Of a stretch of DNA of 33,238 bases, positions 1-33,238 are shown piece by piece. The stretch is from positions 1 to 33,238 of the forward strand of contig JAGSHH010000010.1 of NCBI GenBank assembly GCA_023954655.1. The letters run 5' to 3'. The notes beneath the pieces were generated by a model. The model saw only the letters and a list, made by a program, of their open reading frames with translations, was not told the origin of the DNA and made no database searches. Position numbers and translations under genes: made by a program. Origin of the DNA: Colwelliaceae bacterium. Lineage in GTDB: Bacteria; Pseudomonadota; Gammaproteobacteria; Enterobacterales; Alteromonadaceae. How positions within the stretch are numbered: the first letter of the stretch is position 1; each line of letters opens with the position of its first letter.

Positions 1-894
1 CAAGATGGAACTGAAAAGTTCAACTCATCTAACAGTACTGAACTTGTAAGTGGTGGTTCTTTAGGACTTAGTGAAGAAACTTCTCTTGCTAAAACATTTG
101 GTTTTGTTTTTGAACAGCCATTTACAGATGCATTCGAATTAACATTATCATTAACTCGCTTTGATATTGAAGTAACTAACTCAATTGCAGAACCTAGTGC
201 TGCATACAGTGTAAATCAATGTTATTCAGCTGATGGTTCTGACGCTTTCTGTTCTCGTTTAGATCGTGATTCAGATGGTAAAATTGAATTTGTCGACCAA
301 AGCTTTATTAACGTTGGTTTGTTAACTTCTAAAGGTTTTGATTATAACCTTTATTATCAACAAGACTTCTTACTAAATGATAAAAACTTATCAGTCTCTC
401 TAGATGTTCAAGCAACAAGAATGACTGAATCACTTTACGATGTTTTAGGTAGTGTTGATGACAATATGGGTGAGCCGGAAGTGCCAGAATGGCGTGCTTC
501 TGCAAGACTGTCTCTTGCATATGATGACTTCCGTCTTAATTGGTCTACTCGTTTCATAGGTAAAGGTGAAGAAGATTGGACTGTAGATGAAGAAGATGAC
601 TATGGTTTTGTAGATAATGCTCGTGGTTGTCGTGGTCTTTGGGCTGATGAAGCTAAAACACAGCCATTATTATGTCGCCCTGTAGGTTACACAGAAGATT
701 ACTTTGTTCATAACGTTTCTTTAACTTGGACAACTGATGATTACCAAATTAACGTAGGTGTTCGTAACGTATTTAACGATGCTCCACCAAAAGTTGATCC
801 AGGTGGATCATTCTCTAACACTAATATCCCATTAGGTGTTGGTTATGATACTTTTGGTCGTACACCATACATTAACGTTACAGCAGCATTCTAA
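1..894 (+). CDS. TonB-dependent outer-membrane receptor, C-terminal part (5' cut by window)
   Basis: The reading frame is open from base 1 and gives the last ~297 residues of a beta-barrel protein. It shows alternating amphipathic strands, a Cys-containing loop (NQCYSADG...FCSRL) followed by an Asp-rich DRDSDGKIEF segment, the NVGVRNVFNDAPP region typical of the last strands of TonB-dependent receptors, and a terminal Phe (VTAAF), the usual BAM recognition signal. Such receptors import siderophores, B12, oligosaccharides or peptides across the outer membrane using TonB energy. The plug domain lies outside the window, so the substrate cannot be named. An internal Met at 319 is not the start, because coding sequence continues upstream of it. 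The downstream S9 peptidase may act on an imported peptide, but a terminator separates the two genes. Confidence 0.9.
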   Translation, partial: QDGTEKFNSSNSTELVSGGSLGLSEETSLAKTFGFVFEQPFTDAFELTLSLTRFDIEVTNSIAEPSAAYSVNQCYSADGSDAFCSRLDRDSDGKIEFVDQSFINVGLLTSKGFDYNLYYQQDFLLNDKNLSVSLDVQATRMTESLYDVLGSVDDNMGEPEVPEWRASARLSLAYDDFRLNWSTRFIGKGEEDWTVDEEDDYGFVDNARGCRGLWADEAKTQPLLCRPVGYTEDYFVHNVSLTWTTDDYQINVGVRNVFNDAPPKVDPGGSFSNTNIPLGVGYDTFGRTPYINVTAAF

Positions 895-930
895 ATAATT
901 GTTATATTATTAAATGTTAGTTAATTGATA

Positions 931-957
931 AAATGGCCTCCGTTGAGGCCATTTCTA
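931..957 (+). terminator. Rho-independent terminator after the TonB-dependent receptor
   Basis: A perfect 10-bp stem, AAATGGCCTC (931-940) with GAGGCCATTT (945-954), closes a 4-nt CGTT loop. It starts 36 nt after the receptor stop codon. The T-tract is short, so termination strength is uncertain. Confidence 0.8.
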
Positions 958-985
958 TTAATAATGTCAAAAGATAGGAAGTATT

Positions 986-2905
986 ATGAAAAATAAAATT
1001 TTCGTACTATGCACAATATTAAGTTTATTTTATACAAACTCTGTTTCAGCTTTTAATTCAACAACCAATTTAAAAAATGAACCTTTACCAATAGATGCAT
1101 TTGCAATGATGCCTGTTATACGCAGTGTTTCTGTATCTGACGACGGTAAAAAAATTGCCATACTTAGAGCGACAAGTAAGTTTGGCGATTATATTATTGA
1201 AATTAGAGACACGAACAATTTAAGCAAGGCTCCAATCACACTTGGCGCATCTAAAATGAAGGTGTCCAATGTAGTGTGGTTAAACAATGAAAAATTAGGT
1301 GTACAATTTCGTCAAATATTGAAAGATGGCAACCGTAAATATTGGGTTAATGAATTTGCGATTGTAAATGCGGATGGTAAAGGAAAGTGGCTAGTTCCAA
1401 CTAGAAACAAAAAACTTTCAGGCTTTAGCATTTTAGATAGATTACCTGAAATTAAAGATGAAATTCTAGTTGAAACTGATGTTAACAAAAACCGTATTCC
1501 TGATGTAGTTCGTTATAATATTGTAACAGGACGTAGCGTTACAGTTATGCGCGGTAATACTAAGCAGCAAGGAAGTTTTATCGCTGATCATGATGGTGAA
1601 ATTAGAGGTGCTACCGGTTGGAATAGCTCTGATGCAGCAATTGATCAGTTTGCTCGCATTAAAGGTAGTGACGAGTGGAAACGTGTTTTTCAAATATCAC
1701 CTAAAAGCCGTGAAGAATATACATTCTTAGGTTTTTCAAAAGAAAATCCAAATGAAGTCTATGTTAATGCTAATTTAGGGGAAGATAAAACAGGTATCTA
1801 CACTTTTAATATTGAAACAGGTAAGTACTCTGAACGTCTTTTTGGTTTAAAATCAGTTGATACTAATGGCATTATCCGCAGCAAAAATGGGGATTTCTTA
1901 GGCTTTAGTTATGACTCAAAACATCCTAAAAGATATTTCACAGACGGGAAAGAACAAGCCCTTTATGATAGTTTAAAACCGCTATTTGAAAATAAATTTA
2001 TTTCTATCATTAGCCGCTCAGATGATGACAATGCTTTAGTAGTGATGACTCGTTCAGCTAAAGATTCTGGTAGTTACTATCTTATTACACATATGCAGAA
2101 GTTAGAAAAAATTGGTGAACGATTACCTTTATTAAAAGCAGAAAACTTATCTGAAGTTAAATATATTTCTTATAAAGCTCGTGACGGTAGAAAAATAAAA
2201 GCCTACGTTACTATTCCAAATGGTAAAGGACCGTTCCCAGCTATTGTTCTTCCACATGGTGGGCCTTGGGTTCGTGATACAGTCGTTTTTGATGAATGGT
2301 CACAACTTTTAGCTAATAATGGTTACGTTGTTATCCAACCAAATTACCGTGGTTCAAAAGGTTATGGTCTTGAACATTGGATGGCAGGCGACAATAACTG
2401 GGGTCTGACAATGCAAGACGACCTTGACGACGCGGCAATGTATCTAGTTAAGAAAGGGCTTACAACAAAAGATAAGTTAGCGATGTTTGGTTGGAGTTAC
2501 GGTGGCTATGCTGCATTTGCAGGCTCAATGCGTGAGAATAACATTTATCAATGTACCGTAGCAGGTGCTGGTGTAAGTGATTTAGGTAGAATTAACGCAA
2601 CTTTACATGAAAGCCGTTTTTTAAGAGAGTTACAACGTCCAACATTGACTGGTATTTCTCCGTTAGATCAAGTAGAAAAAGTTAATGTACCTATTCTAGT
2701 GATTCACGGAGATATAGATGGTCGTGTTCCAATTGTTCATAGTCGTAAATTTGTTGATCAATTAATTAAACTCAACAAAGATCATAAATATATTGAATTG
2801 GAAGAAGCAGATCACTTTTCAGATACTTTATTTTATGATCACAAAACTAAATTCTATTCAGAGTTAATTGATTGGTTAGATAATAAATGTAAACTGAAAA
2901 GTTAA
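986..2905 (+). CDS. S9 family serine peptidase (prolyl oligopeptidase/acylaminoacyl peptidase type), secreted
   Basis: A 639-residue protein. It starts with a signal peptide (MKNKIF then a hydrophobic core, cleavage likely after SVSA, about residue 22), so it probably works in the periplasm. The N-terminal ~390 residues form the region expected to be a beta-propeller. The C-terminal alpha/beta hydrolase has the full triad: Ser504 in GWSYGGYA, Asp578 in HGDIDGRVP and His610 in EADHFS. HGG (PHGGPW) forms the oxyanion region and NYRGSKGYG is the typical S9C signature. It is likely to cleave short peptides after proline or release acylated N-terminal residues. The ATG is preceded by AGGA with good spacing. 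It lies behind a TonB-dependent receptor, a common pairing in marine Alteromonadales, but has its own terminator. The exact specificity cannot be read from sequence. Confidence 0.93.
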   Translation: MKNKIFVLCTILSLFYTNSVSAFNSTTNLKNEPLPIDAFAMMPVIRSVSVSDDGKKIAILRATSKFGDYIIEIRDTNNLSKAPITLGASKMKVSNVVWLNNEKLGVQFRQILKDGNRKYWVNEFAIVNADGKGKWLVPTRNKKLSGFSILDRLPEIKDEILVETDVNKNRIPDVVRYNIVTGRSVTVMRGNTKQQGSFIADHDGEIRGATGWNSSDAAIDQFARIKGSDEWKRVFQISPKSREEYTFLGFSKENPNEVYVNANLGEDKTGIYTFNIETGKYSERLFGLKSVDTNGIIRSKNGDFLGFSYDSKHPKRYFTDGKEQALYDSLKPLFENKFISIISRSDDDNALVVMTRSAKDSGSYYLITHMQKLEKIGERLPLLKAENLSEVKYISYKARDGRKIKAYVTIPNGKGPFPAIVLPHGGPWVRDTVVFDEWSQLLANNGYVVIQPNYRGSKGYGLEHWMAGDNNWGLTMQDDLDDAAMYLVKKGLTTKDKLAMFGWSYGGYAAFAGSMRENNIYQCTVAGAGVSDLGRINATLHESRFLRELQRPTLTGISPLDQVEKVNVPILVIHGDIDGRVPIVHSRKFVDQLIKLNKDHKYIELEEADHFSDTLFYDHKTKFYSELIDWLDNKCKLKS

Positions 2906-2928
2906 AACAGAAAATTTGTTTAGTTACT

Positions 2929-2958
2929 AAACCAGTACATATTTTGTACTGGTTTTTT
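2929..2958 (+). terminator. Rho-independent terminator after the S9 peptidase
   Basis: An 11-bp perfect stem, AAACCAGTACA (2929-2939) with TGTACTGGTTT (2945-2955), runs into a T-run at 2953-2958. It begins 24 nt after the peptidase stop. Confidence 0.88.
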
Positions 2959-3290
2959 ATTTCTACTTCTAAGATTAATTTTTAATTCTCCATCTAATCA
3001 TATTACTTAAATTAATTATCTCGCAGAGAATTAACCAATTGATTAGCAGTATTTACTGTTATCTTTAATACCCCATTAAACAAATCTGTACTAACATAAG
3101 CTAAAACTGAAGCTTAATATTTTCGCACTTTAAGCTCAAAGAAAGTCATCTAATCTTATATAACACTATCATAGCTCATCAGAGATTATTCATCGCACAA
3201 TAGTAACTTCTGAATATATTTGTTGAGAACTAAATTAAACGTTATAGAAAACGTCCTACAGAGATCTGAAATATTTAGTTTATAAAATAA
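2959..3290. other. Gene-free AT-rich spacer
   Basis: About 330 bases between two convergent terminators. All frames on both strands are interrupted by frequent stops, and I see no tRNA, repeat unit or coding remnant. A short AATTCTC/GAGAATT inverted repeat is present, but it is too weak to call. Confidence 0.6.
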
Positions 3291-3313
3291 AAATCCCGCA
3301 GATCGCGGGATTA
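3291..3313 (-). terminator. Rho-independent terminator of hpd
   Basis: The stem AATCCCGC (3292-3299)/GCGGGATT (3305-3312) has a 5-nt loop. Read on the minus strand it is followed by a T-rich tract (TTTTTATTTTA), about 40 nt beyond the hpd stop codon. Confidence 0.85.
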
Positions 3314-3354
3314 TTATTTTATTAAAATGTAGAAAGTTAAAACTTTATAGCTAG

Positions 3355-4398
3355 CTATAAAACACCACGTTCCATTTGATTTAACTCTATTGATTTAAAT
3401 AAAGCAGTAAAGTTACCTTCACCAAAACCTTGGTCGTCAACACGCTGTATCATTTCAATAAATATTGGGCCAAAAATATTTTTCGTGAATATTTGTAATA
3501 AATACGAATTCTCTTTTTGACTATCGACTAATACTTGATGGTCACGAATTCGTTGATGATCTTCTTTAACCCAAGGAATACGATCAAACACGTCATCATA
3601 ATATTCAGGAACAATATTCAGAGTATCAATAATATTTTTATCAAGTTTATCTAATGAACCCAGTAAATCTTTAGATATAAAGGCAAGATGCTGAACACCT
3701 GGACCATTATATTCATCTAAATATTCATCAATTTGATTGTTTTTCTTACCCTTCCCTTCGTTAATCGGTAAACAGAAAGTGCCACAAGGAGACTGTAAAG
3801 CGTAAGAGACTAGAGCTGATTTTTCACCTTTAATATCAAAGTAACGAACATCAGAAAAACCAAAAATATCTTTATAAAAGTTAGCCCAATGCTCCATAGT
3901 TCCCTGGTGAACATTATTAGTTAAATGATCAACACGTAGAAAACCTTTCTCTTCATTAATCACAGGCTCAGCAATATCTTCAAAATCATCTTGGTAAATA
4001 TTTCCTTTAATACCAAATTTTTCGATGAAATAAATAAGACTATCACCAATACCGTATATTGCTGGGTATGGTAATTTATTATCCGCATTTTCAGCCGATT
4101 TAGCGCCGCGTTTTACCGCTTCTTCGAAAGCAAAAGATGCATCATCAACTCTCCAGCCCATAGAGCAAATTGCAGGCCCATGACTTTTTGCAAATTCCTT
4201 AGAAAAACCAGCTTTCTCATTATTTAATAAAAAATGAATATCGTTCTGGTTAAAATATTCAATATCACGCCCTTTAAATTTTTTAGTTTTTGAAAAACCA
4301 AAACCATAAAATGCATTTTCCATAAAATCAGAATCAGGTGATGCGTATTCTGTAAATTCAATACCACGTAGGTTTAGAGGGTTAGCTAGTTCAGTCAT
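3355..4398 (-). CDS. hpd: 4-hydroxyphenylpyruvate dioxygenase
   Basis: A 347-residue cytosolic non-haem Fe(II) dioxygenase that converts 4-hydroxyphenylpyruvate to homogentisate, the second step of tyrosine catabolism. It has the two-domain vicinal-oxygen-chelate fold of bacterial HPPD. The iron ligands of the facial triad are His158 (VDHLTNN), His237 (GVQHLAF) and Glu315 (FIEMIQR). The C-terminal GFGEGNFTALFKSIE motif that gates the active site is also present. Length is normal for bacterial HPPD. The ATG is preceded by AAGAGA. Homogentisate dioxygenase (hmgA), often next to hpd, is not in this window. A TyrR-box-like site lies about 170 nt upstream, between this gene and an NhaC-type transporter on the same strand. 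Homogentisate can oxidise to pyomelanin if hmgA is absent. Confidence 0.96.
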   Translation of the reverse strand: MTELANPLNLRGIEFTEYASPDSDFMENAFYGFGFSKTKKFKGRDIEYFNQNDIHFLLNNEKAGFSKEFAKSHGPAICSMGWRVDDASFAFEEAVKRGAKSAENADNKLPYPAIYGIGDSLIYFIEKFGIKGNIYQDDFEDIAEPVINEEKGFLRVDHLTNNVHQGTMEHWANFYKDIFGFSDVRYFDIKGEKSALVSYALQSPCGTFCLPINEGKGKKNNQIDEYLDEYNGPGVQHLAFISKDLLGSLDKLDKNIIDTLNIVPEYYDDVFDRIPWVKEDHQRIRDHQVLVDSQKENSYLLQIFTKNIFGPIFIEMIQRVDDQGFGEGNFTALFKSIELNQMERGVL

Positions 4399-4565
4399 GT
4401 TTATCTCTTCTGTAACATCAATGAAGTCATTATCACCATGTTATTGATGAAGAGAAAGCTTGCAGCAGCTCAAGTTTTAAAAGCTAGCGTAAAAGATTAT
4501 GTACGATAAAAACGTTCAATTAAGATCCTACTCAAAGCTAGCCCAGATAGTGCTTACACAAGGCG

Positions 4566-4583
4566 TGTAAACTTACTGATACA
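4566..4583 (-). promoter_or_regulatory. Candidate TyrR/PhhR box upstream of hpd
   Basis: On the minus strand the site reads TGTATC-N6-TTTACA, matching 10 of 12 positions of the TyrR consensus TGTAAA-N6-TTTACA. It keeps the essential G and C at the correct distance. It lies ~60 nt past the nhaC stop and ~170 nt before the hpd ATG. TyrR and PhhR family proteins control tyrosine catabolism in gammaproteobacteria. No TyrR gene is in the window. Confidence 0.5.
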
Positions 4584-4642
4584 CACAATAATTATGACTA
4601 AAAATACAGATAATTAACTTCATTTTTAAAGACAAATTTAAT

Positions 4643-6385
4643 CTAAGCAAATATAAAAACGGTAGCAGTCCATAGAAAAGCAGCAGCAGTTGCCGCAAAT
4701 GTTGCCGGAACAATTTGAGATTTAACGTGATCCATTAAATCACATCCAGTCGTCATAGAGCTCAAAATAGTAGTATCAGAAATAGGTGAACATTGATCAC
4801 CATAGACACTACCATTTAGAACTGTAGCAAAACATACCATCATAAATAATTCTGGGTTAGCAAGCTCTTGTGATTGACAAACAGCCCATGCTAACGGCAT
4901 AGCTAGAGGAAATGCAATCGCATATGTTCCCCAACTTGTACCTGTAGAAAACGCAATTACCATAGTAATAAGTTGCAATATAACGGGTAATGACCAAAAT
5001 GGTAATTGTTCTCCTAACTGAGAAACCAAATACAACCCGCCACCGATCTCTTTACTTATAGTACCAATAATTACCGCAAGCATTAAAATGACTGATGCAA
5101 CTACAACTCCTTTTAAGCCATTTCCAAAGCCATCAATAACATCCATTAAAGACATTCCCTTACCTAACGCAATAAAAGCAGAAAGTAAAAGTGCAGCACC
5201 AAATGCCCAATTAACTTTAGGGGTATCAAAAATAATAAAGGTAAATACGGCTGTAGCAACTAATACTATTAACGGTAAAATAAACTCTAAATGATGAGAG
5301 TTATATCCTACTGGAACCTCACAACTTTGTAATTCTTTAGCACTTAAGGGTTTGGCATTAGGGGCATCTAACTCACCTGTTGTCAGAGCCCTTTGTTTTG
5401 CAGCACGAATACGTTTACCTGAGAAAGTAGTTATATTCAAACTAAGCAATAAAGTACCTAATACAGCTAAAATGCCATAAAAACTAAAAGGAACACTAGA
5501 AAAGAAAAATGCGATACGGTCAGATTCCGTTGCTAAAAATGAAACACCAGGTACAAAGATAAGTGCTTGTACATAAGCTGGCCAAGCATTAAATGCAATG
5601 ACCGAAGCGATGGGGGAGGCAGTAGAGTCAACAATGTAGCTCATTTCTTCATGGCTAACTTTTGCTTTGTCAGCCAACGGTCTAACCGTCGTGCCAACAA
5701 GTACAGTACTCATGGTGCCACCTTGAAAAAATAGAATACCCATAAACCAAGAAACTAACTTTGCCGAACGAGGGCCCTTCACATAATGCTCGGTCATATA
5801 ATGGGCAAATGCTTGTGCAGCACCCGTTTTAGACCATATGCCCAATAATCCACCCAGAAGCCATAAATATAGTAATAATAAGCCAGCAGCACCTTCACTT
5901 GCTAAGTTAGGTATAATTACGCTATCGGTTAAGTCATAGTCTCCCAGCATTAATGCGCCAACAACAATCCCACCAAATAATGCAGTTAAAGGCTCTCGGG
6001 TAATTAAACACAATGCGATAGTAATCAAAGCAGGTAACAACGACCATAAACCATAATGAAATGCAGGTTTTAATAAAAACAACTTTTGATGTTCATCTAT
6101 AACCCATTGTTGCTTTAAAACTGGATCTTGAGCACTCTTATTTAAATTTTGTTGATTTATTAACGAAGACTTATAAGCAACAACATCGTTTATAACAACT
6201 TCTTGGCCTTTAAATTTATAGGCTTTTTGGTCATTTTCTGTTTGATAAATATCATAAACATAGCTTTGCTCAAGCCATGTTTTTTCAACTGAGTGATGAA
6301 TATAAACAGCTAAACCAAAACCCGTGATAAAAATGATGAGGGCAAAACGGTTAAGATTAGAAAAAATATTAAAGTTAGATAACAT
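4643..6385 (-). CDS. NhaC-family Na+/H+ antiporter-like transporter (possible tyrosine transporter)
   Basis: An inner-membrane secondary transporter of about 580 residues with roughly a dozen membrane segments. Signature parts are the [16 protein letters not shown] region, the [15 protein letters not shown] segment, [21 protein letters not shown], and [15 protein letters not shown] near the C-terminus, all typical of NhaC (PF03553). The first membrane helix is followed by an extra ~70-residue hydrophilic segment, predicted to be extracytoplasmic. The frame extends to an upstream ATG at 6427, but that has no Shine-Dalgarno sequence. The ATG at 6385 is preceded by AAGGT six bases away, so I chose it. 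NhaC proteins are named for Na+/H+ exchange, but many members carry organic substrates. Position upstream of hpd with a TyrR-like box suggests aromatic amino acid uptake; this is inference. Confidence 0.88.
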
Positions 6386-6390
6386 GAGTG

Positions 6391-6395
6391 ACCTT
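6391..6395 (-). promoter_or_regulatory. Ribosome binding site deciding the nhaC-type start
   Basis: AAGGT on the minus strand ends five bases before the ATG at 6385. The upstream in-frame ATG at 6427 has no purine-rich sequence in front of it. Confidence 0.6.
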
Positions 6396-6520
6396 ATGCT
6401 CTTTATGGCATTAATTGTAAGTAACATATCGCGTTAGCTACAATAGTCAATGTTTCCTTATTGAAAATTACTTAGTCATCGTTCATATTTAAAGAATAAT
6501 TAATTGAGTCTGGTAATCTA

Positions 6521-7252
6521 GTGATAACAGTACTTAAAGCTTTTCTGATTATAATTCTGTTTTTTAGTATGGTTTTAATACCAACTATTGTTAATGCCCA
6601 AAAAGTTAAATATGAATTCGCATCAATCGAAAATTTAGCTGAACAAGAAATTGCTCGAATCGTCTTACCTAAAATTTATCAAAACATTAATAAAAAGATT
6701 AGTATTATTCCCTTACCCGCTAATAGAGCTCAATACGAAGCAAATACTGGCATAAAAGCTGGAGAAGCACTCAGAATATATACTTATGGATTAGAGAATA
6801 AAGAAGTGATCAGAGTTCCAACGCCCTATTATCATTTATTCACATCAGTTTTTTCATTAGCAAAGAACAAGATTAACATTTCAAATAAAAGCGATTTAAA
6901 AAAATATAAAATTGGAAAAGTTATTGGAGTAAAGCACACGAATAACATAACCCAAGGCCTTACCAATGTGTATAACAGTAAAAATACCGTTCACTTATTC
7001 CAACAACTATTATTAGGCAATATTGATGTTGCGTTAACAAACCAAGTTGATGGGGAATTAACCATAAAGCAAAATAACCTACTAGGTATCAAGCTTATAA
7101 ACCGCTCTTTAGCAAAGCTTGATTTATTTCATTATATTCATAAAAATCATAAGAATTTAGTCAAGCCAATAAATGAAACCATAAAGAAGCTGAAAGCTAA
7201 TGGTGAATTAGCTAAAATGTTTGCTCAAGCTGAAGAAATAATTCTAAAGTAA
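6521..7252 (+). CDS. Periplasmic substrate-binding protein, SBP_bac_3-like
   Basis: A 243-residue protein starting with GTG. It has an N-terminal hydrophobic signal peptide with likely cleavage at VNA-Q (about residue 26). The remainder has the pattern of a family 3 amino-acid-binding protein: an opening EFASIENLAEQEIARIVLPKIY segment, a central Y-HLFTSVFSLAKN stretch, a KYKIGKVIGV hinge, a LLLGNIDVAL segment and a C-terminal IKKLKANGELAKMF helix, the common ending of this family. No ABC permease or ATPase is nearby. Alteromonadales carry many orphan solute-binding proteins of this kind, some acting as sensors rather than transporter parts. Sequence divergence is high, so the ligand is unknown. 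The start is weakly supported, since only GAG precedes the GTG, but the signal peptide requires a start near here. Confidence 0.8.
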   Translation: MITVLKAFLIIILFFSMVLIPTIVNAQKVKYEFASIENLAEQEIARIVLPKIYQNINKKISIIPLPANRAQYEANTGIKAGEALRIYTYGLENKEVIRVPTPYYHLFTSVFSLAKNKINISNKSDLKKYKIGKVIGVKHTNNITQGLTNVYNSKNTVHLFQQLLLGNIDVALTNQVDGELTIKQNNLLGIKLINRSLAKLDLFHYIHKNHKNLVKPINETIKKLKANGELAKMFAQAEEIILK

Positions 7253-7271
7253 TTCCTGCGAGAAAACTGTC

Positions 7272-7913
7272 ATAATTAATAATAAAATATTTATAATCGG
7301 CCTTCCTAGAACAGGAACAACAAGTATTTGCAGTAAGTTTATTGAATTAGGGTTTAAAGTTGCTCATACCGCATATACACAATCAACATTTGAGCAAGCA
7401 CAAGTTATTGCCGACACTCCAATCTTTTCAGATTTCACCCTACTAGATAATTACTACCCAAACAGTAAATTCATATATTTAGAAAGGGAATTAAATTTAT
7501 GGGTGCCATCAATAAAGCAGTTACTACAACGCATGCATCATAATATTACCCGAGATGATGGTGGCTTTAACCCTTATATAAAAAGATGTTATCAACAAAT
7601 ATATTCTCCTTTTACCTTAGAAAACATCTTAGATGACGACTTTCTAATCCGTTGTTATAACGATCACAGAGAAGAAGTTATTAAATTTTTTAATAAACGA
7701 AATGATGATTTATTAAGGATTAATATCAGTAATGAAACAAGCTTAAACATGCTCCATTCATTTTTAGATTTACCAGAACAACACGGTAAGTTTGAGAAAA
7801 TAAATAGTGGTGGAAAAGTTACCGCATGGAAAGCAGTAAAAAGTCCTTTAAAGATTGAATCTACAAATAAAGGAAGAATTACTGCTTTAAATTATCTAAG
7901 TAAATATTTATAA
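7272..7913 (+). CDS. Sulfotransferase-like protein lacking a canonical start codon
   Basis: The frame is open from 7248 to the stop at 7911-7913 and encodes about 213 residues. It begins INNKIFIIGLPRTGTTSI. GLPRTGTTS is the 5'-phosphosulfate-binding loop of PAPS-dependent sulfotransferases. The segments DTPIFSDF, YPNSKFIYLERE and the later LLRINI...LHSFLDLP match the order of motifs in the single-domain Sulfotransfer_4 type, and the length is normal. No ATG, GTG or TTG precedes the P-loop in frame; the codons are ATA ATT AAT AAT AAA. Translation would need a rare AUA or AUU start, or the gene has lost its start by mutation. The in-frame GTG at 7503 would remove the P-loop and is not the real start. 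It lies just 20 nt downstream of the substrate-binding protein. The sulfate acceptor is unknown. Confidence 0.75.
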   Translation: MINNKIFIIGLPRTGTTSICSKFIELGFKVAHTAYTQSTFEQAQVIADTPIFSDFTLLDNYYPNSKFIYLERELNLWVPSIKQLLQRMHHNITRDDGGFNPYIKRCYQQIYSPFTLENILDDDFLIRCYNDHREEVIKFFNKRNDDLLRINISNETSLNMLHSFLDLPEQHGKFEKINSGGKVTAWKAVKSPLKIESTNKGRITALNYLSKYL

Positions 7914-7927
7914 AAAAATTATCTAAA

Positions 7928-9277
7928 TTACTTATTTTCAATAATATGCAATTTAGTCTGTCGACCATCAAGGTAATGAACGCCTTTTTCGTCAAAGTAG
8001 GCTTCTTCTTCGAGCATGATACGAATTTCTTTTTGCCACAACTTCAAGTACACCGCATTATTCAATTCAATAGAATATGTCGTATTATAATGTAAAGGGT
8101 AATCGCCACTGCCTACAACTCCTTGTTGAGAGTCCCACATACCTAGTGTTGTACCTGCCCCATGCCCATGAAAGCCTATTGGATGTGTGTATATTGTAGG
8201 TTTTAAACCTTGTTCTATAGCTTGGTTTCTTGAAACTCTGAGTACCTCATTACCTGTACGCCCTGTTTTAAAATTACTCGTAAAAATATCTTGTAATTTA
8301 TTCCCTGAATCAAAAGCTTTTACTAACTCGGCAGGCACTTTATTTTCTTTTACATCTAATACATAAGCATGTTGTTGAGTATCAGTATTCAATCGTAAAT
8401 ATGTGATGCCAAAATCAACATGGATTAAATCACCCGGCATAATTGTATTTTCTTGATAGCCATTGGTAAAACTATCAACATGATCAAAGTTTTTATTATC
8501 CTTGCGTTGAATATTAACACTTGGGTGAAACCACACCTGCAGTTTTAATTCTCGTACCCTTTCTCTAAACCACCATGCAAGATCATTAGAGGTTGTTTTT
8601 CCTACTTTAATCACTTCATTAGAAAAGCCTTGAGCAATAATTTCATGAGCTATTGAAACCGTTTGATTATATATCGACATTTCATCAGGAATACGTTGCT
8701 CTAACCACCCAACGCCAAGTGATTGAGCCGAAATAACGCTTTCATGATATTCAGGAGGTAATACAGAGAAGAATTTTTCTTTATCTGTTGAAACCAAACC
8801 ATCAGCATGGGCCCAGTATTTTGATTGATTAATCCCAATTTTTTTAGGTTTATACTGATTGATTAATGCCACTAATGCCTGCCATTGATCTGTATGCCTA
8901 GTTTTATCCCAAGCTTTTTCAAATATACTACCAACTTTATAGGGAGCTATAGCATAAGCACTTACGCTTTTATCTTCATTTTTTGCAAAAATAAACATAG
9001 TAGTACGACGTGCAGATAACCACTTTGCTGGTAATAATGTTTTTAAAATAGGATCTTCGTTATATTCACGGCTAATCAACAACCAAAAATCAATTCCTGC
9101 CTCCTCCATTAACTTAGGAAGAAGTAGCTCAACTCTTTTTTGAGTTATGTTATCAATAAATACGGCACGCTCTTGCATAGATAAAATACCATTAATTGAT
9201 TTTTTATCGGATGCTGATACTTGAGAGCAAAAAGCAATAATTAAAAGGTAAAGTATCGAAGATAAAAATAGTCGCAT
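7928..9277 (-). CDS. M24 family metallopeptidase (Xaa-Pro dipeptidase/aminopeptidase type), periplasmic
   Basis: About 449 residues with a signal peptide (MRLFLSSILYLL..., cleavage near QVSA), so it is exported. The C-terminal pita-bread domain carries the metal-site motifs: Asp in HVDFGIT, a second Asp in LNTDTQ, His in HPIGFHGHGAG, Glu in YSIELNNAV and Glu in IMLEEEAYF. This is the set needed for a dinuclear metal centre as in aminopeptidase P and prolidase. The N-terminal creatinase-like domain spans about residues 30-190. It probably removes residues next to proline from peptides. I chose the start at 9277 because AGGGAGG precedes it and the signal peptide then begins properly. A longer frame begins at 9310 without such support. 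It converges on the sulfotransferase-like gene with a 14-nt gap and diverges from the kor operon. Confidence 0.88.
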   Translation of the reverse strand: MRLFLSSILYLLIIAFCSQVSASDKKSINGILSMQERAVFIDNITQKRVELLLPKLMEEAGIDFWLLISREYNEDPILKTLLPAKWLSARRTTMFIFAKNEDKSVSAYAIAPYKVGSIFEKAWDKTRHTDQWQALVALINQYKPKKIGINQSKYWAHADGLVSTDKEKFFSVLPPEYHESVISAQSLGVGWLEQRIPDEMSIYNQTVSIAHEIIAQGFSNEVIKVGKTTSNDLAWWFRERVRELKLQVWFHPSVNIQRKDNKNFDHVDSFTNGYQENTIMPGDLIHVDFGITYLRLNTDTQQHAYVLDVKENKVPAELVKAFDSGNKLQDIFTSNFKTGRTGNEVLRVSRNQAIEQGLKPTIYTHPIGFHGHGAGTTLGMWDSQQGVVGSGDYPLHYNTTYSIELNNAVYLKLWQKEIRIMLEEEAYFDEKGVHYLDGRQTKLHIIENK

Positions 9278-9281
9278 AAAA

Positions 9282-9288
9282 CCTCCCT
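9282..9288 (-). promoter_or_regulatory. Strong ribosome binding site of the M24 peptidase
   Basis: AGGGAGG on the minus strand, four bases before the ATG at 9277. It fixes this start over the upstream ATG at 9310. Confidence 0.75.
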
Positions 9289-9465
9289 GTGAAAGATTAA
9301 AGAAATACATATTAGCAATATAAAGAATTAAATTAATACTATTGTGATCAATTCATTTCTTTTAACTTTATCCAGCATAACAATTAAACATTTGAAAACC
9401 TTATAAAAAAAATATAAATGTAATAAACCATGAAAAATTACTTAACTCCTTACAAAAATCGTGTA

Positions 9466-9480
9466 GATTAATAATTAATC
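9466..9480 (+). promoter_or_regulatory. Perfect AT-rich palindrome in the kor leader (candidate operator)
   Basis: GATTAATAATTAATC is a perfect 7-1-7 palindrome, 8 bases before the GGGAG ribosome binding site (9489-9493) of the kor operon. It could be a regulator site. AT-rich sequence makes chance palindromes fairly likely. Confidence 0.3.
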
Positions 9481-9502
9481 GTTTTATAGGGAGAATATTG
9501 CG

Positions 9503-11296
9503 TTGAAACCCACAGATACTTCCAATTATCAACACTTTCTAAAGGTTGTTGATTGCCAACATGCTTGCCCTGCTCATACTCCTGTTCCTGAATACATAAG
9601 ATTAATAGCAGAGAAACGTTATACCGATGCTTACATGATTAATTGGCAATCTAATGTTTTTCCCGGCATCTTGGGACGAGTTTGTGATCGCCCTTGTGAA
9701 CCAGCTTGCCGTCGTGGCCGTGTAGAAGAAAAGCCTGTGGCTATTTGTCGATTAAAGCGAGTAGCAGCCGATTACAAAGAAGATATTAATCGTTACATTC
9801 CCACAACACCCAAACAAAAAAATGGTAAACGAATTGCTCTTATTGGTGCTGGGCCAGCATCTCTCACGGTTGCAAGAGATTTACTTCCACATGGTTATGA
9901 CGTAGTGCTTTATGAACGTGATGACAAGGCGGGTGGTATGATGCGCAGTCAAATACCTGCATTTCGTTTACCTGAAACAGTCTTAGATGAAGAGTTATCT
10001 TATATTCTCAATATGGGAGTTGAAGCACATTTTGGTGAAGAAATTAGCAGTTTAAAAAACTTAATTGATTCAAATTTTGATGCCATTTTTATTGGTACTG
10101 GGGCACCTCAAGGTAGATGGTTAAGTATAAAAGGCCACGATAAAAATAAAGGCGAGATAGACACAGGGATTAATTGGTTATCAAGCGTGACTTTCGACCA
10201 CACAACATCTGCACCAAAACGCGTTGTTGTTCTAGGTGGAGGAAACACCGCCATGGACTGTTGTCGAACAGCAAAACGTTTAGGCGCAGAAGAAGTAACT
10301 GTACTTGTACGTTCTAGTTTTGAGGCCATGAAAGCTTCACCATGGGAAAAAGAAGACGCACAAGCAGAAGGAATCGAAATAAAACCAAACTACACCCCTT
10401 TAGAATATGTTTTTGAAGAGGATAAGTTTAAAGGTGTTTTATTTGAACGTGTTGAATCCATTTATGATGCGACAGGAAATAGAACATTAAAAGAAACAGG
10501 TGAAACATTACTTGTTGAATGTGACCAAGTATTAGTTGCCGTTGGACAAGATACTGCCTTTCCATGGATTGAAAGAGATATTGGATTAAGGTTTAACAAA
10601 TGGGGGCAACCTGCATTAAACAAAGCGACTTTGCAATCAACCATTGAAAATGTCTTCTTTGGTGGCGACGCAGCTTTTGGGCCAGAAAATATTATTTCAG
10701 CCGTTGCCAATGGGCACCAAGCTGCAATATCAATGGATTTGTTTTGCCAAAACAAAAATGCTGAAACAGAGCGCCCTGAAAGCGGCTTTAATTTAATTAG
10801 CCAAAAAATGGGGATTCATGAATGGAGTTTTCAAAGCAAAATCAGCCAAGATAAACGCAAAAATGTCCCTCATATTGAATGGGAACAAGCAATCAAAGAA
10901 CTTAACACTGAAGTAGAATTAGGTTTTGATGAAAAGCTAGCTTTAGAAGAAGCTCATCGATGTTTAAATTGTGATGTTCATACAGTATTTACCGAATCAA
11001 CCTGTATTGAATGTTCAGCTTGTGAAGATGTTTGTCCAATGGATTGTATTAACTTTGTTGAAGTTGATGAAAAGCAAAAAACGAGTACTGAACAACAAAT
11101 CAAAAGTCAATTAAGAGTCCAGGAAATCAACCCTAATCAAGACTTATTGGTGTCAGACAAATTAAAAACAGGACATTTAATGATCAAGGACGAAGATGTA
11201 TGTTTGCATTGTGGCTTATGTGCTGAAAGATGTCCTACAGGCGCTTGGGATATGAAAAAGTTAACACTGGATAACATAGGAGCGACAATCAAATGA
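9503..11296 (+). CDS. GltD-like FAD/NADPH oxidoreductase with ferredoxin domains, KorC-like subunit
   Basis: A 597-residue flavin/Fe-S protein. The N-terminal domain has the Cys set of GltD-type proteins (C18, C22, C61, C65, C69, C82), then an FAD dinucleotide motif GAGPAS (115-120) and an NADPH motif GGGNTA (245-250). The C-terminus carries two 4Fe-4S ferredoxin clusters, CIECSACEDVCP and CLHCGLCAERCP. It starts with TTG, supported by GGGAG at 9489-9493. Its stop overlaps the KorA start by 4 bases (ATGA), so the genes are translationally coupled. In the 2-oxoglutarate:NADP+ oxidoreductase of Azoarcus evansii a subunit of this type (KorC) passes electrons between the Kor core and NADP(H). The same job is inferred here. 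Alternatives such as a general NADPH:ferredoxin reductase are possible. Confidence 0.85.
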   Translation: MKPTDTSNYQHFLKVVDCQHACPAHTPVPEYIRLIAEKRYTDAYMINWQSNVFPGILGRVCDRPCEPACRRGRVEEKPVAICRLKRVAADYKEDINRYIPTTPKQKNGKRIALIGAGPASLTVARDLLPHGYDVVLYERDDKAGGMMRSQIPAFRLPETVLDEELSYILNMGVEAHFGEEISSLKNLIDSNFDAIFIGTGAPQGRWLSIKGHDKNKGEIDTGINWLSSVTFDHTTSAPKRVVVLGGGNTAMDCCRTAKRLGAEEVTVLVRSSFEAMKASPWEKEDAQAEGIEIKPNYTPLEYVFEEDKFKGVLFERVESIYDATGNRTLKETGETLLVECDQVLVAVGQDTAFPWIERDIGLRFNKWGQPALNKATLQSTIENVFFGGDAAFGPENIISAVANGHQAAISMDLFCQNKNAETERPESGFNLISQKMGIHEWSFQSKISQDKRKNVPHIEWEQAIKELNTEVELGFDEKLALEEAHRCLNCDVHTVFTESTCIECSACEDVCPMDCINFVEVDEKQKTSTEQQIKSQLRVQEINPNQDLLVSDKLKTGHLMIKDEDVCLHCGLCAERCPTGAWDMKKLTLDNIGATIK

Positions 11297-13146
11297 CCAA
11301 TAGCATAAATTACAATTCATCATGCACAGCCATTAATGATTTTGTCGTTCGATTTGCAAATACAAATGGCACAGGATCAGCCAGTGCAAATAATATGTTT
11401 GCTAAATCCATTTTACGTATGGGGATTCCTGTCAGTGCTAAAAATATTTTTCCATCAAATATTCAGGGAATGCCTACTTGGTATGAAGTTCGAATCAATG
11501 AAAATAACTTTTTAGCACGTCGTGGTGGCCAATCAGAACTTGTTGTTGCAATGAATGCTCAGAGTATAAAAGAAGACATAACAAGTGTTAAGTCAGGTGG
11601 TTTTTTACTTTATGACTCAAGTAAACAGCTTATTCAAGAGTATATTCGTAACGACATTGAATATTTAGGTATTCCAATTTCAGCAATCTGTCAAAAAGAA
11701 TATACAGACCCTCGACAGCGCCAACTGTTTAAAAATGTTATCTATGTTGGCGCTTTAGCCGCCTTTCTAAACATTGAATTTGAAGTATTAAAATCTCTAG
11801 TTGCGGATCAATTTAAAGGCAAAGAGAAGCTAATTACTCCTAACATTTATGCATTAGAACTTGGTTATCAATATGCCAACCATCACTTTTCTTGCCCATT
11901 ATCTATCAAAGTTGAACGACGAGATTTAATCAAAAATAGAATAATGGTAGATGGAAATACCGCAACAGGCTTAGGCGCAGTTTATGGCGGAGCAACGGTT
12001 GTAGGTTGGTATCCAATTACTCCTTCAACATCAGTCATTGAAAAATTTGCCAGTTACTGTGATCGTTTACGAATTGATCCTGCCTCCGGTAAAAAGAATT
12101 ATGCCTTAGTACAAGCTGAAGATGAATTAGCAGCTATTGGTATAGCAATAGGTGCGGGTTGGAATGGTGCAAGAGCTTTCACTGCAACCAGTGGTCCAGG
12201 TATTTCATTGATGAGTGAGTTTTTAGGTTTAGCTTACTTTGCTGAAATACCGATGGTTTTAGTCAATGTTCAAAGGGCTGGCCCTTCAACAGGCATGCCG
12301 ACTAGAACACAACAGTCTGACGTTTTAGCTTGTGCATACGCCTCACATGGCGATACAAAACAAATTTTACTTTTTCCTGAAAGCCCCTGTGAATGCTTTG
12401 AGTTTGCAGCTTTGGCTTTTGATCTTGCAGATCAATTACAAACACCTGTAATCATTATGAGTGATTTAGATTTAGGGATGAACGATCATTTAACCGATGA
12501 GTTTATGTGGGATGACAAAAAAGAATATAACTTAGGTAAGGTATTATCAGCTAAACAACTTGATGATATAGAACGCTACGGACGATATTTGGATAGTGAT
12601 AATGATGGTATTTGCTATCGTACATTACCTGGTACTCATCCAGATAAGGGGTCATTCTTTACCCGTGGAACTTCACGGGATGAATATGCTGTTTATACAG
12701 AGAAATCTGAAGATTATGTTAAGAATATGAAGCGACTTGAGAAAAAGTTCGCAACAGCTAGCAATATAGTACCTAAGCCCGAAATAAACCAAACAAAACC
12801 CTTAGCTAAAACTGGTTTGATATTTTTTGGTACCAGTAGTCACGCAATAAATGAAGCTCAATCACAACTTCAAGAGCAAGGATTAACTGTAGATACTTTA
12901 AGAGTGAAAGCCTTCCCATTTCATCAATCAATAGAGCAATTCATTGAAAAACATAATAATGTTTTTATTATTGAACAAAATCGAGATGCTCAAATGAAGT
13001 CTTTACTAAGCAATGAACTTAGTATTGATCCGAACAAGCTACTCTCTATTGCTAATTGTGATGGCCTGCCTCTAACTAGTCATTACATTGTTGACGGTAT
13101 TCTAAGTCAATTATCTGAACAATTATCATCAAAACAAGCTGGCTAA
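11293..13146 (+). CDS. korA: 2-oxoacid:acceptor oxidoreductase subunit alpha (fused gamma-alpha), KorA
   Basis: A 617-residue cytosolic subunit. Residues ~15-190 are the gamma domain (FANTNGTGSASANNMFAKSI, then ARRGGQSELVVAMN). From ~215 the alpha/pyrimidine-binding domain follows with GNTATGLGAVYGG, WYPITPSTSV, QAEDELAAIG and the TSGPGISLMSEFLGLA motif. RAGPSTGMPTRTQQSD is typical of KorA rather than of pyruvate enzymes. With KorB it oxidatively decarboxylates a 2-oxoacid with CoA, or runs in reverse with reduced ferredoxin. 2-Oxoglutarate is the likely substrate, but branched-chain 2-oxoacids cannot be excluded. AGGAG sits 10 nt before the ATG, which overlaps the end of the GltD-like gene. 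Confidence 0.9.
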   Translation: MTNSINYNSSCTAINDFVVRFANTNGTGSASANNMFAKSILRMGIPVSAKNIFPSNIQGMPTWYEVRINENNFLARRGGQSELVVAMNAQSIKEDITSVKSGGFLLYDSSKQLIQEYIRNDIEYLGIPISAICQKEYTDPRQRQLFKNVIYVGALAAFLNIEFEVLKSLVADQFKGKEKLITPNIYALELGYQYANHHFSCPLSIKVERRDLIKNRIMVDGNTATGLGAVYGGATVVGWYPITPSTSVIEKFASYCDRLRIDPASGKKNYALVQAEDELAAIGIAIGAGWNGARAFTATSGPGISLMSEFLGLAYFAEIPMVLVNVQRAGPSTGMPTRTQQSDVLACAYASHGDTKQILLFPESPCECFEFAALAFDLADQLQTPVIIMSDLDLGMNDHLTDEFMWDDKKEYNLGKVLSAKQLDDIERYGRYLDSDNDGICYRTLPGTHPDKGSFFTRGTSRDEYAVYTEKSEDYVKNMKRLEKKFATASNIVPKPEINQTKPLAKTGLIFFGTSSHAINEAQSQLQEQGLTVDTLRVKAFPFHQSIEQFIEKHNNVFIIEQNRDAQMKSLLSNELSIDPNKLLSIANCDGLPLTSHYIVDGILSQLSEQLSSKQAG

Positions 13147-13163
13147 TAAAATAAGGATTTCAT

Positions 13164-14216
13164 ATGAGTTTTGAAAAATCTAAATTTCATCACCCAAGAC
13201 TAGCTGTCAATGATCTTGGTTTAACCTATAGAGATTATGAAGGCAGTTTATCAACCTTATGTGCGGGCTGTGGCCATGACGCGATTTCATCTGCCGTAGT
13301 TCAAGCATGTTATGAACTTTCTATCGAACCTCACAAAGTGGCAAAAATGTCTGGTATAGGTTGTTCATCCAAATCCCCTACTTATTTCCTCAATAAAGCC
13401 CATGGTTTCAACTCAGTACATGGAAGAATGCCCTCAGTAGCCACAGGTGCCAATTTAGCTAATAGAGACTTAACATACATTGGTATGTCTGGCGATGGTG
13501 ATAGTGCATCAATCGGTATGGGGCAATTTGCCCATGTCGTTCGTCGTCAACTTGATATGCTTTATATGGTGGCTAATAATGGTGTATACGGTTTAACAAA
13601 AGGACAACTTGCCGCCACATCTGATAAAGGAGCAAAAAATAAAGCAGGTGAACAAAGTTTATTTACCGATATTGACCTTTGCGTCATGGCACTACAGCTT
13701 GGTGCAACCTTTGTTGCTCGTAGTTTTTCAGGCGATAAAAAACAGCTTGTGCCATTAATTAAAGCTGCGTTAAGTCATCAAGGTTTCGCTTTTATTGACA
13801 TTGTTTCACCTTGCGTCACGTTTAATAATCAACCAACATCGACACGATCTTATGACTATGTACATGAACATGTAACTACTGCTGCAATTGCTGATTATGT
13901 CCCCGTTAAAAAAGAAATTACTAGTGAAGTTGCCGATGGTGAGAGTGAAGACATTTGCTTACATGATGGTTCTTTGATGCGTATTCATAAGCTTGATAAA
14001 AAATATCAAACCACAGATGCTATGCAAGCTATTGTTGATATCGAACGCCATAAAAAACAAGGCGAAATATTGACAGGTTTATTTTACCTAGAGCCAACTT
14101 GTAGTCATTTTCATGAAATGAATAATACTAATGACACACCCCTTAATAAATTAAACCAAGATGCTTTATGCCCCGGCTCAAGAGTGTTAACCGGGATCAA
14201 TAACAGCTTTAGATAA
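13164..14216 (+). CDS. korB: 2-oxoacid:acceptor oxidoreductase subunit beta, KorB
   Basis: A 350-residue thiamine-diphosphate and Fe-S subunit. The four Cys that hold the [4Fe-4S] cluster in this family are at C33 and C36 (CAGCGHD), C67 (GIGCSSK) and C217 (SPCVTF). The ThDP/Mg motif is GDGD (110-113) with N138/N139 in VANNGVYGLTKGQ. It pairs with KorA directly upstream (17-nt gap, AAGGA ribosome binding site). The C-terminal ~100 residues include LMRIHKLDKKYQTTDA, usual for KorB. The enzyme is oxygen-sensitive in many organisms, yet such operons occur in aerobic marine bacteria, where the NADP-linked form may supply NADPH. Confidence 0.92.
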   Translation: MSFEKSKFHHPRLAVNDLGLTYRDYEGSLSTLCAGCGHDAISSAVVQACYELSIEPHKVAKMSGIGCSSKSPTYFLNKAHGFNSVHGRMPSVATGANLANRDLTYIGMSGDGDSASIGMGQFAHVVRRQLDMLYMVANNGVYGLTKGQLAATSDKGAKNKAGEQSLFTDIDLCVMALQLGATFVARSFSGDKKQLVPLIKAALSHQGFAFIDIVSPCVTFNNQPTSTRSYDYVHEHVTTAAIADYVPVKKEITSEVADGESEDICLHDGSLMRIHKLDKKYQTTDAMQAIVDIERHKKQGEILTGLFYLEPTCSHFHEMNNTNDTPLNKLNQDALCPGSRVLTGINNSFR

Positions 14217-14230
14217 TCTATTAATTTTTA

Positions 14231-14267
14231 GGATGAATTATGAAGTGAATTCATCCACTAATTTTTT
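14231..14267 (+). terminator. Likely terminator of the kor operon
   Basis: The 9-bp perfect stem GGATGAATT (14231-14239)/AATTCATCC (14248-14256) has an 8-nt loop. A run of six T follows at 14262-14267. It begins 14 nt after the korB stop. The stem is AT-rich and the T-run is offset by 5 nt, so confidence is moderate. Confidence 0.6.
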
Positions 14268-14488
14268 GTTTCAAACTCATTCATATAAGGTTCATCGAAC
14301 ATTATATTCATCAAAACATGTAAAATTTAAGGTGAATTGCACTTGCCTTTAAAATGATAATGTACCCATTAATACTTGTTAATACAGTGAAAGCTACGAA
14401 AAACATAAAAAATAAGGTAAAGTAAAAACTTAAATTAATTGAACATATTGCCGATATAATAAACATAATAAAAAGGCTAAACATTAAT

Positions 14489-15643
14489 ATGCTTAAAAAC
14501 TTAACGATCGATGAACTTGAAGTAGGTATGTTTGTTAAAGACATTATCCTCAAAGATAGTGATCATAAAGTTAAAAATCAGGGAGTAGTTAACTCTCAAA
14601 GAACAATAGAACTACTAAAAAAACAAGGTGTTGTTCGGGTTGTTATCGAGTGCGATGAAGAAGCAGCTAATGATTCTGTTTCTAAGGGGTCTGAAGGTAA
14701 TTCAGAAGTTTCTTTAGAAAATGAATTTTCCAACTCTTGTGATCTTTATGAGCAAGCAGCTGAAAATGTAAAACAGTTATTTCTAAATGCTTCTACCTCT
14801 AAACCTTTGACAATTGCCTCGATGAATGCACTTGCAAATGAAATCACTGATTCTATTACAAGAAATGAACATGCGATGACTATTTTAACGCGCATTCGGC
14901 AAAAATCGAATTATCAACGAGAGCATGCTATAAATTGTGCAGTATTAATTTGTGGGTTTTCATTATATTTAGGGCTTAAAAAAGAAAAAGTTCAAGAGTT
15001 AACCTTAGGTGCATTACTGCATGACATAGGCACAGCAAAAGTATCTACAACTATTCTAGATAAGCAGGACAAACTCACTAAAAATGAAATGTCTGTAGTC
15101 CAAAAGCATGTTTTTTGGGGAGTTGAAATAGCTAAAAGAGAAGGTTTTTCAAGTCCTATTATAATTGACATGCTTGTAAACCATCACGAAAGATTAGACG
15201 GTTCCGGTTACCCAAGGGGAATTGACAAGTCAAAAATATCTAAGCTTTCTCGTATTATCGCCATTATTGATGTTTATGACGCTATGACAGGCGATAAACC
15301 TTATAAAAAAGGGTTATTACCACAAGCCGTTTTTCGTCATTTACTCAAAGAAAAAGAAAAATTTGATCCTGAAATTGTACAACAATTTATAAAATATATT
15401 GGCATACATCCTGTTGGTTCATTAGTAAAATTATCAAATGATAAAATAGGTATTGTGCTTGAAGGAAATAGAGTAGAACCACTAAAGCCTAAAATCAAAG
15501 TCATTTATAGTTTAAAACTTAATAGCTATACCAAACCTATTGAATATGATCTAACCGAAGAAGAGTTTGGTATTGTTGCAGCTATTCAAGCAAGCGATTA
15601 TCAAATTAACTTAAATAAAACAATTAGAGATATTGTCAGTTAA
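14489..15643 (+). CDS. HD-GYP domain cyclic-di-GMP phosphodiesterase with N-terminal DUF3391
   Basis: A 384-residue cytoplasmic protein. Residues 1-~100 match the DUF3391 module (LTIDELEVGMFVKDI...) that precedes many HD-GYP domains. The HD-GYP domain spans ~125-320 with the intact metal-binding HD pair H178-D179 (LLHDIGTAK), H232-H233 and the GYP signature (HHERLDGSGYPRG, GYP 240-242), plus DVYDAMT (261-267). It should hydrolyse c-di-GMP to pGpG or GMP. There is no receiver or membrane segment, so control must come through protein contact or expression. It is convergent with the H-NOX-associated response regulator operon (16-nt gap). A weak AAGG lies 12 nt before the ATG. The link with the NO network is inferred from position only. 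Confidence 0.93.
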   Translation: MLKNLTIDELEVGMFVKDIILKDSDHKVKNQGVVNSQRTIELLKKQGVVRVVIECDEEAANDSVSKGSEGNSEVSLENEFSNSCDLYEQAAENVKQLFLNASTSKPLTIASMNALANEITDSITRNEHAMTILTRIRQKSNYQREHAINCAVLICGFSLYLGLKKEKVQELTLGALLHDIGTAKVSTTILDKQDKLTKNEMSVVQKHVFWGVEIAKREGFSSPIIIDMLVNHHERLDGSGYPRGIDKSKISKLSRIIAIIDVYDAMTGDKPYKKGLLPQAVFRHLLKEKEKFDPEIVQQFIKYIGIHPVGSLVKLSNDKIGIVLEGNRVEPLKPKIKVIYSLKLNSYTKPIEYDLTEEEFGIVAAIQASDYQINLNKTIRDIVS

Positions 15644-15659
15644 AATACATACTTTGAAA

Positions 15660-17006
15660 TTATTTCCATTTGCTCATTTTTCTATAGATTGTTGAAGGGT
15701 TAATGCCTAAAGAGGCTGCTGCTAATGTTACATTTCCTTGATATTTATTTAATACCGTTTTAATAGCATTACGCTCTATCACTTCAAGCGTTAATCCTTC
15801 TATTTCAGAACTATCAGATTTTATACTAGATCTTTCTAGAGAGAAGCCTGATAAATCATCATCATCTTCGAAACATGAAGAAAGCATTGGTTCAGTTATA
15901 ATTTTACAATCATTCATGATTATGATTTGATGAATTTTGTTTTCAAGCTCTCTAACGTTTCCTGGCCAATCGTATGATAAAAGTGATTCAATTGCGCTTT
16001 TGGAGAAACCAGTAAAGTCTTTTTTATATTCAGCATTAAACTTATTTAGAAAGTAAACTGCTAAATTAACAATATCTTCTTCTCGCTCCCTTAATGCGGG
16101 TATTGATAATTTAATAACACCTAATCTATAATACAAATCTGATCTGAATTTTCCTTGAAGTGTAGCTTCTTTCAGAGATATTGACGAAGCAGATATTATC
16201 TGCGCTTCCAGTTTAATTACTTTTTGACTTCCTAATGGTGTGAATTCTCTTTCTTGAATAACACGTAATAACTTTGCTTGTAATTCTAATGGGAGAGTTG
16301 TGACTTCATCTAGGAAAACACTGCCTTTACCAGCTTGTTCTAATAGTCCAACAAAGTCTTTGTCTGCACCAGTAAATGCCCCCTTTTTGTGTCCAAATAA
16401 TTGTGATTCTATTAATGATTCAGATAAATTTGCACAATTAAAAGCTATATACGGATTATCTGAACAAACACCAAAATGATGGCACGATTTAGCAACAAGC
16501 TCCTTACCTGAACCAGTTTCACCAAATATAAAAATAGGAACATTGGCTCCTGCCACCCTAGATATATCATTTTTAAGTTTAATCATCGATTGGTGCTCCC
16601 CAATAAAAGGAAAGCTTTTATTCTCAATTAGAGAACTATCAGGAATTAAAGAAGTAATTAAATCTCTTATTTTCTTATTATCCCACGGTTTGCTCAAAAA
16701 GTACTGAATGGCTCCACTATTAAACCCATTGATTACAACATCAAAATCTTGAAAAGCACTCAATAGTATTCGCGAGCAGCTAGGTAATTTGTCTGATATA
16801 ACAGTAAGTAAATCTAGTCCATTCATAAAAGGCATACGCTGATCTGAAATAATAATATTCGGTTTATTAATCAGACATTCTTCTAGTACGATAGCGGGCG
16901 ATGTAAATGTAATAATTTCGACGGGTAAAATACGTAAAACTCTAGTCAAAGCATTTAATATTTCAGTCTCATCATCAACCAAGAAAACTAAAATTTTATC
17001 ACTCAT
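15660..17006 (-). CDS. NtrC-type sigma-54-dependent response regulator (HnoC-like position)
   Basis: A 448-residue three-domain regulator. The receiver domain (1-~120) has the acidic pair D11-D12, phospho-acceptor D55 (IIISDQRMP), S83 and K106. The AAA+ domain (~135-370) has Walker A GETGSGKE (162-169), the sigma-54-contacting GAFTGA loop (209-214) and Walker B FLDEV (231-235). A Fis-type helix-turn-helix (GNVTLAAASLGINPSTIYRKM) ends the protein. It overlaps the upstream receiver/HD-GYP-like gene by 8 bases and is co-transcribed with it. In the S. oneidensis H-NOX network the DNA-binding response regulator is HnoC. This gene holds the equivalent place, though I cannot confirm orthology. The intact GAFTGA loop implies it activates sigma-54 promoters. 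Confidence 0.93.
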   Translation of the reverse strand: MSDKILVFLVDDETEILNALTRVLRILPVEIITFTSPAIVLEECLINKPNIIISDQRMPFMNGLDLLTVISDKLPSCSRILLSAFQDFDVVINGFNSGAIQYFLSKPWDNKKIRDLITSLIPDSSLIENKSFPFIGEHQSMIKLKNDISRVAGANVPIFIFGETGSGKELVAKSCHHFGVCSDNPYIAFNCANLSESLIESQLFGHKKGAFTGADKDFVGLLEQAGKGSVFLDEVTTLPLELQAKLLRVIQEREFTPLGSQKVIKLEAQIISASSISLKEATLQGKFRSDLYYRLGVIKLSIPALREREEDIVNLAVYFLNKFNAEYKKDFTGFSKSAIESLLSYDWPGNVRELENKIHQIIIMNDCKIITEPMLSSCFEDDDDLSGFSLERSSIKSDSSEIEGLTLEVIERNAIKTVLNKYQGNVTLAAASLGINPSTIYRKMSKWK

Positions 17007-18258
17007 TTTTTTCGCCTAATCCCTTTACATAAATTATGAGTTCTTCATTGATATTCTCTTCAATTACAGCAAGTCTTTCTATTAGATTTGGTAACAAAGT
17101 AACACCCTCAGCCAATAGTTTAGTACCACTGTTTTGATATAAGTCTTGAGCAAGGATCATCCCTTCTCTTAACTCCTTAATAGAATGAGCTCTTTCTATA
17201 CTGAATTCAGACGTTTTATTTTGCAATTCTATAAAATGGCTCAAAATAGTTTGATCTATTTCTGATTTGTAACGATCTTTTATTAATACTTTTGCTTTAG
17301 TTGGTGACATTTTATTACCAGTAATAGCTCCTGAAACAAGCTCATCAAATAAAGAAACAACACGAAGAATTTTTGTTTCTTTTAACAGAGATGCTTCTGA
17401 AGAATTATTTGAATCATATAAATGTAAAACTATTTCAGAGCATGGTATTAATAGATCAACAGTTGCCATTAATTCAGCACTTATCTGTACACTCTCTTGG
17501 AAAAGCTTAACTTCATCATAAGATAATGAATCTCTAGCTTTATTTATCAATTCACTATCAATACCTGTCAAACCTATTCGGTATAACAAGGCAGAAAAAT
17601 GAAGATTTATACGCTGCTGAATAGATAAACCTAATGTTTCAGCTAAAACAGTAGCTTGTTCAGCGACTCTTTGTTCGTGTCCTTCTTGGCGATGAAATAA
17701 TGAGACACTTATCATTGATAACAATGTTAATAACTGTTTGACAGATTTTTTTTGGCTTAAGAGCTCTTTATTAACAGCTTCCTGTTCATCTAACATTCCT
17801 GTAATAACATTTAACATTGAATCGATTGACAGTTGTGTAATTGTTTTATTTTTTTGTAATGATTTAATTTTTTTATTGGTTTTTTGTTTAGAAATTAAAC
17901 CTAAAGTTAATTCTTTTAATTTTTCTATTAAATCTTGATTATTCCAAGGTTTAGAAATATATGCAGCAATGTCAGCATTATTAATAGCTTTCTCTGTCGC
18001 TTCAATATCTGCATAACCAGATAGAATGCAACATTTAGTTAAAGGATTAATAGTATGAATTTGTGTTAATAGTTCCTCCCCTTGCATACCTGGCATTTTC
18101 ATATCGGATAATACTAGATGAGTAGGGTTTAATTTAAAAAACTCTAATGCTTGTTCACCTGATTGAAATGAATGCACAATAAAATCTCGCTTTAAAACAC
18201 GATTAAGAGAGCTTAGAACTTCAGGTTCATCATCAACAATAAGAATACTAGGTAACAT
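16999..18258 (-). CDS. Response regulator with degenerate HD-GYP domain (HnoD-like)
   Basis: A 419-residue protein. The receiver domain (1-~120) is intact: D9-D10, phospho-acceptor D52 (LVLSDMKMP), S80, K103. A helical linker (~125-180) follows. Residues ~185-310 align by pattern with HD-GYP (EGHEQRVAEQATVLAETLG, then FSALLYRIGLTGI, then SELINK). The catalytic HD is replaced by Tyr226-Arg227, and the HHExxDGxGYP segment by HLYDSNNSSE (279-288). It therefore cannot be expected to hydrolyse c-di-GMP. The C-terminal ~60 residues (LREGMILAQDLY...LLPNLIERL) are the module often found after such domains. HnoD of S. oneidensis has this same architecture and restrains the phosphodiesterase HnoB. It overlaps the NtrC-type gene and is divergent from H-NOX, so it is probably phosphorylated by the neighbouring kinase. 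Confidence 0.88.
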   Translation of the reverse strand: MLPSILIVDDEPEVLSSLNRVLKRDFIVHSFQSGEQALEFFKLNPTHLVLSDMKMPGMQGEELLTQIHTINPLTKCCILSGYADIEATEKAINNADIAAYISKPWNNQDLIEKLKELTLGLISKQKTNKKIKSLQKNKTITQLSIDSMLNVITGMLDEQEAVNKELLSQKKSVKQLLTLLSMISVSLFHRQEGHEQRVAEQATVLAETLGLSIQQRINLHFSALLYRIGLTGIDSELINKARDSLSYDEVKLFQESVQISAELMATVDLLIPCSEIVLHLYDSNNSSEASLLKETKILRVVSLFDELVSGAITGNKMSPTKAKVLIKDRYKSEIDQTILSHFIELQNKTSEFSIERAHSIKELREGMILAQDLYQNSGTKLLAEGVTLLPNLIERLAVIEENINEELIIYVKGLGEKNE

Positions 18259-18296
18259 AAACTCTTCAAATCTTTGATTAAATGCGTTAATAATTA

Positions 18297-18317
18297 CTAT
18301 ACTACTACAAAGTATAG
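18297..18317. promoter_or_regulatory. Perfect inverted repeat in the divergent H-NOX/HnoD promoter region
   Basis: CTATACT (18297-18303) and AGTATAG (18311-18317) are perfect 7-bp arms around a 7-bp spacer. They lie in the 77-bp region between the two divergent operons, 18 bp from the H-NOX ATG. The position fits an operator for the cluster's own regulator, but no binding evidence exists. Confidence 0.45.
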
Positions 18318-18335
18318 AACATGAGATAAAAGAAT

Positions 18336-18875
18336 ATGAAAGGCTCTGTATTTAATGGTTTTGAGAAATTTGTCACTGATGTATTTGGGCTTGAAAAATG
18401 GCAAGAAATTATTGATAGTGGTGCAAGCTCTACCAATGGCATTTATTTAGCATCTGAGCTGTATGATGACGATGAGATTAAAAAGCTTTTAGCTGCTTTG
18501 TCTGGAATAGCAAATATTGAATCGTCTTGTCTTCAAAGAGATTTTGGACAATTTATATTTCCCGTCTTATATAATAGCTTGATAGATATGCTCAGCGATA
18601 TTGACGACTTATTTGATTTTCTTATCGCCGTTGATAATGTCATACATGTTGAAGTACAAAAGTTGGACCCCCAAGCTTATACTCCTACTTTGTTTTATGA
18701 CCAACCTGATGAAAATACATTATTAATTCGATACATTTCAAATAGGAAGATGTGCTACTTTGCTGAAGGTTTGATTTTCGGTGCTGCTGAAAAATTTTGT
18801 AATGAAATTAAGGTAAGCCAAGACTGTTGTTTAAATGAAGGTCATGAGCATTGTATTATTAGGGTTAATCGATAA
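18336..18875 (+). CDS. hnoX: H-NOX haem nitric-oxide sensor
   Basis: A 179-residue cytosolic haem protein of the HNOB family (MKGSVFNGFEKFV start). The axial haem ligand is His104 in VIHVEVQKL, with the conserved Pro116. The haem-propionate-binding Y-x-S-x-R motif is Y133-S135-R137 (YISNR), followed by FAEGLIFGA. Length is typical for stand-alone bacterial H-NOX. There is no obvious distal-pocket tyrosine, consistent with a NO rather than an O2 sensor. In Vibrio and Shewanella, ferrous NO-bound H-NOX inhibits its partner kinase. The C-terminal Cys cluster (C140, C164, C165, C173), which binds zinc in Shewanella H-NOX, is present in altered form. The kinase gene begins two bases after this stop codon. 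The start is fixed by homology to the family N-terminus. Confidence 0.95.
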   Translation: MKGSVFNGFEKFVTDVFGLEKWQEIIDSGASSTNGIYLASELYDDDEIKKLLAALSGIANIESSCLQRDFGQFIFPVLYNSLIDMLSDIDDLFDFLIAVDNVIHVEVQKLDPQAYTPTLFYDQPDENTLLIRYISNRKMCYFAEGLIFGAAEKFCNEIKVSQDCCLNEGHEHCIIRVNR

Positions 18876-18876
18876 T

Positions 18877-20295
18877 ATGGACATTAAAAAAAAGTTAGAC
18901 TTATTAACAAAAGCTTTGGAACGAGAAAAAGCTGCTCGACAATTACTAGAAAAGAAACTTGATGAACAGAACAAAGTAAAGTTTGAAGTAAATCAAGAAT
19001 TATTAAAGTCATATGAAAACGCTAGAATTAGAGAAGTTCAGCTCCAGTTCCTAAGTTTCTTATCAAGTAATAATATTGATGATAAAAACTTCACTGAAAT
19101 GCTTCAATATTTTGCTCAAAATATTGCCCTACTTCTAGATAATGCACCTGTATGTATAATCATGAGACAAAATCATGAAGTCACTAAAGTATGGTGCAAA
19201 CCTAAACAAAAAAACGCTTGGGTCACTTTATCAAATAAATTCGAAGATATTAATTTTGCTTTTGTCACAACACAATGGAGTAAGGTCGGTACAAAAGTTC
19301 CACAAATTAATGAAATTTTAGAAAATGAATATTTAATCGCAATTGACTTTCCTTATAGTGTAAATAGTGATGTGATAATAATTCTTGGCGGTAGCCACTT
19401 TTGCTATAGTGATGATTTAAAACAAACTTTAGATATTGCAGCTAAACAATTTTCATCTATTTTAGATAAACGGCTCACTGATGTTGAATTATCAATTAAT
19501 TTTAAAAAATTAAAAAAAACAATGTCTGTTTTAAAATCCACACAAAATCAACTTATTCATTCAGAAAAAATGGCTTCCTTAGGAACTCTGGCTGCAGGTG
19601 TTGCACATGAAATAAACAACCCTCTTAGTTTCCTTACTAGTAATTTGGAGACACTTAATGAATACATTCAAGTATTAATGACTAATAATATTAATCAGTT
19701 ATCCGAATGTAAAAATTTAGAAAATAAATCCGACTTAACAGCTGTATTAGAGGATTTACCTGATTTACAACGTGCCTGTTTAGATGCAACAAAACGAATT
19801 GCTGAAATAGTTAATAGTTTACGTAGCTTTTCTCGTAAAGAAGAAAAAGATAAACACTTAATAAATATTGAAGAGCCAATCAATGCAGCTTTAGAAATAA
19901 TAAAAAACGAATTGAAACATAAATTTAAAATTAAAAAACATATTATCGCTGATTTACCTAATATTTGGGCTAATTTTGGACAGCTACAACAAGTATTCGT
20001 TAATTTATTAATGAACGCAGTCCATGCAATGCCAAATGGTGGCTTAATTACAATAACAACAAAAGTAACTAATGATTCTTTAGTTTTAATTTTTGAAGAT
20101 GAAGGGTGTGGTATTCAAAAGAAATTAATAAAACGTTTATTTGAGCCATTTTATACAACTAAAAAAGTCAATGAGGGCACTGGTTTAGGCCTTTCTGTTT
20201 CTTATGCAATAATAAATAATCATAATGCAAATATTAAAGTTGAGTCTAAAGTTGATAAAGGGAGTAAATTTATAATTTCATTCCCTTTATCCTAA
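18877..20295 (+). CDS. hnoK: H-NOX-associated histidine kinase (HnoK-like)
   Basis: A 472-residue soluble histidine kinase with no membrane segment. Residues 1-55 form a charged coiled coil. Residues ~60-200 are a GAF-like sensory region that I cannot classify further. The H-box has phospho-acceptor His244 (GVAHEINNPL). The ATPase domain has the N-box with N380 (VNLLMNAVHAM), G1 DEGCG (408-412), F-box FEPFYTTK and G2 GTGLG (434-438). The frame extends back to an ATG at 18835 inside H-NOX. The ATG at 18877 gives the usual H-NOX-kinase N-terminus and follows AGGG, so I chose it. It lies directly behind H-NOX and diverges from two response regulators, which are the expected phosphotransfer targets; NO-bound H-NOX should inhibit autophosphorylation. 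Confidence 0.93.
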   Translation: MDIKKKLDLLTKALEREKAARQLLEKKLDEQNKVKFEVNQELLKSYENARIREVQLQFLSFLSSNNIDDKNFTEMLQYFAQNIALLLDNAPVCIIMRQNHEVTKVWCKPKQKNAWVTLSNKFEDINFAFVTTQWSKVGTKVPQINEILENEYLIAIDFPYSVNSDVIIILGGSHFCYSDDLKQTLDIAAKQFSSILDKRLTDVELSINFKKLKKTMSVLKSTQNQLIHSEKMASLGTLAAGVAHEINNPLSFLTSNLETLNEYIQVLMTNNINQLSECKNLENKSDLTAVLEDLPDLQRACLDATKRIAEIVNSLRSFSRKEEKDKHLINIEEPINAALEIIKNELKHKFKIKKHIIADLPNIWANFGQLQQVFVNLLMNAVHAMPNGGLITITTKVTNDSLVLIFEDEGCGIQKKLIKRLFEPFYTTKKVNEGTGLGLSVSYAIINNHNANIKVESKVDKGSKFIISFPLS

Positions 20296-20301
20296 TTCAC
20301 C

Positions 20302-20472
20302 TTACAATGATGCCAATTGAGTATTAGGTTTATAAATATGAAATACATTATACCTACTATCATGAAAGTTTTGTTGACTCGGATCTCTGAACATAATCGA
20401 CACTTCCATATCTCTATCAAAGAATTTAGAAACTGCCAGCAATAATGCTATAGCTGCAGGTATTGAACGCAT
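20302..20472 (-). pseudogene. Possible 3' gene fragment, unidentified (56 codons)
   Basis: A short minus-strand frame beginning MRSIPAAIALLLAVSKFF and continuing through DRDMEVSIMFRDPSQQ to YNVFHIYKPNTQLASL and a stop. From about the AVSKFF point onward the codon choice and residue mix look like a real protein end. The first ~15 codons are antisense to the DUF1194-like remnant and probably not native. No ribosome binding site is clear. I do not recognise the family. It may be the tail of a deleted gene, or chance. Confidence 0.35.
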
Positions 20473-20737
20473 CAATGGAATTGTTATTACAACTGATCAA
20501 AGAGTCATTGATGAATATTCTCAAGAAGTTGTAAATGGTAGTAATGCGTTTTTACTAGCCCCTGCTAATTTTAATGATTTCCAAAAAGCGATTGAAAATA
20601 AAATAGTTGCAGAAATATCTAATGTAGCACCACCAGGTAATGTGATAAAAGTACCGGAACCCAACCCATTGTTATTAATGCTAATTTCTTTAATTTATAT
20701 ATATTTAAAACCTTATTTTAAGAGGAGAACATCATGA
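20378..20737 (+). pseudogene. 3' remnant of a DUF1194-like protein with PEP-CTERM-like tail
   Basis: The frame is open from 20378 to a TGA at 20735-20737 but has no ATG, GTG or TTG start in its first ~85 codons. The segment AIAAGIERINGIVITTDQ, then VVNGSNAFLLAPANFNDFQKAIENKI, matches the C-terminal pattern of DUF1194 (von Willebrand A-like) proteins. It ends with VPEPNPLLLMLISLIYIYL and a basic KRR tail, the layout of a PEP-CTERM exosortase sorting signal. Intact relatives have a signal peptide and over 100 more residues. Sequence upstream of about 20432 does not continue the family, so the gene has lost its 5' part. The stop overlaps the next gene's ATG (ATGA), evidence that the two were once an operon. 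Family assignment is from memory of the pattern. Confidence 0.6.
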
Positions 20738-21144
20738 AATATTTTTTATTAATAACAACATTATTTTTTTCAGCGTATGGTTTCTCTCAAGAAAGTGAAT
20801 ACCAAATAGAGTTTGGTGTTGTCATTCACAATAAAGCAGGAGAACCTATCGGATTCGAACAAACTACAACAATTCCTATCAATTCAAAAGGAAATAATTC
20901 GCTTTATGGGATGGTAATTACTCGTGATAATACTAAATCTTTTAAATTAGGATCTGTGCATATTTTACCTAAAAACCCCAAAAACTGGAAAAAAGTAATT
21001 GGTAAAAGTATGAACATAGAAAAGAAAGGAGCTGTTTTTATGAGAACATCTCAAGATGACCCACCAGGAATATATTTAATGGAAATATATATTGATAGTA
21101 TACTTTTTCACACGTTTGAATATCAATTAATTGAATCAATTTAA
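20734..21144 (+). CDS. Small secreted protein of unknown function
   Basis: A 136-residue protein with an N-terminal signal peptide (MKYFLLITTLFFSAYGFSQ, cleavage near residue 18). The remainder is mostly beta-strand in character with no Cys and no motif I recognise. It has a strong AGAGGAG ribosome binding site 6 nt before the ATG. The ATG overlaps the stop of the DUF1194/PEP-CTERM-like remnant, so it was probably the second gene of that unit and may work with that surface or exported protein. Because its partner is truncated, expression now depends on whatever promoter remains in 20296-20733. The frame itself is intact. The name stays hypothetical. Confidence 0.75.
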   Translation: MKYFLLITTLFFSAYGFSQESEYQIEFGVVIHNKAGEPIGFEQTTTIPINSKGNNSLYGMVITRDNTKSFKLGSVHILPKNPKNWKKVIGKSMNIEKKGAVFMRTSQDDPPGIYLMEIYIDSILFHTFEYQLIESI

Positions 21145-21154
21145 AAAAGTAAAA

Positions 21155-21183
21155 TATAAAAAAGCCAGACATTAGTCTGGCTT
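21155..21183 (-). terminator. Rho-independent terminator of the queA-secF operon
   Basis: The stem AAGCCAGAC (21162-21170)/GTCTGGCTT (21175-21183) has a 4-nt loop. On the minus strand it is followed by six T and a further T-rich stretch, 20 nt past the secF stop. The plus-strand tail is weaker, but it may also serve the small secreted protein gene. Confidence 0.88.
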
Positions 21184-21203
21184 ATTAATAATTCAAATAC
21201 TAA

Positions 21204-22151
21204 TTAAGGCATCATCATATCTTGATCTGCACCTTCTTTTTCAATCACTTCAGGAATTAAATCTTCTTTCGAAATTCCTAAAGCAAGTGCTACTGCACTA
21301 GCAACATAAATTGAAGAGTAAGTACCAACAAAAACACCAAAAAGTAATGCCGTTGCAAACCCATGAATCAAAGCACCACCTTGGAAAAATAATGCCATTA
21401 AAACAAGTAGGGTTGTTATAGACGTAATAAAAGTACGGCTAAGTGTTTGTGTTAGCGATATATTGATTACTTCTTCAGGACCACCTTCACGTATTTTTCT
21501 AAAGTTTTCACGAATACGATCTGACACCACAATAGTATCATTAAGGGAGTAACCTATGACCGCAAGAATTGCCGCTAAGACTGTTAAGTCAAACTCTAAA
21601 CCTAATAGGGAAAACAAACCTAAAGTAAGCAAGACATCATGAAATAAAGCAAAAACAGACCCTAATGCAAATCGCCATTCAAAACGAAAAGCAACATACA
21701 CTAAAATACAAATTAGTGCCGTTAACATAGCTAAACCACCCTGCTCGGTTAACTCATCACCTACACTCGCTCCAACAAACTCAATACGACGCATAGCCAA
21801 TTTTTGACCAGTACCTTCTTGAAGAATTGCTAAGATTTGATTACCTAACATCTCGGCTTTAACATCTTCGCGTTGTGCTAAACGAATAACCACATCACGA
21901 GAGCTACCATAAAGCTGAACAACAGCATCATCAAAACCATTGCTGTCCATCACTTGACGTATTTGTTTTAAATCAGCCGCTTGTTCAAAGCCAACTTCAA
22001 TTAATGTTCCGCCTGTAAAATCTAAGCCAAAATTAAGCTTATTTACCGATAATGAAGCAACAGCAGCTAGCATCAAAATAATACTAAATACCATCGCAAT
22101 TTTGCGATATTGCATAAAGTTAACTGTTTCTTTCAATTTTAATAATTGCAT
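21204..22151 (-). CDS. secF: Protein translocase subunit SecF
   Basis: A 315-residue inner-membrane protein with six membrane helices and a large periplasmic loop after the first. The D1-type motif is LNFGLDFTGGTLIEVGF and the membrane region VAFRFEWRFALG...VIGYSLNDTIVVSDRIREN is the classic SecF/RND signature. With SecD it uses the proton motive force to complete protein export and release at the SecYEG channel. Length is standard. It lies 11 nt behind secD in the yajC-secD-secF order, and the operon ends here at a strong hairpin. The C-terminal tail (EKEGADQDMMMP) is short and acidic. Confidence 0.97.
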   Translation of the reverse strand: MQLLKLKETVNFMQYRKIAMVFSIILMLAAVASLSVNKLNFGLDFTGGTLIEVGFEQAADLKQIRQVMDSNGFDDAVVQLYGSSRDVVIRLAQREDVKAEMLGNQILAILQEGTGQKLAMRRIEFVGASVGDELTEQGGLAMLTALICILVYVAFRFEWRFALGSVFALFHDVLLTLGLFSLLGLEFDLTVLAAILAVIGYSLNDTIVVSDRIRENFRKIREGGPEEVINISLTQTLSRTFITSITTLLVLMALFFQGGALIHGFATALLFGVFVGTYSSIYVASAVALALGISKEDLIPEVIEKEGADQDMMMP

Positions 22152-22162
22152 AACTTAAATAC

Positions 22163-24010
22163 CTATATTGAAAGTTTGTCTAGGCGTTTACCGCCCCAAA
22201 CTGAGTTAACGATAGTACGTGTACCAACAATTGCGGTAAACATTGATGTGATAATACCTATTGATAAAGTAATCGCGAAACCTTTAATTGGCCCTGTACC
22301 AACAGAGTATAAAATAATCGCAGCAATTAACGTGGTAATGTTTGCATCTAATATCGTAGAAAATGCAGCATCATAACCTTGATGTATTGCTTGTTGAACC
22401 GATTTACCTTCACGTAATTCTTCTCGTATGCGTTCAAATATCAACACATTGGCATCAACAGCCATACCAACGGTTAATACGATACCTGCCATACCAGGTA
22501 GAGTTAATGTAGCACCAGGGATCATTGACATCACACCAATAATGAGCACTAAGTTAGCACTTAATGCTAAATTAGCAACGACACCAAAAGCACGATAGTA
22601 AATCAACATAAATATAAAGACTAAAGCAAATCCACCCATAATAGCTTGAAAGCCTAGTTGTATATTTTCAGCACCTAATGTTGGACCAACAGTACGTTCT
22701 TCAACAATTTGAATTGGTGCGATTAACGCACCTGCACGAAGTAATAACGCTAAGTTATGTGCTTCAGCTTGAGTACCAGCACCAGTAATACGGAATGATT
22801 TTCCTAATCGAGCCTGAATAGTTGCAACAGATATAACTTCTTCGATTTTCTCAAAGATAGTATTCCCTTCAGAATCAACACGCTCAGTTGGTTTATATTC
22901 AATAAACACTGTAGCCATTGGTTTTCCAATTGCATTTTTAGTAGCATTAGAAAATTTGCTTCCACCTGGAGAATCCAGCGTAATGTTTACTTGAGGTCGA
23001 GAATACTCATCAAAACTAGAACCTGCATCAACTATATGATCACCAGTAAGCATCACACGCTTTTTCAATAGTGTAGGACGACCATCACGGCCATATAAAA
23101 GTTGAGAACTTGCAGGAACACGACCATTAAGTGCTGCACTTAAATCTCCGTCTCCATCCACCATTCTAAACTCAATAGTTGCGGTAGCGTTTAAAATTTC
23201 TTTTGCTTTAGCAGTATCTTGAACACCCGGTAACTCGATAATGATGTTCTTTTGGCCTTGGCGTTGAACTAAAGGTTCTGCAACACCTAACTCATTTACA
23301 CGATTACGAATAATGGTAATGTTTTGTTGAAGTGCATATTCACGAATTTCTTTTAACTTTGGTTCAGTCATTGTCGCTGACAATGTCATAGTTTCAGAAT
23401 TTTCAACAAAAAGTAAATCACGATAACGCTTTGATAAGAATGACTCGGCAGCTTCAACATCTTCAACTTTTCTGAATTGAATTTCTATCGAGCTCCCCGC
23501 TTTCTTAACACTTCGATAGCGAATTTTTTCACCACGTAAATCACTACGAAAATCTCCAATCATACCGTCGGTAGCTTTTACAATGGCTTCGTTCATATTA
23601 ACTTCCATGGTAAAACTAACGCCACCACTTAAGTCCAAACCAAGCTTCATTGGAACACCACCAATACCCGCTAACCAATCAGGTGTATTAGGCGTTAAAT
23701 TTAATGCAACAGAATATTTGTCGCCTAAATGTTCATCTAATAAATCGCGAGCTTTTAGCTGATTTTCGGTATCGTTGAACTTCGTTAATACTTGGCCTTT
23801 TTCTAATATTATTTTAGAAAAATCAATTTTCTGTTCAGTTAATTTAGATTTAATCGTGTCTAATGTAGATGCATCAGCTTCAACACCACGTAAACCTGAT
23901 ACTTGTACAGCTGGAGATTCACCATAGAGATTAGGAGAAGCATAAAGCGCCCCTAACGCTACAATAAAAAGCACCAGCAATTTTTTCCATAATGGAGAGT
24001 TGTTTAACAC
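22163..24010 (-). CDS. secD: Protein translocase subunit SecD
   Basis: A 615-residue inner-membrane protein. The first helix ([23 protein letters not shown]) is followed by a long periplasmic part with the [17 protein letters not shown] motif (about 128-144). C-terminal helices carry [25 protein letters not shown]. It forms SecDF with the next gene and YajC with the previous one. Length matches the gammaproteobacterial form of about 615 residues. Confidence 0.97.
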
Positions 24011-24066
24011 AATTTCATCCTATGCTTTGTTAATTTTTATACCACTTTACCTACAAAGGTAAATAG

Positions 24067-24402
24067 TTATAGTGATTTCATTGTACCTTTAGGTAGTACC
24101 GCATTTACAGCACCTTTTTGCACTGTCACTTCTGTACCTTCAGCAATGCTGACCACAATAAAGTCTTTTTCGTCAGAAACTTTGATAATTTTACCGACAA
24201 TGCCACCTTGCGTTAACACTTCATCACCTTTAGATAGTGCGGACATTAAACCTTTATGCTCTTTTACACGTTTTGCTTGTGGACGGTAAATCATAAAATA
24301 AAACACAAAACCAAACACTAATAACATGATAACCATTTCCATACCGCCGCCAGCTGGAGCTGGGCCTGATGCTGCATGTGCTTGACTAATAAATAAACTC
24401 AT
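24067..24402 (-). CDS. yajC: Preprotein translocase subunit YajC
   Basis: A 111-residue single-pass membrane protein: a short N-terminal Ala/Pro/Gly-rich segment, a helix (MEMVIMLLVFGFVFYFMIYRP), then the cytosolic Q-A-K-R...H-K-L-M-S-L-like region (RPQAKRVKEHKGLMSALSKG) and GDEVLTQGGIVGKI. It sits between tgt and secD, as in most gammaproteobacteria, and is an accessory part of the SecDF complex. Confidence 0.96.
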   Translation of the reverse strand: MSLFISQAHAASGPAPAGGGMEMVIMLLVFGFVFYFMIYRPQAKRVKEHKGLMSALSKGDEVLTQGGIVGKIIKVSDEKDFIVVSIAEGTEVTVQKGAVNAVLPKGTMKSL

Positions 24403-24479
24403 AATTTCCTCTTATACTTCTTATAATAAATGATAATTTTTAAATGTTATATTGACCAAATAATACTGTCAATCAACCG

Positions 24480-25649
<1,170 letters not shown>

Positions 25650-25691
25650 TTACCTACCAGCAAAACAGGCCAGCGGTTTAGTGTTAATTGT

Positions 25692-26738
25692 TTAAGTCGT
25701 TTTCTTAGTTAGTAGCATGGCATCACCATAACTAAAAAAACGATATTTTTCGGTCACAGCATGTTGATATGCTGACATAATATTTTCATAGCCAGCGAAA
25801 GCACTCACTAGCATTAATAAAGTTGATTCAGATAGATGAAAATTAGTAATCAAGGCATCAATCACTTCAAATTGATAACCTGGCGTAATAAAAATATCAG
25901 TATCACCATAAAACTCTTTTAACGGCAGGCCATTTTGAATTGATGTTTTGGCAGCACTTTCAAGGGAACGTACTGATGTAGTACCAACAGCAATAACTCG
26001 CTTACCGGCTGCTTTAGTTTTATTAACTTGGTTAACAACCTCAATTGGAACTTCAGCATATTCAGCATGCATAATATGATCAGCAATGTTATCAACTCTT
26101 ACAGGTTGGAATGTTCCCGCGCCAACATGCAAAGTTACAAAAGCAAAGTTAACACCTTTTTCAGTTAGCTTAGAAAGTAATGCATCATCAAAATGCAAAC
26201 CTGCGGTTGGCGCGGCTACAGCGCCTGGTTTTTCATTATAAACCGTTTGGTATCGCTCTTTGTCACTTGCTTCATCTGGACGATCAATATATGGAGGAAG
26301 CGGCATATGCCCTACATCTTCTAATACTTGAAGAATATTTTCTTCAGAATGAATTTCTAGTTCAAATAATGCACCATGCCTTGCAATCATGGTGGCATCA
26401 ACTTTATTTTCTAAACGTATCTCTGTGCCTTCTTTTGGCGACTTACTCGCGCGAACATGCGCTAAAAACCTTTTATCATCTAATAGTCTTTCAACTAATA
26501 CCTCGACTTTACCACCACTGGATTTTTGGCCAAATAGTCTTGCGGGAATTACACGGGTATTGTTAAAAACTAATAAGTCGCCTTCATTAACTTGTTCCAA
26601 AATATCAACAAAAGTTGAGTCTGTAATTTTTCCGCTATTACCATCAAGCGTCATTAAACGGCTAGATGATCTATTTTCTTTAGGATAACGAGCAATTAGC
26701 TCTTCGGGTAGATTAAAGGTAAAGTCGGCAACACGCAT
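25692..26738 (-). CDS. queA: S-adenosylmethionine:tRNA ribosyltransferase-isomerase
   Basis: A 348-residue enzyme that moves the ribosyl part of S-adenosylmethionine onto preQ1-tRNA to make epoxyqueuosine. Motifs: [56 protein letters not shown] and [20 protein letters not shown]. The usual NFHLP has Ser in place of Pro, a mild variation. It is the first gene of the queA-tgt-yajC-secD-secF operon. The ATG has no strong ribosome binding site, but the [11 protein letters not shown] start is the family norm. It diverges from aceK across a 197-bp region. Confidence 0.96.
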
Positions 26739-26845
26739 GATATTTTTAAGGATAATTACTCAGTGAAAAACCGCGTAATTTTAGTGCTGACAGCAATGAA
26801 TAGCAAGTAAAACCGAGTGGTATAAACTTTATAAGTAAATATCAC

Positions 26846-26871
26846 TGAACTAAATGTTCACCATTAGTGAA
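26846..26871. promoter_or_regulatory. Alternating TGAAC/GTTCA half-sites between queA and aceK
   Basis: TGAAC (26846-26850), GTTCA (26856-26860) and GTGAA (26867-26871) alternate in orientation with ~5-nt spacers, forming two overlapping palindromes in the shared queA/aceK control region. No known consensus is matched with confidence. Confidence 0.3.
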
Positions 26872-26891
26872 AATCATCACCTTTAAAAGCA

Positions 26892-26914
26892 TTTGTATCG
26901 TATGCTGATACAAA
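26892..26914. promoter_or_regulatory. Perfect inverted repeat upstream of aceK (candidate operator)
   Basis: TTTGTATC (26892-26899) and GATACAAA (26907-26914) are perfect 8-bp arms around a 7-bp spacer, ending 21 nt before the aceK ATG. No T-run follows, so it is not a terminator. Half-sites of TTGTAT type occur for some GntR-family regulators, but the spacing here is larger. Confidence 0.45.
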
Positions 26915-26935
26915 GTCAATGAAGGCATTGTTATA

Positions 26936-28669
26936 ATGAATGACTATAACTTAACGCAAACACATGCAATCGCAAAAACCATTTTAAATGGATTTGAGCG
27001 ACATATATTTTTATTTAGTGAATTAACACGTTCAGCAAAGGAGCGCTTTGAAAAGTGCCAATGGCAAGAAATTCAAAATGCGGCAAGTGAGCGTACTGAT
27101 TACTTTGATAAACGTGTCACCGAAACACTTCAGACAATAAAACAAGACTTTGGAATTGAATTATTAGAAATAAAATTATGGCAAAACGTTAAGTCGTGTT
27201 ACATCCAACTTTTACAAAATCATCCACAATCTGAGCTAGCAGAGAGTTTTTATAATTCTGTTTTTTGTCACCTTTTCGAACGAAAATATTATCACAATGA
27301 CTTTATTTTTGTTGAAGCAAGTAACATTGAAGATCAGCCAATATCAGCGGCTAAAATCTATACACGCTATAACCCCGCTGAAAAAGGGTTAAGTAAAACA
27401 ATTACCGATATTATTAGAAAAGCGAGTTTCTCAGCTAGATTCATACAACCCAAAAAAGAGTTTAGTAGCCTAGTTAAAGCGTTTATTAAAAAGCCTGAAT
27501 TAGCTAAATATTCTTTAAAAGAACTTAAGCTTGATATTTTAAATTTCACTTTTTATCGAAATAAAGGCGCCTACATTATTGGCAGAGTAATATCGCCAAG
27601 TGGTGAAACACCTTTTATTGTCTCGATAATTAATAATGAAGAAACAGGGCTACACCTTGATGCTTTATTGACTGACCCTGAAAACATGGCAGTAGTATTT
27701 GGTTTTGCTCGCTCTTACTTTTTTGTAGATTGCTTTTACCCTCAGGCCCTCGTCAATTTTTTACAACGATTAATACCTCATAAAACACGAGCAGATTTAT
27801 ATTCAGCTATTGGCTTTCACAAACAGGGGAAAACACAGTTTTATCGAGATTTTTTGAATCATTTAGACAATAGCGATGACCAATTTAAACTGGCTGATGG
27901 CATAAAAGGAATGGTAATGTCGGTATTTACTCTACCTTCATACCCTTACGTTTTTAAAATTATTAAAGATAAGTTTGCTCCAAGCAAAAAAATGACCAAA
28001 AAAGACGTTAAATCAAAATACCGGTTAGTTAAGCTTCATGACAGAGTGGGCAGAATGGCAGATACCATGGAATATTCAGAAGTTGCTTTTCCAAAAGAGC
28101 GATTTTCTCAAGAGTTACTCGATGAATTAATGTTAGTAGCTCCTTCTATCATTCGTTTTGAAGATAACTTTATCATCATCCAACATTTATACATTGAACG
28201 GAGAATGACACCGCTTAATATTTATTTAGCCAATGCTAATGATGAAGAAATAGAAGAAGCAATGTTCGGCTACGGGGAGGCGATAAAACAACTTATTGCA
28301 GCAAATATATTCCCTGGTGACATGCTTTTAAAAAATTTCGGTGTCACTCGCCATGGCCGAGTTATATTTTATGATTATGATGAAATTACGTATATGAATG
28401 AAGTTAACTTTAGAGTAAAACCAGAAGCAATAACAGAAGAACAAATATATGCCGCTGAGCCCTGGTACTCTGTAGCACCTGGCGATATGTTTCCAGAAGA
28501 ATTAGCAACATTTGCATTAGCAAATCTTAAATACCGTAAAGCGTTTTTAATTCATCACAGCGAATTATTAGAAGCAAGCTATCGGCAACAGCGCCAAAAA
28601 AATATTCAAGAAGGGATATTTGAAGATGTTTATCCGTACCCAAAAGAATTAAAGTTACTTCAATCATAA
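26936..28669 (+). CDS. aceK: Isocitrate dehydrogenase kinase/phosphatase
   Basis: A 577-residue bifunctional enzyme that phosphorylates and dephosphorylates isocitrate dehydrogenase, steering isocitrate into the glyoxylate shunt when cells grow on acetate or fatty acids. The N-terminal regulatory domain has AIAKTILNGFERHIFLF. The kinase domain has the ATP-binding GMVMSVFTLPSYPYVFKIIKDKFAP and KSKYRLVKLHDRVGRMADTMEY, and the catalytic NFGVTRHGRVIFYDYDEI segment. Length is the family norm. In E. coli it is the last gene of aceBAK; here it stands alone next to queA, so control must be local. The inverted repeats just upstream may provide it. No aceA or aceB is in the window. Confidence 0.97.
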   Translation: MNDYNLTQTHAIAKTILNGFERHIFLFSELTRSAKERFEKCQWQEIQNAASERTDYFDKRVTETLQTIKQDFGIELLEIKLWQNVKSCYIQLLQNHPQSELAESFYNSVFCHLFERKYYHNDFIFVEASNIEDQPISAAKIYTRYNPAEKGLSKTITDIIRKASFSARFIQPKKEFSSLVKAFIKKPELAKYSLKELKLDILNFTFYRNKGAYIIGRVISPSGETPFIVSIINNEETGLHLDALLTDPENMAVVFGFARSYFFVDCFYPQALVNFLQRLIPHKTRADLYSAIGFHKQGKTQFYRDFLNHLDNSDDQFKLADGIKGMVMSVFTLPSYPYVFKIIKDKFAPSKKMTKKDVKSKYRLVKLHDRVGRMADTMEYSEVAFPKERFSQELLDELMLVAPSIIRFEDNFIIIQHLYIERRMTPLNIYLANANDEEIEEAMFGYGEAIKQLIAANIFPGDMLLKNFGVTRHGRVIFYDYDEITYMNEVNFRVKPEAITEEQIYAAEPWYSVAPGDMFPEELATFALANLKYRKAFLIHHSELLEASYRQQRQKNIQEGIFEDVYPYPKELKLLQS

Positions 28670-28807
28670 GCCTAGCAGTGCTTGAACATGATTCAATATA
28701 GAAGCAGTGAAAAGGAAAATAACTAATTAGAGCAAAAGGCATAGCATTAAAGGCTGCCATTGATTGCACATTTATTAGACGAACAGTATAAAATTAGTAT
28801 TTAGCGC

Positions 28808-28835
28808 TTTACCTTTGGATTTGCTTGGGTATAAT
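28808..28835 (+). promoter_or_regulatory. Sigma-70 promoter of tRNA-Trp
   Basis: A perfect -10 TATAAT (28830-28835) follows a TTTACC -35 (28808-28813) with a 16-bp spacer. The mature tRNA begins 13 nt past the -10 box. Confidence 0.75.
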
Positions 28836-28848
28836 TCGTCTCCGTTGC

Positions 28849-28925
28849 AGGGGTGTAGTTCCAATTGGTAGAACAGCGGTCTCCAAAACCGACGGTTGGG
28901 AGTTCGAATCTCTCCACCCCTGCCA
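28849..28925 (+). tRNA. tRNA-Trp (CCA)
   Basis: A full cloverleaf with an AGGGGTG/CACCCCT acceptor stem, D-arm GTTC...GAAC, anticodon loop CTCCAAA (28881-28887; anticodon CCA at 28883-28885), T-arm GGGAG-TTCGAAT-CTCTC and encoded CCA (28923-28925). The anticodon stem has one terminal G-A mismatch (GCGGT/ACCGA), the other four pairs being intact. It is a single-tRNA unit with its own promoter. No integrase or duplicated 3' end is nearby, so it is not occupied by an island within the window. Confidence 0.97.
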
Positions 28926-29153
28926 TTCTTTTCTAATAACTTATTTCTACTATTTTTTCTTAAGTAAATAATTCTAAACGCTAATAGAAACAAAACAGAT
29001 ACATAATTCTGTAACCTACTGAACTTATGCAGTGCATAATATAATCAATAGTTAGTTTTAGCTCAGTTTATCGTTTAACTTTCTGAATCCCTGATTGCAC
29101 TTTCTAACCTGATATTTAGTAAGTTAAGTTGTCGATTATAGGTTGTTTATTAT

Positions 29154-32100
29154 ATGAAGTTTTTTTGTCATTACAAAATTTTCTATACACTGGCACTCGT
29201 GTTCTTTTGTTATTTATTACCTACAGCAAATGCAGCAGATAAAGCTGTTTCCACCAAATATTTCTATAAAAAATATCAAAGTATTTTTACAAAAAATAAT
29301 TTACCAGATCATGAAAAAATAACGCGAGGACAAACGCTTCTTTTTGACATAAATGAAAATCAACATCCTCAAATAGCATCCTTAACATATTTAAAGTTAA
29401 TGCACTTGAGTGCTAAAAAGGCCGATAAAGAAAGATTTAACCTATGGAAAAATAAATTAATCGGATTGACTTTATCTAAGAGTGATCAAAACGTTATCAA
29501 CTTTCTTGCCGAACTATACAGCATGGCACTGAACCACAATGAAGGGCAGTATATTATTGCCATTTCCCAAGGGGAATCACTTAAAAAACAATTGAATGGC
29601 TTTAATACTCAGCAAAAAGATAACTTCGTTGATAATAAACTTTTTCTAAGCGAGCTTAATAAAGCCACTTTGCTTAATTTACTAGGAGATAGTTTTTTTC
29701 GCACCTCAGAATTCGAAGCTGCTCAACAACACTTTCTTTTCGCTATGGATATTTATAAAAAATATAATATCTCAAAAGGAAAGATAAAAATTTATAACAA
29801 TTTATCAATGATAAGTTGGGCTCAACAAAATTATGAAGAAGCTATTTATCTATTAAAAGAGTCATTAGTCATTTCAAAAGAATCACCAGATGAAGAAAGT
29901 TATTTAACGGGGCTAACAAATTTAGGTATCTATTACGCTGAGGATGAACAATTTGATAATGCCCTGTCCTCATACAATAAGGTATTAGATCATCCGAATA
30001 TTAATCAATATTCAAAAATTCAAATACAAGCACTTATTTCAAAAGCTGAATCTTTTCAATCGATAGGCGAGTTTGCTAAAAGTGAACAACTTATTCAGCA
30101 ATCATTATTAATCAGTACTCAAACAAATGACGAGATAAACCTCACCATTTCTAAAGTAGCATTAGCTGACTTATTAACGCATCAAGGAAAATTTGATCTT
30201 GCTTTAAACTTTTATCTTAAAGCAATGAAGCATTTTAAAGAATTAAACCTCATTAATAATGAAGTAAAAACCCTTTTACAAATAAGTAATTTATATAAAA
30301 AACAAGGACAACTAAATAAAGCACTAATATATTTAGAATTATATAATGAGCGTAGTATCGAAATATTAGTTAAGGCTCAAAAAAGCTCGATAATAAATTT
30401 ACATGCGAAATATCAAGTAAAATCTCAAGAAGAAAAAATAAATTTACTCAAACAAGAAAATGAGCTTAACTCTGCAGAAATAAAACAAACTAGTGTTCAA
30501 AAGAAATATATTCTACTTATAAGTATGTTTGTTCTCATATTGATATTACTTTTATCTAGGATCTATTACTCTCGTCAACAATCATTACGCTTAAAAATTC
30601 ATAATGATGAAATAAAAGATAATGAGAAACAATTATTACTGCTGTCTCATGCTTTTAGTAAAACCTCAGATGCAGTTTGGATCACCAATGCAGATTTTGA
30701 AATAGAATCAGTAAACAATGCCTTCGTTCAACATACTCACAAAACCAAACATGAAGTTATCGGCAAAAAAGTAAACTTTGCTAGTATTAAAGGTCAAGAT
30801 GATAATCTTGCTAGAAAAATAATGCTTCAAGCTAAAATAGACGAAATGTGGCACGGAGAGTTATTTGATGAGCGATCAGAGGGTGAAATATACCGTATAG
30901 AACTTGATATTGAAGTAATAAAAAATGAGCAGAATGATATCATTCATTATTTAGGCGTTTTTAGGGATATTACTGAACGCAATAAGTCTCAAGAGCAACT
31001 AACAAAATTCGCAACACACGATGATTTGACAGGTTTGCCAAACAGAACCTTATTAGACCAACTCATTAAACAATCTTGCTTAAACGCAAAGCATTCTAAG
31101 AAAACACCTACATTATTATTACTTGATGTAAATGGCTTTAAGAAAATCAACGATTCTTTTGGTCATAAAACTGGCGATAATGTTATCCGTGAAATATCGG
31201 AACGTTTAAAATCCAAACTCTATTCTAAAGATGTAATTGCTCGAATTAATGGTGCTGAGTTTTGTATTCTAGCCGAATTAAATGAACCCAAACGCAGCGC
31301 TGCTCGTGTTGCACAAAAAATTATATCCATTTTTGATTCACCTTTTGTTGTAGACAACACGTCATTACCTTTAACTGCAAGTATGGGAATTAGTTTATAT
31401 CCCGATGATAGTATCACTCCACAGGGATTACTTAAAAACTCAGCAATTGCAATGCTCGATGTCAAAAATAGTGATAGTTATCGCTATCGTTTTTTTGAAG
31501 AACATATGAACAATGAAGTTGCAAAACAACTGGAACTAGAGCAAAAGTTACTCAATGCAATAGTAAATAAACATTTTGAATTTTATTATCAACCGGTAGT
31601 CAACACTAAAACTGACTGTATAACAGGCGCTGAAGCATTAATACGTTGGATAGAACCAGATGGTACAGTGATATCCCCAGCTCAATTTATTCCTCTCGCC
31701 GAACAAGCTGGCTTTATTGACCAAATTGATCGTATTACTATCGATAAAGTTTTTGAGCAAGTATCAAAATGGCAACTTGACGGTAAAAATTTTGGTGCCA
31801 TCTCTATTAATATATCAGGAAAAATGTTTTCACAACCTTCTGAATTGTTAACAATGTTACAGGCTAAGTTAAGTCAATTTTCTATACCCGCTAATTGTAT
31901 AAAAATAGAAATTACAGAAGGCATGTTATTACATAATATTGACCAAGCTATTGAAACAATGAAAAGCATAAAATTATTAGGGTTCCAATTAGCACTAGAT
32001 GATTTTGGAACTGGCTTTTCATCCCTCAATTATTTGAAAAAATTTCCTATCGATATATTAAAAGTAGACCGAAGTTTTATTATGGGTATGCATGAATGCG

Positions 32101-32303
32101 CTACGGACCAAAGTATTGTTCGCTCTATCATTTCATTAGCACATACGCTTAATTTAAAAGTAGTTGGTGAAGGTGTTGAATTAGATGAACATTTAGATGA
32201 ATTAAAGAAAATGAATTGTGAAGAATATCAAGGTTATGTCTATAGTAAACCAGTCCCGTTAGAATCATTCGAAACTTTATTGAGTACGTCAGTAAAACAA
32301 TAG
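29154..32303 (+). CDS. Membrane TPR-PAS-GGDEF(degenerate)-EAL cyclic-di-GMP signalling protein
   Basis: A 1049-residue protein. It has a signal sequence (cleavage near TANA, residue 27), a periplasmic helical region with tetratricopeptide repeats (about 165-400, e.g. LLNLLGDSFFRTSEFEAA, TNLGIYYAEDEQFDNA), one membrane helix (452-469) and a PAS domain (~495-610). A GGDEF domain (~615-780) follows, with the active-site motif reduced to NGAEF (699-703). The C-terminal EAL domain (~795-1040) keeps E827-A828-L829, N887, E919, D949-D950, K970, E1006 and Q1026, the set needed for metal and c-di-GMP hydrolysis. It is thus probably a phosphodiesterase whose dead GGDEF may bind GTP as a regulator. TPR repeats likely sense a periplasmic partner. 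It stands alone, with only a weak ribosome binding site. Confidence 0.94.
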   Translation: MKFFCHYKIFYTLALVFFCYLLPTANAADKAVSTKYFYKKYQSIFTKNNLPDHEKITRGQTLLFDINENQHPQIASLTYLKLMHLSAKKADKERFNLWKNKLIGLTLSKSDQNVINFLAELYSMALNHNEGQYIIAISQGESLKKQLNGFNTQQKDNFVDNKLFLSELNKATLLNLLGDSFFRTSEFEAAQQHFLFAMDIYKKYNISKGKIKIYNNLSMISWAQQNYEEAIYLLKESLVISKESPDEESYLTGLTNLGIYYAEDEQFDNALSSYNKVLDHPNINQYSKIQIQALISKAESFQSIGEFAKSEQLIQQSLLISTQTNDEINLTISKVALADLLTHQGKFDLALNFYLKAMKHFKELNLINNEVKTLLQISNLYKKQGQLNKALIYLELYNERSIEILVKAQKSSIINLHAKYQVKSQEEKINLLKQENELNSAEIKQTSVQKKYILLISMFVLILILLLSRIYYSRQQSLRLKIHNDEIKDNEKQLLLLSHAFSKTSDAVWITNADFEIESVNNAFVQHTHKTKHEVIGKKVNFASIKGQDDNLARKIMLQAKIDEMWHGELFDERSEGEIYRIELDIEVIKNEQNDIIHYLGVFRDITERNKSQEQLTKFATHDDLTGLPNRTLLDQLIKQSCLNAKHSKKTPTLLLLDVNGFKKINDSFGHKTGDNVIREISERLKSKLYSKDVIARINGAEFCILAELNEPKRSAARVAQKIISIFDSPFVVDNTSLPLTASMGISLYPDDSITPQGLLKNSAIAMLDVKNSDSYRYRFFEEHMNNEVAKQLELEQKLLNAIVNKHFEFYYQPVVNTKTDCITGAEALIRWIEPDGTVISPAQFIPLAEQAGFIDQIDRITIDKVFEQVSKWQLDGKNFGAISINISGKMFSQPSELLTMLQAKLSQFSIPANCIKIEITEGMLLHNIDQAIETMKSIKLLGFQLALDDFGTGFSSLNYLKKFPIDILKVDRSFIMGMHECATDQSIVRSIISLAHTLNLKVVGEGVELDEHLDELKKMNCEEYQGYVYSKPVPLESFETLLSTSVKQ

Positions 32304-32332
32304 ATGTGATCTAATATAAAAAGTTAACACTT

Positions 32333-32374
32333 AACAATTATCAAATTGCTATTTATACTAGGATAATTGTTTTA
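32333..32374 (+). terminator. Candidate hairpin between the GGDEF/EAL gene and holD
   Basis: Perfect 10-bp arms AACAATTATC (32333-32342) and GATAATTGTT (32362-32371) enclose a 19-nt loop and run into TTTT. The AT-rich stem and long loop make it a weak terminator; it could instead be an operator for holD-rimI. Confidence 0.4.
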
Positions 32375-32399
32375 TCTTCTACAGTTACGTTGTTATTAA

Positions 32400-32780
32400 A
32401 TGAGTATTACCACAAGACAATTAAGTCACTTAAAAGAAATGGGCATCGGCTTGTGGCAACGAAAATCATTAACTGACCCTAATCAATCTAAAAAACAAAA
32501 GCCAACTAAAGATAGTAATATTGAACAAGTCAGTGAAGAAATAATAAACCAAATAATATTTAAAGATATTTTATTGGCATTGACGATAGAGCCCGTTGAT
32601 ATTTCATGGGAAGCAACACATATTAATTTAGGGCTATTTAATTGGCAATTTGTTGATAACGACAATATTACCTTTGATAAAAACATTCTAACAACGCCAA
32701 GTATCCAATCAATTACTCAATCACTTTCAATTAAAAGAAAACTATGGCAAATAATCATTCAACATAATTTAATCTCTTAA
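32400..32780 (+). CDS. holD: DNA polymerase III psi subunit
   Basis: A 126-residue protein. The N-terminus (RQLSHLKEMGIGLWQRK) matches the HolD helix that binds the chi subunit (in E. coli, LQQLGITQW). Psi links chi and single-strand-binding protein to the clamp loader. Overall conservation is low, as is usual for HolD, but the position directly upstream of rimI is the standard gammaproteobacterial arrangement and supports the call. No strong ribosome binding site is seen. Confidence 0.82.
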   Translation: MSITTRQLSHLKEMGIGLWQRKSLTDPNQSKKQKPTKDSNIEQVSEEIINQIIFKDILLALTIEPVDISWEATHINLGLFNWQFVDNDNITFDKNILTTPSIQSITQSLSIKRKLWQIIIQHNLIS

Positions 32781-32789
32781 GTATTTTAT

Positions 32790-33238
32790 ATGACTCTTAA
32801 ATTTTTCCCTATTACACTTGAAGATGTCACTCAGTTAATGACTATTGAAAACGACTGTCATTCTCACCCATGGAGTGAAAAAACATTTAAAAGCTGCATT
32901 GGCGGACGTTATTTTGGCTATTACCTTATTGATGATAACAATTTAATTGGCTTTTATATTGGCGAGCATGTCATAGGCGAAGCAACGTTAATGGATATTT
33001 GTGTATCCTCTACTTACCAAGGAAATGGCTACGGTAAATATTTACTTAATCATTATACTCATGAAGCTAAAGGACTCGGAGCCGAAAAGTTATTACTCGA
33101 AGTCAGGGCAAAAAACATATCAGCTTTGATGATGTACATCAACTCAGGTTATTCAGAAATAGCAAGAAGAACAGGTTACTATCCAAGTGCTGTCGGTTTT
33201 GGTTATGAAGATGCTATTGTGATGGAAAAAAAATTATA
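32790..33238 (+). CDS. rimI: Ribosomal protein S18 alanine N-acetyltransferase RimI (3' end cut by window)
   Basis: 149 codons are present and the frame is still open at the window edge, close to the usual ~150-residue length. It is a GNAT fold acetyltransferase: the N-terminal ITLEDVTQLMTIENDCHSHPWSE is the RimI signature, acetyl-CoA binding motif A is VSSTYQGNGYGKYLL (Q/R-x-x-G-x-G/A), and the C-terminal NISALMMYINSGYSEIARRTGYYP matches the family. It acetylates the N-terminal alanine of S18. The ATG lies 9 nt after the holD stop. Confidence 0.94.
   Translation, partial: MTLKFFPITLEDVTQLMTIENDCHSHPWSEKTFKSCIGGRYFGYYLIDDNNLIGFYIGEHVIGEATLMDICVSSTYQGNGYGKYLLNHYTHEAKGLGAEKLLLEVRAKNISALMMYINSGYSEIARRTGYYPSAVGFGYEDAIVMEKKL

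Follow-up and report, generated by a model that had tools for sequence, protein, structure and literature searches.

What does a response regulator do when its HD-GYP domain has lost the residues for cutting c-di-GMP but still sits beside a nitric-oxide sensor and its kinase? This question is raised by a 33,238-nucleotide stretch of DNA from a Colwelliaceae bacterium, here called the window. A dead protein of this kind is not in itself new, since Shewanella HnoD is already known beside an H-NOX and a kinase. In S. oneidensis, HnoD is described as a degenerate HD-GYP protein without phosphodiesterase activity that suppresses HnoB by direct interaction (PMC6335343) and is fed by an H-NOX-controlled kinase (PMC6335343, PMC8846402, PMC8738867), one account calling its inactive domain a DGC (PMC8738867). 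In the passages concerned, reviews explain HnoD solely through inhibition of HnoB. The window carries the following features.

14489-15643, forward strand: DUF3391 plus intact HD-GYP (HHERLDGSGYP), the yardstick for metal ligands and a candidate partner.
15660-17006, reverse strand: LuxO/NtrC-type sigma-54 response regulator, with receiver, AAA+ (GAFTGA at 209) and Fis-type HTH.
16999-18258, reverse strand: dead HD-GYP response regulator, 419 aa, ATG start, no internal stop; receiver (residues 5-114), long helix, degenerate HD-GYP (about 186-350), C-terminal domain.
18336-18875, forward strand: H-NOX haem NO-binding sensor, HNOB domain, YISNR motif at 133.
18835-20295 (start codon uncertain), forward strand: H-NOX-associated, HnoK-like kinase, HisKA with HEINN at 258, HATPase.
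20305-20430, reverse strand: remnant of the cassette membrane protein, last 42 positions (about 285 aa in relatives).
20378-20734, forward strand: remnant of a DUF1194 (VWA-like) protein, C-terminal part with a VPEP tail.
20734-21144, forward strand: small secreted cassette protein, 136 aa, frame intact.

The YISNR motif and the candidate haem ligand His104 are what we take to be the H-NOX hallmarks of the sensor. A GGDEF-EAL protein is also encoded in the window, at 29154-32303, and has no receiver.

The regulator at 16999-18258 matches two Pfam domains above their cut-offs, Response_reg (1.5e-23) and HD_5 (4.2e-14). As originally predicted, its receiver is intact (D9, D10, D52 and K103 are present), its HD pair reads Tyr226-Arg227, and the HHExxDGxGYP segment is replaced, in a shortened loop, by HLYDSNNSSE at residues 279-288. 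The predicted loss of metal ligands was borne out and proved larger than claimed: against the eight ligands of PmGH (E185, H189, H221, D222, H250, H276, H277 and D305; PMC4159591), seven are gone and H189 alone has a counterpart, His194. E185 falls on Arg190 (placed by spacing, not alignment), H221 and D222 on Tyr226 and Arg227, H250 on Ser256, H276 and H277 on Leu280 and Tyr281, and D305 on Ser302. With relatives that keep E..DG.G as a guide, the register of the His pair was refined from His279-Leu280 to Leu280-Tyr281, so that neither His of the pair is left. PmGH R192 (by spacing) and D308 correspond to Arg197 and Asp305, neither of which varies among the ten proteins of alignment A1. The intact HD-GYP at 14489-15643 served to locate the ligands, which makes it a yardstick and not an independent control. 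With one ligand in eight and no HHExxDGxGYP loop, the domain lacks the features of a catalytic HD-GYP phosphodiesterase.

The fold is kept, judged by the HD_5 match and a predicted model. Structural matches to the predicted model (VIA-align) were filled by receiver domains, and the top HD-GYP domain among the matches listed was c-di-GMP-bound DvhD, to which model residues 157-355 correspond (Z 19.9, rmsd 3.4, 195 residues aligned); within the HD model, confidence is lowest at the lost GYP loop (block mean pLDDT 62). Sequence and model together thus support the original prediction of a dead enzyme with a retained HD-GYP fold and an intact receiver, and we read the protein as a putative non-catalytic output regulator of the H-NOX/HnoK two-component system. 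By analogy with HnoD, its role may be allosteric and controlled by phosphorylation.

The same HD-pair residues are lost widely. None of 47 HnoD-like rows, which were chosen by similarity to the dead protein and so favour dead ones, has an intact HD pair; the loss is therefore beyond chance and, being common to the 46 aligned relatives, is not an event of the window protein alone. The loop motif is likewise gone in the relatives L049, L057, L059 and L061, and the complete cassette of L049 holds a comparably eroded HD site.

Genome neighbourhoods were surveyed at 40 loci, from 40 of 138 matching genomes. The block of kinase, H-NOX, dead HD-GYP and sigma-54 regulator genes is present in 11 relatives, a conserved cassette of marine bacteria, with H-NOX and kinase lying next to the dead HD-GYP gene and transcribed divergently from it, as in the window. 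The dead HD-GYP gene lies immediately ahead of the sigma-54 gene in all 11, at a gap of -17 to +35 bases in the nine loci with a placeable start, and in the window the two overlap by 8 bases. The pairing is not absolute, because four members of the protein's own clade have the dead HD-GYP gene without a nearby H-NOX or sigma-54 gene. Three further genes accompany the block in 11/11 relatives, one for a membrane protein, one for a DUF1194 protein whose tail is PEP-CTERM-like and one for the small secreted protein; this trio occurs at none of the other distinct dead HD-GYP loci among L049-L168. Of 295 family genomes, 13 carry cassette markers: those of the 11 relatives, that of the window with its remnant, and one more that has two paralogs. 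Against TIGR02595 (cut-off 16), one cassette DUF1194 protein scores above (L052, 21.3) and two below (L054, 15.2; L049, 14.2), and two score 13.0 and 18.2 against PF07589 (cut-off 20.7). DUF1194 is the sole match of the window's remnant among Pfam profiles. The small secreted protein has no match to E 1 in Pfam or NCBIfam; its single-sequence structure model (mean pLDDT 61.5) is too low in confidence to use.

Between the membrane-protein and DUF1194 genes of the relatives, sigma-54-like sites flank the intergenic region on one side in 10/11 and on the other in 11/11, and on both sides in 10/11, versus a shuffle mean of 0.11. Between these divergent promoter-like sites stands the palindrome TTGCA-N3-TGCAA, a LuxO-type enhancer, with 16 sites across 11/11 intergenics versus a shuffle mean of 0.81, the motif and threshold having been chosen after inspection of the same intergenics; nine further sites lie in the other 181 kb. 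The element TTGCAWWWTGCAA has been published independently as a LuxO UAS, at which SypG and LuxO sites overlap (PMC10162802). Of 14 genomes, 7 contain a strict paired pattern, at 18 places in all: seven cassettes, two further symmetric pairs and nine others, the backward control pattern occurring at none in the 14. One extra pair (L199) precedes a PEP-CTERM gene and the other (L198) has, by eye, a sigma-54-like site; four of the nine others (L200-L203) have no cassette homolog, and L203 has a GGDEF match.

Which activator binds the palindrome is a separate matter. The regulator at 15660-17006 has the marks of a sigma-54 enhancer-binding protein, an AAA+ domain with the GAFTGA loop and a Fis-type HTH, and scores 307.5 bits on the NCBIfam LuxO model, below its cut-off of 800. 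It need not be the binder, because each of the 11 relatives also carries a LuxO-like paralog, which outscores the cassette activator on that model in 9/11; this paralog may own the palindrome. PrsR was judged a less likely owner: its published motif ends TTTACA, which occurs in 3/11 cassette intergenics (TGTAAA occurs in two others). The paired site is absent from G034, a genome that has PrsR and a LuxO-like paralog without any cassette marker, but this is a weak argument against PrsR because the cassette genomes G147, G111, G142 and G030 (4/11) also lack the strict site. On the PrsR model (cut-off 502.6), cassette activators score 304.8-323.8 bits among nine matches listed and the window's 291.8, and a separate PrsR stands above the cut-off in 13/14 genomes, the window's being the exception.

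An identification of 15660-17006 as HnoC was ruled out by its NtrC/LuxO-type architecture. HnoC is a small regulator, and the one of about 190 aa (HTH, then receiver) that adjoins HnoB-type genes in Alteromonas-like loci presumably fits it better.

The window's own copy is damaged. The membrane-protein gene is missing for the most part, the promoters are gone and the DUF1194 gene is halved, its remnant lacking anything that corresponds to residues 1-152 of the L049 protein; the cause is either a deletion or an assembly error. No enhancer palindrome was found in the window, even allowing one mismatch, and scans for the sigma-54 consensus inside it gave no clear excess (13 versus 14.3 expected; 14 versus 10.3 expected), so that the evidence for cassette promoters is from the relatives alone.

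We give about even odds to a reading in which the dead HD-GYP protein is a pseudo-enzyme switched by phosphorylation, belongs to a pathway from nitric oxide to sigma-54, does not cleave c-di-GMP and acts by protein contact. When NO is absent, the kinase would phosphorylate both the dead regulator and the sigma-54 activator, and the latter would then switch on the surface-protein genes; NO-bound H-NOX would turn this activation off. The dead protein is predicted to tune the sigma-54 arm by binding to either the activator or the kinase. Weighing against this reading are the LuxO-like paralogs, the four relatives that lack the strict site, the clade members in which the pairing is missing and, in the window, the broken target genes, the missing enhancer and a genome (80.6% complete) with neither exosortase nor PrsR above cut-off. 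A fuller version is put forward only tentatively: a c-di-GMP phosphodiesterase fold would have been recruited as the partner of a sigma-54 activator, and an H-NOX, one kinase and two regulators would control a divergent pair of sigma-54 promoters for an exosortase-type surface protein system, with no c-di-GMP step.

The most serious competitor, though an unlikely one, is that the protein does what HnoD does: until phosphorylated, it would inhibit a c-di-GMP phosphodiesterase, either one encoded at another site in the genome or the neighbouring intact HD-GYP (14489-15643). Direct suppression of HnoB in S. oneidensis (PMC6335343) is the precedent; two receiver-EAL proteins (L010 and L012) are encoded in the window's own genome, and G118, G142 and G056 each have, away from the cassette, a receiver-GGDEF-EAL match over the full length, which in two of these genomes is interrupted by a single stop. 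However, a receiver-EAL gene stands beside the cassette in 0/12 loci (11 relatives and the window), and the other 9/12 cassette genomes have no full-length HnoB-type match among the matches listed (to about 4e-52). An intact HD-GYP adjoins the cassette in the window and in L049, but in only 1/11 relatives. In a quick tree, moreover, the dead proteins adjoining HnoB-type genes sit in other branches. On descent, the same tree places the Shewanella fodinae homolog L124 in another branch. The likeness to HnoD holds for the architecture and for the adjoining H-NOX and kinase; it fails in that no HnoB adjoins and the second regulator is a LuxO-type sigma-54 protein, not HnoC.

It is improbable that the receiver acts as a phosphate sink, draining phosphoryl groups from the kinase while the dead domain merely dimerises, and here the evolution of the gene bears on the matter. 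An intact receiver joined to a domain that keeps its fold and the R197/D305 pair and has no active site would suit this role, and in the pairs measured the dead HD-GYP gene evolves faster than either the H-NOX or the sigma-54 gene, its dN being highest or near-highest among five cassette genes. Yet in three relatives of one genus the dead HD part (170 codons) shows dN of 0.13-0.15 versus dS of 1.5-2.0, the latter near saturation. This is purifying selection, judged tighter than a bare dimeriser requires; three of six pairs of the gene were left out, their dS being saturated. The selection originally proposed for the window protein is to that extent upheld in relatives, the window gene itself having no close relative with which to test it (best identity 38-39%).

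Still less probable is a c-di-GMP receptor that binds the nucleotide without cutting it: the retained fold and the match to c-di-GMP-bound DvhD speak for it, but neither the metal ligands nor the GYP loop survive, the modelled loop is of low confidence, and the relatives L049, L057, L059 and L061 lack the loop motif too. Least credible is decay of the gene in a lineage shedding the cassette, for although the adjoining output genes are truncated and the window's genome (80.6% complete) has no match above cut-off to exosortase or PrsR, the 419-codon frame is open, the key receiver residues are kept, all four regulatory genes are open, and the HD site is comparably eroded in the complete cassette of L049.

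From this branch, which keeps the H-NOX kinase and has a sigma-54 activator as its companion, it follows that dead HD-GYP regulators can persist with no HnoB adjoining. What such pseudo-phosphodiesterases bind can be tested directly here, the cassette being defined, of seven genes and equipped with predicted promoters. If the nitric-oxide to sigma-54 reading is true, NO sensing would be joined to a PEP-CTERM-like surface protein; a search of one literature collection, limited to the words H-NOX and PEP-CTERM, found no paper combining them.

Several known systems resemble parts of this arrangement. VC1087 of Vibrio cholerae is likewise a receiver plus HD-GYP without an intact HD motif, and no phosphodiesterase activity was found in the work described (PMC4212101). 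PrsK/PrsR offers a sigma-54 response regulator and PEP-CTERM genes preceded by -24/-12 sites (PMC1569441), but the PrsR motif ends TTTACA, unlike the cassette palindrome. In Vibrio fischeri, an NO-sensing H-NOX (HnoX) restrains the kinase HahK, which drives a SypG-dependent biofilm programme, the signal passing via SypF or LuxU (PMC12369376), whereas the window cassette encodes kinase and activator together, plus a dead HD-GYP regulator. NosR of Burkholderia pseudomallei is a receiver-HD-GYP protein with an altered motif, HG-GTP, phosphorylated by an NO-linked kinase whose HEINN motif is identical to that of the window kinase (NosP/NosK/NosR; PMC12570481); the sensor there is NosP, a FIST-domain protein, and the account of the system mentions no sigma-54 partner in the portion consulted (PMC12570481), while the window protein scores 242.7 on the NCBIfam NosR model, below its cut-off of 400. 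Nearest is HnoD, the S. oneidensis protein being compared by description: both join a receiver to a degenerate HD-GYP beside an H-NOX and a kinase, but the window cassette has no adjoining receiver-EAL gene or small HnoC-type regulator, and pairs its dead regulator instead with a sigma-54 activator of LuxO type and with genes for surface proteins.

The dead HD-GYP regulator, a HnoD-like protein, lies in the window among the following cassette genes:

16999-18258, minus strand: dead HD-GYP regulator, 419 residues, with receiver and HD_5 domains, each above the Pfam cut-off
directly behind it, same strand, 8-base overlap: sigma-54 response regulator carrying GAFTGA plus an HTH of the Fis type
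18336-18875, divergent from the dead HD-GYP gene: H-NOX
18835-20295, divergent from the dead HD-GYP gene: histidine kinase
20305-20430, minus strand: remnant of the membrane-protein gene (last 42 positions)
match from 20414, plus strand: remnant of the DUF1194 gene (C-terminal part), adjoining the membrane-protein remnant

The original prediction, that the HD pair has become Tyr226-Arg227 and that residues 279-288 read HLYDSNNSSE in a protein still possessing its receiver, was borne out, with the register from relatives shifting the lost His pair to Leu280-Tyr281. Among the eight metal ligands of the active enzyme PmGH, as given in excerpts of PMC4159591, only H189 retains its counterpart, His194, the E185 position being placed by spacing. 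Arg197 and Asp305, equivalent to R192 and D308 of PmGH, which the same source connects with the fold surrounding the metal site, persist and are invariant across a ten-protein alignment (there numbered one lower). In an AlphaFold model (mean pLDDT 85.9, 28 sequences in the alignment), 195 residues of the HD-GYP domain superimpose on the solved DvhD structure (rmsd 3.4, Z 19.9), and the expected place of the GYP loop is of low confidence. Because the ligands are lost and the fold is retained in both sequence and model, as had been anticipated, the protein is a predicted pseudo-enzyme with its scaffold retained.

Metal-site loss as such is ordinary among relatives. An intact HD pair occurs in none of 47 HnoD-like proteins (the window's and those of 46 relatives, after removal of duplicates and of matches with E above 1e-20), a set biased to dead members by its gathering through similarity to a dead protein. 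Ligand places were mapped via the intact HD-GYP protein at 14489-15643, where all seven are present by construction. Among the 12 proteins from cassettes like the window's, 8 have His at the H189 position and 4 have it at the first place of the HD pair; all 12 have lost D222, H250, H276, H277 and D305.

The proposed selection on the regulator is seen, roughly, in relatives' genes: across three congeneric relatives (L051, L053, L054), dN/dS is 0.05-0.11, with dN 0.13-0.15 vs dS 1.5-2.0 in the HD part, ratios that are rough because dS is near saturation; three further pairs were left out since their dS was unusable. This evidence comes from relatives: the closest relative of the window's own gene is 38-39% identical, and the window's genus has three genomes. 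In the same three pairs, the whole gene has dN 0.13-0.16, compared with 0.05-0.06 (H-NOX), 0.07-0.12 (sigma-54 gene), 0.06-0.12 (membrane protein) and 0.07-0.16 (DUF1194 gene); the dead HD-GYP gene is thus constrained, yet among the fastest-changing cassette genes.

The protein was matched at 1e-20 in 138 of 295 family genomes, and among 40 of these whose surroundings were examined, eleven carry the kinase, H-NOX, dead HD-GYP and sigma-54 genes arranged as in the window. When flanking genes were clustered, three more proved common to all eleven and, among loci L049-L168, confined to them (L089-L091 duplicate the L049, L051 and L058 records): a membrane protein of ~285 aa (no family above cut-off), a VPEP-tailed DUF1194 protein, and a small secreted one. 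Since the membrane-protein profile matches only 13/295 genomes (the eleven, the window's remnant, and G047 with paralogs at L215 and L217), few if any extra cassettes are expected outside the 40 loci. A quick tree of 98 proteins joins the window's protein and that of L049, one of the eleven, as sisters (support 100). Both belong to a 16-member branch (support 99) made up of 12 cassette members plus four with neither H-NOX nor a sigma-54 gene nearby; proteins adjoining HnoB-type genes fall outside. As L088 and L141, also outside, likewise combine a HnoD-like protein with H-NOX and a sigma-54 regulator, this association may have more than one origin. L088, from the window's genus (G076), encodes a different HnoD-like protein (25% identical), accompanied by H-NOX, a kinase and a sigma-54 regulator in divergent orientation; the three output genes are absent there. 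On a Candidatus Anammoxibacter contig (L120), a stretch of 21 kb encodes three HnoD-like proteins alongside several kinases.

In the relatives, the membrane-protein and DUF1194 genes diverge from a shared intergenic region. The palindrome TTGCA-N3-TGCAA (up to one mismatch) occurs there at 16 sites, in 11/11 regions, against a mean of 0.81 (largest 4) in 300 shuffles, and the remaining 181 kb of these loci contain 9; a second, weaker copy (up to three mismatches) lies 21-23 bases from the best site in nine loci and 32-33 in two. Sigma-54-like sites (GG and GC required, with 8 or more of the 11 consensus positions matching) point toward the DUF1194 gene in 10/11, the membrane-protein gene in 11/11 and both in 10/11 (shuffle mean 0.11, largest 1), with 23 in 3.9 kb of intergenic DNA vs 154 in 181 kb. 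Motif and threshold were picked after first inspection of these regions, a choice for which the shuffles are uncorrected. A LuxO-type reading has independent support, because the LuxO enhancer published in PMC10162802, as excerpted, is TTGCAWWWTGCAA; the motif reported for PrsR (PMC1569441, in part) differs. A LuxO-like paralog, present in all eleven relatives and outscoring the cassette activator on the LuxO model in 9/11, counts against the latter as palindrome binder.

The strict paired pattern was found in 7/14 genomes, and its backward control in none of the 14. Outside cassettes it precedes a second PEP-CTERM gene in G027 (PF07589 4.3e-7; L199:5808-6632, with a TGG..TTG-like site), which may be another target of the activator, and lies with a sigma-54-like site in G001 (L198:5372-5594), where by eye a stem-loop-like stretch and a ~65-codon ORF follow that might correspond to a small RNA or protein; nine other places also have it, and the four of them inspected showed no cassette homolog. 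In Colwellia and Psychromonas (L092:9883, L094:6204), a one-mismatch palindrome separates the same two regulator genes, there divergent and with no H-NOX seen nearby, perhaps reflecting autoregulation.

In the window, the promoters and enhancers between the two output genes are missing. Across 20305-20734 both N-terminal parts are gone with them, as if by one >1 kb deletion, or the assembly may be wrong at 20.4 kb. No second copy of either gene was found elsewhere in the genome, nor was an exosortase (present in 12/14 genomes searched, including all eleven relatives) or PrsR above cut-off (13/14), absences that, like the deletion, are provisional because the assembly is 80.6% complete in 220 contigs. 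A 128-codon ORF at 26180-26566 (plus strand), opposite the gene at 25692-26738, is probably spurious.

The two receiver proteins are encoded together with the kinase. NO on H-NOX would inhibit the kinase, as described for H-NOX elsewhere (PMC6335343, PMC8846402, PMC8738867, in part); the sigma-54 regulator, from co-conservation and motifs, would most likely switch on the membrane-protein and DUF1194 promoters; and the dead HD-GYP regulator would most likely work through a phosphorylation-dependent contact inside this H-NOX/kinase/sigma-54 arm. Among the papers searched, none was found to describe such a cassette variant or to name H-NOX and PEP-CTERM together. The dead regulator is a well-grounded case of an ordinary loss within this variant.

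In Shewanella oneidensis, HnoD suppresses its target, the EAL regulator HnoB (excerpts of PMC6335343), whereas no receiver-EAL gene adjoins the cassette in the window or the eleven relatives. The window's GGDEF-EAL protein (29154-32303) is without a receiver, and its genome encodes two short receiver-EAL proteins. Among the matches listed for a HnoB-like query (L069; down to ~4e-52), full-length ones occur in G118, G142 and G056, with none from the remaining nine cassette genomes. A precedent for the proposed arm is found in V. fischeri, in which, according to the portion of PMC12369376 available, H-NOX acts via a kinase on a SypG-dependent programme.
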